This document shows positions 1 to 64,000 of a stretch of DNA of 64,000 bases, one piece after another. The translations under genes and the position numbers were made by a program. The notes below the pieces were generated by a model. The model did no database searches. It was not told the origin of the DNA and was given only the letters and a program-made list of their open reading frames with translations. This stretch comes from Gammaproteobacteria bacterium (GTDB taxonomy: Bacteria > Pseudomonadota > Gammaproteobacteria > Eutrophobiales > Eutrophobiaceae), in contig JANQNX010000010.1 of NCBI GenBank assembly GCA_028279365.1, positions 270,206 through 334,205 of the forward strand, given 5' to 3'. Every line of letters begins with the position of its first letter. Position 1 is the stretch's first letter.

Positions 1-1279
1 ATTCTTTTGTTATCTGATCCCGTGGGTCGCTATTCTCATCAACCACTTCATTTAAACCGGTAAAGCCGGTTTCCAGCCCACGAATGGCCTTTTGCATGGA
101 CTCCTGAAACGTGCGACCAATCGCCATCACTTCACCGACTGATTTCATTTGTGTATTTAGGCGAGCATCGGCCTGGGGAAATTTCTCAAAGGTAAATCGA
201 GGAATTTTCGTGACGATATAATCAATACTCGGCTCAAACGATGCCGGGGTCACACCGCCGGTAATTTCATTCTCCAGTTCATCCAGCGTGTAACCGACTG
301 CCAGCTTTGCCGCAACGCGCGCAATAGGAAAACCGGTTGCCTTTGATGCCAAAGCAGACGAACGGGATACACGCGGATTCATTTCAATAATAATCAGCTC
401 GCCGTTTTCCGGATTAACAGCGAACTGCACATTGGAACCACCGGTATCGACACCAATTTCGCGGAGCACGGCCAACGAGGCATCGCGCATGATTTGGTAT
501 TCTTTATCGGTTAACGTCTGCGCCGGGGCAATCGTGATTGAGTCACCGGTATGCACTCCCATCGGATCAAAGTTTTCTATCGAACAGATAATGATACAGT
601 TGTCCTGACTATCGCGAACCACTTCCATTTCATACTCTTTCCAACCCAGCACAGATTGATCGATCTGGATTTCTGAAGTGGGTGACGCATCAATACCGCG
701 TGCACAAATATCAAGGTACTCATCCTTATTGTAGGCAATACCTCCTCCGGTACCGCCAAGTGTGAATGACGGCCTGATGATTGCCGGGAAACCCATTTTT
801 TGCATCACCGCTTTGGCTTCATCCATGTTATGCACAATCTCTGAATATGGCATGGCGAGACCAATTTTCTTCATTGCTGCGCGGAATAGATCGCGATCTT
901 CTGCTTTATTGATCGCTTCTTTGGTCGCACCAATCATTTCAACATTATGTTTCTGCAACACACCGTTGCGTTCCAGATCCAATGCACAGTTCAGCGCAGT
1001 CTGCCCACCCATAGTCGGCAACAACGCATCCGGCTTCTCTTTCTCAATAATGCGTTCAACCGTTTGCCAATGTACCGGTTCAATATAGGTTGCATCAGCC
1101 ATATCCGGATCGGTCATGATCGTCGCTGGATTAGAGTTCACCAGGATGACTCGAAACCCTTCCTCACGCAGGGCTTTGCAGGCCTGTGCACCGGAGTAGT
1201 CAAACTCACAGGCCTGACCAATGATAATGGGCCCGGCGCCAATGATGAGAATGCTTTCTATGTCGTTTCTTTTTGGCAT
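1..1279 (-). CDS. carB: Carbamoyl-phosphate synthase large subunit, N-terminal part (cut by window edge)
   Basis: The large subunit uses ammonia delivered by CarA, bicarbonate and two ATP to make carbamoyl phosphate for arginine and pyrimidine synthesis. The reverse strand is open from an ATG at 1277-1279 to the window edge, about 426 codons of a protein usually near 1,070 residues. The start reads [20 protein letters not shown], the canonical CarB N terminus. It is followed by ATP-grasp signatures such as [11 protein letters not shown] and [18 protein letters not shown], so the carboxyphosphate half is seen. It lies 7 bp downstream of carA and is surely cotranscribed with it. Nothing odd in the visible part; the carbamate-phosphorylating half lies outside. 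Confidence 0.97.
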
Positions 1280-1286
1280 GGCTTAA

Positions 1287-2420
1287 TTATTTTTTATATT
1301 GCTGCATCAACTCGATAAAGTGCTGAAAAACCGGGCGCAGGTCGTGCGGCCCGGGACTCGCTTCCGGATGACCCTGAAAACTAAATGCAGGCTTGGTGGT
1401 ATGGTGGATGCCCTGCAAGGAACCATCAAACAAGGAATGATGCGTTGCAGTTAACGTCTCCGGTAAGGAGTCTTCATCGACAGCAAAACCATGATTCTGA
1501 CTGGAGATCATAACTCGACCATGCTCCACATCTTTTACAGGATGATTAGCGCCATGATGGCCAAACTTCATCTTGATGGTTTTCGCACCCATCGCCAGCG
1601 CTAACAGTTGATGACCCAGGCAAATACCAAACGTCGGTATGCCCTTATCAACAATAGTTCTGATCGCAGCGATGGCATAATCACAGGGGTCAGGATCACC
1701 GGGACCATTGGATAAAAACACACCGTCCGGATTTTCCGATAGCACATCTTCTGCCGGCGTTTTTGCTGGCACGACAGTTAAGTCACATTTTAAATCGGCA
1801 AGAATGCGCAAAATATTTCGCTTAATACCAAAGTCATAAGCAATGACTTTATAAGACTTATCAGCGGTAACTTCGGATAAGCCTGAGTTGATGTCCCAAA
1901 CGCCCTCCTTCCATGAATAGGGTTTATCGGTCGTGACTTCCTTAGCCAGATCCATGCCGACTAATCCGGGAAAGCGATTGGCTGCTTCGACAGCAGCCTG
2001 TTCATCAATTTGTTCGCCAGCTACCAGACAGGCCTTTAGTACGCCGTGTTCACGTAAATGTCGGGTCAACTGTCGGGTATCGATATCGGCAATACCCACG
2101 ACCTTTTGCCTGACCAGATAATCACTCAAGCTTTCCTGCGAACGCCAGTTACTGGTTAGCAATGGCAGGTCTCTTATAACAAGTCCACCGGCACAGACAC
2201 GCGTGGATTCTTCGTCTTCATTATTGATACCGGTATTGCCGATATGAGGATGCGTCAGTGTCACGATTTGCCTGAAGTAAGACGGATCGGTCAGGATTTC
2301 CTGGTAGCCGGTAATCGCAGTGTTAAATACAACTTCACCGACAGACTCGCCTGCTATACCAATGGATTTACCGTGAAATAAAGAACCGTCTTCCAGAGCT
2401 AACAGCGCCTTAACTGCCAA
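1287..2420 (-). CDS. carA: Carbamoyl-phosphate synthase small subunit (glutamine amidotransferase)
   Basis: CarA hydrolyses glutamine and channels ammonia to CarB. The 377-residue protein is of usual length. It has the N-terminal CarA domain ([29 protein letters not shown]) and a class I glutamine amidotransferase domain with the nucleophile elbow [10 protein letters not shown] and the catalytic pair in [11 protein letters not shown]. The start codon is TTG (2418-2420): no ATG fits, and a GAGGAG ribosome site lies a few bases upstream. First gene of the carAB operon, with its own promoter and a hairpin in the short leader. Confidence 0.97.
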
Positions 2421-2442
2421 AAAAATCTCCTCACTAACACAT

Positions 2443-2472
2443 AAAAAAAGGAGTGACCGCGTTGGTTACTCC
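2443..2472 (-). terminator. Hairpin plus U-tract in the carA leader (possible attenuator)
   Basis: On the reverse strand, arms GGAGTAACC and GGTCACTCC (one C-A mismatch, 5-nt loop) are followed directly by seven T. This is the form of an intrinsic terminator, yet no reverse-strand gene lies upstream for it to serve. It lies about 10 nt after the predicted carA start site and 22 nt before the TTG, so it may be an attenuator or a 5' stabilising stem. The function is inferred. Confidence 0.5.
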
Positions 2473-2489
2473 CATCAAGAATAATGATT

Positions 2490-2519
2490 ATTATATGTGA
2501 TCCATATTGTGACTGTCCA
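2490..2519 (-). promoter_or_regulatory. Candidate sigma-70 promoter of carAB
   Basis: On the reverse strand a perfect -10 box TATAAT (2490-2495) lies 18 bp after a -35-like TGGACA (2514-2519). Transcription would start near 2483, giving a leader of about 60 nt that begins just before the hairpin at 2443-2472. Confidence 0.5.
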
Positions 2520-2549
2520 TGAGTCTCGCTACCCATAGATCAATTGAGA

Positions 2550-2885
2550 ATGCGTGAAATTTACATTTGCGAACTGAGTTTTCTAAAGGAAAAGCGAAGT
2601 GTTGGTTGGGAAAACCATGCAGATAAAGCACGCACAAACTACTTCTTTATCTACCAATCCGGACATGTCTTCAGCTATCTGAACCATTGTCCACATACGG
2701 GTGTGAATCTGGATTGGACCGAGCATCAGTTCCTGGATAGCTCCGGGAACTACATACAATGTGCCACTCATGGCGCATTGTTTGAAATTGAGAATGGTTT
2801 ATGCATTCGAGGTCCCTGTCAGCGTCAAAGCCTGATCGCAGTTGAGAACAGGATCGTTAATGACAGTATTTATCTGATTTTATAA
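2550..2885 (+). CDS. Small Rieske [2Fe-2S] protein
   Basis: A 111-residue single-domain Rieske protein. The cluster-binding motifs are CPHTGVNLDW (Cys-x-His) and CATHGALF (Cys-x2-His), about 20 residues apart, as in Rieske-type ferredoxins and the small subunits of some oxygenases and nitrite reductases. It has no signal peptide or membrane segment, so it is probably a cytoplasmic electron carrier. A TTG six bases upstream could also start it; ATG at 2550 is preferred, although no strong ribosome site is visible. It stands alone, divergent from carAB and 117 bp before a kinase gene, so its redox partner is unknown. Confidence 0.85.
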   Translation: MREIYICELSFLKEKRSVGWENHADKARTNYFFIYQSGHVFSYLNHCPHTGVNLDWTEHQFLDSSGNYIQCATHGALFEIENGLCIRGPCQRQSLIAVENRIVNDSIYLIL

Positions 2886-3002
2886 GGAAATAAAGACGTA
2901 AATGGCTTTTTTAATGTAATTTATTATTTTGCGGTGCTAACCTTATATGAATTATAAAAATCTGTAGACTGCAAGCTGCAGCAGCCAGGAATAACAATAA
3001 AC

Positions 3003-4676
3003 ATGAGTGACAGTAAGCGACACTTAAATGCGCTAAAAAAAGGCCAGAAGCTTCACTGGTATGAAATCCAGGATATTCTCGGGCAAGGTGGATTTGGTAT
3101 TACTTATCTCGCTCAAGATTTAAACCTTGCTCATGAAGTTGCTATCAAGGAATACCTGCCGGTTGATCTGGCTATCAGAACGAAAAATGGCACGGTATCG
3201 CCGGTATCAGAGGAACATCATGAACGTTACTACTGGGGGCTGGAACGATTTCTCGATGAAGCCAGAACCCTGGGCCAATTCAAACACCCCAATATTGTTC
3301 GCGTTCGGAATGTCTTTGAGGCAAATAATACGGCCTATATGGTGATGGAATATGAGCTCGGTGAGAGTTTCCAGGAAATATTGAATCGTAGAAAGACGAT
3401 TAGTGAAAGCGATATCAAGACCATTTTATTTCCCATTGTCGATGGCATGAAAGTGGTGCACGCTGCAGGTTTTATTCATCGCGATATCAAGCCCGCCAAT
3501 ATATTTCTTAGAGTGGATGGCGATCCGGTATTGCTGGACTTCGGCTCAGCCAGACAATCATTGGAACAAGGTAACGAATCACTGACCAGTATCTTTTCCC
3601 GTGGCTATGCCCCGATTGAACAATATCACTCCAGCGAGGAAACCCAGGGACCATGGACTGATATTTATGCATTGGGCGCAACTATGTATCGCGCTATTGC
3701 CGGTGTGCCCCCAGCCGATGCAGTGGATCGCAGCTCTGCCATTGCGCAAATCGAGAGCGATACCTACGTCTCGATTTTAGAGATTGGTGGCACCGATTAT
3801 TCTGAAGACTTCCTGGCAGGTATTGACTATGCCATGCAGTTTAAACAACAGGACAGACCGCAGACCATCTCTGAATGGATAGCCACATTTGATCGTCGCA
3901 GCGCAACTAACCGTAAATCAAACGACGAGTTCACCTCAATCCTCGATGAATATATTGTCGCCGCTGAGTCAGGTGATACCGAATCTCAATCGAAACTGGC
4001 CTTTATGTATGCAAAAGGTATCCATACTGATAAAAATGAAACGCTGGCAATTAAGTGGTTTAACGAAGCAGCAAAAAATAACCACATCAATGCACAATAT
4101 AATCTTGCGTTGATGTATGCCAAGGGACGAGGGGTGGAGCAAGACTATCAAAAGGCATTGAAATGGTACTTGCTGGCAGCCGAGCAAGGCGATGTGGCTT
4201 CACAATACACGCTGGGCATGATGTATCAGAAAGGTGTAGGCACTGAGAAAGATCCGAAACGCGCATTTCAATGGTTTCAAACAGCGGCTGAGCAGGGAGA
4301 TATTAATTCACAATACAAGATGGGCGAGTTTCTCAACAAAGGTTTAGGCGTGGAAAAAAATCATGTTGCTGCCTACGAGAGTTATTACGAAGCGGCGATA
4401 AACGGCCACATCCTGGCGCAAATGAAACTGGCTTATATGTATGGCAAAGGCCAGGGCGTGGAAAGAAATGATGCTGAAGCCTACCACTGGTTTCGAAAAG
4501 CCGCCGAACAGGGGCATCCAAAAGCACAATATAACCTTGGCGTTATCTACTCCAAAGGCAGGGGTATCACTAAAAATACGCAGGAAGCAAAACGCTGGTA
4601 CATGCTCGCCGCCGCTCAAGGCGACGAACATGCAGAAAAAGCATTAGATAAGCTGAAAGCTGTCGGCGCAAATTAA
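3003..4676 (+). CDS. Serine/threonine protein kinase with C-terminal Sel1 repeats
   Basis: A Hanks-type kinase of 557 residues. Residues 20-295 hold the catalytic domain: glycine loop GQGGFG at 28-32, ATP-anchoring lysine in VAIKEYLP (K49), HRDIKPANIF near 159-168, DFGSAR near 179, and an activation segment ending GYAPIEQY. Residues 325-550 are about six Sel1-like repeats (pattern ALxxYxxGxGVxxDxxxAxxWxxxAAxxG), a helical scaffold for protein contacts. No membrane segment is evident, so it is probably cytoplasmic. A paralogue with a membrane anchor lies at 18285-19346. The stop codon overlaps that of phaC (shared TTAA). Targets cannot be read from sequence; a link to PHA granules is only suggested by position. 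Confidence 0.93.
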   Translation: MSDSKRHLNALKKGQKLHWYEIQDILGQGGFGITYLAQDLNLAHEVAIKEYLPVDLAIRTKNGTVSPVSEEHHERYYWGLERFLDEARTLGQFKHPNIVRVRNVFEANNTAYMVMEYELGESFQEILNRRKTISESDIKTILFPIVDGMKVVHAAGFIHRDIKPANIFLRVDGDPVLLDFGSARQSLEQGNESLTSIFSRGYAPIEQYHSSEETQGPWTDIYALGATMYRAIAGVPPADAVDRSSAIAQIESDTYVSILEIGGTDYSEDFLAGIDYAMQFKQQDRPQTISEWIATFDRRSATNRKSNDEFTSILDEYIVAAESGDTESQSKLAFMYAKGIHTDKNETLAIKWFNEAAKNNHINAQYNLALMYAKGRGVEQDYQKALKWYLLAAEQGDVASQYTLGMMYQKGVGTEKDPKRAFQWFQTAAEQGDINSQYKMGEFLNKGLGVEKNHVAAYESYYEAAINGHILAQMKLAYMYGKGQGVERNDAEAYHWFRKAAEQGHPKAQYNLGVIYSKGRGITKNTQEAKRWYMLAAAQGDEHAEKALDKLKAVGAN

Positions 4677-5737
4677 CAGCGTTCTGATAACCAACTTGCC
4701 ACCGAAGGCGGAATCATCTTCTGCGCTTTACCACTGACATAAATACCGATATGTCCACCGGGAAATTCCAATGACGAATAGTCATCGGTACCGACACAGC
4801 CTTCCAATGCTTTTGACGAGTCTGGCGGCACCAGGTGATCATCTTTAGCATAAATATTCAGCACCGGGTTTTTAATGTTTTCCAAATCCACCACCTGATC
4901 ACCAATTAATACCGTACCCTTTACCAGTCCGTTTTCCTGATAAAACTGCTTGATAAACTCGCGATAGGTTTCACCAACCTGGTCCGGGCTATCAAAAATC
5001 CATTTCTCCATACGCATGAAATTCATTGCCTTGTCTTTATCATCAAGGATATCAACCAGGTCAACATACTTCTGTCCCATCAAGGTATAGGGCTTCAAAG
5101 TCAGGAAAGTCCAGTTCAACATTTCGCCCGGCACATTGCCAACCGTGTCGACCACTTGATCAATATCGATCTTTTGTACCATGTGTGACAGTAAATCGTC
5201 CTTGGTATGAAAATCGACCGGGGTCACAGTGGTAATCAGGTTCCTTACCTTGTCCTGATGCAATGCGGTGTAGCAAAGACTAAAGCAACCGCCCTGACAA
5301 ATACCTAGCAGGTTTATCTTCTCAAGATCATGTTTATCACGAATGACATCCACACATCGGTCGATATAACCATTAATGTAATCATCCAGTGTCAGGTACT
5401 TGTCAACGCTTTGTGGATAACCCCAATCAATTAGGTATACATCCACACCTTCATCAAGCAAGCCCTGCACCATGGAGCGACCATCTTGAAGATCCGCCAT
5501 ATAGGGTCGATTAACCAGGGCATAAACAATTAATAATGGCACCGAGTTTTGTTTTTTGGTTCTGGATTTAAAATGGTACAGAACCAGGTTGTCTTCCTGA
5601 TAAACCGGGACTTTTTCAGACACACCAACTTCAATGTCTTCCAGCTCGCTTAGGGTTTTAAGCCCCTGTGCCAGCTTCGCATTAAACTCCTGCATTTCGC
5701 TGAAGACATTCACAGGTTTGAAATCCAATGGGTTCAT
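4673..5737 (-). CDS. phaC: Class III poly(3-hydroxyalkanoate) synthase catalytic subunit
   Basis: PhaC polymerises (R)-3-hydroxyacyl-CoA into polyhydroxyalkanoate at the granule surface and in class III enzymes works as a complex with PhaE. The 354-residue length is typical of class III. It has an alpha/beta-hydrolase fold with a lipase-like box GICQGGC in which C147 is the nucleophile, an aspartate in YAKDDHLVPP and a histidine in PGGHIGIY. It follows phaE with an 18-bp gap in an operon. Confidence 0.96.
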   Translation of the reverse strand: MNPLDFKPVNVFSEMQEFNAKLAQGLKTLSELEDIEVGVSEKVPVYQEDNLVLYHFKSRTKKQNSVPLLIVYALVNRPYMADLQDGRSMVQGLLDEGVDVYLIDWGYPQSVDKYLTLDDYINGYIDRCVDVIRDKHDLEKINLLGICQGGCFSLCYTALHQDKVRNLITTVTPVDFHTKDDLLSHMVQKIDIDQVVDTVGNVPGEMLNWTFLTLKPYTLMGQKYVDLVDILDDKDKAMNFMRMEKWIFDSPDQVGETYREFIKQFYQENGLVKGTVLIGDQVVDLENIKNPVLNIYAKDDHLVPPDSSKALEGCVGTDDYSSLEFPGGHIGIYVSGKAQKMIPPSVASWLSERC

Positions 5738-5755
5738 GATTCGATCTCCAAATAA

Positions 5756-6967
5756 TTAGAATTTAAGTTCTATCATGCCGTCGTTATTATCTTTGACGGG
5801 TTGTTTTTTTTCCGCAGTCTCGCGTTTCTTTTGTTTGGCACGCTTGGATTTTTTAAAATCGACAACGCTGGAACTTGTTGCTGCCACTGATTTTTTCTTT
5901 TGCGTTTTCTTTCTCGGTTTGGCCTTGGCTGAAGCACCGGTGTTGTTCCTGCTTGTAGTAGTCTTGCTAAGCGGCTTGTCTCGTAATGTCTTAACCTCTT
6001 GATGCAGTTGCTTGAGCTGCGTCTCCATCTGTCTTATTTGTTTGCGCAACTCATGCTGACGCTTTTCCAGGGCATTGATTGATTTTGTGGTGGGCAAGTT
6101 CATCGAAGCAAGATTATCTTCCATGATGCCCTGGCTCTCTTTTTTAAACGCCATTAATGAGTTAACCAGTCTGGCATTAAGCTCGGAATACTCCTCTGTG
6201 AAAACAAAATCACCGTAGACTTTTTCGTTAGACGCTACCCAGATGTTATAAATCTGCCGCATCGACTCAACTTGTTCGCCTTTTTTGTGCATGCGTATCA
6301 GATCTTTACGCATTAAATCCAGTGCCTCGTGACTTAACTTTGACATAACCGTCTGGAATTCCTGATAGTTATCCTGATAGTTCGCCCACAGGTGTAATGC
6401 CTTTTGCAGCTTTTCCTGTGACTCGCGACTGTATCCCAACCCGGGCATGGTCAAGAATTTCTCACGTAGCTTTTGGACTTCCGGACTAAAATCATTAAAT
6501 GGCTGACCAGCAAACATCTGGGTTTGAGCAAAGGTATTTTTTAATAACTCAAGTGGCTGCTCACACTGGTCTATTAAGTGACTCCAGCTAAACTGCGTTG
6601 TGTTTTGTTCAATAAACGCAGCAACATCCTCAAATGCCTTGTTCAACACAGCCAGCGCATCCTGGTTATTTTTATTCGCCGATGACATCGCATCATACAT
6701 TTTGGAAAATTGTTCGCTGATAAAATAATACTGTCGCGCCTGATCAAGCATTTTCATAAATACATTTTCCTGTTGGGCATTACCAGCAGGTTTAAACGCT
6801 CGCCACCAGGAATCCATTGCATCGGCCCATCCGGGCTGCTGTTGGCTGGAAAACGCTGACGTAAAAGGATTGTTACCTTGGTTCAACGTAGCAAACGCAT
6901 CCATAAACTGTTTTTGTGTTTCAAACCATTGCATTCCCTCAAACGGGTTCTTGTACTTACCATTCAT
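5756..6967 (-). CDS. phaE: Class III PHA synthase subunit
   Basis: PhaE activates PhaC and helps seat it on the granule. The 403-residue protein has the family layout: an N terminus rich in aromatic residues (MQWFETQKQFMDAF), a helical middle with the typical segment PGLGYSRESQEKLQ, a coiled coil near residues 300-330, then a tail. The tail of some 60 residues is unusually rich in lysine and arginine (for example KAKPRKKTQKKK), so the protein may touch DNA or RNA as some granule proteins do; that is inference. First gene of phaEC. I see no clear promoter in the 130 bp before it. Confidence 0.93.
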   Translation of the reverse strand: MNGKYKNPFEGMQWFETQKQFMDAFATLNQGNNPFTSAFSSQQQPGWADAMDSWWRAFKPAGNAQQENVFMKMLDQARQYYFISEQFSKMYDAMSSANKNNQDALAVLNKAFEDVAAFIEQNTTQFSWSHLIDQCEQPLELLKNTFAQTQMFAGQPFNDFSPEVQKLREKFLTMPGLGYSRESQEKLQKALHLWANYQDNYQEFQTVMSKLSHEALDLMRKDLIRMHKKGEQVESMRQIYNIWVASNEKVYGDFVFTEEYSELNARLVNSLMAFKKESQGIMEDNLASMNLPTTKSINALEKRQHELRKQIRQMETQLKQLHQEVKTLRDKPLSKTTTSRNNTGASAKAKPRKKTQKKKSVAATSSSVVDFKKSKRAKQKKRETAEKKQPVKDNNDGMIELKF

Positions 6968-7100
6968 TTTTCAGTCTCAAATTATTGTTCGGTTGAAAAT
7001 ATTATACGCTGTAATTTCGGCTTATTTATGTCTTTAACATTAAATGCAATAAACAAATCATGCTCGAGCCAAAGACATAATCCAGTGACATAATTTATTT

Positions 7101-7137
7101 AAAAAAAAACCCGCAAAACCTTGTGGGTAGTGCGGGT
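7101..7137 (-). terminator. Rho-independent terminator of the phasin gene
   Basis: On the reverse strand, arms ACCCGCA and TGCGGGT enclose a 15-nt loop and are followed by a run of T. It starts about 20 nt after the phasin stop codon and separates phasin from phaEC. Confidence 0.85.
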
Positions 7138-7156
7138 CTATGACATTGCTTAACGT

Positions 7157-7537
7157 TTAGGCAGCTTTTTTGCTGGTACGTTTAGGAGCAGGTTTCTTTT
7201 CTGTCACTGACGCAGTTTCCATGGTTTTTTCAAACCAGCCTACGACTTCGTCACGAGACTCAGTCAATACGTCTGCAGTTTTACGACCGTATTCCATCAT
7301 CTTGCTGCCATACTCGTTAGCATATTCTGCTTCGGCAGTAATGATGTCTTTGTAGTTAGTGGTTGAACCAATGGCTTTGGTGAACTCAACGCCAGACTCA
7401 ATGCTGTAAGATGCCATGCTCATTTGTAATTCAGACAGATCTTTCAGGATTTTAGTGTTAATCGCACCTAATTCCTGCATCGCAGAATAAGACGTTTTGC
7501 TCGCTTCAGTCATTTTTTCAATTATTTCGTTTTGCAT
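7157..7537 (-). CDS. Phasin family protein
   Basis: A 126-residue, mostly helical protein of the phasin family that coats PHA granules and controls their size and number. Visible features are amphipathic helices (MTEASKTSYSAMQELGAINTKIL, shown here as one helix split by charged residues), no cysteine, and an Ala/Lys-rich C terminus (KKPAPKRTSKKAA). Three in-frame ATGs are possible (7552, 7543, 7537). A GGAG at 7547-7550 lies 9 nt before the third, so MQNEIIEK is chosen. It is monocistronic, with its own promoter/operator region and terminator, upstream of phaEC. Confidence 0.88.
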   Translation of the reverse strand: MQNEIIEKMTEASKTSYSAMQELGAINTKILKDLSELQMSMASYSIESGVEFTKAIGSTTNYKDIITAEAEYANEYGSKMMEYGRKTADVLTESRDEVVGWFEKTMETASVTEKKPAPKRTSKKAA

Positions 7538-7598
7538 TTCCATACTCTCCATTAATGTTAAGTGTTACCAAATACTGCAAGACAATTATATTGTGCGC

Positions 7599-7645
7599 TG
7601 CAATATATTGCAATGCAACATAACCAAATGAAAATATTTTGTCAA
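7599..7645 (-). promoter_or_regulatory. Phasin promoter with palindromic operator over the start site
   Basis: On the reverse strand, TTGACA (7640-7645) and TATGTT (7617-7622) are 17 bp apart. The perfect 14-bp palindrome TGCAATATATTGCA (7599-7612), overlapped by TTGCAATGCAA (7608-7618), covers the -10 edge and predicted start. PHA-sensing PhaR repressors are known to bind TGC/GCA-rich repeats in front of phasin genes, so this is a PhaR operator candidate. No phaR is in the window. Confidence 0.6.
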
Positions 7646-7720
7646 TCCTTTGTCTATAGAAATGCAAGTTACTTGATCTAAATCAAAATTGACTGTCGAC
7701 AAGCAGACTAAAGCAAATAA

Positions 7721-8269
7721 TCAATAATGTAGATTTTCCGGAGATTGAGCATAGGCATCCATCGCTTCGAGAATTTCCTGTTTTGCTTCGTCAGGTCCAT
7801 ACCAACCGTCGGTCTTGACCCACTTATTCGGTTCCAGATCTTTATAATGCTCAAAAAAATGGGTAATCAGATTTAACAGGGCTGGCTTTAAATCTTTATA
7901 GGATTGTGTCCCACCGCTGAACTTGGATACGCTATCTAACGGCACTGCCAGAATTTTACTGTCGTCGCCGGCTTCGTCTGTCATCTTTAACACACCAATT
8001 GGACGACAGGGCATCACCGCCCCGGGAATAATCGGCATCGGTGTCTTGATAATCACGTCAACCGGGTCACCATCTTTCGCTAATGTTTTAGGTATGTAAC
8101 CGTAATTACACGGATAGTGCATCGAGGTATTCAAAAAACGGTCAACAAACATTGCACCGGTTTCCTTATCCAGCTCATATTTTACCGGTGGCCCGTTAAT
8201 CGGTATTTCAACAATGACATTCACCTCATTAGGCGCGTCTTTACCAGCTGTTACTCTGTCAAGATTCAT
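7721..8269 (-). CDS. ppa: Inorganic pyrophosphatase (family I)
   Basis: This cytoplasmic Mg-dependent enzyme hydrolyses pyrophosphate and so pulls biosynthetic reactions forward. The 182 residues match the compact prokaryotic family. Signatures are EIPINGPPVKYELDK, the nucleotide-loop region YGYIPKT, and the metal-binding DGDPVDVII. It lies 28 bp downstream of acs, whose reaction makes PPi, and the two are probably cotranscribed. Confidence 0.97.
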   Translation of the reverse strand: MNLDRVTAGKDAPNEVNVIVEIPINGPPVKYELDKETGAMFVDRFLNTSMHYPCNYGYIPKTLAKDGDPVDVIIKTPMPIIPGAVMPCRPIGVLKMTDEAGDDSKILAVPLDSVSKFSGGTQSYKDLKPALLNLITHFFEHYKDLEPNKWVKTDGWYGPDEAKQEILEAMDAYAQSPENLHY

Positions 8270-8297
8270 TTGTTTTCCTTCATTTATCAGTTAACTG

Positions 8298-10235
8298 TTA
8301 CTTATTGGCGCGGTTATCAATCAAATCATCAACCACTGCAGGTTCAGCCAGGGTACTGGTATCACCCAGGTTATCAATTTCGTTGGCTGCCACTTTTCTG
8401 AGGATACGACGCATAATTTTACCCGAGCGCGTTTTAGGCAAGCCGGGTGCCCATTGAATAATATCGGGACTGGCAATTGGCCCAATCTCTTTACGCACGT
8501 GCATCACTAACTCTTTTTTCAGCTCATCACTGGAATCCACCCCGCCCATCAGCGTGACGTAGGCATAAATGCCCTGCCCTTTAATGTCATGCGGGTAACC
8601 GACAACCGCGGCTTCAGCGACGGCCTCATGTAATACCAGTGCACTTTCAACTTCGGCGGTTCCCATACGATGGCCTGAGACATTAATCACATCATCAACC
8701 CGACCAGTAATCCAGTAATAGCCATCTTCGTCGCGTCGAGCACCATCACCACTAAAATACTTGCCAGGGAACATCTTGAAGTAAGTTTCGACAAAACGAT
8801 CATGATCGCCATAGACGGTTCGCATCTGACCCGGCCATGGACGTTTAATACATAACGCACCTTCAACCGCACCTTCCAGTTCATTACCCTGATCATCAAC
8901 CAAACAAGGCTCAACCCCAAAGAAAGGTAGCGATGCTGAACCAGGTTTTAATGCGGTTGCGCCAGGTAATGGCGTGATGAGATGTCCGCCGGTTTCGGTC
9001 TGCCACCAAGTATCGACTATTGGACAGTTACCGTTGCCAACGACATTGTAATACCACTCCCAGGCCTCGGGATTAATGGGTTCGCCAACAGAACCCAGCA
9101 CACGCAAACTGGAGCGATCAGTTTTGCTGACAAATTCGTCACCCTGCCCCATCAACATTCTGATCGCGGTGGGTGCAGTATAAAATGAGTTCACCTTCCA
9201 TTTATCCACGACCTGCCAGAAACGACTGGCATCAGGAAAATTAGGCACACCTTCAAACATAATCGAAGTAGCACCATTCGCTAACGGACCATAAACAATA
9301 TAAGAATGACCGGTCACCCAACCGACATCAGCTGTACACCAATAGATGTCACCTTCCTGATAATCGAATACATATTTGTGCGTCATTGCCGCGTAAAGCA
9401 AATAGCCACCGGTAGTATGCAATACGCCTTTCGGCATACCGGTAGAGCCCGATGTGTAAAGTACAAACAGCGGATCCTCAGCGTCCATTTCTTCAGGCGG
9501 GCATTCGTTGGATGCCGCTTCAATCAGTTCGTGATACCAGACATCCCGATCATCCTGCCAATCGATGTCACCGCCAGTGCGTTTCACTACAATACAGGTA
9601 TTCACATTCGGACAATCAGCCAGACCTTTGTCAGCGTTCGCCTTCAATGGAATTTGTTTCTTGCCGCGCAGACTGTAATCACTGGTCACGACCACTTTAC
9701 AATCCGCGTTGTTAATACGGTCGCGAAGTGCATCAGGCGAGAAGCCACCGAACACAATGGAATGAATGGCACCAATTCGGGTACAGGCCAACATGGCAAT
9801 GGCGGATTCCGGAATCATCGGCAGGTAAAGACATACCCGGTCGCCTTTTTTTACCCCACGCGATTTAAGTGCATTGGCGAAGCGACAGACTTCGTCATGC
9901 AGTTCTTTATAAGTAATTTGCCTGTCTTCGGTCGGATCATCACCTTCCCAGATTATCGCTACCTGATCGCCGCGCTGTTCAAGATGCCTGTCGAGGCAAT
10001 TGTAACTGACGTTAAGTGTTGCCCCCTTAAACCAGTTAATGTCAGCAGTGGTATAGTTCCATTCCTGAACCTTGTCCCATTTTGAAAACCAGGTTAAAAA
10101 TTGTTCTGCTTGTTCTGACCAAAATGCATCGGCATCATTAATTGATCGGTCATACATTTCCTTGTACTGGCTTTCATTAATATGGGCGTTTTTGGAAATC
10201 TCCTCCGGTACTGCATACAGTTTATTATCTGACAT
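8298..10235 (-). CDS. acs: Acetyl-CoA synthetase (AMP-forming)
   Basis: Acs activates acetate to acetyl-CoA through acetyl-AMP, releasing PPi and AMP. The 645-residue protein is of family length. It has the AMP-binding motif [15 protein letters not shown], the adenylate signature WWQTETGGH, the hinge [17 protein letters not shown], and the C-terminal [14 protein letters not shown], whose lysine is the usual acetylation site. Start: ATG at 10235 ([12 protein letters not shown]), behind an AGAGAG. An 11-codon TTG extension is open but unlike family members. Acetyl-CoA from this step could feed PHA synthesis. Confidence 0.97.
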
Positions 10236-10441
10236 AAAACATCTCTCTGCGGCTTGCGGGTTGAACAATTCTTCGTTTTTGAATAAATACGAAGACCTCT
10301 TGTATTGCTAAACTCAAGACTTCTTGGAGCCTTTTTTATATTAGTTAGGGTCAATAATAACCTCATCCTGTACAAAATTTAAACCGATAGTTTGATGACA
10401 TTAAAATTGTTGCAAAATACAACGTAAACAGAAGCTAAGTG

Positions 10442-11167
10442 TTAAAGACTTGAAAACACTCTCCTCATTAATTCAGTCGTCCTGTCAGCCGGATTTTGCC
10501 GAATTAATCTCTCTTCTTTTTCTACGATGCTGAACAATCCCTCAGTTGCTTTCTCAGTCACATACCGATCAATATCCAGCGAGCTGGTATCGATAAGTCC
10601 TGACATCATGCCCAACTGATCGATCAAGGATTTGTATTTCTGGGTCACTCCGACGCTGTCGGTTGCCTGTTTGACGATGGGTTGGAACTGCTGCTGCAAT
10701 TGCGAGCCACCACGCTGGCGAAGAAAGTCAGTTGCTGCCGTGTCACCGCCGTTTAATATTTGATACGCATCCTCGACAGACATGGACTGAATAATATTGA
10801 CTAAAATCGACCTCGCTGCGGGCACCGCCTGTTCTGCCGCGCGGTTTAGTGACAATACAAAATCATCCGCCAATTTATCCTGCTTTAGTTTGCGCAAACT
10901 GCTCTCAATCAGCTGAAGTTTTTCCGGCATCGGTATTTTCAGCTGTGGGTGACTAAAAAACCCGTTGGTTTTACCCAGCATCTCAACCGCTTGCTCACTG
11001 CCTTTGACCAGCGCCTGTTTCAATGCTGACTCAATTTCAGCGTTAGAAAACAATTGAGTTTGCGGGTCATCTGTGTTGCTCGATGTAAACATGTCTATCA
11101 GGTCCGACCAACCTGCCATTGCTTCTGCAGTCGAACATAACAACAGGAAAAATAATAAATATCTCAT
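10442..11167 (-). CDS. DUF4197 family exported protein
   Basis: A 241-residue protein with a signal peptide (hydrophobic MRYLLFFLLLCSTAEAMA, probable cleavage after EAMA). The mature part matches my recollection of DUF4197: ALKQALVKGSEQAVEMLG, a segment around PMPEKLQ, and the LNRAAEQAVPAA block. Predicted periplasmic and largely helical; no function is established for the family. It sits 91 bp downstream of an OmpA-like lipoprotein gene with a terminator between, so it probably has its own promoter. Confidence 0.85.
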   Translation of the reverse strand: MRYLLFFLLLCSTAEAMAGWSDLIDMFTSSNTDDPQTQLFSNAEIESALKQALVKGSEQAVEMLGKTNGFFSHPQLKIPMPEKLQLIESSLRKLKQDKLADDFVLSLNRAAEQAVPAARSILVNIIQSMSVEDAYQILNGGDTAATDFLRQRGGSQLQQQFQPIVKQATDSVGVTQKYKSLIDQLGMMSGLIDTSSLDIDRYVTEKATEGLFSIVEKEERLIRQNPADRTTELMRRVFSSL

Positions 11168-11201
11168 ATCAGGATGTGACCTTGACTAGGTAAATTGACA
11201 T

Positions 11202-11233
11202 AAAAAAAGGGAATAACCCAACGGGCTATTCCC
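11202..11233 (-). terminator. Rho-independent terminator after the OmpA-like gene
   Basis: On the reverse strand the stem GGGAATAgCCC / GGGttATTCCC, with a short loop, is followed by seven T. It lies 25 bp after the stop of the gene ending at 11258. Confidence 0.88.
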
Positions 11234-11257
11234 TTGCAGTTGATAGCTATCTATAAC

Positions 11258-12052
11258 TTATTTGGCAAAAACGTCGACACGACGATTTTCTGCACGCCCC
11301 TCTCTGGAGTCATTAGACGCGATGGGGAAACTCTCGCCTTTACCGACAGCAACCAATCGCGATGCGGCGACACCCTGAGAAATCAGGTAATTCATCACCG
11401 CCTTCGCACGTCTTTCAGATAGCTGCTGGTTGTAGACATCTGAACCATAACTATCAGTGTGACCTTCAATCGTGAAACGCGAACCTGAATGTGCATTCAA
11501 TTTCACAGCTGCGCTATCCAGAATTGATTTCGCCTCTGAGGTCAGCCTTGAACTATCGAAAGCAAAATGCACCCCCTCTAACGATACAATCTTCAAGCTA
11601 CAGCCATCGGTATCAACAACATTGCCTTTCGGGGTCGCAAGACATTGATCCATGTAATTAGGCACCCCGTCTTCATCATCATCCAGTGCACATCCGTCAG
11701 CGTCAACGGTGATGCCTTCAGGCGTGAATGGACACATATCATTATTATCCGTCACGCGATCCAGATCCTGGTCATCCGGGTGAAAAAAGCCGCTGGTATC
11801 TTCCTCTTTAGGCGCCATCGCTGGCTGTGCAACATCGGGACAAATAAAATGACTCAACACACCACCCACTACCATGCTGACACCCGCACCTAGCGGACTC
11901 GCGATACTACCTAATGCCGCAGCACCGGTGGTACCTGCTACCAGACATTGATTACGATGGTCTTCGGGATCTGCTTCTTTCTCAAAGAATACGCCACAGC
12001 CACTAACCAGTAATCCCATCATAAGAATAGATATGAATTTTGCTATTCGCAT
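11258..12052 (-). CDS. OmpA-family lipoprotein with thrombospondin type 3 repeats
   Basis: A 264-residue envelope protein. The signal ends in a lipobox (LLVSGCG, lipidated Cys19). A small glycine/alanine-rich segment follows (residues 38-68). Then come calcium-binding thrombospondin type 3 repeats (DQDLDRVTDNNDMCP, DDDEDGVPNYMDQC). The last 110 residues are an OmpA-like peptidoglycan-binding domain with the core TIEGHTDSYGSDVYNQQLSERRA. It likely tethers the outer membrane to peptidoglycan. Four cysteines lie in the repeat region (CPF, DGCA, DQCL, DGCS). Confidence 0.93.
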   Translation of the reverse strand: MRIAKFISILMMGLLVSGCGVFFEKEADPEDHRNQCLVAGTTGAAALGSIASPLGAGVSMVVGGVLSHFICPDVAQPAMAPKEEDTSGFFHPDDQDLDRVTDNNDMCPFTPEGITVDADGCALDDDEDGVPNYMDQCLATPKGNVVDTDGCSLKIVSLEGVHFAFDSSRLTSEAKSILDSAAVKLNAHSGSRFTIEGHTDSYGSDVYNQQLSERRAKAVMNYLISQGVAASRLVAVGKGESFPIASNDSREGRAENRRVDVFAK

Positions 12053-12146
12053 TTTATTTTCCTCTGAATAAATGACCCATCTTTACGACGAATAATTGTT
12101 ATTTGATTCATTAATGTTGGAAATGAATCTTAATATAGTAATCGTA

Positions 12147-13379
12147 TCAGGTTTTAGAGTAGCGAGTTTCAACGTAATTATCCACAATTTCGCGAAATTC
12201 ATTCGCGATATTCTTACCCTTCAGCGTCACTGTTTTTTTACCATCGATAAACACCGGTGCTGATGGTTCCTCACCGGTACCGGGTAAACTGATACCGATA
12301 TCGGCATGTTTACTCTCGCCCGGTCCATTAACCACACAGCCCATCACAGCCAGGTTCATTTCCTCGACGCCTTTATAACGCTCTTTCCATATTGGCATCT
12401 GACTGCGGACATAAGCCTGAATATTATCCGCCAATTCCTGAAACACCGTGCTGGTAGTACGACCACACCCGGGACAAGCCGTGACCAAGGGTGTAAACGA
12501 ACGCAATCCCATGGTTTGTAATATCTCCTGTGCGACGATCACTTCTTTGGCTCGATCGCCGCCAGGTTCCGGCGTTAGTGAAACACGAATGGTATCGCCA
12601 ATGCCTTCCTGCAATAACACACCCATTGCAGCGGTCGATGCCACAATGCCCTTCGATCCCATACCGGCCTCAGTCAAACCAAGATGTAAGGCATAATCAC
12701 AACGTGAGGCAATATCTCGATATACGGCGATCAACTTCTGCACACCACTGACTTTGCATGACAAGAGAATGTGATCGCGAGCAAGACCAATCTCTTCTGC
12801 TCGTTCAGCACTTTGTAAGGCGGAAACAATCAACGCCTCACGCATTACGTCATCAGTATCCGCAGGCTGAGATAATTTGGCGTTGTCATCCATCATTTTG
12901 GTCAACAATTCCTGATCCAGACTACCCCAATTCACACCAATACGAACTGGCTTGTCGTACTCAATGGCCTTCTCGATCATCACTGCGAATTGATTATCTT
13001 TTTTCTTTCCGAAACCGACATTGCCCGGATTGATACGATATTTTGCTAAGGCCTGAGCGCACTCAGGGTAGTCTGTCAGCAGTTTGTGACCGTTATAATG
13101 AAAGTCACCCACCAGCGGTACGCTACATCCATTCGCATCCAGCTTCTCGCGAATAGTCGGAACCTGCGCGGCAGACTCCTCGTTATTTACTGTGATCCTG
13201 ACAACTTCCGAACCAGCTGCGGCAAGCTGCTGAACTTGTTTGGCCGTGGCATCGGCATCTGCCGTATCAGTATTGGTCATCGATTGCACGACGATAGGAT
13301 GGCCGCCACCAACGGTGATCGAACCGACCTTGACGCCAACGCTATTACGTCTGGCTATTGGCCCCATTTTTATTGACAT
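12147..13379 (-). CDS. ispG: 4-hydroxy-3-methylbut-2-enyl diphosphate synthase (flavodoxin)
   Basis: IspG reduces and opens methylerythritol cyclodiphosphate in the MEP pathway, using a [4Fe-4S] cluster. A TIM-barrel half with [12 protein letters not shown] and the C-terminal cluster ligands CPGCGRT and GCVVNGPGE are present. At 410 residues it is longer than the roughly 370-residue E. coli enzyme, matching the longer subfamily. Start: ATG at 13379 ([11 protein letters not shown]); the open frame runs 39 codons further upstream, but those codons look unlike any family member. Divergent from fabA. Confidence 0.95.
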
Positions 13380-13511
13380 AATGTTACTCTCAGCTTGATA
13401 AATAGTGAGCAGTCTAATCAGCGCTGTTGCTCTGTCAAGCAGACTGCACATTATCCAATAACATTTATAAAGTGAGGGAAAAAAAACTAATGACATGAGA
13501 TACTTGCACGA

Positions 13512-14027
13512 ATGAATAATAAAAATAGTTACACCAAGGAAGAGTTATTAGCCTGCGGACGCGGCGAAATGTTTGGGGAGGGTAATGCGCAACTTCCATT
13601 GCCACCCATGCTGATGTTTGATCGCATTATCAATATTTCAGAAGAAGGTGGCACTTACAATAAAGGCCAGATTCTGGCTGAGCTCGATATCAATCCGGAT
13701 TTATGGTTTTTTCAGTGTCATTTCGAGGGCGATCCCGTCATGCCGGGCTGCCTTGGTCTGGATGCAATGTGGCAACTGGTCGGCTTCTTTCTTGGCTGGT
13801 CCGGCGCACCAGGTCGAGGTCGCGCACTAGGCGCAGGTAATGTCAAATTTACCGGTCAGGTCACCCCGGACAATACCCAGGTCAGCTATCAAATTAATAT
13901 GCGCCGCGTTATGTTACGCAAACTGGTCATGGGCGTCGCTGACGCCACCATGCTTGCCGATGGAAAGGAAATATATACTGCCAAAGATTTGCGTGTCGGG
14001 TTGTTTACTTCTACTGAAGATTTTTAG
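13512..14027 (+). CDS. fabA: 3-hydroxydecanoyl-ACP dehydratase/isomerase
   Basis: FabA dehydrates 3-hydroxyacyl-ACP and isomerises trans-2-decenoyl-ACP to cis-3, the entry into anaerobic unsaturated fatty acid synthesis. The 171 residues match the family. Catalytic H70 is in [11 protein letters not shown] and D84 in LGLDAMWQ. It is followed 9 bp later by fabB, the standard two-gene unit. I found no clear FabR- or FadR-type operator in the 132 bp shared with ispG. Confidence 0.97.
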
Positions 14028-14036
14028 GAGTCACTG

Positions 14037-15257
14037 TTGAAAAGAGTTGTCGTCACCGGTCTGGGTATTGTCTCCAGTATCGGCAATAACAAAAACGAAG
14101 TGCTTGATTCACTCAAACACGGCACATCAGGCATTCAGTTTTCTGAAGAATATGCCGAGCTTGGGTTCCGCTCCCATGTTCACGGAGCGATCGATATCGA
14201 TCTCGATGCCTTGATTGATCGAAAGTTAAAACGTTTTATGGGCGATGGTGCTGCCTATGCCTATTTGGCGATGAAAGAGGCGATTGAAGATGCCGGACTT
14301 GAAGAGAGTATGATCTCTACACCTTCGACCGGTCTTATTGCCGGTTCTGGCGGCGGTTCCAATGCCAACATGCAAGCTGCAATTGATATCATGCGTGAAC
14401 GTGGCGCACGTAAAGTCGGGCCAACGATGGTGCCGCGAGTCATGGCCAGTACCAATAGTGCCTGTTTATCCGTGGCCTTTAAAATCAAGGGCGTTAATTA
14501 TTCTATCAGTTCCGCCTGTGCCACCAGCGCGCACTGCATCGGAAATGCATATGAGCAAATTCAGTCTGGCAAACAGACAATTATATTTGCCGGTGGCAGC
14601 GATGAATTACATTGGACCTCGACACTGTTGTTCGACAGCATGGGGGCGTTGTCGTCGACATACAATGACCGTGCTGAGACAGCATCGCGACCTTATGACG
14701 CCAATCGAGACGGATTTGTTATCTCTGGCGGTGGCGGCATGTTAGTGCTGGAAGAACTGGACCATGCGTTAAGCAGAAATGCACATATCTATGCTGAAGT
14801 GATCGGCTATGGGGCGACCTCAGATGGCGAAGATATGGTGAAACCCTCCGGAGAAGGTGCATTACGTTGTATGCAACAGGCCCTGGTCGGTGTGTCTGAT
14901 CCCATCGACTATATTAATGCCCATGCCACTAGCACACCGGCAGGCGATATCACCGAACTCAATTCAATTAAGACCTTATTTGATGATCAGGTTCCACTGA
15001 TTAGTGCCACCAAATCTCAAACCGGTCATGGTCTGGGTGCTGCCGGTGCCAATGAATCGATATACAGCTTATTAATGATGGAAAATGACTTCGTCGCTGC
15101 TTCAATCAATGTTGAAACTGTGGATCCGGCAGCGGAATCAATGCCAATCGTATTTGAGAGAAAAGATAACGCCAATCTAAAAACCATCATGTCGAACAGT
15201 TTTGGTTTTGGCGGCACTAACGCCTGTCTGATATTTCAAAAATACGACGCGCACTGA
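14037..15257 (+). CDS. fabB: 3-oxoacyl-ACP synthase I
   Basis: FabB elongates cis-3-decenoyl-ACP and other acyl-ACPs. The 406-residue thiolase-fold enzyme has Cys161 in [10 protein letters not shown], His in [11 protein letters not shown] and His in [12 protein letters not shown], the C-H-H triad. The start is TTG (14037-14039): AGGAG lies 6 nt upstream, and [14 protein letters not shown] is the canonical N terminus. Coupled to fabA; the two downstream small genes may be read through. Confidence 0.97.
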
Positions 15258-15263
15258 TAATTA

Positions 15264-15668
15264 ATGGAAGCTCATCTGCTAGCGGTGCTTCTTAGCTGGA
15301 CAGTCAGTTTATCTCCCTATGAGCACCCCGGTTTAGCACCAGAACTGGAATTTAAACCACACGAGTTTTTTATCACGGCAGCCTGTGCCGGTATCAAAAA
15401 ATGCAGGGTTCTTGCCTGGTATAACAACGATGGCACTATCTTCGTTGATGACAGACTGTACGGGAATACTGATGCCTATAGCCGCAGTGTGATTGTGCAT
15501 GAACTGGCACACTACCTTCAGGACTTAAGCGGTGAATACGAACAAATGGATTGCGATCTCTATGCCAAAAGAGAACGTGAAGCACATTCGATTCAACGCC
15601 AGTATCTAAACCGTATCGCCGGGCGTTTCACTGTTAATTTCACGCACTATGCACCATGCAGGTATTGA
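15264..15668 (+). CDS. Small exported protein with an HExxH zinc-protease motif
   Basis: A 134-residue protein that I do not recognise by name. The N terminus is a short hydrophobic stretch (LLAVLLSWTVSL), a weak export signal. It contains IVHELAHYLQ, a textbook HExxH zinc motif, and a downstream acidic/His segment (AKREREAHSIQRQYL) that could give the third ligand, as in gluzincins. Four cysteines (CAGIKKC, DCDLY, PCRY) suggest disulfides in the periplasm. It starts 6 bp after fabB and overlaps the next gene by 13 bp, so these may form one operon. Catalytic activity is inference. Confidence 0.75.
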   Translation: MEAHLLAVLLSWTVSLSPYEHPGLAPELEFKPHEFFITAACAGIKKCRVLAWYNNDGTIFVDDRLYGNTDAYSRSVIVHELAHYLQDLSGEYEQMDCDLYAKREREAHSIQRQYLNRIAGRFTVNFTHYAPCRY

Positions 15669-16252
15669 GTGTTAAACGCATTTTTTTGCTACTGTTGTTA
15701 TTCAGTAGTGCACCCTGTCAGGCCGAAAAATCAGCGCATAAGGGTTATGAAACCGATCATGAGATCTTCGATATTCCCGGTTTTGGCGAGCTGCATATTG
15801 ATGTCCCGCGCTTGTGGAACTACAACTTTACAAAAAGCGATAATGCCACGCCGCCGGTGATTACCTTTTACGTTCTTGAACCTGAACGTGCTGAAATCTT
15901 TCAACTGAACATGTCGATCTTCTGGGATGAGGGTTATAGCAGAAACCTGGCGTCAGATGACTACGTCAAAGACATGGTTCAGCAGTCTGGTCAGGAAGTA
16001 TTAGCCTATTCTGATGAAACAGAACTTACATTAGAACCGCTTCAAACGCGGCATGGCAACGGCTATTTTTTTGACCTCACTGACAGCTCAGCAACGAAAA
16101 AAGAATATCGCTTCCTTACCCAGGGCGCGCTCAGTGTAGACAACGTACTAATTGTATTTGCATTATTTAGCAATGATGAAACAGGCGTATTAAGACAAGC
16201 CATGTTTCGCTCGCTAGAAAGTGCAAGACATGATGCAAGAAAAGATGTGTAA
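15656..16252 (+). CDS. Exported protein of unknown function
   Basis: A 198-residue protein with a clear signal peptide (KRIFLLLLLFSSAPCQA, cleavage after QA). The remainder reads as a mixed beta-rich soluble domain (IPGFGELHIDVPRLW near the start of the mature part; YFFDLTDSSATKKEYRFL later) with no motif I recognise. It overlaps the HExxH gene by 13 bp, which suggests the two are translated together and act in the periplasm. Confidence 0.7.
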   Translation: MQVLSVKRIFLLLLLFSSAPCQAEKSAHKGYETDHEIFDIPGFGELHIDVPRLWNYNFTKSDNATPPVITFYVLEPERAEIFQLNMSIFWDEGYSRNLASDDYVKDMVQQSGQEVLAYSDETELTLEPLQTRHGNGYFFDLTDSSATKKEYRFLTQGALSVDNVLIVFALFSNDETGVLRQAMFRSLESARHDARKDV

Positions 16253-16281
16253 CCCTATTTCCGTTTTTTTAACTAACGGTA

Positions 16282-18078
16282 TTGGCATTGACGACTAATA
16301 TCCTGTTACTCCTGGCTGGTATCGGTATCCTCGGTATCGCCTGCCAATGGTTTGCATCAATAGCGCGATTACCCGCCATTCTATTTCTTTTAATTAGCGG
16401 TATTGTTGTTGGCCCGGTCCTGAATATTATTGACCCAGACACCTTATTCGGGGAGTTGTTGTTCCCGGTCGTGTCTCTCTCCGTGGCCGTCATCTTGTTT
16501 GAAGGAGCACTGACCTTAAAATTTGAAGATATAAAAGGCCATGGCAATACGGTAAGAAATCTTATTACCATTGGTGCGCTTGCAACGTGGATCATTATTG
16601 CCATCGGCACGCATATTATGGTTAACCTGCCGCTAAGCTTATCTTTTCTATTCGGGGCTATCGTTATTGTCACCGGTCCGACCGTCATCATACCGATGCT
16701 GCGCACGGTCAGACCAAATGCCAAAATCGCCAATGTGCTGCGTTGGGAAGGCATCACCATCGATCCGTTGGGCGCATTGTTAGCGGTGCTGGTATTTAAT
16801 TTTATTATCACCGGTCAACATGAAAATGCGTTCGGTTCAATAATCATTATTTTCGGCAAGATACTGCTGTTTGGAAGTGTCATTGGTTTCTTTAGCGGCT
16901 GGGTACTCGGGCACCTGCTTCGTCAACATCTGGTACCGGAGTTCTTGCGCAACGTGTTAACACTGACCGCTGTGTTCGCCGTGTTTGCCATTTCCGACAC
17001 CATAGAACATGAGTCAGGTCTATTGGCCGTCACAATTATGGGCATGACCATGGCAAACATGAGCAATATGGATATCGACGACATTCTCGATTTTAAAGAA
17101 ACACTCAGCATCTTATTAATCTCGGCCTTGTTCATTGTGCTGGCAGCACGTATCGAAATCACGCAAATCAACCAGATTGGCTGGCCTGCGATAGGCGTGT
17201 TAGCGATTACCATGTTGCTAGCAAGGCCGGTAGCAGTATTCCTATCCAGCATTGGCTCGGAGTTAACGTTCAGGGAGAAGCTAATGATTTCGTGGATCGG
17301 GCCACGCGGTATTGTTGCAGCGGCGGTATCGGCACTCTTCGCCCTGAGGCTGGAAAACGAAGGCATAGAACAAGCAAATCTATTAGTACCGCTTACCTTT
17401 CTGATTATTATTGGTACCGTCGTCATTCAAAGTGCCACCGCGAAAAGCATAGCAAAACTGCTGAATGTGCGTGAGCCTTCACCAACCGGTGTATTAATTA
17501 TCGGGGCAGGTAATGTGGCACGCGCAATCGGTAAAGAACTGATGCAGCATAATATTAAAGTCGTGTTAACCGACAGTAGCTGGGAAAACACCAGCCTTGC
17601 CAGAATGGAAGGCATGGAAACGTATTTTGGTAATCCGATCTCGGAACATGCTGACAGAAACCTCAACCTAATCGGGCTGGGTAAATTACTGGCCATGTCC
17701 GGCCGCGGCTCACTCGATACACTCGCGTCACTCCGGTTTAAATCTGATTTTGGCGTCAGTAATGTCTACGAATTAAAGACCACAAGGGAAACGCATTTAT
17801 CAGATAAGCACATAGTTTCGACCAAACACCGTGGCTATGAATTATTTGGTGAAGAGGTCACTTACGGTACGCTGGCACAACTGCTCAGAAACAGTGCCGA
17901 AATAAAAACGACCCAGTTAAGTGACGAGTTTACTTTTGATCATTACCTGGAACAGAATCGTGAACGGTCAATTCCGCTATTTGCTATTGATCCGAAAGGG
18001 AAGCTGCATATTTTCGTGACGAATGGCAAAATGAAACCGGAAACAGGCTGGAAAGTCATCAGTATTGTAAAACCATAG
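16282..18078 (+). CDS. CPA1-type Na+/H+ antiporter with C-terminal RCK (TrkA-N) domain
   Basis: A 598-residue inner-membrane exchanger. Residues 1-395 hold about 12 membrane segments with NhaP-like features, such as the first-helix region ILLLLAGIGILGIACQW and the conserved WIGPRGIVAAAVSALFAL. Residues 400-510 form a Rossmann RCK domain (VLIIGAGNVARAIGKEL) expected to bind a nucleotide and gate transport. A TrkA-C-like tail follows. No ATG or ribosome site is near the start; TTG at 16282 or 16288 is likely. It is the last gene before a strong terminator. Confidence 0.88.
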   Translation: MALTTNILLLLAGIGILGIACQWFASIARLPAILFLLISGIVVGPVLNIIDPDTLFGELLFPVVSLSVAVILFEGALTLKFEDIKGHGNTVRNLITIGALATWIIIAIGTHIMVNLPLSLSFLFGAIVIVTGPTVIIPMLRTVRPNAKIANVLRWEGITIDPLGALLAVLVFNFIITGQHENAFGSIIIIFGKILLFGSVIGFFSGWVLGHLLRQHLVPEFLRNVLTLTAVFAVFAISDTIEHESGLLAVTIMGMTMANMSNMDIDDILDFKETLSILLISALFIVLAARIEITQINQIGWPAIGVLAITMLLARPVAVFLSSIGSELTFREKLMISWIGPRGIVAAAVSALFALRLENEGIEQANLLVPLTFLIIIGTVVIQSATAKSIAKLLNVREPSPTGVLIIGAGNVARAIGKELMQHNIKVVLTDSSWENTSLARMEGMETYFGNPISEHADRNLNLIGLGKLLAMSGRGSLDTLASLRFKSDFGVSNVYELKTTRETHLSDKHIVSTKHRGYELFGEEVTYGTLAQLLRNSAEIKTTQLSDEFTFDHYLEQNRERSIPLFAIDPKGKLHIFVTNGKMKPETGWKVISIVKP

Positions 18079-18229
18079 CGATTTTTTAGGTTTACCCCGG
18101 CCAAACCGGCAAATCAGCCCAAATTCATGAATATTTGGTGGGAAACTGTGAGCTGAGTCACAGCAAGCCCAGGCATGTTTCACTACACTATTTACTACTT
18201 TTTCCTCCCTGAACAATGCTTGTGAGCTG

Positions 18230-18291
18230 GCCTGGGATCGTCGCTAACCCTCCTCCCCCAATGTTAACGCGATTCCAGGCTTTTTTATTTT
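18230..18291 (+). terminator. Long-stem terminator of the antiporter gene
   Basis: GCCTGGGATCG (18230-18240) pairs with CGATTCCAGGC (18270-18280), an 11-bp stem with one G-U pair and a 29-nt loop, followed by TTTTTTATTTT. The T-run covers the stop codon of the convergent kinase gene. Confidence 0.7.
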
Positions 18292-19346
18292 ATAAATAGC
18301 CAAATCATTAGCAGGATGATCATGATGCCTGCGACTAAAGCCAACAGTTTGATCGGAAAAGTTGATTCCGACTTACGTTGTTCCCTCTGCGATTTTTTTA
18401 ACGAATCGGCCGCTAAACGCCATTGCGTCTGGGTGGAGACACTGGGGTCAACCAGCATACCGCGCCACTCAGCAACTGTCTGCGGCCGATCATTATGACC
18501 GGTACGCAGCGCATGTTCAATTGCACGCAAAAAGAATGTCGAGTATTTTTTACTGTATTTATCCAGGCTATCCCAAATATCTTTTGTTGCCTGTTCTTTG
18601 CTATAGCGTTTGCGAAACGTTGAATCCACTGGCGGATCACCGGTAATAGCTCGATAGCAGGTTGCACCGAGTGAGTAAATATCAGTCCAGGGACCCTGGA
18701 TATCACTGCGACCGTAGTATTGTTCAAATGGTGCATAGCCCGGCGTCACGACTTTTGTCAGCGTCATGGTCTCTTCGCCAATCGCCTGTCTGGCAGATCC
18801 AAAATCAAGTAGTAACGGCGTCCCGTCTTCGCGGATAAAGATATTGCCTGGTTTGATATCGCGATGAATGAACCCAGCCTCATGCATGACCTCCAGGCCA
18901 TCTAACAATCCAAGCAACATATCCAGCAATCGTGACTCGTCAGGTTGAGGTTCATTTTGCAAAAACTGGTCAAAACTGATGCCGTGTTCATAGCTCATCA
19001 CCATATAACCAGTGTTATTTTCTTCAAACACGGAGTGCACCCGGACAATATTCGGGTGATTAAATTTGCTTAACGTCCTTGCCTCGCGCAGAAAGCGTTC
19101 CATGCCCCAAACGAACTTTTCCGGCATACTGTCGTTAATCGGTAGTAAGGTGTAGTCATTACCTCGCCTGGCAAAATCTCTAGGTACAAATTCTTTTATC
19201 GCGACTTCACGATCCAGGTTTTTATCCTGGGCCAGGTAGGTAATGCCAAATCCGCCAATGCCCAATACAGACTTGATTTCATACCAGTGGAGTTCGTACC
19301 CGGCGGGCAGGTGCTTAATGCTGGAACTGCTTGGAACGTTTCCCAT
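18285..19346 (-). CDS. Membrane-anchored serine/threonine protein kinase
   Basis: A 353-residue Hanks-type kinase and close paralogue of the one at 3003-4676: both open LHWYEI..(V/I)LG.GGFGITYLAQD and share the AIKE(F/Y).P.D.A.R block. Catalytic marks are VAIKEF (Lys), FIHRDIKPGNIF, LLLDFGSARQ and PGYAPFEQYYG. Instead of Sel1 repeats it ends in a short basic linker and one membrane helix (IKLLALVAGIMIILLMIWLFI), so the kinase faces the cytoplasm and the tail ends in the membrane. ATG at 19346 is preferred over a TTG two codons upstream. No phosphatase gene is near. Confidence 0.93.
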   Translation of the reverse strand: MGNVPSSSSIKHLPAGYELHWYEIKSVLGIGGFGITYLAQDKNLDREVAIKEFVPRDFARRGNDYTLLPINDSMPEKFVWGMERFLREARTLSKFNHPNIVRVHSVFEENNTGYMVMSYEHGISFDQFLQNEPQPDESRLLDMLLGLLDGLEVMHEAGFIHRDIKPGNIFIREDGTPLLLDFGSARQAIGEETMTLTKVVTPGYAPFEQYYGRSDIQGPWTDIYSLGATCYRAITGDPPVDSTFRKRYSKEQATKDIWDSLDKYSKKYSTFFLRAIEHALRTGHNDRPQTVAEWRGMLVDPSVSTQTQWRLAADSLKKSQREQRKSESTFPIKLLALVAGIMIILLMIWLFIK

Positions 19347-19446
19347 AAACAATAGCCTGACAATGATGCCAGTATAGTAATTGAGTAATTATTTGAACGC
19401 GATGATTATCGCTAAAAACAGAGCCTGGATTTGATCCTTAGATATA

Positions 19447-19695
19447 TCAGCTATTCTCAAGAGACTTGAGTGCCCGATAAGCTTTGCTTCCTTTATCAAC
19501 AGTGGCACCCGATTCAGAACCGTCAGTAAAAATAGTCGCATTGTCTTCATCACGATATTTATGTCCCTCTTCCCAGTTCTTAACATCAGCATAAAATTCC
19601 AGCGCGCTTTTCATTGTTTTATTTTGCTTTTCCAGCTTTGCGATCTGTTTTTGTAATTCTTCTATTTCTGAATTTTTGCCGCCAAATATCATCAC
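19447..19695 (-). CDS. Small coiled-coil protein of unknown function
   Basis: An 82-residue protein with a heptad-rich N-terminal helix (SEIEELQKQIAKLEKQNKTM) followed by a hydrophilic C-terminal half with an acidic middle (KYRDEDNATIF). No signal peptide or cysteine. A GGAG lies 7 nt before the first ATG, which supports the start. It lies 100 bp upstream of the kinase gene on the same strand and could be cotranscribed. I do not recognise the family. Confidence 0.6.
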   Translation of the reverse strand: MMIFGGKNSEIEELQKQIAKLEKQNKTMKSALEFYADVKNWEEGHKYRDEDNATIFTDGSESGATVDKGSKAYRALKSLENS

Positions 19696-19784
19696 TTTGC
19701 TCCGTCATGTTTTGCTAGACCGATACTAGCACTATTTGTTCGATTTTCAATAAAGTTAAAGTCTTGAGGGAACTGCTGTAGCTG

Positions 19785-20180
19785 TCATTCAGTGGTTTCA
19801 TCACAGTAAATGGCAAAGCGACACTGATAGACATCTGGCTCATTACATACCTGCTCTGACGCCGATGAATCAGCCCAGTTGCCCTCATATTTCGCTACCG
19901 TACAATCCTCCTTTAACGGTTTCGCATCCAGTCGCAGCAACTGGCCGGGACTACTGTAGTAACAGGCGGCAAATTCGCCATTGTTTTTTATTCTGACTGA
20001 ATAAAGTTCTTCCACTGCCAATAGATCTTCCAGCGTGCGCCGCTCGTCGATAGTCCAATCATAGGCACGCGAAATCTTTCTTTCTTTAATAATGTCAGGT
20101 GTCGGACACTGATCGGCATATACGGCATTGATAGCGATTAGCATCAACACTATGCCAAACGTTATTTTGTTAAACTGCAT
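19785..20180 (-). CDS. Small secreted cysteine-containing protein
   Basis: A 131-residue protein with a signal peptide (ITFGIVLMLIAINAVYA) and six cysteines in the mature part (DQCP, AACYY, EDCT, QVCN, YQCR, IYCD), enough for three disulfides. The CPTPDIIKERK opening and two-strand pattern recall DUF3757-like exported proteins, but that match is weak. Function unknown; probably periplasmic or secreted. Divergent from the DUF4404 gene. Confidence 0.7.
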   Translation of the reverse strand: MQFNKITFGIVLMLIAINAVYADQCPTPDIIKERKISRAYDWTIDERRTLEDLLAVEELYSVRIKNNGEFAACYYSSPGQLLRLDAKPLKEDCTVAKYEGNWADSSASEQVCNEPDVYQCRFAIYCDETTE

Positions 20181-20250
20181 TAAGTTTGTCCTTGAAGCAA
20201 CACGACAGCAAATTATACTGTTTCATTAATTAACCCAGAGTCATCTTACT

Positions 20251-20502
20251 ATGAAACACGATATCAGCAGTAAACTCGACGCACTCAAACAGGAAGTCGA
20301 ACGAAGTCAATTCAATAACGAAGCCGATAAAGAACACATTAATGCCTTAATCAACGATATCGAACAGTCTAGTGATGAGCATGACAGTGAGCCGGTGATT
20401 GATAATATAAAAACATCGATTGAAAAATTTGAAGCAGAACACCCAAGAGCGACGGCAATACTGAATGATATTATGGTGACACTCAATAATATGGGTATCT
20501 GA
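20251..20502 (+). CDS. DUF4404 family protein
   Basis: An 83-residue acidic helical protein. The C-terminal block FEAEHPRATAILNDIMVTLNNMGI, read in two parts (FEAEHPR and LNDIMVTLNNMGI), is the DUF4404 hallmark. No export signal and no known role. It is convergent with the DUF938 gene, ending 12 bp from its stop. Confidence 0.85.
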   Translation: MKHDISSKLDALKQEVERSQFNNEADKEHINALINDIEQSSDEHDSEPVIDNIKTSIEKFEAEHPRATAILNDIMVTLNNMGI

Positions 20503-20514
20503 AGTGAGTCACAC

Positions 20515-21108
20515 TCAATGACGTTGAAAAACCAACAAGCGATTATTTGCCGGCATGGTCATGTCATCGTTAAAGATAAGCTGGTTTTTGATCGCGGCGT
20601 CCTTGATATCCTCAATGTTGCGTAAACCGCTGTCTGGATCGCGCTGACGCAGCATGGCATCAAAACGTTGATTGCTGTCACTGGTGTAAGCGTTTTGATA
20701 ATTAAATGGACCATAAATAATAAAACGATTACCAGGCTGCAATAATTTTCCTACTCCCTCAAACATCGCTAGCACCTGATACCAATGCATAATATGGCAG
20801 GTATTGGCGGTGAAGGCAGCGTCAGCCTGCAAGTCCGGCCAGTTGGGCATGGTCACATCCAGTTCTATTGGCATAAAGACATTGGCCAGGCCACTTTCTT
20901 CTATCCATTGCCTGATACCTGTGTGGTTCTCTACCCGATCACTGGTTTGCCAGTTTAAACCAGGTAATTTTTCAGCAAAATAGACCGCATGCTGACCGGT
21001 GCCGCTGCCTATCTCAAGCACCTGTTTTATGTCATTAAATAAAGGCTTAATTGCATTAAATATCGGCGTTTTATTGTTATCGCAGGCACTCGAATAAGGT
21101 TTGTTCAT
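20515..21108 (-). CDS. DUF938 family SAM-dependent methyltransferase-like protein
   Basis: A 197-residue class I methyltransferase fold. Motif I is VLEIGSGTGQHAVYFA (residues 35-50), an acidic strand end follows at WQTSDRVENH, and then the DUF938 blocks AANTCHIMHW-like (here TANTCHIMHWYQV) and IYGPFNYQ. The substrate is unknown. It lies 14 bp downstream of lexA on the same strand, so it is probably cotranscribed with lexA and may be damage-inducible; that is inference. Confidence 0.9.
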   Translation of the reverse strand: MNKPYSSACDNNKTPIFNAIKPLFNDIKQVLEIGSGTGQHAVYFAEKLPGLNWQTSDRVENHTGIRQWIEESGLANVFMPIELDVTMPNWPDLQADAAFTANTCHIMHWYQVLAMFEGVGKLLQPGNRFIIYGPFNYQNAYTSDSNQRFDAMLRQRDPDSGLRNIEDIKDAAIKNQLIFNDDMTMPANNRLLVFQRH

Positions 21109-21122
21109 GACGGTGATTCATC

Positions 21123-21716
21123 TCAGTAAGCGCGGACTTGTCCAACTAATATGCCCTGAATGTGCACGCGATCAGCAGGATAGATCATTGGTGCCATAGA
21201 TCGGTTGGCAGGAATAAGTTCGACCCTGTCGCCATGCTTGCGTAATTTTTTCAAGGTAGCCTCGCCATTGTCTATCAGTGCTACCACAATATCACCGTTA
21301 TCCGCGCTATCGGCTTTTTTAACAATCACTAAATCACCATTGAGTATACCTGCGTCGATCATTGAGTCGCCTTTCACTTCAAGCACGTAGCGATCATCGC
21401 CCATCAGCATATCGGTAAAGTTGATTTCCAACTGTTCCGGGATCGCTTCGATTGGCCTGCCTGCGGCAATACGTCCCATAAATGGCAAGATAAGCAGGCG
21501 CCGCTGCTGCTCGCCGGCCAGTCTTAACCCGCGCCAACCTCTGCCACTGCGGTGCAAATGACCTTTATCGATCAATGATGATACGTAACGGTGTATCGTA
21601 CCTTTCGATTTAATGTCCAGCCCTTCGCCTATCTCGCTTAAGGTTGGCGCATGACCGTTTTGCGAGATATAACGCGTAATGTACTGTAAGACTCTCTCTT
21701 CCAAGCCGGTTAGCAT
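21123..21716 (-). CDS. lexA: SOS repressor LexA, variant with altered recognition helix
   Basis: LexA represses SOS genes and cleaves itself when stimulated by RecA filaments. The 197 residues show the cleavage site A85-G86 (GRIAAGRP), catalytic S118 (KGDSMID) and K156 (ATLKK). The N-terminal winged helix is recognisable, but the recognition helix reads SKGTIHRYVSSLIDKG, unlike the SxNAAEEHLxAL of usual gammaproteobacterial LexA and like the SKSGIHR type of alphaproteobacteria. Two GTTC-N7-GTTC boxes lie just upstream, which fits autoregulation. Confidence 0.93.
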   Translation of the reverse strand: MLTGLEERVLQYITRYISQNGHAPTLSEIGEGLDIKSKGTIHRYVSSLIDKGHLHRSGRGWRGLRLAGEQQRRLLILPFMGRIAAGRPIEAIPEQLEINFTDMLMGDDRYVLEVKGDSMIDAGILNGDLVIVKKADSADNGDIVVALIDNGEATLKKLRKHGDRVELIPANRSMAPMIYPADRVHIQGILVGQVRAY

Positions 21717-21720
21717 CTAG

Positions 21721-21735
21721 GTTCTCCTAATGTTC
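21721..21735. promoter_or_regulatory. Putative LexA box 1 (GTTC-N7-GTTC)
   Basis: GTTC at 21721-21724 and GTTC at 21732-21735 are separated by exactly 7 nt. This is the alphaproteobacterial SOS box layout, immediately upstream of the lexA start codon. Confidence 0.6.
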
Positions 21736-21752
21736 TCTTTTTATAGCATAGA

Positions 21753-21767
21753 GAACATTCAGCGAAC
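21753..21767. promoter_or_regulatory. Putative LexA box 2 (inverse GTTC-N7-GTTC)
   Basis: GAAC at 21753-21756 and GAAC at 21764-21767 have a 7-nt spacer, the same box read on the reverse strand. It lies 37 bp upstream of the lexA start. GTTCTC and GAGAAC half sites between the two boxes also face each other. Confidence 0.6.
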
Positions 21768-21910
21768 ATACAACTTTATTTTTCTAACAACTGCTTATTT
21801 TTAACCAGAATGACTTATTCATGTGTTCGTAAGGCTAAAAAGTAATACCTAAACCTGTTCGCGCGCTTCTTGTAGAATAGGGGTTGAGCAAAAAGACAGG
21901 CAGGCAAGCA

Positions 21911-22309
21911 ATGTCAGATAAAATAAAAAAAACAGACAAACAATGGCAGGAGGAACTCAGCGCCGAGGAATTTGCAGTATGCCGACAAAAAGGCACTGAA
22001 CGGGCATTCACCGGTAAATATTATGACTGTAAAGACGCTGGCGTTTACCGCTGTACCTGCTGTGGTATTGGGCTCTTCAGTTCTGAGACAAAATATGACT
22101 CAGGCTCTGGCTGGCCAAGTTTCTGGCAACCGATGAGCAATGCTGTCAAAACGGAAAGTGACAACTCATTCGGAATGCGACGTACCGAAGTCTTGTGTGA
22201 AAAATGTGACTCGCATCTTGGCCATGTGTTTGAAGATGGCCCACAACCCACCGGACTACGTTACTGCATCAACTCTGTCTCACTAAAATTAGAAAAAACT
22301 GACGATTAA
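21911..22309 (+). CDS. msrB: Peptide-methionine (R)-S-oxide reductase
   Basis: MsrB repairs methionine-R-sulfoxide in proteins. The 132 residues have the Zn-binding cysteine pairs CTCCG and CEKC, the core [16 protein letters not shown] and the catalytic Cys in RYCINSVSL. Cytoplasmic, with no signal peptide. ATG at 21911 is chosen; a TTG nine codons upstream is open but unlike the family. Divergent from lexA. Confidence 0.96.
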
Positions 22310-22330
22310 ATACTAAACAGGAGAAAACGA

Positions 22331-22573
22331 ATGGCACATCGTGACATGTCAGACATGACCCGCATTTCCTTTCACCGTAACGATTTGGTGGTAGAACCGA
22401 CTATTTTTGAAGCGGCAACCAAAATTTTGTGCGCGCTGATTACCGCCGATAAACTCAACGCCAACAACGAACAGGCAGTGCTAAAAAAATCGATTTCACT
22501 GGCTTTGGAACTGGCCGTGCAAACTGACAAGATGCTGGATGAAGAAGGCGAGACAAAAGTGAATATTTTTTAG
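22331..22573 (+). CDS. Small protein of unknown function downstream of msrB
   Basis: An 80-residue soluble protein that I do not recognise. It is rich in alanine, leucine and methionine and predicted to be helical (FEAATKILCALITADKLN, LKKSISLALELAVQTDKM). It lies 21 bp after msrB behind an AGGAG and is therefore likely cotranscribed. Its stop codon overlaps that of the convergent cysG gene. Confidence 0.65.
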   Translation: MAHRDMSDMTRISFHRNDLVVEPTIFEAATKILCALITADKLNANNEQAVLKKSISLALELAVQTDKMLDEEGETKVNIF

Positions 22574-23973
22574 TCGGTAGCTGTCGTATTCTCCTCAAAC
22601 CAGGCCAACTGTTGTCTTAGTTTGACTACCTCACCAATGATGATCATGCTAGGAGGTTTAACGTCAAACCTGTCAGGCATATCGGGTAAATTCTCCAGTG
22701 CATCAACATAAACCTGCTGCATTTCAGTGGTTCCCTGTTGAATAATTGCAATGGGCGTATCCGGGCTCATTCCGTGTTTAATTAATTCACGACTCAGTAT
22801 ATCGACGCCATGGGTACCCATATACACTGCCAAGGTTTGCCCGGGCTGCACCAACGCCGGCCAATTCAGCTCGGTAGTGCCGTCTTTTAAATGTCCGGTG
22901 ATAAACAAACAAGACTGGGCGTAATCACGATGAGTAAGTGGAATACCGGCATAGCTGGAACAACCGTTGGCCGCAGTGATACCCGGTACCACCTGAAACG
23001 GGATATGATTTTCTGCAAGCAGATCAATTTCCTCACCACCACGTCCAAAAATAAACGGATCACCGCCTTTTAAGCGAAGTACGCGCTTACCTTCCTTGGC
23101 CAAATCAACCAAACGCTGATTAATTTCCTGTTGTGGCAAGCTATGGTTACTGCGCGCCTTGCCGACATAGATACGTTCCGCATCTTTATTGACCAGATCG
23201 ACAATCGCCGGCGCAACTAATCGGTCATACAGGACAACATCGGCCTGTTGCATCAAACGTAAGGCACGGAATGTCAGCAGGTCAGGATCACCGGGGCCGC
23301 CGCCGACTAAATACACCTCACCCAAATCCGAAGCCAGAGAATCATGCTTATCGAACTGATGTTGTAACAATGCTTCGGCCCGTCGCTCTTGTCCGGCAAA
23401 CAGCAACTCGGCAACCTGCCCCTGTAATATCTTTTCCCAGAACCTCCGGCGCTGCTGAATCACTGGAAATGTATCAATAGCCCGTTGACGAAATTGCGCC
23501 ACCAGACTGGCTAGTTTGCCAAAATTACCAGGGATCATCGTCTCCAGTCGCGCTCGTAATAACCTCGATAACACCGGCGATGCGCCGCCACTGGAAACAG
23601 CAATCGTCACCGGATCGCGTTCTACGATAGACGGCATAATAAACGTACCAGCATCAGGATCGTTCACCACATTGATGGGAATATTACGTGCCTTTGCGGC
23701 CTCAGCGATGGATTGATTCAGCACCACATCATCAGTGGCCGCAATGGCAATCGCGGTATTTTCAAGATCGTCAGGCTGAAATGTGCGTTGCTTATAATGA
23801 ATCTTCCCATCCTCAAGCATTGCTTTGATATCGTTATGCAGTTCAGGCGACACCACTGTCACATTTGCCCCGGCTTTTGAAAGCGGAATAATTTTTCTCG
23901 CTGCGACACTCCCACCTCCTACGACCAGGCAGGCTTTGCCCTGTATTAACAAAAATGCGGGAAAAGATTTCAT
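22570..23973 (-). CDS. cysG: Siroheme synthase
   Basis: This trifunctional enzyme makes siroheme from uroporphyrinogen III for sulfite and nitrite reductases. The N-terminal ~210 residues are the NAD-dependent dehydrogenase/ferrochelatase (VVGGGSVAARK, the SPVLSRLLRARLE block). The C-terminal 250 residues are the SAM uroporphyrinogen methyltransferase (VYLVGGGPGDPDLLT, RLKGGDPFIFGRGGEE, VVPGITAANGCSSYAGIPLTHR as separate motifs). At 467 residues it is complete. It is monocistronic by spacing. Confidence 0.97.
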   Translation of the reverse strand: MKSFPAFLLIQGKACLVVGGGSVAARKIIPLSKAGANVTVVSPELHNDIKAMLEDGKIHYKQRTFQPDDLENTAIAIAATDDVVLNQSIAEAAKARNIPINVVNDPDAGTFIMPSIVERDPVTIAVSSGGASPVLSRLLRARLETMIPGNFGKLASLVAQFRQRAIDTFPVIQQRRRFWEKILQGQVAELLFAGQERRAEALLQHQFDKHDSLASDLGEVYLVGGGPGDPDLLTFRALRLMQQADVVLYDRLVAPAIVDLVNKDAERIYVGKARSNHSLPQQEINQRLVDLAKEGKRVLRLKGGDPFIFGRGGEEIDLLAENHIPFQVVPGITAANGCSSYAGIPLTHRDYAQSCLFITGHLKDGTTELNWPALVQPGQTLAVYMGTHGVDILSRELIKHGMSPDTPIAIIQQGTTEMQQVYVDALENLPDMPDRFDVKPPSMIIIGEVVKLRQQLAWFEENTTATD

Positions 23974-24087
23974 TGGGTTTTCAAGACTCCGACCATCAAT
24001 GCTGCGAGCGTTAATTCATACCATCACAATCACTTAAGTGTCTGATGATACTACGTAAAAATAATCGGTAAAAATACACAAACTACA

Positions 24088-24114
24088 TAAAGTTTGCTGC
24101 ATTGCGTCCGATAT
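24088..24114 (+). promoter_or_regulatory. Sigma-28 (FliA) promoter of the stator operon
   Basis: TAAAGTTT (24088-24095), an 11-nt spacer, then TCCGATAT (24107-24114). The FliA consensus is TAAAGTTT-N11-GCCGATAA, so the -35 is perfect and the -10 matches 6 of 8. It lies 122 bp before the gene for the stator A subunit. Confidence 0.8.
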
Positions 24115-24236
24115 AAAAGCATCAGGTACGGTTTGATTACGCTTTATTCAAATAATCCATCGTATTGAGGCTAGTACATCTGTTTTACTTTTACGCCAAA
24201 ACAAATTTAGACAGTTGAGTTATTAAGGAGAACACT

Positions 24237-25013
24237 GTGGATTTAGCAACGCTAATTGGATTTCTGGCTGCTGCCGGGATCATTATCGCCGCTATCTTTC
24301 TAGGAGGGAGTGCCGATACATTTTTTAATGTTCCATCACTACTGGTTGTCGCAGGTGGAACAGTGGGTGCTGTATTGATGCAATTCAGTATTGGCCAGTT
24401 TTTCGGCGCAATGAAGGTTGGAATGAAGGCGTTGTTTAACAAAAGCGCTTCGCCCAAGGAACTGATCGAAACCACGGTTGACCTGGCCAATACCGCCCGC
24501 AAAGGAGGTTTACTGGCGTTGGAAGAAAAAGATACTGGCAATGCCTTCTTTCAAATGGGCATACAGATGATGGTCGATGGGCATGAGCCGGATGTCGTAC
24601 GTCAGACCATGGTCAGCGATATGAACCTGACAGTCGAACGCCATGACCTCGGACAGAAAATATTTAAAGCTATCGGCGACGTAGCGCCAGCGATGGGTAT
24701 GATTGGTACCCTGATCGGTCTGGTACAAATGTTATCCAACATGGACGATCCGAAATCGATTGGTCCTGCCATGGCGGTCGCACTATTAACGACATTATAT
24801 GGTGCCGCAATTGCCAACGTGTTTGCATTACCGCTGGCGGCCAAACTTGGCTTGAGAAGTGATGAAGAAAGACTCAGTAAATCCATGATTATTGATGCGG
24901 TCTCCGGTATTCAGGAAGGCCGTAATCCCAGAGTGATCGAAGGCATCTTGATGACCTATCTACCCGGCTCGCAACGCGAGTCAGAGGATGATGCAGAACA
25001 AGAAGCTGCATAG
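24237..25013 (+). CDS. motA: Flagellar stator subunit MotA/PomA
   Basis: The A subunit of the ion-driven stator has four membrane helices with the large cytoplasmic loop that pushes the rotor. It is 258 residues, starting with GTG (24237) behind AAGGAG. The sequence MDLATLIGFLAAAGII and later APAMGMIGTLIGLVQML and TTLYGAAIANVFALPLA are typical of the PomA-like branch. It precedes its partner by 24 bp and lies behind a sigma-28 promoter, so it is a late flagellar gene. Confidence 0.93.
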   Translation: MDLATLIGFLAAAGIIIAAIFLGGSADTFFNVPSLLVVAGGTVGAVLMQFSIGQFFGAMKVGMKALFNKSASPKELIETTVDLANTARKGGLLALEEKDTGNAFFQMGIQMMVDGHEPDVVRQTMVSDMNLTVERHDLGQKIFKAIGDVAPAMGMIGTLIGLVQMLSNMDDPKSIGPAMAVALLTTLYGAAIANVFALPLAAKLGLRSDEERLSKSMIIDAVSGIQEGRNPRVIEGILMTYLPGSQRESEDDAEQEAA

Positions 25014-25037
25014 TCATTAGGATTGATGGACTGAGCA

Positions 25038-26246
25038 ATGAGCGATAGCGCACCACGGAAAAAAGACGAAGGCGGTGGTTCTCCGGCCTGGGTCATGACC
25101 TTTGCCGATTTGATGTCACTATTGATGTGTTTCTTCGTGCTACTACTATCATTTTCAGAAATGGATTTATTGAAGTTCAAGCAAATTGCCGGTTCGATGA
25201 AAGCCGCGTTTGGTGTACAACGCGAAATAAAAGCCAAAGAAGCACCGAAAGGCACCAGTATCATTGCCAGAGAGTTTTCACCGGGAAGACCGACGCCAAC
25301 CTTAATCAATGAAGTCAGACAAACCACCATTGATGAATCCCGACAAACGCTGGAGTTTACTGACGCCGTTACCCAGGATAAGGAAGAAGAAAGTATCGAC
25401 CCCAATCAAAAGAGTGAAGGATCAGGTACCGATGCGATGCAACGACAACCACAACAAACGGTTCAAAATGCAGACACGGAGATAGAACAGACTGAAATCA
25501 CAAAACTCAGTGAAGAGAATGCCGAAGAAAAACAGGAAATAGAGCAAGAGGATGAACAGGAGTTAGACGACAAGGACGAGGAAAAGCATAAGGAAACGCT
25601 GGCTGATGCACATCAGTTATTGTCTGTTTTGAAAACCGAAGTAGAACAAGGGCTGGTTGAAATCAAAACGCAAGGAAACCGTATTCTGTTACGCATTAAC
25701 GAAAAAGGATCGTTTCCTTCCGGCTCATCGGTCGTGAAAAGCAGTTTTATTCCTGTGCTGAATAAGTTGCGCAAGACCCTGACCGAAATTGAAGGGAATA
25801 TCATTGTGGCGGGGCATACCGATAACATTCCTATCAAAACGGCACGTTATCGATCCAACTGGGAGCTATCCGCGTCACGCGCGGTCACCGTGGTACATGA
25901 ATTACTGGCATTGGATAGCCTGCCAAATGAACGCTTTATTATTGAAGGCCATGGCGATGGGCATCCAATTGCACCCAACGATACGTCGGCAAATCGCGCC
26001 TTGAATCGTCGTGTTGAAATTACCATCGTGCAACAGGACAAAAACGACGATGCAGTAAATATCATCTCTGCCGATAACCCGTTTACCAGCCACTTAAATA
26101 ATGACGACATGAAAACATTATCCACCAGTGTTCGGAACATCCTGGAAGAGGAAATTACCGCGCCGGATATTTCCGAAAAAACACAGTTAAATGCTGAAGA
26201 AGTCAAAAATAGTTTTGAACAACTAAGACAAAACCTCGTGCAATAG
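25038..26246 (+). CDS. motB: Flagellar stator subunit MotB/PomB with long acidic linker
   Basis: The B subunit holds the ion-binding Asp and anchors the stator to peptidoglycan. D24 sits in WVMTFADLMSLLMCFFVLLL, the position known in PomB. The OmpA-like domain (residues 215-340) includes VAGHTDNIPI and NRALNRRVEI. Between them is a linker of about 90 residues that is very rich in Glu, Asp and Gln (near 115-200). A further ~60 residues follow the OmpA domain. At 402 residues it is clearly longer than usual (about 300-330). Confidence 0.93.
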   Translation: MSDSAPRKKDEGGGSPAWVMTFADLMSLLMCFFVLLLSFSEMDLLKFKQIAGSMKAAFGVQREIKAKEAPKGTSIIAREFSPGRPTPTLINEVRQTTIDESRQTLEFTDAVTQDKEEESIDPNQKSEGSGTDAMQRQPQQTVQNADTEIEQTEITKLSEENAEEKQEIEQEDEQELDDKDEEKHKETLADAHQLLSVLKTEVEQGLVEIKTQGNRILLRINEKGSFPSGSSVVKSSFIPVLNKLRKTLTEIEGNIIVAGHTDNIPIKTARYRSNWELSASRAVTVVHELLALDSLPNERFIIEGHGDGHPIAPNDTSANRALNRRVEITIVQQDKNDDAVNIISADNPFTSHLNNDDMKTLSTSVRNILEEEITAPDISEKTQLNAEEVKNSFEQLRQNLVQ

Positions 26247-26261
26247 ACAGGGACAAGAATC

Positions 26262-26843
26262 ATGAACGACAGAAGAAAATTTTTCCGAATACACGACCGC
26301 ATCTCACTAAAATATCGCATTGTGCAAAATGAAGATATTGAGGCTGAGATCATCCGTACTGAACAGATGCAAAATAATGTGACTGAATTAAGGAATGCAT
26401 TTAGCTGTCTTGAGAGGAAACTGATGACCCGTATTGACCGGCTGGAACAATCACAACCACTGCTGGCCGAAGTCTTATCACTGTTCGACAAGAAACTGGA
26501 AATCATGCAACAAATCCTGTTTCACGGCACCGAAGAGGACACTGCTCTCGCAGACGTGCAGGACGTTAATCTGAGTGGCAGTGGCCTTTCGTTTGAATCA
26601 AACACCCCGATTAGTGAAGGCGCCAAACTAAAACTGGATATGGTATTGCTACCTGAATACAAATATTTGTCTTTATATGGCAGCGTTGTCGACTGTAGAA
26701 AAAAAATCGATGATAGCCTGTATCGTTTCAACGTTGCAGTCGAATTCGAAAGTATTAGCAATGCGAATCAGGAAGACATCATCCAGCACGTGTTAAACAA
26801 ACAGGGCTCAGAAATTAAACACGGTCAGACCGCGGTAAATTAA
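26262..26843 (+). CDS. PilZ-like protein with inserted helix, third gene of the stator operon
   Basis: A 193-residue protein. The N terminus has the c-di-GMP contact motif RRKFFR, and the second motif appears much later as DVNLSGSGLSFES. Between them is a long helical insert (residues 30-95) that could form a coiled coil, as in the tetrameric PilZ-like proteins of Xanthomonas. It follows motB by 15 bp. By analogy with YcgR it may tune stator action according to c-di-GMP; this is inference from motif and position. Confidence 0.82.
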   Translation: MNDRRKFFRIHDRISLKYRIVQNEDIEAEIIRTEQMQNNVTELRNAFSCLERKLMTRIDRLEQSQPLLAEVLSLFDKKLEIMQQILFHGTEEDTALADVQDVNLSGSGLSFESNTPISEGAKLKLDMVLLPEYKYLSLYGSVVDCRKKIDDSLYRFNVAVEFESISNANQEDIIQHVLNKQGSEIKHGQTAVN

Positions 26844-26846
26844 TAG

Positions 26847-27413
26847 TCAGGTTTTAGGCAACGTCACGCCAGTCTGTCCCTGATACTTTCCAGCCCTGTC
26901 TTTATAAGACGTTTCACAAACTTCATCTGACTCAAGAAATATCATTTGTGCGACACCTTCGTTTGCATAGATCTTGGCCGGTAAGTTGGTGGTATTAGAA
27001 AACTCCAGTGTCACATGGCCTTCCCACTCTGGCTCAAGCGGCGTCACATTGACAATAATGCCGCAGCGCGCATAGGTAGATTTACCCAGACAAATCGTTA
27101 ACACGTTACGCGGAATTCGAAAGTATTCTACGGTTCTGGCTAACGCAAACGCATTGGGAGGGATAACGCAGCTATCTGATTTGATATCAACAAAACTCTT
27201 TTCATCAAAATTCTTGGGATCGACTGTGGCTGAATGCACATTGGTAAAAATCTTGAATTCATCAGAGCAGCGCACATCATAACCGTAGCTGGAAGTGCCA
27301 TAAGAAATCAGTCTGTCTTTGCCATTCATCTTTACCTGGCCAACCTCAAATGGTTCGATCATGCCTTGGCTCTCGGCCATGCGTCTTATCCAACTATCAC
27401 TCTTTACACTCAT
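26847..27413 (-). CDS. dcd: dCTP deaminase
   Basis: Dcd converts dCTP to dUTP on the way to dTMP. The 188 residues have the trimeric dUTPase-like fold. Landmarks are [12 protein letters not shown] near 37-48, the [24 protein letters not shown] region with the catalytic Glu, and the C-terminal [12 protein letters not shown] lid. It follows apbC on the same strand in the opposite order to Pseudomonas naming but in the same conserved dcd-apbC-metG neighbourhood. Confidence 0.97.
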
Positions 27414-27453
27414 CGTTATTTTTCTTTTAAATTAATTTGCAGGAAAAGCAGTC

Positions 27454-28542
27454 TTAATTATTGTCGACCACAATCTTGGGAAACTTCGACGTATAATCAC
27501 GCGCCTGCGTTGCTAATTTAGCAGCAGTACGCCTGGCAATCTCGCGATACTTGGCTGTGACTGCTGAATCAGGTTGCATCGCTACCGTGGGTTTACCGTT
27601 ATCAACACCCTCACGAATGCTGATATCAAGCGGTAAGGCACCGAGCAAATCGACCTCATATTGTTTGGCCATTTGTTCTCCTCCACCTTGGCCAAAGATA
27701 TGCTCTTCGTAACCGCACTTACTGCAAATATGGGTGCTCATATTTTCAATTACACCCAGTACCGGCACCTGCACCTTTTCAAACATCTTTAATGCTTTCT
27801 TTGCATCAATCAAGGCAATGTCCTGCGGTGTCGTCACAATGACCGCACCGCTGACAGGAATCTTCTGACATAGCGTTAATTGAATGTCACCGGTACCCGG
27901 TGGTAAATCGATAATGAGATAATCCAGATCACGCCAGTTAGTTTCATTCAACAGTTGTTCCAGTGCACCTGTTACCATCGGACCACGCCAAATCATCGGC
28001 GTATCCTCTTCGATTAAATAGCCGATCGACATAGACTGAATCTGGAAACTCACTTTCGGTTCGACTGATTTGCCATCAGTGGTATCGGGTTTACCTTTTA
28101 ACCCAAGCATGCGCGGCTGGCTTGGCCCATAGATATCCGCATCGAGAATACCCACGGTTGCGCCCTCGGCCTGTAAAGCAAGCGCGAGATTGATTGAGGT
28201 CGTGGACTTACCGACACCGCCTTTACCTGATGCCACGGCAATGGTGTTTTTCACATTGGGTAACAGCGATACACCCTTTTGAACGGAATGCGAGACAATA
28301 TTAGTCTCAATATTCACCTCACAATCACTCGCACCGGCCGTTTTAACGGTGTTGCTGATCATTTCCATCAACGCTGCTTCAGAAGCCGCAGCGGGATAAC
28401 CCAATTCAATATTGATAGCGACTTTGCCATCTTCAATGGCAATATTCTTAATCGACTTACTGGAAACCAAATCCTGTTCAGAATTGGGATCGATGACCTG
28501 CGCCAGCGCGGTTTCAACTTGTTCCTGACTTATTGATGACAT
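27454..28542 (-). CDS. apbC: Iron-sulfur cluster carrier ATPase ApbC/Mrp
   Basis: A P-loop scaffold/carrier that delivers [4Fe-4S] clusters. The 362-residue protein has an N-terminal MIP18 (DUF59) domain (residues 1-90), the deviant Walker A ASGKGGVGKSTTSINLALAL near 110, and a CxxC in HICSKCGYEEHIFG for the bridging cluster. Start: ATG at 28542 with AGG nine bases upstream, rather than the TTG three codons earlier. Divergent from metG. Confidence 0.96.
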   Translation of the reverse strand: MSSISQEQVETALAQVIDPNSEQDLVSSKSIKNIAIEDGKVAINIELGYPAAASEAALMEMISNTVKTAGASDCEVNIETNIVSHSVQKGVSLLPNVKNTIAVASGKGGVGKSTTSINLALALQAEGATVGILDADIYGPSQPRMLGLKGKPDTTDGKSVEPKVSFQIQSMSIGYLIEEDTPMIWRGPMVTGALEQLLNETNWRDLDYLIIDLPPGTGDIQLTLCQKIPVSGAVIVTTPQDIALIDAKKALKMFEKVQVPVLGVIENMSTHICSKCGYEEHIFGQGGGEQMAKQYEVDLLGALPLDISIREGVDNGKPTVAMQPDSAVTAKYREIARRTAAKLATQARDYTSKFPKIVVDNN

Positions 28543-28656
28543 CTTGTACAACCTAAAATTTGAATTGGGCGGGTATCATACAAATTAATTGGCTTCTCTT
28601 CACGCTGGGTTTTAATAATGCTACTTTAGCGCCCCAATTGATTGCCCATAACTGTA

Positions 28657-30690
28657 ATGACTGACGCAAAACGCCAAATTCTTGTTACCAGCGCCCTACC
28701 CTATGCCAATGGGCCGATTCATATTGGTCATCTGGTGGAATATATCCAGACCGATATCTGGGTACGGTTTCAAAAAATGCAGGGGCATGAGTGTTATTAC
28801 GTCTGTGCCGACGACGCGCATGGCACACCAATCATGTTACGGGCACAAAAAGAAGGCATTACGCCGGAAGCGCTGATTGCCAAAACCAGTGAGGAACATC
28901 AGACGGACTTTAAAGACTTTGCTGTGGCGTTTGATAACTACCACAGCACGCATTCGGATGAGAACCGCGATTTGGCCCGCTCTATTTATAAAACGTTAGA
29001 GAAACAGGGTCACATTAATAAACACACTATCAAACAAGCCTACGATCCAGAAAAAGAGATGTTCCTACCGGATCGTTTTATTCGTGGTGAATGTCCCAAG
29101 TGTGGTGCCAAAGATCAATATGGTGACAGTTGTGAGGTCTGCGGTGCGACCTATAGTCCGACCGATTTAAAAAACCCGGTATCGGCAGTCTCCGGCGCCA
29201 CACCGATTGAAAAAGAGTCAGAACATTATTTCTTTAAACTCGGTGACTTCAACGACATGTTGCATGAATGGACCCGCGGTGGGCATTTGCAGGCCGAGGT
29301 CACCAATAAACTGGACGAATGGTTCGAAGCCGGATTGCAGGAATGGGATATTTCTCGCGATGCACCCTACTTCGGTTTTGAAATTCCAAACGCACCAGAT
29401 AAATATTTTTATGTCTGGCTGGATGCCCCGATGGGTTATCTGGCGAGTTTCAAACATCTCTGCGAAAAAAGTCATATCGACTTTGAAGCCTGGACAAAAT
29501 CGGGCAGCAATACCGAGATGATTCATTTTATTGGTAAAGATATTATTTATTTTCATGCCCTGTTCTGGCCGGCTATTTTGCAAGGCAGCGGTTATCGCAC
29601 ACCGACATCCATCTATGCCCATGGCTTTTTAACAGTGGACGGACAAAAGATGTCAAAGTCGCGCGGTACGTTTATTACCGCACGTACCTATCTTGAACAT
29701 TTAAACCCGGAATACCTGCGCTATTACTTTGCCGCCAAACTGGGTTCCGGTGTCGATGATATTGATCTGAATCTGGATGATTTCCTGTTACGCGTTAATT
29801 CCGATCTGGTTGGTAAGGTTGTCAATATCGCAAGCCGTTGTGCCGGCTTCATCAAAAAACGGTTTAATGGTGCGTTAGCTGATGCCATACATAATCAGGA
29901 GTTGTTCGATACGTTGACAAATGCCAACAGCATCATTGCAGATGCTTATGAACAACGCGAGTATGCCAAAGCCATGCGTGAGATTATGTTACTGGCTGAT
30001 AAAGCCAATCAATATATCGACGAACAACAACCCTGGGTAATTGCTAAGCAGGAAGCGACTGACTCGGAACTGCAAGCAATCTGCACCATGGGCATCAACT
30101 GCTTTAGACTATTGATAATCTATCTAAAACCGGTATTACCGATCATGGCAGAAAAGGCGGAAGCGTTTTTAAACATCGATGCATTGCAATGGCAAGATGC
30201 AAAAGCCCCATTACTGAATCACACAATCAACCCATTTAAACCACTGATGACGCGAGTCGAACAGGAGCATATTGACGCTATGGTTGAAGCAAGCAAAGAC
30301 GATCTTTCCAGTACCGAAACTGCATCAGAATTAACCGGGCATTTAAAAGATAACCCCATCGCGGATGAAATCACCATCGATGATTTCATGAAGGTCGATT
30401 TGCGCGTAGCGAAGATCGTTAAGGCAGAGCATGTCGAAGGTGCCGATAAGTTATTACAACTTACGTTGGATTTAGGCGGGCAAACTCGCAACGTCTTCGC
30501 CGGCATCAAGTCAGCCTATAATCCGGAAGACCTGGAAGGCAAGCTGACGGTCATGGTTGCGAATCTGGCGCCGAGGAAAATGCGTTTTGGTTTATCCGAA
30601 GGCATGGTATTGGCAGCAGGTGCGGGTGGCAAAGATGTTTTTGTTCTCAGCCCTGACGACGGTGCCGAACCAGGCATGCGAGTCAAATAA
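28657..30690 (+). CDS. metG: Methionyl-tRNA synthetase
   Basis: Charges tRNA-Met. The 677-residue protein is the long dimeric form. Class I motifs are [10 protein letters not shown] and [13 protein letters not shown] zinc knuckle with [19 protein letters not shown] (four cysteines) is present. The last ~110 residues are an EMAP/Arc1p-type tRNA-binding domain ([22 protein letters not shown]). ATG at 28657 is preferred over a TTG five codons upstream. It leads the apbC/metG divergon. Confidence 0.97.
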
Positions 30691-30837
30691 TCCGGTTATT
30701 TGTAGCACTAAACACTCGGCGATAGTGCCAGGCATTATCGCTAATGTTCAACTGAAACTTACTGCCAAACATCGCCTGTCCTACTTTTACCGCTCATGAT
30801 GCTTGTTGTCATGCGCTAAACAGCCGATACTCGATAA

Positions 30838-31413
30838 ATGACGGAATTCTTTGCCCTGATCTTCAGTGCCGCAATCATGAATAATCTTGCCATGACGCAT
30901 CTTGTCGGGCTGGATCTTCAGCTTGCTGGTAGTAAGGCGATGCGTGCTGCCTGGCTTATCGGTTTAGCCACACTAGCTAACTTTATTGTTATTTTTCCGC
31001 TTAGCCATCTATTGGTTCATTATTTTATCCAACCTCTCTCGCTTGAGTATTTGTCGTTATTCTTTTTGGTGTTAAGCATTCTGGTAACGATCTACTTATT
31101 ACAAAACATGTTAGTGACCTTACTACCCATGTTGTCGAATGAAATTCTTAGCGTAACACCATTATTAATTATGAACTCCACCCTGTTGGGTAGCGTTTTG
31201 TTTTATCAAACAAAGATACGTCATTTACTCGATGCCGTTGTCTATGCATTGGCGCATGGTAGTGGTTTCTTATTATTGTTATTAATGATCTGTTGTTTAC
31301 GGGAACGTATTGATGACAATCAGGTACCACTGGCATTTCGTGATATTCCGATATTACTGATCAGCCTTGGTATTTTTAGTATGGGCCTGACTGGGTTGAC
31401 AGGTTTGTCATGA
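30838..31413 (+). CDS. rnfA: RnfA-like membrane subunit lacking both cluster cysteines
   Basis: A 191-residue protein with six predicted membrane helices. It aligns with RnfA/RsxA over its length: [19 protein letters not shown] at the start, [16 protein letters not shown] for the RERLAVADVPAPFRG block, and GLTGLTGLS at the end. In RnfA and NqrE-type proteins a cysteine in GLCPFMG and one in TTNCAVLG hold a membrane [2Fe-2S] cluster with the sister subunit. Here they read GLDLQLAG and IMNSTLLG, so both are lost. It overlaps rnfB by 4 bp and starts the cluster. Confidence 0.85.
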
Positions 31414-31901
31414 GTTTCGTTATCGCCTTGCTTATCGCTCTGGTGTTGATGGCTTTCATTTCTGTCATCAGTCAGAGATCGCGCACACCACTGCACAATA
31501 AACAAATGGAAATTGAAAAAATAGATCGTTTATTACCGCAGACTCAATGTGGAGATTGTGGTTATCCGGGCTGTCGTCCTTATGCGGAAGCAATCGTTAT
31601 GCAGCGCGCTGATATTAACCGTTGTTTACCGGGTGGCAACAATACTATTAAAAACTTATCACGATTAACCGGTAAGGAAACTAGACCCTTATACAAACCA
31701 GAAAAACCTTCGAATCAAGTTGCGATTATCGATGAGTCCGTTTGTATCGGCTGCGTGAAATGCATCAAGGCCTGTCCGGTCGATGCGATTATTGGCGCAC
31801 CAAAACTCATGCATAACGTGATATACAAATATTGTACCGGTTGCGAGTTATGTATCGCGCCTTGTCCGGTGGACTGTATTCAAATGGTCTCACGCAATTA
31901 A
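31410..31901 (+). CDS. rnfB: Electron transport complex subunit RnfB
   Basis: The ferredoxin-like subunit that receives electrons for the Rnf complex. The 163 residues show an N-terminal membrane helix ([18 protein letters not shown]), the four-Cys Fe-S domain [15 protein letters not shown] near 45-70, and two [4Fe-4S] motifs [14 protein letters not shown] and [15 protein letters not shown]. All cluster ligands are intact, unlike RnfA. It is followed by rnfD after only 2 bp, where rnfC would normally stand. Confidence 0.93.
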
Positions 31902-31903
31902 TC

Positions 31904-32929
31904 ATGTCATCTTTGTTAATCAGCAACCGGACCTCGCCACATACGCATTCGATGCGCACGGTAAATGCAGTGATGGGACATGTCATGTTGGCATTGCTAC
32001 CCGGCATTGTATTAAGCGTCATGTATTTCGGTATCAGCATACTGTTTAATTTGATGTTAGCTGTCGTTGTTGCCATCGTTACCGAGACATTAGTGCTACG
32101 ACTGCGAGGGGAAGCGGTTTTATCTTCCATTAGAAACTGCTCTGCTGTCGTTACCGCAATCTTGTTTGCCTTGGCTTTGTCGCCGTTGACGACATGGTGG
32201 GTGACAGTGATCGGTATTATTGTTGCCATCGTATTAGGGAAACAAATATTCGGCGGAATTGGTAACAACCCGTTTAATCCGGCTATGACCGGCTATGCGT
32301 TTATCATGATTTGCTTTCCTGCCGAAATGGCTTACTGGCCAGATATGGTTCACACAGAGTTAGACCTGTCATTTACACAAGAGCTTGCAATTAATATTAA
32401 TGGACTCTCTACAGCACCGGACGGTTATTCCGGCGCAACACCGCTTAGCCATATGCAACTGGAACTGGGTAAAATGAAAATGGTCTCAGAAATTACGACT
32501 GGACCACTTTACGGCGCGATAGGTGGTGCTATCTGGCAATGGCTGGCATTAGCATGGTTAGCCGGCGGGATATGGTTATTAATCAATAAGATTATCCGTT
32601 GGCAAATACCGGCCTCCATCCTAGCCAGTTTATTTGTGATCAGTGCGTTGTTTAATATGATAGATTCTGATATTTATCCATCGGCGATTTACCAACTGTT
32701 TACCGGTGGTGTCATGCTTTGCGCATTTTTTATTGCCACCGATCCAGCCAGCTCTTCGACCACACCACGTGGCAAGATCATTTATGGCATCGGCATTGGT
32801 TGTTTGATCTATATTATTCGAACCTGGGGTAGTTATCCGGATGGTGTGGCCTTCGCCGTATTAATCATGAATGCCATGGTGCCGCTGATAGACTATTACA
32901 CGCGCCCTAAAGTCCCCGGTGAAAAATAA
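31904..32929 (+). CDS. rnfD: Electron transport complex subunit RnfD
   Basis: A membrane subunit with covalent FMN. The 341-residue protein has about ten hydrophobic helices, the GNNPFNPAMTGYAF block, and the flavinylation site SGAT in DGYSGATPL, whose threonine carries FMN through a phosphoester. Start: ATG at 31904 just after the rnfB stop; the open frame extends further upstream inside rnfB and is rejected. It overlaps rnfG by 1 bp. Confidence 0.93.
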   Translation: MSSLLISNRTSPHTHSMRTVNAVMGHVMLALLPGIVLSVMYFGISILFNLMLAVVVAIVTETLVLRLRGEAVLSSIRNCSAVVTAILFALALSPLTTWWVTVIGIIVAIVLGKQIFGGIGNNPFNPAMTGYAFIMICFPAEMAYWPDMVHTELDLSFTQELAININGLSTAPDGYSGATPLSHMQLELGKMKMVSEITTGPLYGAIGGAIWQWLALAWLAGGIWLLINKIIRWQIPASILASLFVISALFNMIDSDIYPSAIYQLFTGGVMLCAFFIATDPASSSTTPRGKIIYGIGIGCLIYIIRTWGSYPDGVAFAVLIMNAMVPLIDYYTRPKVPGEK

Positions 32930-33543
32930 TGAACGAAGGCAAACTCAATCAACATAAGGTGTCAACAGGCTTATTGATTGTGATCACGCTGGTCGGATTG
33001 ATTAGCGTATATATCGTCTATTCATTCACTAAAGACGACATAGAAGAAAACCAAAAACGCGCTGCGCTTTTCATGATTGAACAACTGGTTAAAAAAAACT
33101 TTGATAATGATATCTATCGAGATACCAAAGTCGTTGATGTGCCATCCTTTATCAATCCAACAGAAAAAATAAATGTTTATGTCGCCAGGAAAAACCAGGA
33201 GGCGATGACAAGCGTCTTAACACCTGTGACTTTCAAAGGCTATGGTGGCTTGATTCAAATGGCAGTCGGCATCGATAACCAGGACGCCATTACCGGCATT
33301 TATATATTGGAGCATAATGAAACGCAGGGCTTTGGTGCCGCCATGCATCAGGATCAATCAGACTGGCTCCGACAATTCGAACAAACAACATTATCAAGCA
33401 AAAAAGACTGGGCAATAAAACTGGAGGGTGGCAACTTTGATCAGATTAGCGGTGCAACCATCACATCGCGCAGCGTTATCGATCAGCTATATCTTTTACT
33501 GGACTATTACAAAAAAAACAAAGAACGTTTCAAAATAAAATAA
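32929..33543 (+). CDS. rnfG: Electron transport complex subunit RnfG
   Basis: The periplasm-facing flavoprotein of the Rnf complex. The 204-residue protein has one N-terminal membrane helix (STGLLIVITLVGLISVYIVY) and the FMN-attachment site SGATIT in FDQISGATITSRSV. The segment HNETQGFGAAM corresponds to the family's HxETPGLG block. Intact. No rnfE follows; the next gene is yhbY after 8 bp. Confidence 0.92.
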   Translation: MNEGKLNQHKVSTGLLIVITLVGLISVYIVYSFTKDDIEENQKRAALFMIEQLVKKNFDNDIYRDTKVVDVPSFINPTEKINVYVARKNQEAMTSVLTPVTFKGYGGLIQMAVGIDNQDAITGIYILEHNETQGFGAAMHQDQSDWLRQFEQTTLSSKKDWAIKLEGGNFDQISGATITSRSVIDQLYLLLDYYKKNKERFKIK

Positions 33544-33551
33544 TTAAAACA

Positions 33552-33845
33552 ATGAAAATAACCAGCGCACAAAAAAAATTCCTGCGTCAACAGGCGCACC
33601 ATTTAAAGCCAACCGTTTGGGTCGGGCAACAAGGTATTACTGACAACCTGATTAGCGAAATCGAACAAGCACTGGAGCGACATGAATTAATTAAAATTAA
33701 ATTACGTCTGGGTGAACGCGAAGAACGTGATGCCGGTATTGATGAAATTTGTGATAAGACTAATGCAGCATCCGTACAACGCGTCGGCAATATACTAACG
33801 CTTTACAAAAAGAATGAAGAGAAACCGATAATAAAATTACCCTAG
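33552..33845 (+). CDS. yhbY: CRS1-YhbY domain ribosome-associated RNA-binding protein
   Basis: A 97-residue KH-like RNA-binding protein linked to large-subunit ribosome assembly. Signatures are the N-terminal LRQQAHHLKPTVWVGQQGIT (GxxG-type loop VGQQGIT) and the C-terminal VGNILTLYKKN. Its spacing suggests cotranscription with rnfG, an unusual partner (it is more often near rrmJ-ftsH). Confidence 0.93.
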   Translation: MKITSAQKKFLRQQAHHLKPTVWVGQQGITDNLISEIEQALERHELIKIKLRLGEREERDAGIDEICDKTNAASVQRVGNILTLYKKNEEKPIIKLP

Positions 33846-33884
33846 GTGCTTACTTGCAGAGATAGCGATACTATGGCTTGAACA

Positions 33885-33949
33885 CTTCAAGTAACGGTCA
33901 AACTGAGGGCGACAATTTGCAAGCGTCCATGTGGAGCAACTTGTTATAT
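33885..33949 (-). repeat. attC-like sequence, degenerate
   Basis: On the reverse strand the stretch opens TATAACAAG, then TTGCTC..ACATGGAC, and ends with CCGTTAC. This recalls integron attC sites, which often start with TAACAAG followed by GCTCAA..GGAC. A proper GTTRRRY right-hand core is absent, so it is at best a decayed site. It lies 50 bp past the stop of a 36-codon relic, the normal order of a gene cassette. Confidence 0.25.
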
Positions 33950-33998
33950 GTTTTCAATCTACCCAGAGAGTTAATCACAAATCTCTTTCAAATCTGAC

Positions 33999-34106
33999 TT
34001 ACTGCTCATGTAGTGCTAAATAGCCTTTTTGTCTTCCAAACCGACATCCTCGATAGAATGCTTCATCAACGTTCTCTATCTTTTTATTGCCATAAGCAAA
34101 GTCGAG
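33999..34106 (-). pseudogene. Possible gene relic (36 codons without a start)
   Basis: Between a TGA and a TAA on the reverse strand the frame reads LDFAYGNKKIENVDEAFYRG and continues to LALHEQ. The composition looks protein-like but there is no start codon. It could be the 3' end of a decayed small gene. The rest of the 285-bp gap between yhbY and the oxygenase gene shows nothing else that I can support. Confidence 0.25.
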
Positions 34107-34130
34107 TCATCTAAGCAACAACCCCTCGTT

Positions 34131-35258
34131 TTAACTTTTTAAGTTTAACTCTGATAGAAACGCATCATTTTTTGCAAATATCCACTTCGCAAGATATTGA
34201 TGGAAATCCACAATGGCTTTCTCAAGTTCGACTAATTGTCCAGCTTTTGAACGCTGACTGCTCATACCCTCCTGAACACGCTCGCATATTTCTCTATCTT
34301 CCTTAAAAAAACGATCATTAAACTCCAGCTCTGCCCTAGTTAGTCGATAAGGGTAACGGGAAGCAACACCAAAAGTAATTTCACATGTCGTTGGCCCCGT
34401 GGGTAAGGCGCGCGCCCAGGACATATACTCTTTATAAAGTAAACAAACGAAGTTTGGCGGCATACAAATCGTCAGATACTCTATATCCTTGTCTTTTGAT
34501 TTCATTTTACCTAATAGCGTTCTGGTGAGATTTTTTTGTTTACCGCCAGAAACACTCCAATCCGCATTACCTTCAATATAATAGACCTTTTTGGTAGGGG
34601 CAGCCGGTTCAACAGTTTCCTTATGCACTGCGAAAAAGTGGTAGCCCTCCAAGAAATTTTCCATTGCCAATTTCCAGTTTGAATTCCAATGTTCGGAATC
34701 AATACCCGAGGAATAATTGAATTCATCTACTTTGTATTCCGCATAATATTTTTGTAGTCCTTCAAATCTTTCTTCTAGTGGCAGCGCACTCTTGTTTAAG
34801 CTGACGAATACCATGCCAAATAAACTTTCGAGCTTGAACTTAGGTAAACAATGCGATTCTTTTTCCACTTTAATCATCCCGGGATAAGGAACTGCCTTTA
34901 ATATGCCCTTAGTTGAGTAAGTCCAAGCATGATAAGGACAAGAGACATTTTTTTTGGTCAACGTACCGTTTCCTTTTAATAACAAAGCACCTCGATGCCG
35001 ACAAACATTAGATAACGCACGTAACTGATTATCCTCGCCGCGTATCACGGCTATGGGTTCTCCCGCAAGAGTAAGAGTTTGGTAATCCCCGGGATTTGCT
35101 AAATCTGCTTCAAAACATACAAAAACCCAATCCTGGGTAAAGATAAAAGCCTGCTCCGCCTCATGGACTTCAAGCGAATGGTAACTAGCAAAAGGTAAAG
35201 ACTCGGCCTCGCCTGCAGGATTTTTAGCTATTTGCTGTATTTCTTCTAATAAGGACAT
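34131..35258 (-). CDS. Rieske-type ring-hydroxylating oxygenase, large subunit
   Basis: A 375-residue two-domain oxygenase. The N-terminal Rieske domain has CRHRGA and CPYHAW. The C-terminal catalytic domain has the mononuclear iron site ENFLEGYHFFAVH (Glu bridge, two His). Overall layout resembles the choline monooxygenase/quaternary-amine demethylase branch as well as aromatic hydroxylases; the substrate is not evident. ATG at 35258 has AGGTGA upstream. No reductase or ferredoxin gene is adjacent. Transcribed away from a TetR gene across a region with two operator-like palindromes. Confidence 0.9.
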   Translation of the reverse strand: MSLLEEIQQIAKNPAGEAESLPFASYHSLEVHEAEQAFIFTQDWVFVCFEADLANPGDYQTLTLAGEPIAVIRGEDNQLRALSNVCRHRGALLLKGNGTLTKKNVSCPYHAWTYSTKGILKAVPYPGMIKVEKESHCLPKFKLESLFGMVFVSLNKSALPLEERFEGLQKYYAEYKVDEFNYSSGIDSEHWNSNWKLAMENFLEGYHFFAVHKETVEPAAPTKKVYYIEGNADWSVSGGKQKNLTRTLLGKMKSKDKDIEYLTICMPPNFVCLLYKEYMSWARALPTGPTTCEITFGVASRYPYRLTRAELEFNDRFFKEDREICERVQEGMSSQRSKAGQLVELEKAIVDFHQYLAKWIFAKNDAFLSELNLKS

Positions 35259-35275
35259 GAAAATCACCTTTATTT

Positions 35276-35295
35276 ATGGAACATATATGTACCAT
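35276..35295. promoter_or_regulatory. TetR operator candidate 1
   Basis: ATGGAACATATATGTACCAT is a 20-bp palindrome with one mismatched pair, 18 bp before the oxygenase start codon. Confidence 0.6.
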
Positions 35296-35310
35296 ATCTT
35301 AAAATAATTT

Positions 35311-35330
35311 ATGGTACAATAGTGTTCCGT
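35311..35330. promoter_or_regulatory. TetR operator candidate 2
   Basis: ATGGTACAATAGTGTTCCGT repeats the arms of operator 1 read in the other direction (ATGGTACA and TGTTCC), 35 bp centre to centre from it and 23 bp before the TetR gene. It overlaps a TACAAT that could be a -10 box for that gene. Confidence 0.6.
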
Positions 35331-35352
35331 AAATATTTTTATCTTTTATGCT

Positions 35353-35910
35353 ATGACTGATAATCGTGACCGCCGTATCGTCCAATCTGAAAACGCCATT
35401 ATTCAGGCGGGTATTAAGGTCTTCCTAGTGAATCCAATGGCTGGCATGTCTGAAATCGCCTCCTCCTCCGGGGTAGGACGCACAACTCTCTATAGACACT
35501 TCGAATCCAAAGAATCCCTAGTACAAGCTATTGCCCTGCATTGCTTTGATGAAATTGATGAAGCTCTAAAACCATTGCATGGTAAAACTGGTAGAAAAGC
35601 CATTGAAGCTATCTTCGAATTACTAATTCCAGTTGCAAATAGTTATCGTTTTTTGAATAGTCTTTGGCCAGAAGCATGCAGTGATCCGCAAGTTGAAAAA
35701 AGAGCTCAACAGGCTACAAAAAATGTGGAATGGCTAATGGAAAAAGCAAAGAAACAGAACGAAATTGATAAATCATTGCCTTCAGTTTGGTTAACTACTT
35801 TTTTTGAAATGACCTTGTATGGAGCCTGGTCGTTATTGGAAAGTGGGGATATCAATACAGAGCAGGCAACGGTCTTTGCAACGCGCTCATTTTTTAATGG
35901 TTGCAGCTAG
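35353..35910 (+). CDS. TetR family transcriptional regulator
   Basis: A 185-residue regulator. The N-terminal helix-turn-helix spans residues 10-55 with SEIASSSGVGRTTLYRHFESKESL, here split as SEIASSSGVG and TTLYRHFESKESL, the family signature. The C-terminal ligand-binding part is helical and diverse. It is divergent from the Rieske oxygenase gene across 94 bp with two matching palindromes, so it probably represses that gene and itself. The ligand is unknown. Confidence 0.92.
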   Translation: MTDNRDRRIVQSENAIIQAGIKVFLVNPMAGMSEIASSSGVGRTTLYRHFESKESLVQAIALHCFDEIDEALKPLHGKTGRKAIEAIFELLIPVANSYRFLNSLWPEACSDPQVEKRAQQATKNVEWLMEKAKKQNEIDKSLPSVWLTTFFEMTLYGAWSLLESGDINTEQATVFATRSFFNGCS

Positions 35911-35949
35911 CATTGAGAGCATTTAGTAGATAATAAAAACAGAGTCTCT

Positions 35950-36771
35950 TTAAATTCTGACAAGAATTTTATCCAGAAGCATTGCAGGAAGGATGCGTTT
36001 CAAGAAGGCAAACAAATACGCAGGGAAAGTCACATAATAACGTGCTTTAGGATTATCGCTTTCCAATGCATGAATGACTCTTTTCAATACCGCTTCTGGC
36101 CCTAGCGTAAATGGGATCGTATAGTCGTCAGCATTCATTTCTTTTTCAATTTTTGCGTAAGCGTTTTTATGTGGACTGTTTTCTTTATCGACGGTATTTT
36201 TATAATGCCCCAGTGAATTAGTTCTGAATTCACTACGAATGGGTCCCGGCTCAATCAGAGAGACATGAATACCCGTATTATTCAGTTCATAACGCATGGC
36301 ATCGCTTAACGATTCCAGGGCATATTTACTCGCACAATAGGCACCACGAAAACGTAGTGTGATAAAACCTAACATGGAACTGATCTGAATAATTCTCCCT
36401 TGCTTGTTTTTTCGCATCGCTGGAATTAATAAATTTGTCAGTTCCTGCGTACCCAGCACGTTGGTTTGAAACTGTTCACGCAAGCCTTCGCCAGTTAAAT
36501 CCTCAATCGCGCCCGAGAGGCCGTAGGCCGCATTATTGACCAAGCCATGGATTTGCCCTTCGGTTTTTTCAATTAATTCAGCGGCTGCTGTTTGAATCGA
36601 GTTTGAATCATTGAGATCAATGAGCAACACTTCCAGCCCGTAATGGTTAAGGCTTTCAAGTTGTTCAGGTTTTCTTACGCTGGCAAAGACACGATAGCCT
36701 CTATTTTTTAAACCCAGCGCAATACACTTGCCAATACCGGATGAACAACCGGTTACCAGGACAGTTTTCAT
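35950..36771 (-). CDS. Short-chain dehydrogenase/reductase
   Basis: A 273-residue classical SDR: cofactor loop TGCSSGIG (residues 7-14), NNAAYG, catalytic Ser in QISSMLG and YCASK (Tyr-x3-Lys). The C terminus ends in hydrophobic segments (YLFAFLKRILPAMLLDKIL) that may sit on the membrane. It overlaps the RND permease stop codon by 4 bp (ATGA), so it is translationally coupled. Substrate unknown. Confidence 0.92.
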   Translation of the reverse strand: MKTVLVTGCSSGIGKCIALGLKNRGYRVFASVRKPEQLESLNHYGLEVLLIDLNDSNSIQTAAAELIEKTEGQIHGLVNNAAYGLSGAIEDLTGEGLREQFQTNVLGTQELTNLLIPAMRKNKQGRIIQISSMLGFITLRFRGAYCASKYALESLSDAMRYELNNTGIHVSLIEPGPIRSEFRTNSLGHYKNTVDKENSPHKNAYAKIEKEMNADDYTIPFTLGPEAVLKRVIHALESDNPKARYYVTFPAYLFAFLKRILPAMLLDKILVRI

Positions 36772-39700
36772 GTCGCGAGTTTTCCGTCCACCTTTTCAAT
36801 GCCATAAAACTTGATGCGAATATCATCGGCAATCAAATAAAAGCACGGTAACGTAAGCAGGATCAGTACAGTCGCAAAGACCAGACCAAAGCCCAGGCTA
36901 ACAGCCATCGGTGATAAGAAGGCAGTTTGACCAGTAGCAAAAAAGATCAGCGGTGACACACCAAGAAACGTAGTAACGGTAGTTAATAGAATCGGCCTGG
37001 CTCTGACTTTACCCGCTTCGACCACAGCAGTAATACGGTCATGTCCTTCTCGTCGCAGTCGCTTGATAAAATCCACGAGGATGAGTGAATCATTAACGAT
37101 GATACCGGATAACGCCAACATGCCGACTGCAGAGAGAAATTGCAGGTTATATTCAAAGATTGCATGGCCAATGACAATCCCGATAAAGCCAAACGGTATC
37201 GCAAACATAACGACCAGGGGATCGAGTAACGATTTAAATAATGCGGTTAACATAAAGAAGATGACAACCAACGCGATCAGTAATGCCTGATTCATGCCGC
37301 TGAAAGAGTCCTCAGCGCGCTTCTTTTCGCCCATAAACATTAACGAATACCCTTCGGCTCGTAAGCCAAACTCTTTATCGATTTGTTTAGTAACATCGCT
37401 GGCCGTGGTAATACTGGTATCGACATCAGCAACAATCTTTGCCATACGTTGCGTATCGCGACGGCGGATTTGATTCAGCCCTCGACCAATATTGATATCA
37501 GCAACATCACTAAGATAGACCGTTTCCCCGGAATCCAGAATAATCGGCAGGTCTTGCAGGCTGGTTGATTCCTCGCGTAGTGTTTTAGGATAGATCACTC
37601 TTACCGGTAAACGTTTTTCATTCCAGGTAACATACACCACTTCATTGCCCAGATAACCACTGCGCACTGCACTGGCTAATTCGTTCTGCGTCAGGCCCAG
37701 ACGTTTGCCGCGTTCATTTAGCTGATACTTGTACTCAAGCTTGCCAGGTTCCTGATCGTGCACAACATCATTCACACCGGGCATGCGCTTCATATAAGCG
37801 CTGATCTCTTTCGCTTTTTGTTGAAGCAAGTCGAGATCAGAACTAACGATACCTAACTCGATATCATCGCCAGCCGGTCCGGCATTCGGCTTTAATATGC
37901 TTAATCGATCCACACCGGGCACTTTGACAAAGTCATCACGAATCGCATTGATGATCTCATCAGCGCTACGCTCACGATTACCACTGATATTAAAATCAAG
38001 ACTCACAATCGGCGTAATCCAGCGCTCGATAAAACTCTCGGGTACCGGTTTTTCCAGGTCGACTACAAACTGGAGAATATTGCTGCCGGACTTATTACGA
38101 TTGAAATCAATAATGCTGATCCCGACATTGGTGAGCAAGGTACGTAGTTCATCATCCGTCATCACTTCATTGATACGCCCTTCAAGTATCTCGGCTAACT
38201 CAAGACTGTCTTCCAGACTATAGGTATTGGGCGTTTCGATATTAAGAAAAAACTGACCAATCTCAACATCACCAAATAACTGAAAAGGAAAACGGGTACT
38301 GGCGTAACTCAAACTGATTAACATGGCACAAATACTTAATACCGCAAAGAAGTAACGATTCATTGCTGACCAATGCAACAGTGTCCCGTACTTATCCAAC
38401 AGCGGTTTCCAGTTGACCCGCGGTTTTGTCTTTTCCGCTTTGAGTATATGCGCAGCGTGGGAGGGCAACACGGCAAAGGCTTCAATCAGTGAACCGATTA
38501 GTGCGCAGCAAACCACCACTGGTATGACTTTAATAAATTCGCCAAGTATGCCGCCAATCGCAAACATCGGAATAAACGCTGCAATGGTTGTCATGGTGGA
38601 TACTACGACCGGGCCAATCACTTCTTTCGATCCCAATGCCGCTGCCTCAGCAGGTGGCATACCCTCTTCGATATGGCGATATACGTTTTCCGTCACGATA
38701 ATCGCATCGTCGACAATCATGCCGAGTACAATTAAAAAGGCGAATAGCGACACCATATTGATGGTGTAATCAAAGTAATAAAGCAAAATAACAGCAAACA
38801 AAAAGGACACCGGGATACCGAAGGCGGTAATCGCGGCCGCACGAAAGTTGAGCAATAAATACAACGATAACAAGACCAGCATCAGACCAATCAATCCGGA
38901 AGACTTGACCAGGTTCAAGCGAGTCTCGACATAAACTGACATGTCCGTGTGATAGCCGACCTGAATGCTTTCCGGAAACTCTTTGTCCAACTCGGCTGAC
39001 AATGCCTTTATCGCTTCCGAGATTTTGATGGTGGAGGCATCGGCTGTTTTTGTCACCGTTAAATTGATTGACGGCTTGCCATTAAACCTGGCGTAAGTTT
39101 TCGGTTCTTCGAAACGACGCACAACATGTGCCACGTCGCCTAATTTTAATTCGCCCCCATTGGGGTTGGTTCTTAATACGATTTGTTCAATCGATTGCGG
39201 CTCGGGTTCAACACCCTTTCCACGTAGGCGGATGTCGCCTTCATTTGATTTGATCGAACCGCCGGGTTGATCAATCAAGTTATTTCTTAATGCCGCGTTA
39301 ACCAGTTCTAACGGAATATCAAGCGCCGCTAACACATGCGGATCTATCTCGACCCATATTTCCCAATCACGCTCCCCCGCCATACCGACACTGGCCACGC
39401 CTTCAACCTGCTGCATACGACGCCGCGCTTGTTCGGCATAATCATACAAATCGGCTTTGGATAAATTGCCATATAGCGTCATGGTGATGACCGGGAAGCG
39501 GGTTCGGATACGATTCAGCTCAGGTTCTTTTGCGGTATCCGGTAAATCGTCAATACGATCAAGCAAGGTACGCGTATCGCGCATAAAGTCATCAACATTA
39601 GAGCCCGGTTTAAGCTTGATAAAAATACTTGAAAAACTCTCCTTGTTAACGGAGGTGATGTAATCAATATCCTGACTGTCTTCGAACTCTTTTTCTATCG

Positions 39701-39896
39701 GGATCGTGACCTGCTGCTCCACTTCAGCCGGCGAAGCCCCTTCAAATTCAGTTTTGATACTGACCATATCCAGATCCACTACCGGGAAGATCTCTTGCGG
39801 CAGCTTTTGCCAGGTTATTACACCCAGTATCAATAACAGGATAAGACTGAGGTTAACCAGCAGCGGATTTTTGAGAGAGAACTGAATTAGTGTCAT
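36768..39896 (-). CDS. RND-family efflux permease (AcrB-like)
   Basis: A 1,042-residue inner-membrane pump with 12 predicted membrane helices and two large periplasmic domains. Landmarks are the N-terminal helix region NPLLVNLSLILLLILGVI, the GMIVDDAIIVTENVYRH segment in helix 4 with the proton-relay aspartates, and LLTTVTTFLGVSPLIF near the end. It lies 36 bp after its adaptor gene and is followed by the coupled SDR gene. No outer-membrane factor gene is present, so a shared TolC is likely. Confidence 0.95.
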   Translation of the reverse strand: MTLIQFSLKNPLLVNLSLILLLILGVITWQKLPQEIFPVVDLDMVSIKTEFEGASPAEVEQQVTIPIEKEFEDSQDIDYITSVNKESFSSIFIKLKPGSNVDDFMRDTRTLLDRIDDLPDTAKEPELNRIRTRFPVITMTLYGNLSKADLYDYAEQARRRMQQVEGVASVGMAGERDWEIWVEIDPHVLAALDIPLELVNAALRNNLIDQPGGSIKSNEGDIRLRGKGVEPEPQSIEQIVLRTNPNGGELKLGDVAHVVRRFEEPKTYARFNGKPSINLTVTKTADASTIKISEAIKALSAELDKEFPESIQVGYHTDMSVYVETRLNLVKSSGLIGLMLVLLSLYLLLNFRAAAITAFGIPVSFLFAVILLYYFDYTINMVSLFAFLIVLGMIVDDAIIVTENVYRHIEEGMPPAEAAALGSKEVIGPVVVSTMTTIAAFIPMFAIGGILGEFIKVIPVVVCCALIGSLIEAFAVLPSHAAHILKAEKTKPRVNWKPLLDKYGTLLHWSAMNRYFFAVLSICAMLISLSYASTRFPFQLFGDVEIGQFFLNIETPNTYSLEDSLELAEILEGRINEVMTDDELRTLLTNVGISIIDFNRNKSGSNILQFVVDLEKPVPESFIERWITPIVSLDFNISGNRERSADEIINAIRDDFVKVPGVDRLSILKPNAGPAGDDIELGIVSSDLDLLQQKAKEISAYMKRMPGVNDVVHDQEPGKLEYKYQLNERGKRLGLTQNELASAVRSGYLGNEVVYVTWNEKRLPVRVIYPKTLREESTSLQDLPIILDSGETVYLSDVADINIGRGLNQIRRRDTQRMAKIVADVDTSITTASDVTKQIDKEFGLRAEGYSLMFMGEKKRAEDSFSGMNQALLIALVVIFFMLTALFKSLLDPLVVMFAIPFGFIGIVIGHAIFEYNLQFLSAVGMLALSGIIVNDSLILVDFIKRLRREGHDRITAVVEAGKVRARPILLTTVTTFLGVSPLIFFATGQTAFLSPMAVSLGFGLVFATVLILLTLPCFYLIADDIRIKFYGIEKVDGKLAT

Positions 39897-39932
39897 TAAT
39901 CTGAATTAATGCTTGCGCGAAGGAAAAATATA

Positions 39933-41069
39933 TTAATGCACATTCACAACTTGCCCGTCTGCCAGACTGGAGACATCACGACTGACGATCTTTGCACCAG
40001 TTTCGACCCCTTCAATAATATGCAGATCCTTATAACGTTCGATCAGACTTACCGGTTTTCTGACGAGATGATCCGCGTCGAGTTCAAACACAAATGTCTG
40101 TCCGTCCTCGTATAGCACCGCACTCAATGGCACAACTTGTGCGTTTTGGTAGCGTTCTCCGGGCAAGTAGGCAACGGACAGTTCACCCGCATACAGATCG
40201 TCTGATGGCACCCTGATTTTTAATGAATGTGTGTTAGTGAGCGGATCGGGATCGACAGATAAGGCAATGACTTCACCATCACGCTCACCCTGACGGGTAT
40301 CCACTTTAATGATCTGGCCCAGTCCAAGTTTGGACGCGACTGAACCCGTGATCTCCAGGGTTAAGTCCAGCGTTTGTACTTGAACCAATTCAAGCGCTGC
40401 CTGACCGGGCGATACATAATCACCCACATCAACCATGATGGTATTGACCGTGCCACTGAAAGCCGCACTCAGCTCGGTTCGTTCCAGACTACGCTCGGCT
40501 TTGTTTAATCTGGCTTGTTCTATCATTAAACGGGAACGTGCTGAGTCCACACTATGTTTTAATCGGGCTTCCTCAGCTTGTTGGCGATAAAGCTCCTGCA
40601 ATGCCTGTTCATAGAGTGACGTTGACGCCAGTGAATCCTTACCCAACTTTTTTAGCCGCTCGACTTCCTGTTGTTGTAATTGTCGTTCCTGAACCCTGAG
40701 CTCGAGCAAACGTGAATCACGCGCAATAGCATCACGCTCGTTTTTTAATAATGCCCTCGACTCCTCGACCGCGTCTTGATAGTCACCCTGCTCAATACTC
40801 AATAACACCTCGCCTGCTTCGACATGTTGACCGGCTTCAACATAGCGTTGGGTGATCTGCCCTGACACCTGAAACTGGATCTTTGCGGTGCGCGATGGCT
40901 GTAATTTTCCAGTGACCCGCGTCACCGGCTGAATATCCTTTTCCACCACTTGTTCAATCTTGACTGTCGGAGGCGGAATATCCTGCAATTCGGCATAGGT
41001 ATCAGGACGTGTCCAAAGTAATAACATGATGATTACGATGGAAATCAGGGATGTCAGGATAATTCTCAT
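39933..41069 (-). CDS. RND efflux periplasmic adaptor
   Basis: A 378-residue HlyD/AcrA-type adaptor. An N-terminal membrane anchor (IILTSLISIVIIMLLLW) precedes the lipoyl half-motif VSGQITQRYVEAGQHVEAGEVL (shown in parts: QVSGQIT, VEAGQHVEAGE), a coiled-coil hairpin at residues 95-205, the second lipoyl half AFSGTVNTIMVDVGDYVSPG, and a beta-barrel. It has no lipobox. First gene of the adaptor-permease-SDR operon. Confidence 0.93.
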   Translation of the reverse strand: MRIILTSLISIVIIMLLLWTRPDTYAELQDIPPPTVKIEQVVEKDIQPVTRVTGKLQPSRTAKIQFQVSGQITQRYVEAGQHVEAGEVLLSIEQGDYQDAVEESRALLKNERDAIARDSRLLELRVQERQLQQQEVERLKKLGKDSLASTSLYEQALQELYRQQAEEARLKHSVDSARSRLMIEQARLNKAERSLERTELSAAFSGTVNTIMVDVGDYVSPGQAALELVQVQTLDLTLEITGSVASKLGLGQIIKVDTRQGERDGEVIALSVDPDPLTNTHSLKIRVPSDDLYAGELSVAYLPGERYQNAQVVPLSAVLYEDGQTFVFELDADHLVRKPVSLIERYKDLHIIEGVETGAKIVSRDVSSLADGQVVNVH

Positions 41070-41235
41070 TTACATCAATACGCCGCTGGAAGTTGTAAGA
41101 TATTCTGTCAGTTTTGCGGATTTTCTACCGCCCCGACTGTAAGACCATAATATTGCATAAAAATTTGAAGATAAACGCATTCTATGCGATTTTAGACGTT
41201 ATATAGCTCACTAATAATTATAAGTATCGATAGGG

Positions 41236-43497
41236 ATGAAGCATTTAAAAGTAAGTATGGCCTTTATTGCGGCGATCGCAGGTTTTTCTGTCTCCGCATT
41301 GGCTGCTGACCTGGACGAAAATCGAGCTTCACTATTGTGTCCAACAGCGTTGAATGTACCCGAACGTCCAATTGTTGAGGCTGTACTGGAACCTGACGAC
41401 ACTTATATGACAGCCGATGATGCGGACCTGATTGAAAAAGGCGTGTCTACGCTAACTGGCGATGCCGAAATTACCCGCAATCTGCAACAGGTACGTGCCG
41501 ATAAAATCGTCTATGACGAACCGGCTGATACTGCCGATCTCGACGGTAACGTGAATTATTGGGACGAAGCACTATTTTTAGAGAGCAAAGAAGCTTTTCT
41601 CACATTTGATAATGGCATCGGCGAATTCGATACCGCCAACTATATCCTTTACGACAGTCGCGGCCGAGGCCAGGCAGATAAATTGATTGTCGACGCCGGC
41701 ACCAGTACCGAGATGCAGCGGCTGCGCTATACTACCTGCGATCCGGATGATGAATTCTGGTCGTTTACTGCGAAAAAGCTGTTTCTGGATCATGAAAAAA
41801 ACCAGGGAACAGCCAGAAATGTGGTATTGCGCATTAAAGATTTTCCGGTTTTTTACACTCCCTATATGTCGTTCCCTCTGAGCAAAGAACGCAAAAGCGG
41901 TTTTTTGGCACCAAGCTACGGAACTACTGCTCGTCAAGGTTTTGAAACAAGAACTCCTTATTACTGGAATATCAGTCCGAACATGGATGCGACACTGACA
42001 CCTCGTCTGATGACAGATACCGGTGTCATGGCTATAGGTGAATTTCGCTATCTATTTGAAAATTCATCAGGCGAGATTCATGCTGAATATTTACCTAGCG
42101 ACAATCAGCGCCAGGATGATCACCGCAACTTATTTGGCCTGACACATAACCAGAGGTTTGGTAGCAATAATCAAGGTAATTTATTTCTCACGTTCAACCG
42201 TGTATCCGATCAGTTTTATTTTGAAGATTTTGGCACTCAGTTAAGTACTACCAGTACTCAGTTTCTGGAACGTCGTGCTGACGTCAGCTATAGCGCCAAT
42301 GGTTGGAGCTTAGCTACCCGAGTACAAGACTTCCAAACGGTTGATCCCAGTATTCCCGTGACGTCTCGCCCTTATAAGCGTTTACCGCAATTGTTGTTAA
42401 ATTATCGTTCTCCAAGAGAATATGGCAGCCTTAATTACGGACTGGAAACTGAAACAGTCTATTTTGAACGGGGTGACGATGTCATCTTCGCCGCAGACAA
42501 TGACAACATTAACGGCTTACGTCTGCATGTTGAGCCATTCATCAGTTTTCCGATGCGAACTACTGCAAGTTTTCTTGAGCCCAGGCTTGCATTTGATTAC
42601 ACCCAATACAACCTTGATGACAGTGCGCAATTCTCCAAAAGCCCAAGCCGCGCACTGCCAAAATTTAGTCTGGATGGCGGGCTGTTTTTTGAACGTGAAA
42701 CCAGCCTGTTTGGGTCGAATGTTATCCAGACACTGGAACCGCGAATGTATTACCTGTACGTACCCAGAGATGATCAGTCAGACCTGCCGGTGTTTGATAC
42801 AGGCTTGATTGATTTCTCTTTTGCTCAGCTATTTCGCGATAATCGATTCAATGGCAATGATCGCCAGTCTGATGCGAACCAGCTAACGCTGGCTGTCACA
42901 TCAAACTTCATTAGTAGCGATACCGGCAGAGAACTGGCCAGTGTGAGTCTCGGACAAATATTTTTCCTGCGCGATCGTAAAGTCACATTACCCAATAACG
43001 TTGGCTTCCGTGATGAAGCCAGTTCCGCAATAGTTGCTGAAGCCAATACAAAAATATTCCGCAACTGGAATATCGGCGGCGATATTATCTGGGATCCAAA
43101 CATTGGTAATAGCACAGACAAGATCACCATGCGAGCCACTTATAACCCTGAGCCTGGTAAGATTTTAAATTTGGCGTATCGTGTGCGTCGTGACATTACT
43201 GATATTGAGCAGAGTGATGTATCCCTGCGCTGGCCTATCACCCAAAACTGGAGTGCGGTCGGTCGCTGGAACTATGCGGTGCCGGAAGGCCGCTCACTGG
43301 AGGTATTTGGTGGTATAGAATATGAAAGCTGTTGTTGGGCAATGCGAGCGGTGGCAAGACGTTTCCTGACAAATATCAATGGTGATTTTGAAACAGGCGT
43401 ATTCCTGCAGATGCAACTTAAAGGCCTTGGCGGTATCGGACAAAGAACGGTCGAATTTCTAAGACAACAAATCCCCGGTTACGAAAGTGATTTTTAA
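41236..43497 (+). CDS. lptD: LPS-assembly protein LptD
   Basis: LptD is the outer-membrane beta-barrel that inserts LPS at the cell surface with LptE. The 753-residue protein has a signal peptide (SMAFIAAIAGFSVSALA), an OstA-type beta-jellyroll (residues 60-190) and a C-terminal barrel. Four cysteines needed for the interdomain disulfides are present (LCPTAL, TTCDPD, and the pair ESCCW). It starts the conserved lptD-surA-pdxA-rsmA operon and is divergent from the RND operon. Confidence 0.95.
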   Translation: MKHLKVSMAFIAAIAGFSVSALAADLDENRASLLCPTALNVPERPIVEAVLEPDDTYMTADDADLIEKGVSTLTGDAEITRNLQQVRADKIVYDEPADTADLDGNVNYWDEALFLESKEAFLTFDNGIGEFDTANYILYDSRGRGQADKLIVDAGTSTEMQRLRYTTCDPDDEFWSFTAKKLFLDHEKNQGTARNVVLRIKDFPVFYTPYMSFPLSKERKSGFLAPSYGTTARQGFETRTPYYWNISPNMDATLTPRLMTDTGVMAIGEFRYLFENSSGEIHAEYLPSDNQRQDDHRNLFGLTHNQRFGSNNQGNLFLTFNRVSDQFYFEDFGTQLSTTSTQFLERRADVSYSANGWSLATRVQDFQTVDPSIPVTSRPYKRLPQLLLNYRSPREYGSLNYGLETETVYFERGDDVIFAADNDNINGLRLHVEPFISFPMRTTASFLEPRLAFDYTQYNLDDSAQFSKSPSRALPKFSLDGGLFFERETSLFGSNVIQTLEPRMYYLYVPRDDQSDLPVFDTGLIDFSFAQLFRDNRFNGNDRQSDANQLTLAVTSNFISSDTGRELASVSLGQIFFLRDRKVTLPNNVGFRDEASSAIVAEANTKIFRNWNIGGDIIWDPNIGNSTDKITMRATYNPEPGKILNLAYRVRRDITDIEQSDVSLRWPITQNWSAVGRWNYAVPEGRSLEVFGGIEYESCCWAMRAVARRFLTNINGDFETGVFLQMQLKGLGGIGQRTVEFLRQQIPGYESDF

Positions 43498-44812
43498 TTT
43501 TTTCAAACAAGTACCCCGTTTAATTTTAACGGGGTGTGCCAGTGCGTGCCTGTTGTATACACTACTTCATGTCACGTCAGTACTGGCCTATGTGCCGCTG
43601 GACCGCATTATTGCCGTCGTCAATGAAGATGTGATCATGCAAAGTGAACTGGAGTTAAAACTACGCACGGTACGCGGACAGATGCAGCAACAAGGTAAAT
43701 CGCTGCCACCAACTTCGATATTGGAACGGCAGGTATTGGACAGCCTGATCCAGAATCGCATTCAGTTACAGCTTGCCGAACGGGCAGGCATACGCGTCGA
43801 CGACGAAACCCTGAATAGAACCATCAGTAACATTGCTGCAGAGAATAAAGTGAGCTTGTCGGAATTCAGGGATATCCTTGAAGGCGATGGTTACAGTTAT
43901 GAACAGTTCAGGGAGGATATACGTAACGAAATCACGTTAACACAGTTACGTAAACGGCAGGTGGAAAACCGGATCAATGTGACAGAGAAAGAAATCGATA
44001 ACTTCCTGTCCAACCAGGAATTCCAGGGTAATGTTCAGGCCGAAGTTCGCTTGTCACATATTCTCTTATCAATGCCTACTGCACCGACCAAGGAAGAGAT
44101 TGAGCAAGTGAAACTGATGGCGGAAAGCGTCCGCGCGGATCTTCTTGCCGGTGCTGATTTTGCAGAAATTGCAAAAACTGTTTCAGACGGTCAAAACGCT
44201 GATAACGGTGGCGACCTCGGCTGGCGCAAGATGGATCAGCTCCCCAGTCTGTTCAGTGAGTATGTGCCAGACATGAGTAAAGGTGATATCAGCGAACCGA
44301 TTCAAAGTCCTAGCGGCTTTCATTTGATTCAGGTTGCTGATATCAAAAGCGATGAAAAAACCATTGTTGAACAAACCCACGCACGCCATATTCTGGTTAA
44401 ACTCGATCAACTCACTAACGCTGAACAGGCAAAAAACAAGTTAGAACAATTGAGGCAGCGAATCGTTAATGGTGATGATTTCGCGCGATTAGCGAAAGGT
44501 AATTCAGATGATACGGTAAGTGCCATTAACGGTGGTGACCTCGGTTGGAATTCACCCGGTCAGCTTGTGCCTGAATTCCAACGCGAAATGGACGCATTAC
44601 AACCCGGTGAAATCAGCCAACCTTTCCCCAGTAATTACGGCTGGCACATAGTGCAGGTACTTGAAAGACGCAGTCATGACAGCACCGAGTCGGTTAAACG
44701 CGGCAAAGCCAGGGCCATCATCTTCAAACGCAAATTAAATGAGGCCATGCAAAACTGGGCAAGAGAGCTTCGTGATGAGGCCTATGTCGAATACCGATTA
44801 GATGAATTCTAA
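43487..44812 (+). CDS. surA: Periplasmic chaperone/peptidyl-prolyl isomerase SurA
   Basis: SurA escorts outer-membrane proteins, LptD among them, across the periplasm. The 441-residue protein has an N-terminal signal, the SurA N-domain (LDRIIAVVNEDVIMQSELE, with the motif VVNEDVI) and two parvulin domains marked ARHILVKL and the GGDLGW repeats at about 244 and 352. Its GTG start overlaps lptD by 11 bp and its end overlaps pdxA by 11 bp. Confidence 0.96.
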   Translation: MIFNFFKQVPRLILTGCASACLLYTLLHVTSVLAYVPLDRIIAVVNEDVIMQSELELKLRTVRGQMQQQGKSLPPTSILERQVLDSLIQNRIQLQLAERAGIRVDDETLNRTISNIAAENKVSLSEFRDILEGDGYSYEQFREDIRNEITLTQLRKRQVENRINVTEKEIDNFLSNQEFQGNVQAEVRLSHILLSMPTAPTKEEIEQVKLMAESVRADLLAGADFAEIAKTVSDGQNADNGGDLGWRKMDQLPSLFSEYVPDMSKGDISEPIQSPSGFHLIQVADIKSDEKTIVEQTHARHILVKLDQLTNAEQAKNKLEQLRQRIVNGDDFARLAKGNSDDTVSAINGGDLGWNSPGQLVPEFQREMDALQPGEISQPFPSNYGWHIVQVLERRSHDSTESVKRGKARAIIFKRKLNEAMQNWARELRDEAYVEYRLDEF

Positions 44813-45830
44813 TCAAGTACCGGCGCGCATCCTGGTTTCATCAGGGGAACCGGCTGGCATCGGACCAGATTTGATTATCGGTCTGTCACAACAAAAAACA
44901 GACCTGCGCAATCTGACAGTACTATGTGATCCGGACTTGCTACATCAACGAGCCAAACAATTAGGAGTTGCAGTTGAACTATGCGCTTCTTCAGCAACGG
45001 ACGATGCCAGTCAGCATGCCATCAAAGTCTTACCGGTTAAATTAAAACACACCGTCAAGCCAGGTCAATTGGATATCCAGAATGCACAATACTTAATTGA
45101 GATGTTATCGCTTGGTATCGACGAATGTCTTGCTGAGAATTACGATGCCTTGGTAACCGGGCCATTACAAAAATCGGTCATTAACGATGCCGGTATTTCT
45201 TTTACCGGTCACACCGAATTCCTGGCAGAACGCTGCGGCGGTATGCTTCCAGTCATGCTTTTATGCTGCCCACAATTACGCGTTGCGCTGGTTACAACGC
45301 ATCTGCCTTTGCGACAGGTAGCCGATGCCATCACTGCTGAAAGACTGTCAGAGACACTGCGTATCATTCATCAAGATATGCAGTATCGATACAATATCGC
45401 GCAACCGAGATTAACCGTTTGCGGTCTCAATCCGCATGCCGGTGAAGGAGGTCATCTTGGTTTGGAGGAACAAATAATTATGATACCGGTGATCGATGAT
45501 CTGCGTCAGGCTGGTTTACATATCACCGGACCGCTACCCGCTGATACCGCATTTCGCGATGAAATACGTGAACAAACTGATGTGTTTGTTTGCATGTATC
45601 ATGATCAAGGTTTACCAGTATTAAAAACACTGGGCTTTGGCGAAGCAGTGAATGTCACCCTGGGTTTACCGATTATCAGAACCTCAGTTGATCATGGAAC
45701 CGCTCTGAGTCTGGCCGGAACTGGCAAGGCCAACTGCGAGAGCCTGCTTGCCGCTATCGATATGGCAAAGACACTATGTCGCAACCAGTCACAGTTTCAA
45801 CAACAGCTGACCAGCAAGGTAAATGGATAA
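44802..45830 (+). CDS. pdxA: 4-hydroxythreonine-4-phosphate dehydrogenase
   Basis: PdxA acts in the DXP-dependent pyridoxal phosphate pathway. The 342-residue protein has the opening SSGEPAGIGPDLI, the metal-binding GHTEFLAERC and NPHAGEGGHLG, and the C-terminal VNVTLGLPIIRTSVDHGTA region with the active-site histidine. It overlaps both neighbours in the operon. Confidence 0.96.
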   Translation: MNSNQVPARILVSSGEPAGIGPDLIIGLSQQKTDLRNLTVLCDPDLLHQRAKQLGVAVELCASSATDDASQHAIKVLPVKLKHTVKPGQLDIQNAQYLIEMLSLGIDECLAENYDALVTGPLQKSVINDAGISFTGHTEFLAERCGGMLPVMLLCCPQLRVALVTTHLPLRQVADAITAERLSETLRIIHQDMQYRYNIAQPRLTVCGLNPHAGEGGHLGLEEQIIMIPVIDDLRQAGLHITGPLPADTAFRDEIREQTDVFVCMYHDQGLPVLKTLGFGEAVNVTLGLPIIRTSVDHGTALSLAGTGKANCESLLAAIDMAKTLCRNQSQFQQQLTSKVNG

Positions 45831-46620
45831 GCCCCAGCATCAAGCGCGCAAGCGTTTTGGTCAAAATTTTCTGCATGACCCCGCCATCATCGGTCGTATT
45901 GTCGATATCATCAATCCACAAGCTGAGGACAATCTAATCGAAATAGGTCCAGGACAAGGCGCATTAACCCGACCCTTACTTGAGCGAACCAAACAGCTTA
46001 ACGTTATTGAAATTGATCGTGATTTAGTCTCCTTATTAAAAGAGGAATTTGCCATGGCTTCTGACCGTTTACATATCCATGAAGCAGACGTGTTGAAGTT
46101 TGACTTTACAACACTTGGGCTGAGTAAACTTAGAATTGTTGGTAACTTACCTTACAACATCAGTACACCCGTTTTATTTCATTTGTTGGATAACGCCGAA
46201 TTAATACAAGACATGCTATTCATGCTACAAAAAGAAGTCGTAGATAGAATTTGTGCCAGTCCAGATAGTCACAAATATGGTCGCTTGAGTGTCATGTTGC
46301 AGTATGCATGTGAGGTTGATGCGTTGATGACAATCAAACCCGGGGCATTTAAGCCTGCTCCCAAAGTTGATTCAGCAATTGTTCGATTAATCCCGAAAAA
46401 GACAATCGATACCCCAGTTACGAATTTTGCTGTTTTTTCTCGATTGGTAAGAGATGCCTTTTCTCAACGGAGAAAAACCATTCGCAATGCGTTGAAAACT
46501 TACTTTAGCAATGATGACTTTGAAGCATTGGATATAGCGTCAGACAAACGGCCAGAGAATCTGAGCGTCAATAACTATGTCACACTGGCAAATCACTATG
46601 ATTCCATCAGAGATGATTAG
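45823..46620 (+). CDS. rsmA: 16S rRNA dimethyladenosine transferase
   Basis: RsmA (KsgA) dimethylates A1518 and A1519 of 16S rRNA late in small-subunit assembly. The 265-residue protein has KRFGQNFLHD at the N terminus, SAM motif EIGPGQGALTRPLL, and the catalytic NLPYNIS. It overlaps pdxA by 8 bp and ends the operon. Confidence 0.97.
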   Translation: MDKPQHQARKRFGQNFLHDPAIIGRIVDIINPQAEDNLIEIGPGQGALTRPLLERTKQLNVIEIDRDLVSLLKEEFAMASDRLHIHEADVLKFDFTTLGLSKLRIVGNLPYNISTPVLFHLLDNAELIQDMLFMLQKEVVDRICASPDSHKYGRLSVMLQYACEVDALMTIKPGAFKPAPKVDSAIVRLIPKKTIDTPVTNFAVFSRLVRDAFSQRRKTIRNALKTYFSNDDFEALDIASDKRPENLSVNNYVTLANHYDSIRDD

Positions 46621-46936
46621 TTAATGGCTTGTGGATAAGCATGTGTGCGTTTTAATACTAATCAGACTGCTATTGAAGCTGACATCTATCGTGAACCTCA
46701 CCCTTATCAACAAACCTGCTATTAATTATTTAAATTTCAAAGGCTTGCAATAAGTTTATTGATTTTACGGAGCATTGGAATTTACTCAACTAAAATCCAG
46801 TGTCTTAAAGCAGGTTGTGAACAAACGCTATTGCAATACAGCATATTTACCGTTGATAACGAGTAAGCATTGACTAACTCAATTATCTTAATTTTCCTAT
46901 TAGGCTATAATCCCGCCAAAATTTAAGAATAGACAG
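46621..46936 (+). promoter_or_regulatory. Intergenic region with candidate promoter for the TRAP genes
   Basis: 316 bp without a gene. A perfect TATAAT with an upstream GGC lies at 46906-46911, 17 bp after a weak TTATCT (46883-46888), ending about 25 bp before the next gene. No RNA gene, terminator or repeat could be supported in the rest. Confidence 0.4.
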
Positions 46937-47455
46937 TTGAACGCCCTCTTCACTCGCCTTAACCACTACATTGATGCCGTTACCGAATTGATTGGAAAGT
47001 CGGTTTCGTGGCTGGTGCTTATGCTCGTCTTGCTGGTTGGTTACGACGTGACCATGCGCTATTTATTTCAAAGCGGTTCTATCGGTATTCAGGAATTACA
47101 GTGGCATTTGTTTTCTATCATATTTTTGCTTGGCGCGGGCTATACACTAAAACATGACGAACATGTGCGCCTGGACATTGTTTATCGCAGTCGGTTTTTA
47201 TCTGATCGATTGCGTGCCTGGGTAGATGTGTTTGGCACCGTATTTATTCTGTTGCCGTTTTGTCTTTTGATTATCTACACTGCATGGCCGTTTGTGCATC
47301 AGGCCTATCTATCAGGTGAAATCTCGCCTGACCCCGGTGGACTAACCATGAGATGGTTAATCAAAGCAATGATACAGCTGGGTTTCGCATTATTGGTGTT
47401 ACAAGGGATTGCGGAACTGATTCGCAAACTAAAAATAGCACTGGATAAAGGCTAA
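46937..47455 (+). CDS. TRAP transporter small permease (DctQ type)
   Basis: A 172-residue four-helix membrane protein of the tripartite ATP-independent transporter family. The pattern LVLLVGYDVTMRYLF, then GIQELQWHLFSIIFLLGAGY (in parts IQELQWHLF, LLGAGYTL) is typical of the small permease. The start is TTG (46937) without a clear ribosome site. It overlaps the large permease by 1 bp. No substrate-binding protein gene is nearby. Confidence 0.92.
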   Translation: MNALFTRLNHYIDAVTELIGKSVSWLVLMLVLLVGYDVTMRYLFQSGSIGIQELQWHLFSIIFLLGAGYTLKHDEHVRLDIVYRSRFLSDRLRAWVDVFGTVFILLPFCLLIIYTAWPFVHQAYLSGEISPDPGGLTMRWLIKAMIQLGFALLVLQGIAELIRKLKIALDKG

Positions 47456-48771
47456 TGAGTATCTGGGTGACATTAATGTTCGTCAGCCTGATGCTGTTAT
47501 TATTACTTGGCTATCCTGTTGCGTTTACACTCGGTGCAGTCGCGCTGCTATTTGGCAGTATCTTTCTCGGCGTTGATTTCTTTTCGCTGTTATCGCTTCG
47601 CATTTGGGGCATCATGACCAACTTTACCCTGCTTGCCGTGCCGTTATTTATCTTCATGGGCGTCGTACTGGATCGTTCTGGCCTGGCAGAAGACCTGATC
47701 GAAATGATGGGTAAATTATGCGGTAAGCTAAATGGTGGTCTTGCTCTGGGAATAGTGATTGTTGGTTCGATGCTGGCAGCAACGACCGGTGTCGTTGGTG
47801 CAACAGTCTGCACCATGGGCATCATTGCATTACCGACGATGTTAAAGAATGGTTACGCTTCAAGCTTATCTACTGGCACCATTGCGGCTTCAGGCACATT
47901 AGGGCAAATCATTCCGCCCAGCATTATCCTGATCTTACTAGGCGACCAAATGGGCGTACCGGTCGGTCGTTTATTTATGGGTGCAGTCATGCCCGGGGCA
48001 ATGCTGGTCATACTATTTATGTTATTCATCCTGGTTTATGCCTGGCGACGCCCTGCTGCTGCTCCTGCTATGCCGTTTAGCAAAGACAATAGTAGTTTGT
48101 TAAACATATTATTCACCCTGTTACCACCACTGCTATTAATCATCGCTGTTTTAGGTTCGATCTTTTTTGGTATTGCCTCACCCACAGAATCTGCTGCTGT
48201 CGGCGCGATTGGCGCATTGATATTGGCTTTGCTTCACAAACGTTTGAACCTGAAAAACTTGCAGGAGGCTATGCAAAAAACCACGAAACTGACCAGCATG
48301 GTATTTTTAATCCTGATTGGTGCAACCGCATTTGGTCTGGTCTTTACCGGCATGGGCGGTGGCAGGATGGTGGCAAATAGTATGTCCGCCTTACCCGGAG
48401 GGCACTGGGGCTTTTTGTTTTTCAGCATGCTGCTGATCTTTTTACTCGGCTTCTTCCTTGATTTTTTGCAGATATGTTTTATCGTCATACCGATATTAAC
48501 GCCGATAGCAAATCAGTTCGGTATCGACCTGCTTTGGTTTGCTGTGTTGATTGCAATTAACCTGCAAACCTCCTTTCTCACTCCTCCGTTTGGTTTCTCT
48601 CTGTTTTATCTTAAAGCCGTGACACCAGCGGAAATACGTATTCAGGACATTTATCGCGGGGTGATTCCATTCATTATTATCCAGATCATCAGCATGCTGT
48701 TATTGATTACTTTCCCGGGTATCGTCACCTGGTTACCGGATGTGATGGATAAACTGCATGGTCTGAACTAA
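47455..48771 (+). CDS. TRAP transporter large permease (DctM type)
   Basis: A 438-residue protein with about 12 membrane helices that couples import of an organic or keto/hydroxy acid to a sodium gradient. Signatures are LLLLLGYPVAFTLG, the ASGTLGQIIPPSI loop, SPTESAAVGAIGAL, and TPPFGFSLFYLK. It pairs with the small permease. The binding protein must be encoded elsewhere, so the substrate cannot be guessed. Confidence 0.93.
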   Translation: MSIWVTLMFVSLMLLLLLGYPVAFTLGAVALLFGSIFLGVDFFSLLSLRIWGIMTNFTLLAVPLFIFMGVVLDRSGLAEDLIEMMGKLCGKLNGGLALGIVIVGSMLAATTGVVGATVCTMGIIALPTMLKNGYASSLSTGTIAASGTLGQIIPPSIILILLGDQMGVPVGRLFMGAVMPGAMLVILFMLFILVYAWRRPAAAPAMPFSKDNSSLLNILFTLLPPLLLIIAVLGSIFFGIASPTESAAVGAIGALILALLHKRLNLKNLQEAMQKTTKLTSMVFLILIGATAFGLVFTGMGGGRMVANSMSALPGGHWGFLFFSMLLIFLLGFFLDFLQICFIVIPILTPIANQFGIDLLWFAVLIAINLQTSFLTPPFGFSLFYLKAVTPAEIRIQDIYRGVIPFIIIQIISMLLLITFPGIVTWLPDVMDKLHGLN

Positions 48772-48787
48772 CAAGCAGCTGCTTTAT

Positions 48788-49633
48788 TTACGAATCATTA
48801 GCAAGATAATCAATCACCGGTCTGGTATCCGGTTTTTGCCCATGCCAGATAGAAAAACCTTCTGCAGCCTGTTCTACCAACATGCCTTTACCATCCAGTA
48901 CAATTAAAGCACCTTGAGCAAGTGCCCATTGCATAAACACCGTTTTCACTTTGCTGTACATAAAGTCATAACAACAGGCGTTTTGGTTTAATAAACTATC
49001 GGGTAACGGTGGCAAGGTTTTTTGCAAACTTAAGGATGTGCCGTTAATGACAATATCAAAACTATGCCCTTTGAGTTCCTGATAAGCTGATACTTCTACG
49101 TTAGCGATAGTCTCACACTGCTTTGCCAGCTCTACAGCTCGACTAACAGTGCGATTAGCAATCTGAAGTTTGAGTGGTTGTTGTTTTAACAAAGGTTCCA
49201 ATACCGCCTTCACTGAGCCGCCCGCACCGAGTAACAAAACGGATTTGTCTTTTATCGACACATCATTATTTTGTAAGTCTCGAATCAAACCAATACCATC
49301 GGTGGTATCACCACAGATGCTTTGTTTATCATCAAACCAGATAGTGTTGACTGAATTCGCAAATTGCGCACGTTCCGTTAAGGTATCGCAAAGTCTGAAG
49401 GCCTGTTCTTTAAACGGAATGGTAATATTCAAGCCAACGCCACCTGCTGAACAAAAATCTTTTACTGACTGCCCGAATTGTTCAGAGGGTATTTCTATCG
49501 CCTGGTACTCAAGCTCAATGCCAAACTGTTTGGCAAACAGTTGATGAATAGTCGGAGATTGGCTATGGACGACGGGATTACCAAAAACGGCAAATGAGGG
49601 AACAGCGTTGTTTATCTCAAAAAGATCTGACAC
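48788..49633 (-). CDS. aroE: Shikimate dehydrogenase
   Basis: AroE reduces 3-dehydroshikimate to shikimate with NADPH. The 281 residues show the shikimate site AVFGNPVVHSQSP and NITIPFKEQA (catalytic Lys), the NADP loop LLGAGGSVKA, and NRT for the phosphate. The glycine normally third in GAGGAx is serine here. The start is GTG (49631-49633), with no good ribosome site. Convergent with the TRAP genes across a 16-bp gap. Confidence 0.95.
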   Translation of the reverse strand: MSDLFEINNAVPSFAVFGNPVVHSQSPTIHQLFAKQFGIELEYQAIEIPSEQFGQSVKDFCSAGGVGLNITIPFKEQAFRLCDTLTERAQFANSVNTIWFDDKQSICGDTTDGIGLIRDLQNNDVSIKDKSVLLLGAGGSVKAVLEPLLKQQPLKLQIANRTVSRAVELAKQCETIANVEVSAYQELKGHSFDIVINGTSLSLQKTLPPLPDSLLNQNACCYDFMYSKVKTVFMQWALAQGALIVLDGKGMLVEQAAEGFSIWHGQKPDTRPVIDYLANDS

Positions 49634-49676
49634 ATGCGTTGAGTTGAGTTAGTGAACGAGCTTGTTGTACACCAAA

Positions 49677-50732
49677 CTACGTGCCGTCGCGCGCAACCAG
49701 GCCACCTTTAAGACAATAGACTTGCAAGCCTCTTTCACTTAGCAGAAAAGCACAGGCTGAACTGCGGCGTCCACTATCACAATAGAGAATATATTTTTTG
49801 GACGGATCCAGGGTTTGCGCTTTTAGGCGCAGCATGAATAAGGGAATATTGACACTGCCTTCAATGCCAGAGTTTTTATGTTCACTCTCCAGCCGTACAT
49901 CGATCCAGACTGCGCCTTCATCTTTCACCATCGCATCAGCTTCTTCATTGGTCACCCAACTCAGCATGGGTTCTTTCAACAACTCGTTAAAGTCTTCCTT
50001 GGATAAACGCATTAATGAGCCTTCCGTTGTCATAATTACATTTGCGTTACGTTTGGCTTCTGACAGTAACGCTTCTTCGCCGAAGGCATCACCATCACCA
50101 AGCGTTGCCAGAGTCAGTTCAGAACCGGTTTTCGAGTTACGCGTTACCTTGCACTTACCGTATTTAATGATGTAATAATAATCACCATCTTCACCTTGTT
50201 TAATAATCGCATCGCCAGGTTTGGCAGGTAGCTCTTGCATACGCATAAACATCGCCTGGATATTTGCCGGCGGCACCTGCAAAAACGCTTTCGATTGCAA
50301 TATGCGCGTCATCCAGTCACCGTCATCATCTTCAACTTCTTCTTCCTCAACCTGAATCTCATCGACTTCAATGCCGGATAATTGATCCCAGGTCAGTAAA
50401 ATATCGAGTAAGTCACTATCAATTCGAATTATCTTGGAGTTCGTCTTGGCAACGACGGTATGTTTACGCGGTTGTTGGTTTGCTAATGGATGCTTGGCCG
50501 CGTCCGAACCGGCCTCGATCAGTTTGGTTTCACCCTTGCTTGAGGTGACTTCTGCCTGACCATCAACCAGATAAACCGACTGTCTATCATTATCGCCTTC
50601 ACTGAATATGGCTTTACCTGCCGCCACTTCTTCAACAAATGTTTTGCCCGCTAATTCCTGGAAATTTTCAGCGTTGAGTGCACTCGGCGGGACGAAGGAT
50701 TTCAGTAAAGTTTTATCAATTAGTTCAGACAT
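49677..50732 (-). CDS. Double cyclic-nucleotide-binding and rhodanese domain protein
   Basis: A 351-residue cytoplasmic protein. A first cNMP-like domain (residues 15-110) is followed by an acidic linker (QVEEEEVEDDDGD), a second cNMP domain (135-245) with the phosphate-cassette-like FGEEALLSEAKRNA, and a rhodanese domain (255-350) with active-site loop CDSGRRSSA. The catalytic Cys is present. No DNA-binding domain is visible, so it looks like a sensor or sulfur-transfer enzyme under nucleotide control. Function inferred. Confidence 0.85.
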   Translation of the reverse strand: MSELIDKTLLKSFVPPSALNAENFQELAGKTFVEEVAAGKAIFSEGDNDRQSVYLVDGQAEVTSSKGETKLIEAGSDAAKHPLANQQPRKHTVVAKTNSKIIRIDSDLLDILLTWDQLSGIEVDEIQVEEEEVEDDDGDWMTRILQSKAFLQVPPANIQAMFMRMQELPAKPGDAIIKQGEDGDYYYIIKYGKCKVTRNSKTGSELTLATLGDGDAFGEEALLSEAKRNANVIMTTEGSLMRLSKEDFNELLKEPMLSWVTNEEADAMVKDEGAVWIDVRLESEHKNSGIEGSVNIPLFMLRLKAQTLDPSKKYILYCDSGRRSSACAFLLSERGLQVYCLKGGLVARDGT

Positions 50733-50892
50733 TTAGCGCTTTTCCTGACAGATTTCCAAGTTATTATTTTCGAGTCTGCCATTGTAATCTTTGACTAGTC
50801 AGATTTAAACAAACAAATCACTTTTTACGTCAAAAACTGAACATTAATTATGACAATTTAGACTTGAGTGACACTGGATAGAAGCTGATTAA

Positions 50893-50925
50893 AACTTACC
50901 CTGAAGCATGAATTCAGGGTAAGTT
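50893..50925 (-). terminator. Hairpin terminator after the second amtB
   Basis: AACTTACCCTGAA and TTCAGGGTAAGTT form a perfect 13-bp stem with a 7-nt loop. On the reverse strand it ends in a short T-run (GTTTT). It follows the amtB stop by 17 bp. Confidence 0.65.
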
Positions 50926-50941
50926 ATCAGATACAAACGGG

Positions 50942-52219
50942 TTAAATATTGTAACCTCGCTCATTGTGCAAGGCGATGTCCAGACCTTCCGTTTCCTGCT
51001 CATCATCTACCCGCAGCCCAAGCGTTTTATCCAGTAATTTAAGGATAATAAAACTGATAACACCACACCAGACGATGGTAGCGACCACACCACAGAACTG
51101 CACACCAAATTGAGAAGCAATAGAGTAGACTTCGTCTTCCGCTTGTAAGCCACCCATCGATTTTGCGTAAAAAACTGCGGTTAGTAATGTGCCCAGGATG
51201 CCACCGACGCCGTGCACTGGAAACACATCAAGCGAATCATCAATTTTTAATACGCGTTTGATGTATTGGGTACAAACGAAACAGATGACACCAGCCAGTA
51301 GTCCTATGACTAATCCACCGATGGGACCCACATAACCCGAAGCAGGCGTAATCGTACCCAATCCGGCCACCATGCCGGTGACAATACCGAGCACGCTGGG
51401 TTTACCAAATTTTATCCATTCACAAGCCATCCAGGCCAGGGATCCAACTGCAGCAGAGATATGCGTTACCGCAATCGCCATACCGGCACTATTGTCTGCT
51501 GCCAGTGCACTACCCCCATTAAAACCAAACCAACCTACCCAGAGCATTGATGCGCCGGCCACAACAATAGTCATATTGTGGGGTGCCATGGGTGTCTCCG
51601 GAAAGCCTCTTCGATTACCTAACATAATAGCGGCGATCAACGCTGCCACCCCGGCATTAATATGCACTACCGCTCCTCCTGCAAAATCCATAAAGCCTAT
51701 ATCAGCTAACCAACCACCGCCCCAAACCCAATGGCAAACAGGTGCATAAACAAGCACCAACCAGATTGCACTAAACCAGAGTACTGATGAAAAGCGCATA
51801 CGTTCAGCAAAACCGCCGACAATCAAGGCGGGCGTAATAATGGCAAAGGTCATTTGAAACATGAAAAATACGATCTCTGGAATGGAACCACTCATTGAAT
51901 CCAGCGCCAGATCTGACAGCATAAAATTACCCAAACCGATTATCTTGTTTAAGCCTTCTCCACCATCACCAAAGGCCAGACCATAAACCCCGAACATCCA
52001 AAGGACAGACACCATACAAGCGATAGCAAAACACTGCATCAACACAGACAGCACGTTCTTTACCCGCACCAGTCCGGAATAAAATAAGGCCAGGCCCGGT
52101 AAGGTCATAAATAGCACCAGTGCCGTTGAGGTAATGATCCAGGCGGTATCGCCTTTATCTAATTCACTGGCAAATACCGGTAGTGGCAATAGACACAAAA
52201 AAATGAATACGCGAAGCAT
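50942..52219 (-). CDS. amtB: Ammonium transporter (second copy, with signal peptide)
   Basis: A 425-residue ammonium channel of the inner membrane with a cleavable signal (FIFLCLLPLPVFA) and 11 predicted helices. The twin-histidine pore residues are in AVVHINAGVAAL and FPVHGVGGILG; the phenylalanine gate and WVGWFGFNGGSAL loop are present. It lies 45 bp after glnK on the same strand, the usual glnK-amtB unit. It resembles the E. coli AmtB branch, unlike the first copy. Confidence 0.95.
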   Translation of the reverse strand: MLRVFIFLCLLPLPVFASELDKGDTAWIITSTALVLFMTLPGLALFYSGLVRVKNVLSVLMQCFAIACMVSVLWMFGVYGLAFGDGGEGLNKIIGLGNFMLSDLALDSMSGSIPEIVFFMFQMTFAIITPALIVGGFAERMRFSSVLWFSAIWLVLVYAPVCHWVWGGGWLADIGFMDFAGGAVVHINAGVAALIAAIMLGNRRGFPETPMAPHNMTIVVAGASMLWVGWFGFNGGSALAADNSAGMAIAVTHISAAVGSLAWMACEWIKFGKPSVLGIVTGMVAGLGTITPASGYVGPIGGLVIGLLAGVICFVCTQYIKRVLKIDDSLDVFPVHGVGGILGTLLTAVFYAKSMGGLQAEDEVYSIASQFGVQFCGVVATIVWCGVISFIILKLLDKTLGLRVDDEQETEGLDIALHNERGYNI

Positions 52220-52264
52220 GAATTCTCCCCTCTCTTAAAATTAACTACTATTTTCTTTTTATAA

Positions 52265-52621
<357 letters not shown>

Positions 52622-52649
52622 TCAGTTTTATTCATTTGTTTTCTTACGG

Positions 52650-52665
52650 TGCAGTTTTTGCACCA
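52650..52665 (-). promoter_or_regulatory. Sigma-54 promoter candidate for the second glnK-amtB pair
   Basis: On the reverse strand TGGTGCAAAAACTGCA has GG and GC ten bases apart, as in TGGCAC-N5-TTGCA. It lies 46 bp before the glnK start. The same bases also form a perfect inverted repeat (GGTGCA-N5-TGCACC), so a hairpin or an operator is an alternative. Confidence 0.6.
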
Positions 52666-52755
52666 AAGCAGTACGAATTTAACCTATAAACTGGGGGATT
52701 TCATCTTTGGACGGATTTTAATTTCAAGGGAGGGGGAAAACCCTGAGAAAAATAC

Positions 52756-52785
52756 AAAAAAAAACGGGCGCCAAGCGCCCGTTTT
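52756..52785 (-). terminator. Rho-independent terminator after the first amtB
   Basis: CGGGCGC-CAA-GCGCCCG, a perfect 7-bp stem, is followed on the reverse strand by nine T. It lies 20 bp after the amtB stop at 52805, so the two glnK-amtB pairs are separate units. Confidence 0.9.
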
Positions 52786-52804
52786 GAAAAGAGGGAAAAA
52801 GCGT

Positions 52805-54067
52805 TTATTTTGTTTGTGTGAATTCAGGATAGGCTTCCATCCCACATTCACTCATATCAACACCTTCAATCTCTTCTTCTTCGCTAACCCTAATACCCAT
52901 AATCGCTTTAATGATTATCCAGGTAATCAAGCTGGCAACGAAGACCCATACAAAGATGGTTAACATACCCACTAACTGACCACCAAATGTGGCGTCTCCA
53001 TCGCTAATGAGTACCGCAAAGATACCCCAAATACCGACAACACCATGAACAGAGATTGCACCGACAGGATCATCAATCTTCAATTTATCAAGGGTAATAA
53101 TACTGAATACCACCAGAACACCACCGGCTGCACCGATTAACGTAGCCATCAGTGCTGTTGGATCGGCAGGCTCGGCAGTAATGGCAACCAGTCCCGCTAA
53201 TGCACCATTCAATGCCATGGTTAAGTCAGCCTTACCAAACATGATACGAGCGACAATTAATGCTGCAATCAAACCACCGGCTGCTGCTGCATTGGTATTA
53301 AGGAATACGTAAGCCACTTCGTTGGCCACTGCAATTCCACCGAGTTTTAAGGTAGAACCACCGTTAAAACCAAACCAACCCATCCATAAGATAAAGGTAC
53401 CTAAGGTAGCTAAGGGTAAGTTAGCGCCTGGAATAGCTTTTGGCTTGCCATCAGCAGAATATTTACCGCGTCGAGCACCCAAGACAATGACACCCGCCAG
53501 CGCTGCTGCTGCACCGGCCAAGTGAACAATACCGGAACCTGCATAGTCGCTGTAGCTTAATTCATAAAGACCGAATACTGAATTACCGCCCCAGGTCCAA
53601 CCGCCTTCTAATGGGTAAATAACACCGGTCATCACAACGGCAAACACCAGAAACGCCCATAACTTCATACGTTCTGCTACCGCACCCGAGACAATCGACA
53701 TTGCTGTCGCGACAAACACGACCTGGAAGAAAAAGTCTGACGCACCTGAATAAACAGAATCACCGTCAAACCCGTTTTCGGCAGAGGCTGCTAGTGCAGC
53801 TTCAACATCAAGATTTCCTACTGTTTCAATACCAGATAAAAAGTATCCGCCGCCATACATAAATTGATAACCACATACCATATACATGGTACTGGCAACA
53901 GCGAATAGCGCTACGTTCTTGGTTAAAATTTCGGTTGTGTTCTTTGAACGTACCAAACCGGATTCAAGCATGGCAAAGCCTGCCGCCATCCACATAACCA
54001 GTGCGCCACATACCAGAAAATAAAAGGTATCCATAGCGTACTGTAATTCAAATATATTATTTTCCAC
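52805..54067 (-). CDS. amtB: Ammonium transporter (first copy)
   Basis: A 420-residue ammonium channel without a cleaved signal. It starts with an extra segment typical of the longer Amt branch (YAMDTFYFLVCGALVMWMAAGFAMLE, in parts FYFLVCGALVMW and GFAMLESGL). Pore histidines are in GIVHLAGAAAALAG and ISVHGVVGIWG. The sequence differs strongly from the second copy, so the two are not a recent duplication. It follows the first glnK by 48 bp. Confidence 0.95.
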   Translation of the reverse strand: MENNIFELQYAMDTFYFLVCGALVMWMAAGFAMLESGLVRSKNTTEILTKNVALFAVASTMYMVCGYQFMYGGGYFLSGIETVGNLDVEAALAASAENGFDGDSVYSGASDFFFQVVFVATAMSIVSGAVAERMKLWAFLVFAVVMTGVIYPLEGGWTWGGNSVFGLYELSYSDYAGSGIVHLAGAAAALAGVIVLGARRGKYSADGKPKAIPGANLPLATLGTFILWMGWFGFNGGSTLKLGGIAVANEVAYVFLNTNAAAAGGLIAALIVARIMFGKADLTMALNGALAGLVAITAEPADPTALMATLIGAAGGVLVVFSIITLDKLKIDDPVGAISVHGVVGIWGIFAVLISDGDATFGGQLVGMLTIFVWVFVASLITWIIIKAIMGIRVSEEEEIEGVDMSECGMEAYPEFTQTK

Positions 54068-54115
54068 TGTAATCCTCCCGCAGATAGAATTGTGAAATCA
54101 GTAAATTAATAATGA

Positions 54116-54502
<387 letters not shown>

Positions 54503-54530
54503 TTACATAAAACAAATTTGTATATTCAAA

Positions 54531-55400
54531 TTAGAATGCTTTTGAAATTCCAAAAATGAACCCACCGCATTGAACTCCGTTTACAGCACCTGATTGCGTT
54601 AACGCACAATCGTCGTCATCGGAAATGCCGGTATAACTAACATCCCAATCTATGCCTAACATAGACTTAGACAGGGCAACGCCATAGTATTGGTAACCGT
54701 CAACACCCGCAGCTACAGCGGCAGTGTTGCGAGCACCGTTATTAACATCCTCAAAGTCAACATCGAGATCGCCAAAGAAAAAGCCTAAGCCCAGACCATA
54801 TGGAAGTGATAAATCGAGCGTAAGTGGGATGTGAACACTTTCTGCATCAAAAGCGAACCAGGCTGGTGAATAGAAGACACCGGCACTTACAGATGGCTCA
54901 AACATAACATCGGAAAAGGTATAACCTAACACACCATAGATTTCCCAGTAATCGAAGTCGTCAACCGCGCCAGCATCTGAGCTTTGATTAGGATAAGTAT
55001 ACTGAATACCACCAACATCCCAGGATATACCGGTGCTTCCAATAGAATCGCCGGCAATACCATGGTAATGAGTAAATTCAATAGATGAGTAGTCAGTTGG
55101 GTTATTACCAGTAGTCGTTAAACTCCACTCCGTATTAGCAGCGAATAAACCGGTATAAATAGAACCATTTAAAAATGGAATTTCCGCCCAGGTAATATCA
55201 AAGCCACCCTGAATAGATGCACCATTATCATTACCATTATTACCACTGGTTTGAGATGCACCATAAAATTGATAGTCGGTCGCGATACGTACATTCGCCG
55301 CTACCTCTGTCTCTTCAAACCAGGAATTAAAATCTGCGTTAGCCATAGACGAAGTAAAAATAAGTGCACTGGATGCACATGTTAAAAGTAACTTTTTCAT
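54531..55400 (-). CDS. TorF-family outer-membrane porin
   Basis: A 289-residue outer-membrane protein with a signal peptide (LLLTCASSALIFTSSMANA) and alternating beta-strand pattern ending in Phe (ISKAF). The opening VAANVRIATDYQFYGASQT resembles the TorF/TIGR02001 putative porin family. It lies upstream of glnK-amtB and behind a sigma-54 promoter with NtrC-like sites, so it may admit ammonium or a small nitrogen compound under nitrogen limitation. Confidence 0.88.
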   Translation of the reverse strand: MKKLLLTCASSALIFTSSMANADFNSWFEETEVAANVRIATDYQFYGASQTSGNNGNDNGASIQGGFDITWAEIPFLNGSIYTGLFAANTEWSLTTTGNNPTDYSSIEFTHYHGIAGDSIGSTGISWDVGGIQYTYPNQSSDAGAVDDFDYWEIYGVLGYTFSDVMFEPSVSAGVFYSPAWFAFDAESVHIPLTLDLSLPYGLGLGFFFGDLDVDFEDVNNGARNTAAVAAGVDGYQYYGVALSKSMLGIDWDVSYTGISDDDDCALTQSGAVNGVQCGGFIFGISKAF

Positions 55401-55463
55401 TGTTTTCCCCTCTGAATGGAAGTTGTATAAAAGTTATATTGTTGTAATAAACGCAACATCAGC

Positions 55464-55479
55464 AGCAGGATCTATACCA
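55464..55479 (-). promoter_or_regulatory. Sigma-54 promoter candidate for porin-glnK-amtB
   Basis: On the reverse strand TGGTATAGATCCTGCT has GG and GC ten bases apart. Transcription would start near 55453, about 50 nt before the porin start codon. It shares the TGGT..CTGC form with the promoter at 52650. Confidence 0.6.
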
Positions 55480-55564
55480 ACTCATATAATTCATTTAAAT
55501 ACAGATACTTAACTCTAATTTAGCAATTCAACGAGGATAATCAGTTTATTAAAGCAGTATTAAA

Positions 55565-55581
55565 CGCACCTTTTATGTGCG
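55565..55581. promoter_or_regulatory. NtrC-like enhancer site 1
   Basis: CGCACC-TTTTA-TGTGCG matches TGCACC-N5-GGTGCA at 9 of 12 arm positions. Its centre is about 120 bp upstream of the predicted start of the sigma-54 promoter. Confidence 0.5.
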
Positions 55582-55595
55582 TAAAAAAATAGTAA

Positions 55596-55612
55596 TGCGC
55601 TATTCTTGAGCA
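55596..55612. promoter_or_regulatory. NtrC-like enhancer site 2
   Basis: TGCGCT-ATTCT-TGAGCA matches the NtrC consensus at 8 of 12 arm positions. Its centre is 31 bp from site 1, three helical turns, the spacing known for the glnA enhancer pair. Confidence 0.4.
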
Positions 55613-55698
55613 ATTGATGAAAGACTTGCGGCGAGTGCAAGAAAACTCATAGTATTGATTGCGCGCTGGATAAATAATGAAAACAACAAGTGAACGCT

Positions 55699-55944
55699 AT
55701 GCTGAAAGATAAAATTAACCACGTCATCTCAGACTTTGCCGATCTGATTCCAGAAGACATGCAGCAGATAAAACAGGATATGGAACGTAATTTACGTGCC
55801 AGCATTAACGCACATTTTTCAAAACTGGATCTGGTAACGCGTGAAGAATTTGATATTCAAACGCGATTGTTACAAAGAACGCGAGCGCAGCTCGATGAAT
55901 TACAGTCGAAACTGAATGAATTGGAAAAACAAACCGACGCCTAG
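55699..55944 (+). CDS. ubiK: UbiK/BMFP family ubiquinone biosynthesis accessory factor
   Basis: An 81-residue helical protein that in E. coli (YqiC/UbiK) assists the ubiquinone-synthesis complex with UbiJ. The family block LDLVTREEFDIQTRLLQRTR (in parts LDLVTREEFD, LLQRTR) is clear, followed by a coiled coil ending ELQSKLNELEKQ. ATG at 55699 is used; a GTG three codons upstream is possible. Convergent with atzF. Confidence 0.9.
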   Translation: MLKDKINHVISDFADLIPEDMQQIKQDMERNLRASINAHFSKLDLVTREEFDIQTRLLQRTRAQLDELQSKLNELEKQTDA

Positions 55945-55949
55945 TTTAC

Positions 55950-57713
55950 TCAAGAAGGCTGTTGATTTTCGATAAAGCGACGCCAGCCGCCAAAGTGTGA
56001 AATATCTTCGGCATCATTTACTGCATACGCTTCACAAATAAAACTGCTTACCTGAGTATTATCTTCCAGAAAAATTTTCCCTATACCTAAGGGGTGCGGT
56101 ATTCCTTTTATAAAACTGCCAAGCTCAGTGACCGGCATTCGCCAGACTTCAACTTCAATTTTACAACCATGCTGTTCATCAAATATCAAACCAGGGCGAA
56201 AAGGAGGACCACCAGCAAGCGCATAAAGTCGGTAGTCAGGTGCAGTCTTGGTTTGTTTGAGCAAAATTGCGCCACGATCGGTTAGCTGGTGGTTCAATGG
56301 CATGCCTGAGAGGTGAGCACCACAAACAGCGATATCGATCATTTGCTGCTGGTTTAACTTATCGAGGTCAATTGGCAGATCGTTCATAATAGTTGTCGCA
56401 ATTGATAAGAGCGTAGGATCACAATCACGTTCACTAAATAACGTTACACCAAAAGGGAACTGACTCTCGTCAACGCCAGCCGGGATAGCAATAGCAGCGT
56501 AATCCAACAAGTTCATGAAATTTGTGTAATAGCCAAGGTTGGAATTCAGGCTAATCGGATCCTGCATGACTTCATCAATCGTGTAATAACTGCCAATGGT
56601 TGGCGTGACAATAAAATCAACATCGTCAATAATCTTATCCGCTTCGCGTTTTAATTCTTGCAAACGATAAATGTTAGTAAACGCATCAACGGTAAGCTTT
56701 TGTTTGGCTGGCAAAATAATATCTTTCGTTACAGGATGTAATGCGTCCGGATTGCTCGCGATAAATGATTCAATCGCTGTGTAGCGTTCTGCTACCCAGG
56801 GTCCTTCATAGAGTAAAGCTGCAGCCTCAGTAAACGATGAAAAATCAATTCGCGTGATTTCATAACTCAGTTCAACTAACTTCTTGATGAATGTGTCAAA
56901 ACAGGTTTTGTATCCTTCATTGCCATAGAAAGCTAACTGCGGTTCAAGCGGGACACCAATCTTGCCATTGAAAGTCTTGATACAGGCTCTATCTTTTTTG
57001 GCATAGCTATCGTTTGGATCATATTTATCGACAAGATTAAAAACGTGTTCTGCATCCTGAACACTATTCGCAAAAATACTGACGCAATCCAGACTACGAC
57101 AGGCTGGTACGACACCGGAAGAACTTATTCTGCCTTTGCTAGGTTTCAATCCAACCAGGTTATTCAATGCGGCAGGTACGCGACCAGAGCCTGCTGTATC
57201 AGTGCCTAATGAAAAACTCACTTGTCCGAGGGCCAATGCCACTGCCGAGCCTGAACTGGAACCGCCAGAAATGATATCCGGGTTGTAGGCATTTTTTACC
57301 GCGCCATAAGGCGAACGCGTTCCAACAAGGCCGGTGGCAAATTGATCCAGATTGGTTTTCCCTATGGGTATGGCACCCGCGTCGATTAACAATTGCACTA
57401 CAAAGGCGGATTGTTGAGGTATATAACTGTATTCTTTACATGCTGCTGTCGTAGGAATACCGGCTAAATCAATATTATCTTTTATTGCGAAGGGAATCCC
57501 GTATAGAGGCAGATCATCCGGCCCTTTATTTTCCAGCTTAGAAAGGTAACTCTGTAATTCATCATCATTAAGCGTATGTATCCAGATATTGTAATCGTCA
57601 TAAGACTCGATACTGGATTTAATATCTTGACAAAGTAATGAAGGTGTTAACTTACCTTCGCGATATAACTTATGTAACACATTAATACTTAATGAGGTTC
57701 TATTCTGAATCAT
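55950..57713 (-). CDS. atzF: Allophanate hydrolase
   Basis: AtzF splits allophanate into ammonia and CO2, the last step of the urea-carboxylase and guanidine-carboxylase routes. The 587-residue protein has an amidase-signature domain with K78 (IPFAIKDN), S153 (GGSSSGSA) and S177 (TDTAGSGRVP), and a C-terminal domain of about 130 residues typical of AtzF (LYALAGGPPFRPGL). It follows the carboxyltransferase gene by 6 bp. Confidence 0.95.
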   Translation of the reverse strand: MIQNRTSLSINVLHKLYREGKLTPSLLCQDIKSSIESYDDYNIWIHTLNDDELQSYLSKLENKGPDDLPLYGIPFAIKDNIDLAGIPTTAACKEYSYIPQQSAFVVQLLIDAGAIPIGKTNLDQFATGLVGTRSPYGAVKNAYNPDIISGGSSSGSAVALALGQVSFSLGTDTAGSGRVPAALNNLVGLKPSKGRISSSGVVPACRSLDCVSIFANSVQDAEHVFNLVDKYDPNDSYAKKDRACIKTFNGKIGVPLEPQLAFYGNEGYKTCFDTFIKKLVELSYEITRIDFSSFTEAAALLYEGPWVAERYTAIESFIASNPDALHPVTKDIILPAKQKLTVDAFTNIYRLQELKREADKIIDDVDFIVTPTIGSYYTIDEVMQDPISLNSNLGYYTNFMNLLDYAAIAIPAGVDESQFPFGVTLFSERDCDPTLLSIATTIMNDLPIDLDKLNQQQMIDIAVCGAHLSGMPLNHQLTDRGAILLKQTKTAPDYRLYALAGGPPFRPGLIFDEQHGCKIEVEVWRMPVTELGSFIKGIPHPLGIGKIFLEDNTQVSSFICEAYAVNDAEDISHFGGWRRFIENQQPS

Positions 57714-57719
57714 AGTGAT

Positions 57720-59720
57720 TTAAGAATGATTTAATTCACCGGTTTCTATCCATCGCTGTCGCTCCGCTTCAAAAGCTTGTTGCTGCTGAAACTTGAAACG
57801 TTCAATATCTTTCTTATTGTCATTTAAAAACATTTGATATTGATCAAAATCAAATTCGATCTGTTCTATCTTTAAATGGTAATCGCCATTTGGAAAGTCA
57901 TGTCTTATTTCCGCCAGTTCTTCCTCGCTGACCGGGAAGAAACGAATTTGATCAAAGAAACGAAGCAACCAGGGTTTATCTTCTTCAAAATCAGTGTTGT
58001 TTTCTCCCCTATTCCACATCTGTAAGGTGCGTCCGACAAACTGATAACCGCCCGGGCCTTCCATGCCATAGACACAGAGATAGGCTCCACCAATACCTAC
58101 CGCATTTTCAGGCGTCCAAGTTCGTGCCGGATTGTACTTGGTTGTCACCAATCGGTGTCTTGGATCAAGCGGCGTCGCTACTGGCGCGCCAAGATACACA
58201 TCACCCAGTCCCATGACTAAATAATCTGCATCAAACACTATCTGCTTGACCTGATTGATACTACCAAGTCCATTAACGCGTTGGATAAAATCGATATTGC
58301 TCGGACACCAGGGCGCGTCATCTCTCACAGATTGCATGTAGATATCGATCGCTTTTTGAGTAGACGGATCGTTCCAGCTTAGTGGTAAAAAAATGCGACG
58401 CGCCGGTATTTTTATTTGTGATGTGTTTTCTAATTCCTTTTCAGCTGCCTCAAGCACATCGATTAATTCATAGACATTCAACTTTTTATTATCAAAATGA
58501 ATCTGTAAGGATCGAATGCCGGGGGTCAGATCAATAATCCCTTCAGCAATATTTTTACTGATCCATTCCATTAACAAATGTGCCTTGAGCCTAAGCGAGA
58601 TATCCAGCTTCATCTCACCGTACTCAACCAGAATATTGTCTTCACCTGATAAACGATAGACGACATCAGGCCGCTCATCGCTATAACGTATTTCTCGATG
58701 AATTGCCTTTTCCGGTTTAACCGGAAAAATCTCTAGCGGTGTATCAGAGCTTAATGATGCAATCTCTTGTAATTGCTTTTCTTCTAACAACTCAGCCTGC
58801 TCAACACTGATTGGGATAAAACGCACGGTATCATCCGTTTTTAATTGGCCCATTTTCCAGAGATCGGCTTTGATGATAGTTGCAGGACAAACAAAGCCAC
58901 CCAGACTCGGACCATCCGGACCGAGAATCACAGGCATATCTCCAGTGAAATCTACGGTACCAATCGCATAGGGGTTATCATGGAGGTTAGAAGGGTGTAA
59001 TCCGGCCTCACCACCATCCTGCCTGGCCCATTTAGGCTTGGGTCCAATTAAACGAACACCGGTGCGGTTTGAGTTGTAATGAATTTTCCAATCAGTAGAA
59101 AAAAACATCTCGATATCAGACTCGGTAAAAAAATCCGGTGCGCCTTGTGGACCATACAAAACATGAATCGACCAATCATTCTTATACAAGGGCACTAATA
59201 AAGGATCGATGAATTGACACAGCGTCTTATCATGTTGCTCATTGAGAAATAACTGATCATTCTTTTGTAAGGCCCTGCCTTGGTGTCCACCAAACTGCCC
59301 TAGCGTAAACGTCGACTGACTGGATAAATAAGGTTCAACCTGCAAACCATTTCTAAAACAAAGATAAGCACGCATGCCAACAACAACAGACTCAATTTTC
59401 AGGACGGTGCCTGCTTTAACACGAATGGCTGACCACTGCGGCATTGACGCCCCATTCAAAAACATCCTGACCGGGGCACCGGTTAAACAGATGATGGTTT
59501 CAACATTAAACTTTAGCTCTGGACCTATCAGTGTGATCTCAAGCCCCGCAGCCGATTCATCATTGCCGAGGATCTGGTTACCCAAACGAAAGGCAAAATT
59601 ATCCATAGGCCCGGACGGCGGGATACCGACATGCCAATAACCTGTTCGACCAGGATAATCCTGTATCGTTGTTTGTAATCCCGGCGTTAACACCTCAATT
59701 GATGACATTGGCTTACTCAT
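57720..59720 (-). CDS. Carboxyltransferase-only urea/guanidine carboxylase homologue
   Basis: A 666-residue protein that matches only the middle of urea or guanidine carboxylase. Residues 1-310 are the AHS2/KipA-like half ([26 protein letters not shown]); residues 345-600 are the AHS1/KipI-like half ([27 protein letters not shown]). It starts where the biotin carboxylase domain normally ends and stops where the biotin-carrier domain would begin; there is no MKM biotinyl motif. It overlaps UAAP2 by 8 bp. In context it is a carboxyltransferase that needs a separate biotin carboxylase and carrier, or it works without biotin like PxpBC 5-oxoprolinase. Confidence 0.9.
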
Positions 59721-60354
59721 CCCAAATCAGCACTTCTATTGGTGTCGGGTTATAGGCATTACAAGGGTTATTTAACTGCGGACAATTTGAGATTAAGGCA
59801 ATTACATCAACACGGGCAGTTAGCTCGACATACTTACCCGCATCAGAGATGCCATCAGCAAACGTTAGTCCCCCTTCGGCAGTTACCGGTACGTTCATAA
59901 AGAAATTAATGTTATGTGTAATATCGCGTTTACTCATATTAAATTCGGGATGTTCGGCAATCGCCAACATCCAACTATCACGACAAGCATGCATACATTT
60001 TTTTTCCAATGCATAACGTACCGTATTCGACTCGGTAGCGCAGGCGCCGCCCAGCGTATCGTGACGGCCGCAGGTATCAGCGACTATTTCCAGCAAGGGA
60101 TTCCCAAAATTTGAAAGCAATGTCGTTTTCGCTGTGAGATACACATTACCCTGCTCGCGAATCGTATCGATTGCAGAATAACGCTCTTCCGGATCATCAG
60201 CATGAAAGAATAAAGTATCGGCAGCCTGATTGCCTTCAAGATCAAGGATGCGTAACGTTTGATCGGCCTTGATAACATGCATCCAATAATCGCCGGCATC
60301 AACAACCTGACGATAGCTGGCATCATTCGCCACGCGCGAACTTTCTCTAATCAT
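59713..60354 (-). CDS. Urea amidolyase-associated protein 2 (carboxyguanidine deiminase subunit)
   Basis: A 213-residue member of the UAAP2 group. UAAP1 and UAAP2 together form carboxyguanidine deiminase (CgdAB), which turns carboxyguanidine to allophanate. The sequence shows [12 protein letters not shown] with conserved Cys/His/Asp and [10 protein letters not shown]. The start ATG at 60354 overlaps the UAAP1 stop (ATGA), so a 25-codon upstream extension is rejected. Confidence 0.92.
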
Positions 60355-61094
60355 GGTCGCGCTCCTGTTAAATGGTACAGCGCGTTGTTTTGAAAACCTC
60401 GCTGGTTCTCCGCGCATGCATTCATGCAAAGATCGTCATCCATCAACGGCGCTGACTTTATAATCTGATACTCCAGCGCTTTCTTTGGATAGGCTTCAGC
60501 ATCACTCATTGGATGCGGACAGGTATGCATGATGACCAGCGTATCCATTTCAAATCGCAGAGCAACACTATCACCCGCCTGACTATTCGAAGCATCAAAA
60601 GACATATTGCCTTCATCATCGGTATGAACCCGGCTAAACCAGTTGACGTTTGCGGCTATATCGCGTCGACCCAAACCATGCTTGGCTAATTCAACCAGAA
60701 ATGCGTGTTCACCACTGATGGTCCAGTCGTTACGTTGTGTTTGATAACTTTTGACACCCCATTTCTTTTCAAGCTGGGCATCAGTCAGCAAACCACCGAC
60801 CGTATCATGCCAGCCAACACTATCATCAGTAATAGAACAAAAGATACGACCCATGTCCGAGTAGAGGCAATGTCCCTTGGTCAGTTTAAATGTATGCTGA
60901 CACTTCAGCGTATCAGGCGCGTTGTAGCGCTCCAATTTATCCAGCGGATTGTAAAACAGCATTCCGACATTGGCTCCGCCTTCCTTATCAATCAATCTTA
61001 GCGTTGTGCCTCTGCGCATTAGTAACGACCAGTGCGCACCACCAGGAATCGTATCTTCATACATGATTTCTTTATCAGGAAATATTTCAGCCAT
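60351..61094 (-). CDS. Urea amidolyase-associated protein 1 (carboxyguanidine deiminase subunit)
   Basis: A 247-residue UAAP1 protein, the partner of UAAP2 in carboxyguanidine deiminase. Motifs are [27 protein letters not shown] and [10 protein letters not shown], parallel to those in UAAP2, which shows common origin. It is the first large gene after the guanidine-I riboswitch. An AGGAG lies 9 nt upstream of its ATG, and a 27-codon ORF overlaps its start. Confidence 0.92.
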
Positions 61095-61170
61095 GATGAA
61101 TCACTCCTGTTCCAATAAATAGCGGAACAAGTAATTTAGCTGGAAAATGTTGCAGGTCTTGTTTTGACAT
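61087..61170 (-). CDS. Possible 27-residue leader/small membrane peptide
   Basis: An ORF too short for routine calling sits between the riboswitch and UAAP1. ATG at 61168-61170 is preceded by a strong GGAGAG 5 nt away. It encodes 27 residues with a hydrophobic core (KLLVPLFIGTGVI) and ends in HHG. Its TGA overlaps the first codons of UAAP1, so the two are coupled. It could be a real small membrane protein or a translated leader. Confidence 0.45.
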   Translation of the reverse strand: MSKQDLQHFPAKLLVPLFIGTGVIHHG

Positions 61171-61225
61171 ATTTTCTCTCCAGTTATCACACGTTAAGTC
61201 TATGCCATGTAAAACATGGCTTTAG

Positions 61226-61316
61226 TTCTCCCGGGCTTTTCTCCCGCCGTGTAACCTTCGAGAAGGCCGATGACTCTCGGACCAGTCGCTTGTGCAAGCC
61301 GGAACCCTAGTCATCC
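61226..61316 (-). ncRNA. Guanidine-I (ykkC class) riboswitch
   Basis: On the reverse strand the conserved blocks appear in order: GACTAGGGTTCCG, ACTGGTCCGAGAG, ACACGGCGGGA and AAAAGCCCGGGAGA. These are the hallmarks of the ykkC RNA. The linked genes (UAAP1, UAAP2, carboxylase, allophanate hydrolase) point to the guanidine-sensing subtype. A 7-bp hairpin (GCCATGT/ACATGGC) follows at about 61204-61220 and may belong to the expression platform. Confidence 0.93.
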
Positions 61317-61325
61317 ATTTATTAG

Positions 61326-61354
61326 ACTATAGCAATAATCAAACACTCTGTTAA
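61326..61354 (-). promoter_or_regulatory. Sigma-70 promoter of the guanidine operon
   Basis: On the reverse strand TTAACA (61349-61354) and TATAGT (61326-61331) are 17 bp apart. Transcription would begin near 61319, exactly at the riboswitch, so this operon starts here. Confidence 0.65.
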
Positions 61355-61374
61355 TGACTTATCATCACTCCGGG

Positions 61375-62211
61375 TTAATTTAATAATTCAAATCGTTGTT
61401 TCATGCTGTCTGCCATCCATTGATTTATCACATCAACATCTACTAACGGTCTGCCATCTACAGGGTCAAAATACTCATATCTGTCAGCACCGAACTCCGG
61501 TGTCAACGTTGTGAATTTTCTCGACTGTTTATGATGTTCATGCCAGATCCATGACCACCATTCAGCGTATTTTTCCTGATCATCTTTAAATAAAGGCGTG
61601 CGCGGATCAGGGATCTGTGGCCCCTGGTCATAGCCTACCCGGCCATGGATATGCCAGGCATTGGGCAATAATGATTTAATGATGTCTTCTTCAGTTTCTT
61701 GCAAACCTTCACAGACAACAGACCAGTGACTGAAGTCACAGGTCAATTTTATAGACGGTATTTTGTTTACTATGCGTTCTGTTATCCAGGGATTAAAAAA
61801 AATCCTGCCTCTGTGCGTTTCAAAACTAATGTCCATATTATTTTTCGCTACGATATCCATTGCCGTTGTTAAGAACGTGATCGAATCTGATTCAGACCAG
61901 GCATCGCAACCGCCAAGGCAGGTAATAAATTCGGGTTGCAGAGTCTTTAAGCGATCAATCCTGTCCTCCAGATAAATGAGGTGATCTTCAACGCTGAGTC
62001 TTCTATCCGGCACATAACTACCGGTCGTCGCGACTTCGGCAATATAGAGTAAACCATATTGTCTGAGTAACTCAGCAAATTGTTCAGTTTCGTGGATAGT
62101 TTCAGGGACAGGTCCTTCGATACCGTCATAGCCTTGTTCTTTTGCCCGCTTTACCGCTTCTGTATGCGAACCGGTAAAACCCCACAATGTTTTAAATAGC
62201 TTAAGCTGCAT
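61375..62211 (-). CDS. Xylose-isomerase-like TIM-barrel protein
   Basis: A 278-residue sugar phosphate isomerase/epimerase-type barrel. The likely metal ligands are Glu in SFETHRGR, Asp/His in CDFSHW, His in AWHIHGRVGY and Glu in TPEFGADR. Substrate unknown. It follows the desaturase gene by 3 bp on the same strand and ends about 20 bp before the guanidine-operon promoter, with no terminator between, so readthrough into the riboswitch is possible. Confidence 0.85.
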   Translation of the reverse strand: MQLKLFKTLWGFTGSHTEAVKRAKEQGYDGIEGPVPETIHETEQFAELLRQYGLLYIAEVATTGSYVPDRRLSVEDHLIYLEDRIDRLKTLQPEFITCLGGCDAWSESDSITFLTTAMDIVAKNNMDISFETHRGRIFFNPWITERIVNKIPSIKLTCDFSHWSVVCEGLQETEEDIIKSLLPNAWHIHGRVGYDQGPQIPDPRTPLFKDDQEKYAEWWSWIWHEHHKQSRKFTTLTPEFGADRYEYFDPVDGRPLVDVDVINQWMADSMKQRFELLN

Positions 62212-62214
62212 AGA

Positions 62215-63189
62215 TTAAACCCCGGCCAGAAATGAAACCCCTGCAGCACCGTAATTAACATCGACAGGATTTTCTCCTGTTTCGTGAACGCGTTTTACCC
62301 GGAATTGATGAAAGTCAGATAACTGTTGCTTTAGCGAGACTTCAGGCGCAGTTTTATCTGCATAATGCTCACGATGTAACTGCGGCAGACGATGCCAGGG
62401 TTCAGCGGGTCGATGATGATGCACATTGTGATAACAAAAGTTTAATACCAGCAAATTTAAGCACGGATATTTTTCAGATAGCAAATTACTCCAGGTGTGT
62501 GCCTCTTCATAATTCCGATCGAATTCTGGAAACACTTTCTCTTCATCCAGGTTCACCCGTACTTCATAGATATGTTGAAATGCATCCATAAAGCCCAGCA
62601 CCCTTATGAAGAGCAAGTAAGCAAGGCTATAGATAATCATTGTTTTCCAACTCCAAAGGGCCAATGCAGAAAAAAACAGAAAACGTAAACCCAGAATAGT
62701 TAGCACCCTATTTCGCTGATGTTTACGCGCAGGCAAAATAAATGGCGCAGCAATGCTTAATATATGCGTTAATATTTCTACTGCCGGAATGTAAAACCAT
62801 TCCAGTATTTCAACCAGGTGGCAAATCATAGGGTGTTTTTCTAAAAAAGCCTGGTGATCAATCGCAAGGGAATCGACCCGGTTCGCATGATGGCGCATAT
62901 GTTTCTTTTTCAAACACTCGTATTCCGAATAACAGGCACCGGTAATCCATGATAATGCGCTGGCCAGCGCTATATTCTTATGATTATCACGTAATAAGGT
63001 TTTATGTATGCATTCATGCAATAAATACGCAGCAATGATCAGGCTATGCGATAGCAATAATAAGGCTAGTAGATTTAATAAAAGATTATCTTGTGCTGCC
63101 CAGTAAAAGGATAAGATGTAACCGGTAAACACATAGACAAACGCACAAAAGTTAGGAATAACACCATCACGATATTTGAATAATTGCAT
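62215..63189 (-). CDS. Membrane fatty-acid desaturase/hydroxylase family protein
   Basis: A 324-residue membrane di-iron enzyme. The three histidine boxes are HECIHK, HMRHH and HNVHHH, spread between about four membrane helices. Such proteins desaturate or hydroxylate lipids, alkanes or other compounds, and a few act on amines, so the substrate is open. It is placed between a glutamine-synthetase-like gene and the TIM-barrel gene, with 3 bp to the latter. No reductase nearby. Confidence 0.88.
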   Translation of the reverse strand: MQLFKYRDGVIPNFCAFVYVFTGYILSFYWAAQDNLLLNLLALLLLSHSLIIAAYLLHECIHKTLLRDNHKNIALASALSWITGACYSEYECLKKKHMRHHANRVDSLAIDHQAFLEKHPMICHLVEILEWFYIPAVEILTHILSIAAPFILPARKHQRNRVLTILGLRFLFFSALALWSWKTMIIYSLAYLLFIRVLGFMDAFQHIYEVRVNLDEEKVFPEFDRNYEEAHTWSNLLSEKYPCLNLLVLNFCYHNVHHHRPAEPWHRLPQLHREHYADKTAPEVSLKQQLSDFHQFRVKRVHETGENPVDVNYGAAGVSFLAGV

Positions 63190-63228
63190 AACATCATCTC
63201 GCTTCCGGGTCGTCCCAATAATAAATAC

Positions 63229-63252
63229 ACGTTAAAGGTCGTCCCTTAACGT
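63229..63252 (-). repeat. Inverted repeat between glnT and the desaturase gene
   Basis: ACGTTAAAGG and CCCTTAACGT form a 10-bp stem with one G-U pair and a 4-nt loop, 7 bp beyond the glnT stop. GGTCGTCCC occurs twice nearby (63208-63216, 63237-63245). No T-run follows on the reverse strand, so it is a stabilising or processing stem at best. Confidence 0.5.
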
Positions 63253-63258
63253 ATTACT

Positions 63259-64000
63259 CTAGAATAAATGACTATACCGCTCTATCTCCCAGGCACTGAC
63301 ACTCTGGTGATACTCTTCCCACTCTTCTGTTTTATAACGAATAAATTCGTCTTTCAATTCTTTACCTAAAGTGGCTTCGATTAAAGGGTCATCAGTAAAG
63401 GCCTGGACTGCCTCAGCCAATGTTTGTGGTAAGAACTCGATACCGCGTTTCGTGCGTTCCTCATCGGTTAATTCATATAAGTTATCTTCCTGTGGACTTC
63501 CCGGATCAATCTTTTCGCGCACGCCTTCCAGACCAGCCGCTAATGCTAATGTCGCGGCCAGATAAGGATTCACTGACCCATCAGCATTACGGGATTCGCA
63601 ACGTCCCCCGCCCATGGGCACACGAACTGAATTGGTTCGATTATTGGAACCATAGGAATTAAATACCGGTGCCCAACTAAAATAACTCATCGCACCTTGC
63701 CTGACCAAACGTTTGTAACTGTTTACCGTGGGTGCAAACGCGGCACATAAGGCGCGGCCATGTTTTAAGATACCTCCAATAAAATAATAGCCGGTTTCGG
63801 TTAGACCTAAACCGCGCGTATCGTCTTTTGGATCACAGGCAAAGACATTATCGCCTGATTCCAGATCGAACAAAGACATATTAAAATGCGCACCATTACC
63901 GGTTTTATCCTTAAACGGTTTTGGCATAAAGGTCGCGATCAAGCCCTCATCTTTGGCGTAACGTTTGGCCAGTTCACGAAAGAAGATAAACCGATCACAC
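63259..64000 (-). CDS. glnT: GlnT-type (type III) glutamine synthetase, C-terminal part (cut by window edge)
   Basis: A ligase that joins glutamate to ammonia or a small amine (some relatives make gamma-glutamylmethylamide). The frame stays open to the edge ([13 protein letters not shown] upstream of [13 protein letters not shown]), so the N-terminal part lies outside. Motifs are [26 protein letters not shown] (ATP/Glu site), [11 protein letters not shown] and [13 protein letters not shown]. The C-terminal [17 protein letters not shown] is the GlnT signature. Part of the nitrogen region at this end. Confidence 0.9.

Follow-up and report, generated by a model that had tools for sequence, protein, structure and literature searches.

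Urea/guanidine carboxylases have been described as single multidomain chains; the known guanidine carboxylase (Gca, TIGR02712), for example, places biotin carboxylase (BC), carboxyltransferase (CT) and biotin carrier (BCCP) domains in one polypeptide of ~1,200 amino acids. CT folds are also found without these partners: the CT-fold PxpBC proteins (KipI/KipA) act without BC or BCCP and are biotin-free in 5-oxoprolinase. Among the acyl-CoA carboxylases, a BC-BCCP source can be shared, as in mycobacteria, where the BC-BCCP subunit AccA3 serves AccD4, AccD5 and AccD6 (PMC4347857). Here we analyze a 64,000-nucleotide stretch of a gammaproteobacterial genome (the window) whose CT bears some likeness to each of these systems. 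With Gca it shares the guanidine-type Asp, the operon partners CgdAB and AtzF and control by a guanidine riboswitch, but it lacks BC and BCCP, and thus the carboxybiotin donor must come from elsewhere. With PxpBC it shares CT_A_B and CT_C_D folds unaccompanied by BC or BCCP, although PxpB and PxpC are separate subunits that adjoin PxpA. With the shared-subunit carboxylases it would have in common a single BC-BCCP source for more than one CT, although AccD4, AccD5 and AccD6 are acyl-CoA enzymes of another fold; the literature searched describes no shared BC-BCCP serving a CT of the urea/guanidine carboxylase type.

The guanidine carboxylase pathway set (CgdAB, which is UAAP1/UAAP2, together with AtzF and a guanidine riboswitch) is present in one operon, all of it on the (-) strand. 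The Guanidine-I riboswitch aptamer (61226..61321; RF00442, 87.9 bits, gathering score 63) is followed by the carboxyguanidine deiminase subunits UAAP1 (60351..61094; TIGR03425, 331 bits) and UAAP2 (59713..60429 as the listed ORF; TIGR03424, 327 bits), both above cut-off, then by the 666-residue CT (57720..59720; Pfam CT_A_B and CT_C_D, TIGR02712) and finally by the 587-residue allophanate hydrolase AtzF, with its amidase and C-terminal domains (55950..57713; TIGR02713, 749.5 bits, above cut-off; PF21986 AH_C). These Rfam-type, TIGR and Pfam matches bear out the operon as originally predicted. The true start of UAAP2 is likely the ATG near 60354 and not the upstream TTG, in which case UAAP1 and UAAP2 overlap by ~4 nt; UAAP2 homologues in sister species are 213–229 amino acids long. 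Directly upstream of the riboswitch lies a putative sigma-70-like promoter with an extended TG (TTAACA-17-TATAGT; 61326..61354, (-) strand), a weak call at 10/12 in a consensus scan for which shuffles average 1.0. Domain and family searches of the ORFs of the locus revealed no BC or BCCP near the operon.

What remains of the carboxylase is well defined. The 666-residue protein contains CT_A_B and CT_C_D only and aligns to positions 445–1112 of the 1201-position urea carboxylase model TIGR02712, such that the match begins after the N-terminal BC and stops ahead of the C-terminal biotin carrier; its score of 1029 bits falls under the equivalog cut-off of 1304, as expected because two domains are missing. 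Identity to known guanidine carboxylases is about 55–62% end to end, and by phmmer residues 7–647 match the Kluyveromyces lactis urea amidolyase/carboxylase (KlUA; 5i8i/3va7). The gene overlaps UAAP2 by 8 nt and stops 6 nt ahead of AtzF, and these directly adjoining borders leave no room for a domain remnant or a shifted frame. The original prediction of a CT cut cleanly at its domain borders is thus confirmed, and a BC encoded in another frame, which the prediction had named as its possible undoing, is ruled out, as is one in an adjoining gene. Sister proteins begin at a Met matching residue 5 of the CT (position about 59708). The 5-oxoprolinase equivalogs score under their cut-offs on the CT (PxpC, 159 of 500 bits; PxpB, 35 of 146 bits), and no PxpA-like (LamB/YcsF) gene is found among the ORFs of the locus. 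An AlphaFold model built from five close sequences reached a pLDDT of 32 and is unusable.

The same stand-alone CT (661 amino acids, 76–77% identical) is encoded by four further species of the same family, from a second genus, in the same operon and at the same chromosomal site; each sister locus has two Guanidine-I riboswitches, one of them at the same operon place as that of the window. The other intact relatives sampled have a full-length carboxylase, and the locus of one relative (G393) is truly decayed, with two internal stops. On the tree, the five BC-less CTs form one clade (SH-aLRT 100) with one change of state, which fits a single old loss. Among the four sister genes dN/dS is 0.056–0.077, indicative of strong purifying selection. 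The sister genomes are draft metagenome assemblies (MAGs), 85–96% complete; the window genome comprises 17 contigs, with a completeness rating of 100%, and its CT gene lies on a contig of 433 kb.

Has the catalytic machinery been retained? As a reference set we used 202 CT positions with a conservation of 97% or more across 99 full-length CTs. All five BC-less CTs are identical at 199 of the 202, each protein keeping 98.5–99.5%, whereas the biotin-free PxpBC proteins (two pairs) keep 37%. The catalytic base of KlUA is K1605 (PMC5770610); its equivalent, K528, is kept in 5/5 BC-less CTs. An Asp marks guanidine specificity and an Asn urea carboxylase (PMC12186494); with the KlUA N1330 column taken as the specificity site, D257 of the CT occupies it, and Asp is found there in 5/5 BC-less and 98/99 full-length CTs. 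At six positions whose conservation elsewhere is 90% or more (P129, G133, H192, I246, A250 and K460), all five BC-less CTs differ, and these clade-specific substitutions might mean altered function. Occurrence in five species of two genera, a dN/dS of 0.06–0.08 and near-complete conservation argue, in agreement with the original prediction, against a broken gene; they support a loss of BC and BCCP that was clean and left a functional protein, instead of decay.

The operon is part of a wider guanidine cluster that extends beyond the end of the window and includes three guanidine riboswitches in all; the Guanidine-II and second Guanidine-I riboswitches and the importer, creatininase-like, glutamine synthetase (GS)-like, hydroxylase and TIM-barrel genes lay outside the original prediction. 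Such elements are also seen beside full-length carboxylases. Still on the (-) strand, a 278-residue TIM-barrel protein (61375..62211; PF01261, AP_endonuc_2/xylose-isomerase-like) has conserved E/D/H residues resembling a metal site; at a TM of about 0.6–0.67, its predicted fold is close to that of sugar 3-epimerases and related lyases. It may act as a lyase or isomerase together with the neighboring hydroxylase. The latter is a 324-residue membrane protein of the FA_desaturase family (62215..63189; PF00487, 96.8 bits) with invariant HxxxH, HxxHH and HxxHH motifs and a weak resemblance, far under cut-off, to the arginine hydroxylase GntB (NF041365, 24.6 bits, E 1.5e-5); a scan of contigs for the hydroxylase alone, with patterns that were too narrow, confirmed no relatives. 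Directly upstream of it is a Guanidine-II riboswitch (63206..63250; RF01068, 34.6 bits, slightly over the gathering score of 32), found at the same place in a relative (L071). The C-terminal part of a GS-family ligase (type III/gamma-glutamylmethylamide synthetase-like; 63259..64000; PF00120, TIGR03105) completes the window; the whole gene encodes 483 amino acids (L002:9260-10711), and its closest solved structure is the glutamate-methylamine ligase 9qur. With this ligase, the cluster has a second enzyme that uses ATP. Upstream of it in transcription order, outside the window, are the creatininase-like gene, the ABC importer genes and the further Guanidine-I riboswitch.

A similar neighborhood is known from Vreelandella, in which the methylguanidine demethylase MgdH/MgdL is encoded within a guanidine carboxylase cluster that has riboswitches of both the Guanidine-I and the Guanidine-II class, the second of which also binds methylguanidine (PMC12508155). 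Both clusters pair a hydroxylase with a partner protein; however, MgdH is a 2-oxoglutarate dioxygenase, and the hydroxylase here has no such 2-oxoglutarate/Fe(II) fold, belonging instead to PF00487 and accompanied by a TIM barrel. The hydroxylase and TIM-barrel pair may demethylate methylguanidine; none of the four BC-less sister clusters contains either gene. Our literature searches found nothing tying guanidine riboswitches to creatininase or guanidine carboxylase to glutamine synthetase.

Where, then, would the carboxybiotin come from? The original prediction suggested a search for a lone BC-BCCP gene elsewhere in the genome. A family search and a query with the BC of guanidine carboxylase both returned AccC as the sole BC in all five genomes, with no second BC in the window genome or the four sisters; further matches to the query are weak and fall in a 1082-residue frame that is probably CarB. 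In the window genome, no biotin-type carrier other than AccB was found, the remaining strong matches being lipoyl domains, and a full-length guanidine carboxylase elsewhere in that genome, which would have told against the prediction had this operon been inactive, is excluded by search. AccB and AccC show no substitutions separating CT-carrying from CT-lacking relatives, though none are required. We consider it likely, judging from sequence, that the 666-residue protein is a working guanidine CT fed by AccB/AccC of fatty-acid synthesis; the suggested AccC/AccB partnership gains support by elimination. We infer, rather than observe, the catalytic activity of the CT, its guanidine substrate and the donor role of AccB/AccC. 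In the proposed sequence of events, the ABC importer would bring guanidine in and the Guanidine-I riboswitches would then turn the operon on; housekeeping AccC would use ATP and bicarbonate to carboxylate the biotin carried by AccB; carboxybiotinyl-AccB would dock on the CT, which would transfer the carboxyl group to guanidine; CgdAB would deiminate carboxyguanidine to allophanate; and AtzF would split allophanate to ammonia and CO2.

Other explanations deserve consideration. The second option of the original prediction, that the CT needs no carboxybiotin to form carboxyguanidine, using for instance carboxyphosphate or coupling to another ATP-dependent enzyme of the cluster, could draw on the precedent of PxpBC in 5-oxoprolinase, the absence of BC and BCCP from the operon, the GS-like ligase nearby and the small number of clade-specific substitutions. 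We think it unlikely: the family-conserved residues are essentially all in place, most of which biotin-free PxpBC has lost, and the locus offers no PxpA. The GS-like and creatininase-like genes, moreover, also occur beside full-length carboxylases (L047, L058, L071, L150, L151, L177, L178) and are thus not the BC replacement; the hydroxylase and TIM-barrel genes were rejected as substitutes on the same grounds of recurrence, and because the four BC-less sister clusters lack them. It is likewise improbable that the CT has a different job (another acceptor, a reverse reaction or a regulatory or scaffolding role) and that CgdAB and AtzF are supplied from another source. The changes at P129, G133, H192, A250 and K460 and the additional guanidine-regulated enzymes nearby would suit such a role, but D257, K528 and the 199 invariant positions do not, nor does its place in the gene order, which in L071 is occupied by the full-length enzyme.

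The lineage might also have its own BC and carrier for this CT, absent from the assemblies or so divergent that the searches overlook them, given that the four sister genomes are draft MAGs and the window genome itself is in 17 contigs. Such genes could be missed in MAGs but less readily in a genome rated complete, and with two types of search agreeing on AccC alone, we regard this explanation as very improbable. Least credible of all is a degraded or misassembled, non-functional gene: two of three domains are indeed missing, and the G393 locus demonstrates that decay does occur, but the borders are the same in five species, the frames are intact and under purifying selection, and the contig is long. 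The reading that we favor thus remains a working CT supplied by AccB/AccC. The original prediction also spoke of a new form of guanidine assimilation; the subunit arrangement is new, but the chemistry of the CT step is probably ordinary. In the openly accessible literature searched, we found no BC-less arrangement described for another guanidine or urea carboxylase, and no paper bringing together guanidine, riboswitch, carboxyltransferase domain and biotin carboxylase.

These findings have several implications. At 666 residues, the protein is a small CT suited to structural work, and the guanidine-regulated neighbor genes hint at further candidate enzymes for alkylguanidines. Were the biotin-independent route true, the operon would represent a biotin-free pathway of guanidine assimilation in which bicarbonate is activated otherwise. 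The question of whether AccB/AccC can feed a CT that does not act on acyl-CoA is now directly testable. If our favored reading is true, the CT-alone lineage would be a natural split of an enzyme class described as single chains, and nitrogen assimilation from guanidine in these bacteria would be tied to fatty-acid synthesis through the latter's biotin carboxylase.

On the minus strand of the window, a Guanidine-I riboswitch (61321-61226; 87.9 bits) leads, in order of transcription, to UAAP1 and UAAP2 (the carboxyguanidine deiminase), a 666-aa carboxyltransferase (CT; 57720-59720), and the allophanate hydrolase AtzF. The CT contains the CT_A_B and CT_C_D domains only, matches the urea carboxylase model (1201 positions) from 445 to 1112, and aligns end to end with the carboxyltransferase portion of the K. 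lactis urea amidolyase (KlUA) structure. The UAAP2 stop and the CT start codon overlap by 8 nt, and 6 nt separate the CT stop from the AtzF start. The original prediction described a protein cut cleanly at both domain borders, and alignment to full-length relatives bears this out: their biotin carboxylase (BC) domain stops just ahead of the point matching the CT start, and their linker and biotin carrier (BCCP) begin just past the point matching its end. The presence of a BC-less CT in a guanidine-riboswitch operon is confirmed, and is strengthened by domain content, model span, and four further species. Similar DNA is seen at the UAAP2 C-terminus (IEVLIWDE) and the CT N-terminus (SIEVL; window 59690-59760), perhaps left over when DNA between short repeats was deleted. 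A small out-of-frame ORF of at least ~25 codons (ATGTCAAAACAAGAC...) lies between the riboswitch and UAAP1 (window ~61092-61170).

Those further species came from an order-wide search of 53 genomes, which yielded four stand-alone CTs, all from a second genus in the window genome's family; their frames span 671-680 codons, and they share 76-77% identity with the window CT. Elsewhere the enzyme is long: CT is present in 31 of the 369 genomes of our class sample, where, the window excepted, every CT not truncated at a contig end sits in an open frame of ~1,190-1,260 aa, and every other CT match in a phylum sample of 399 genomes falls in a frame of at least 1,171 aa. A GTDB-based collection supplied 80 loci: BC shares the reading frame in 75, a contig end truncates one, and BC is missing from four; these four, titled as MAGs OFTM63, OFTM102, B_MB66, and UBA973, appear to be the same species as the four from the order-wide search. 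All four sisters have the gene order importer, creatininase-like, GS-like, UAAP1, UAAP2, CT, AtzF, with two Guanidine-I riboswitches per genome in the same two places, and have their neighbours in common with the window genome: a Mg-chelatase-like gene at one end and, at the other, an outer-membrane-type gene with GlnK/AmtB. Since the five BC-less proteins group together with full support in a tree of 104 CTs, requiring one change of state, the simplest account is a single loss of BC and BCCP that predates the separation of the two genera. In each of the five species the guanidine cluster is flanked by tandem GlnK-AmtB pairs (window 50942-54454; loci L067, L068, L069, and L070). Another family member, G393, shows what genuine degradation looks like: its guanidine carboxylase locus (L072:5703-8595) is decaying, with internal stops and a split AtzF.

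Pairwise dN/dS of the CT is 0.056-0.077 within the sister genus, to which the comparison is confined, synonymous sites being saturated between genera; these values are close to those of the GS-like and creatininase-like genes and lower than that of AtzF. PxpBC, the 5-oxoprolinase subunits, has the same fold as CT and works without BC or BCCP, making it a natural reference for a biotin-free route to carboxyguanidine, the second alternative of the original prediction. Across 99 full-length CTs, 202 positions are conserved at 97% or more; 199 of these are identical in every one of the five BC-less proteins, each of which keeps 98.5-99.5% of the set, whereas two PxpBC pairs keep 37%; we therefore consider that route improbable. 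D257 is also kept, in the column of KlUA N1330, which we take to be the Asp/Asn specificity site. Asp versus Asn separates guanidine from urea carboxylases (PMC12186494). K528, kept as well, aligns with KlUA K1605, the general base (PMC5770610). At six positions with conservation of 90% or more elsewhere, all five carry a change: P129, G133, H192, I246, A250, and K460.

Because the conserved residues are unchanged, the sequences suggest that the CT is still biotin-dependent; what, then, would supply its carboxyl group? A Biotin_carb_C search returned AccC and nothing else in all five BC-less genomes, compared with three proteins in G392, a family member with the full-length enzyme. When the BC of the G392 guanidine carboxylase was the query, AccC alone again matched in the window genome; in the sister genomes this query matched AccC and, weakly, a 1082-aa frame that is probably CarB. 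Among the Biotin_lipoyl matches examined in the window genome, AccB is the sole carrier with a biotin motif; three other strong matches bear lipoyl motifs, and a biotin motif is absent from the one weak match, out of two, that was read. One extra biotinyl protein of ~605 aa, absent from the window genome, is encoded in at least two sister genomes and is probably an oxaloacetate decarboxylase alpha subunit. If the stand-alone CT does still depend on biotin, elimination leaves AccB/AccC as its donor, and service by AccC/AccB, the other alternative originally proposed, is the best explanation and in our judgment a likely one. There is precedent in mycobacterial AccA3, a single BC-BCCP subunit that serves several CTs (PMC4347857). 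No AccB/AccC substitutions separating CT-bearing from CT-lacking relatives were found, a result neutral for the donor question.

The original prediction captured the last part of a bigger guanidine-regulated cluster that extends beyond the window end, and missed its importer, creatininase-like, GS-like, hydroxylase, and TIM-barrel genes. The full order is a Guanidine-I riboswitch, an ABC importer (binding protein, permease, ATPase), a creatininase-like gene, a GS-like ligase (nearest solved structure, glutamate-methylamine ligase), a Guanidine-II riboswitch, an FA_desaturase-family hydroxylase, a xylose-isomerase-like TIM barrel, and, downstream, the UAAP1-UAAP2-CT-AtzF operon. The creatininase-like and GS-like pair occupies L002:9260-11417 (GS part, window 63259-64000) and is found again next to guanidine carboxylases of several phyla (L047, L058, L071, L150, L151, L177, L178), adjoining full-length enzymes in Gammaproteobacteria, Verrucomicrobiota, and Desulfobulbia. 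The second pair, hydroxylase and TIM, adjoins full-length enzymes in several class members and is missing from the BC-less cluster of every one of the four sister species. Both pairs were rejected as BC replacements, as they are also found beside full-length carboxylases.

The Guanidine-II riboswitch, hydroxylase, and TIM barrel (window 61375-63250; L071:5041-6913, in a relative with the full-length enzyme) recur in guanidine carboxylase genomes, and the two genes co-occur well beyond chance expectation, with CT in 9 of 11 hydroxylase genomes versus 31 of 369 overall (class sample; Fisher p ~3e-9, kinship ignored). In some relatives a conserved 260-aa protein and an EamA-like transporter lie beside this pair (L049:6002-6784, L051:13575-14360, L056:3797-4579); neither is beside it in the window. 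The Guanidine-II switch of the Vreelandella methylguanidine demethylase system, MgdH/MgdL, binds methylguanidine too (PMC12508155). By analogy with that system, and because a Guanidine-II switch lies directly ahead of the hydroxylase in the window and in L071, we offer, as a hypothesis only, that the hydroxylase and TIM protein might free guanidine from an alkylguanidine; such a candidate demethylase would be unrelated to MgdH.

The BC-less form adds a new variant to the guanidine carboxylases, and what is new in it is the subunit arrangement, probably not the chemistry.
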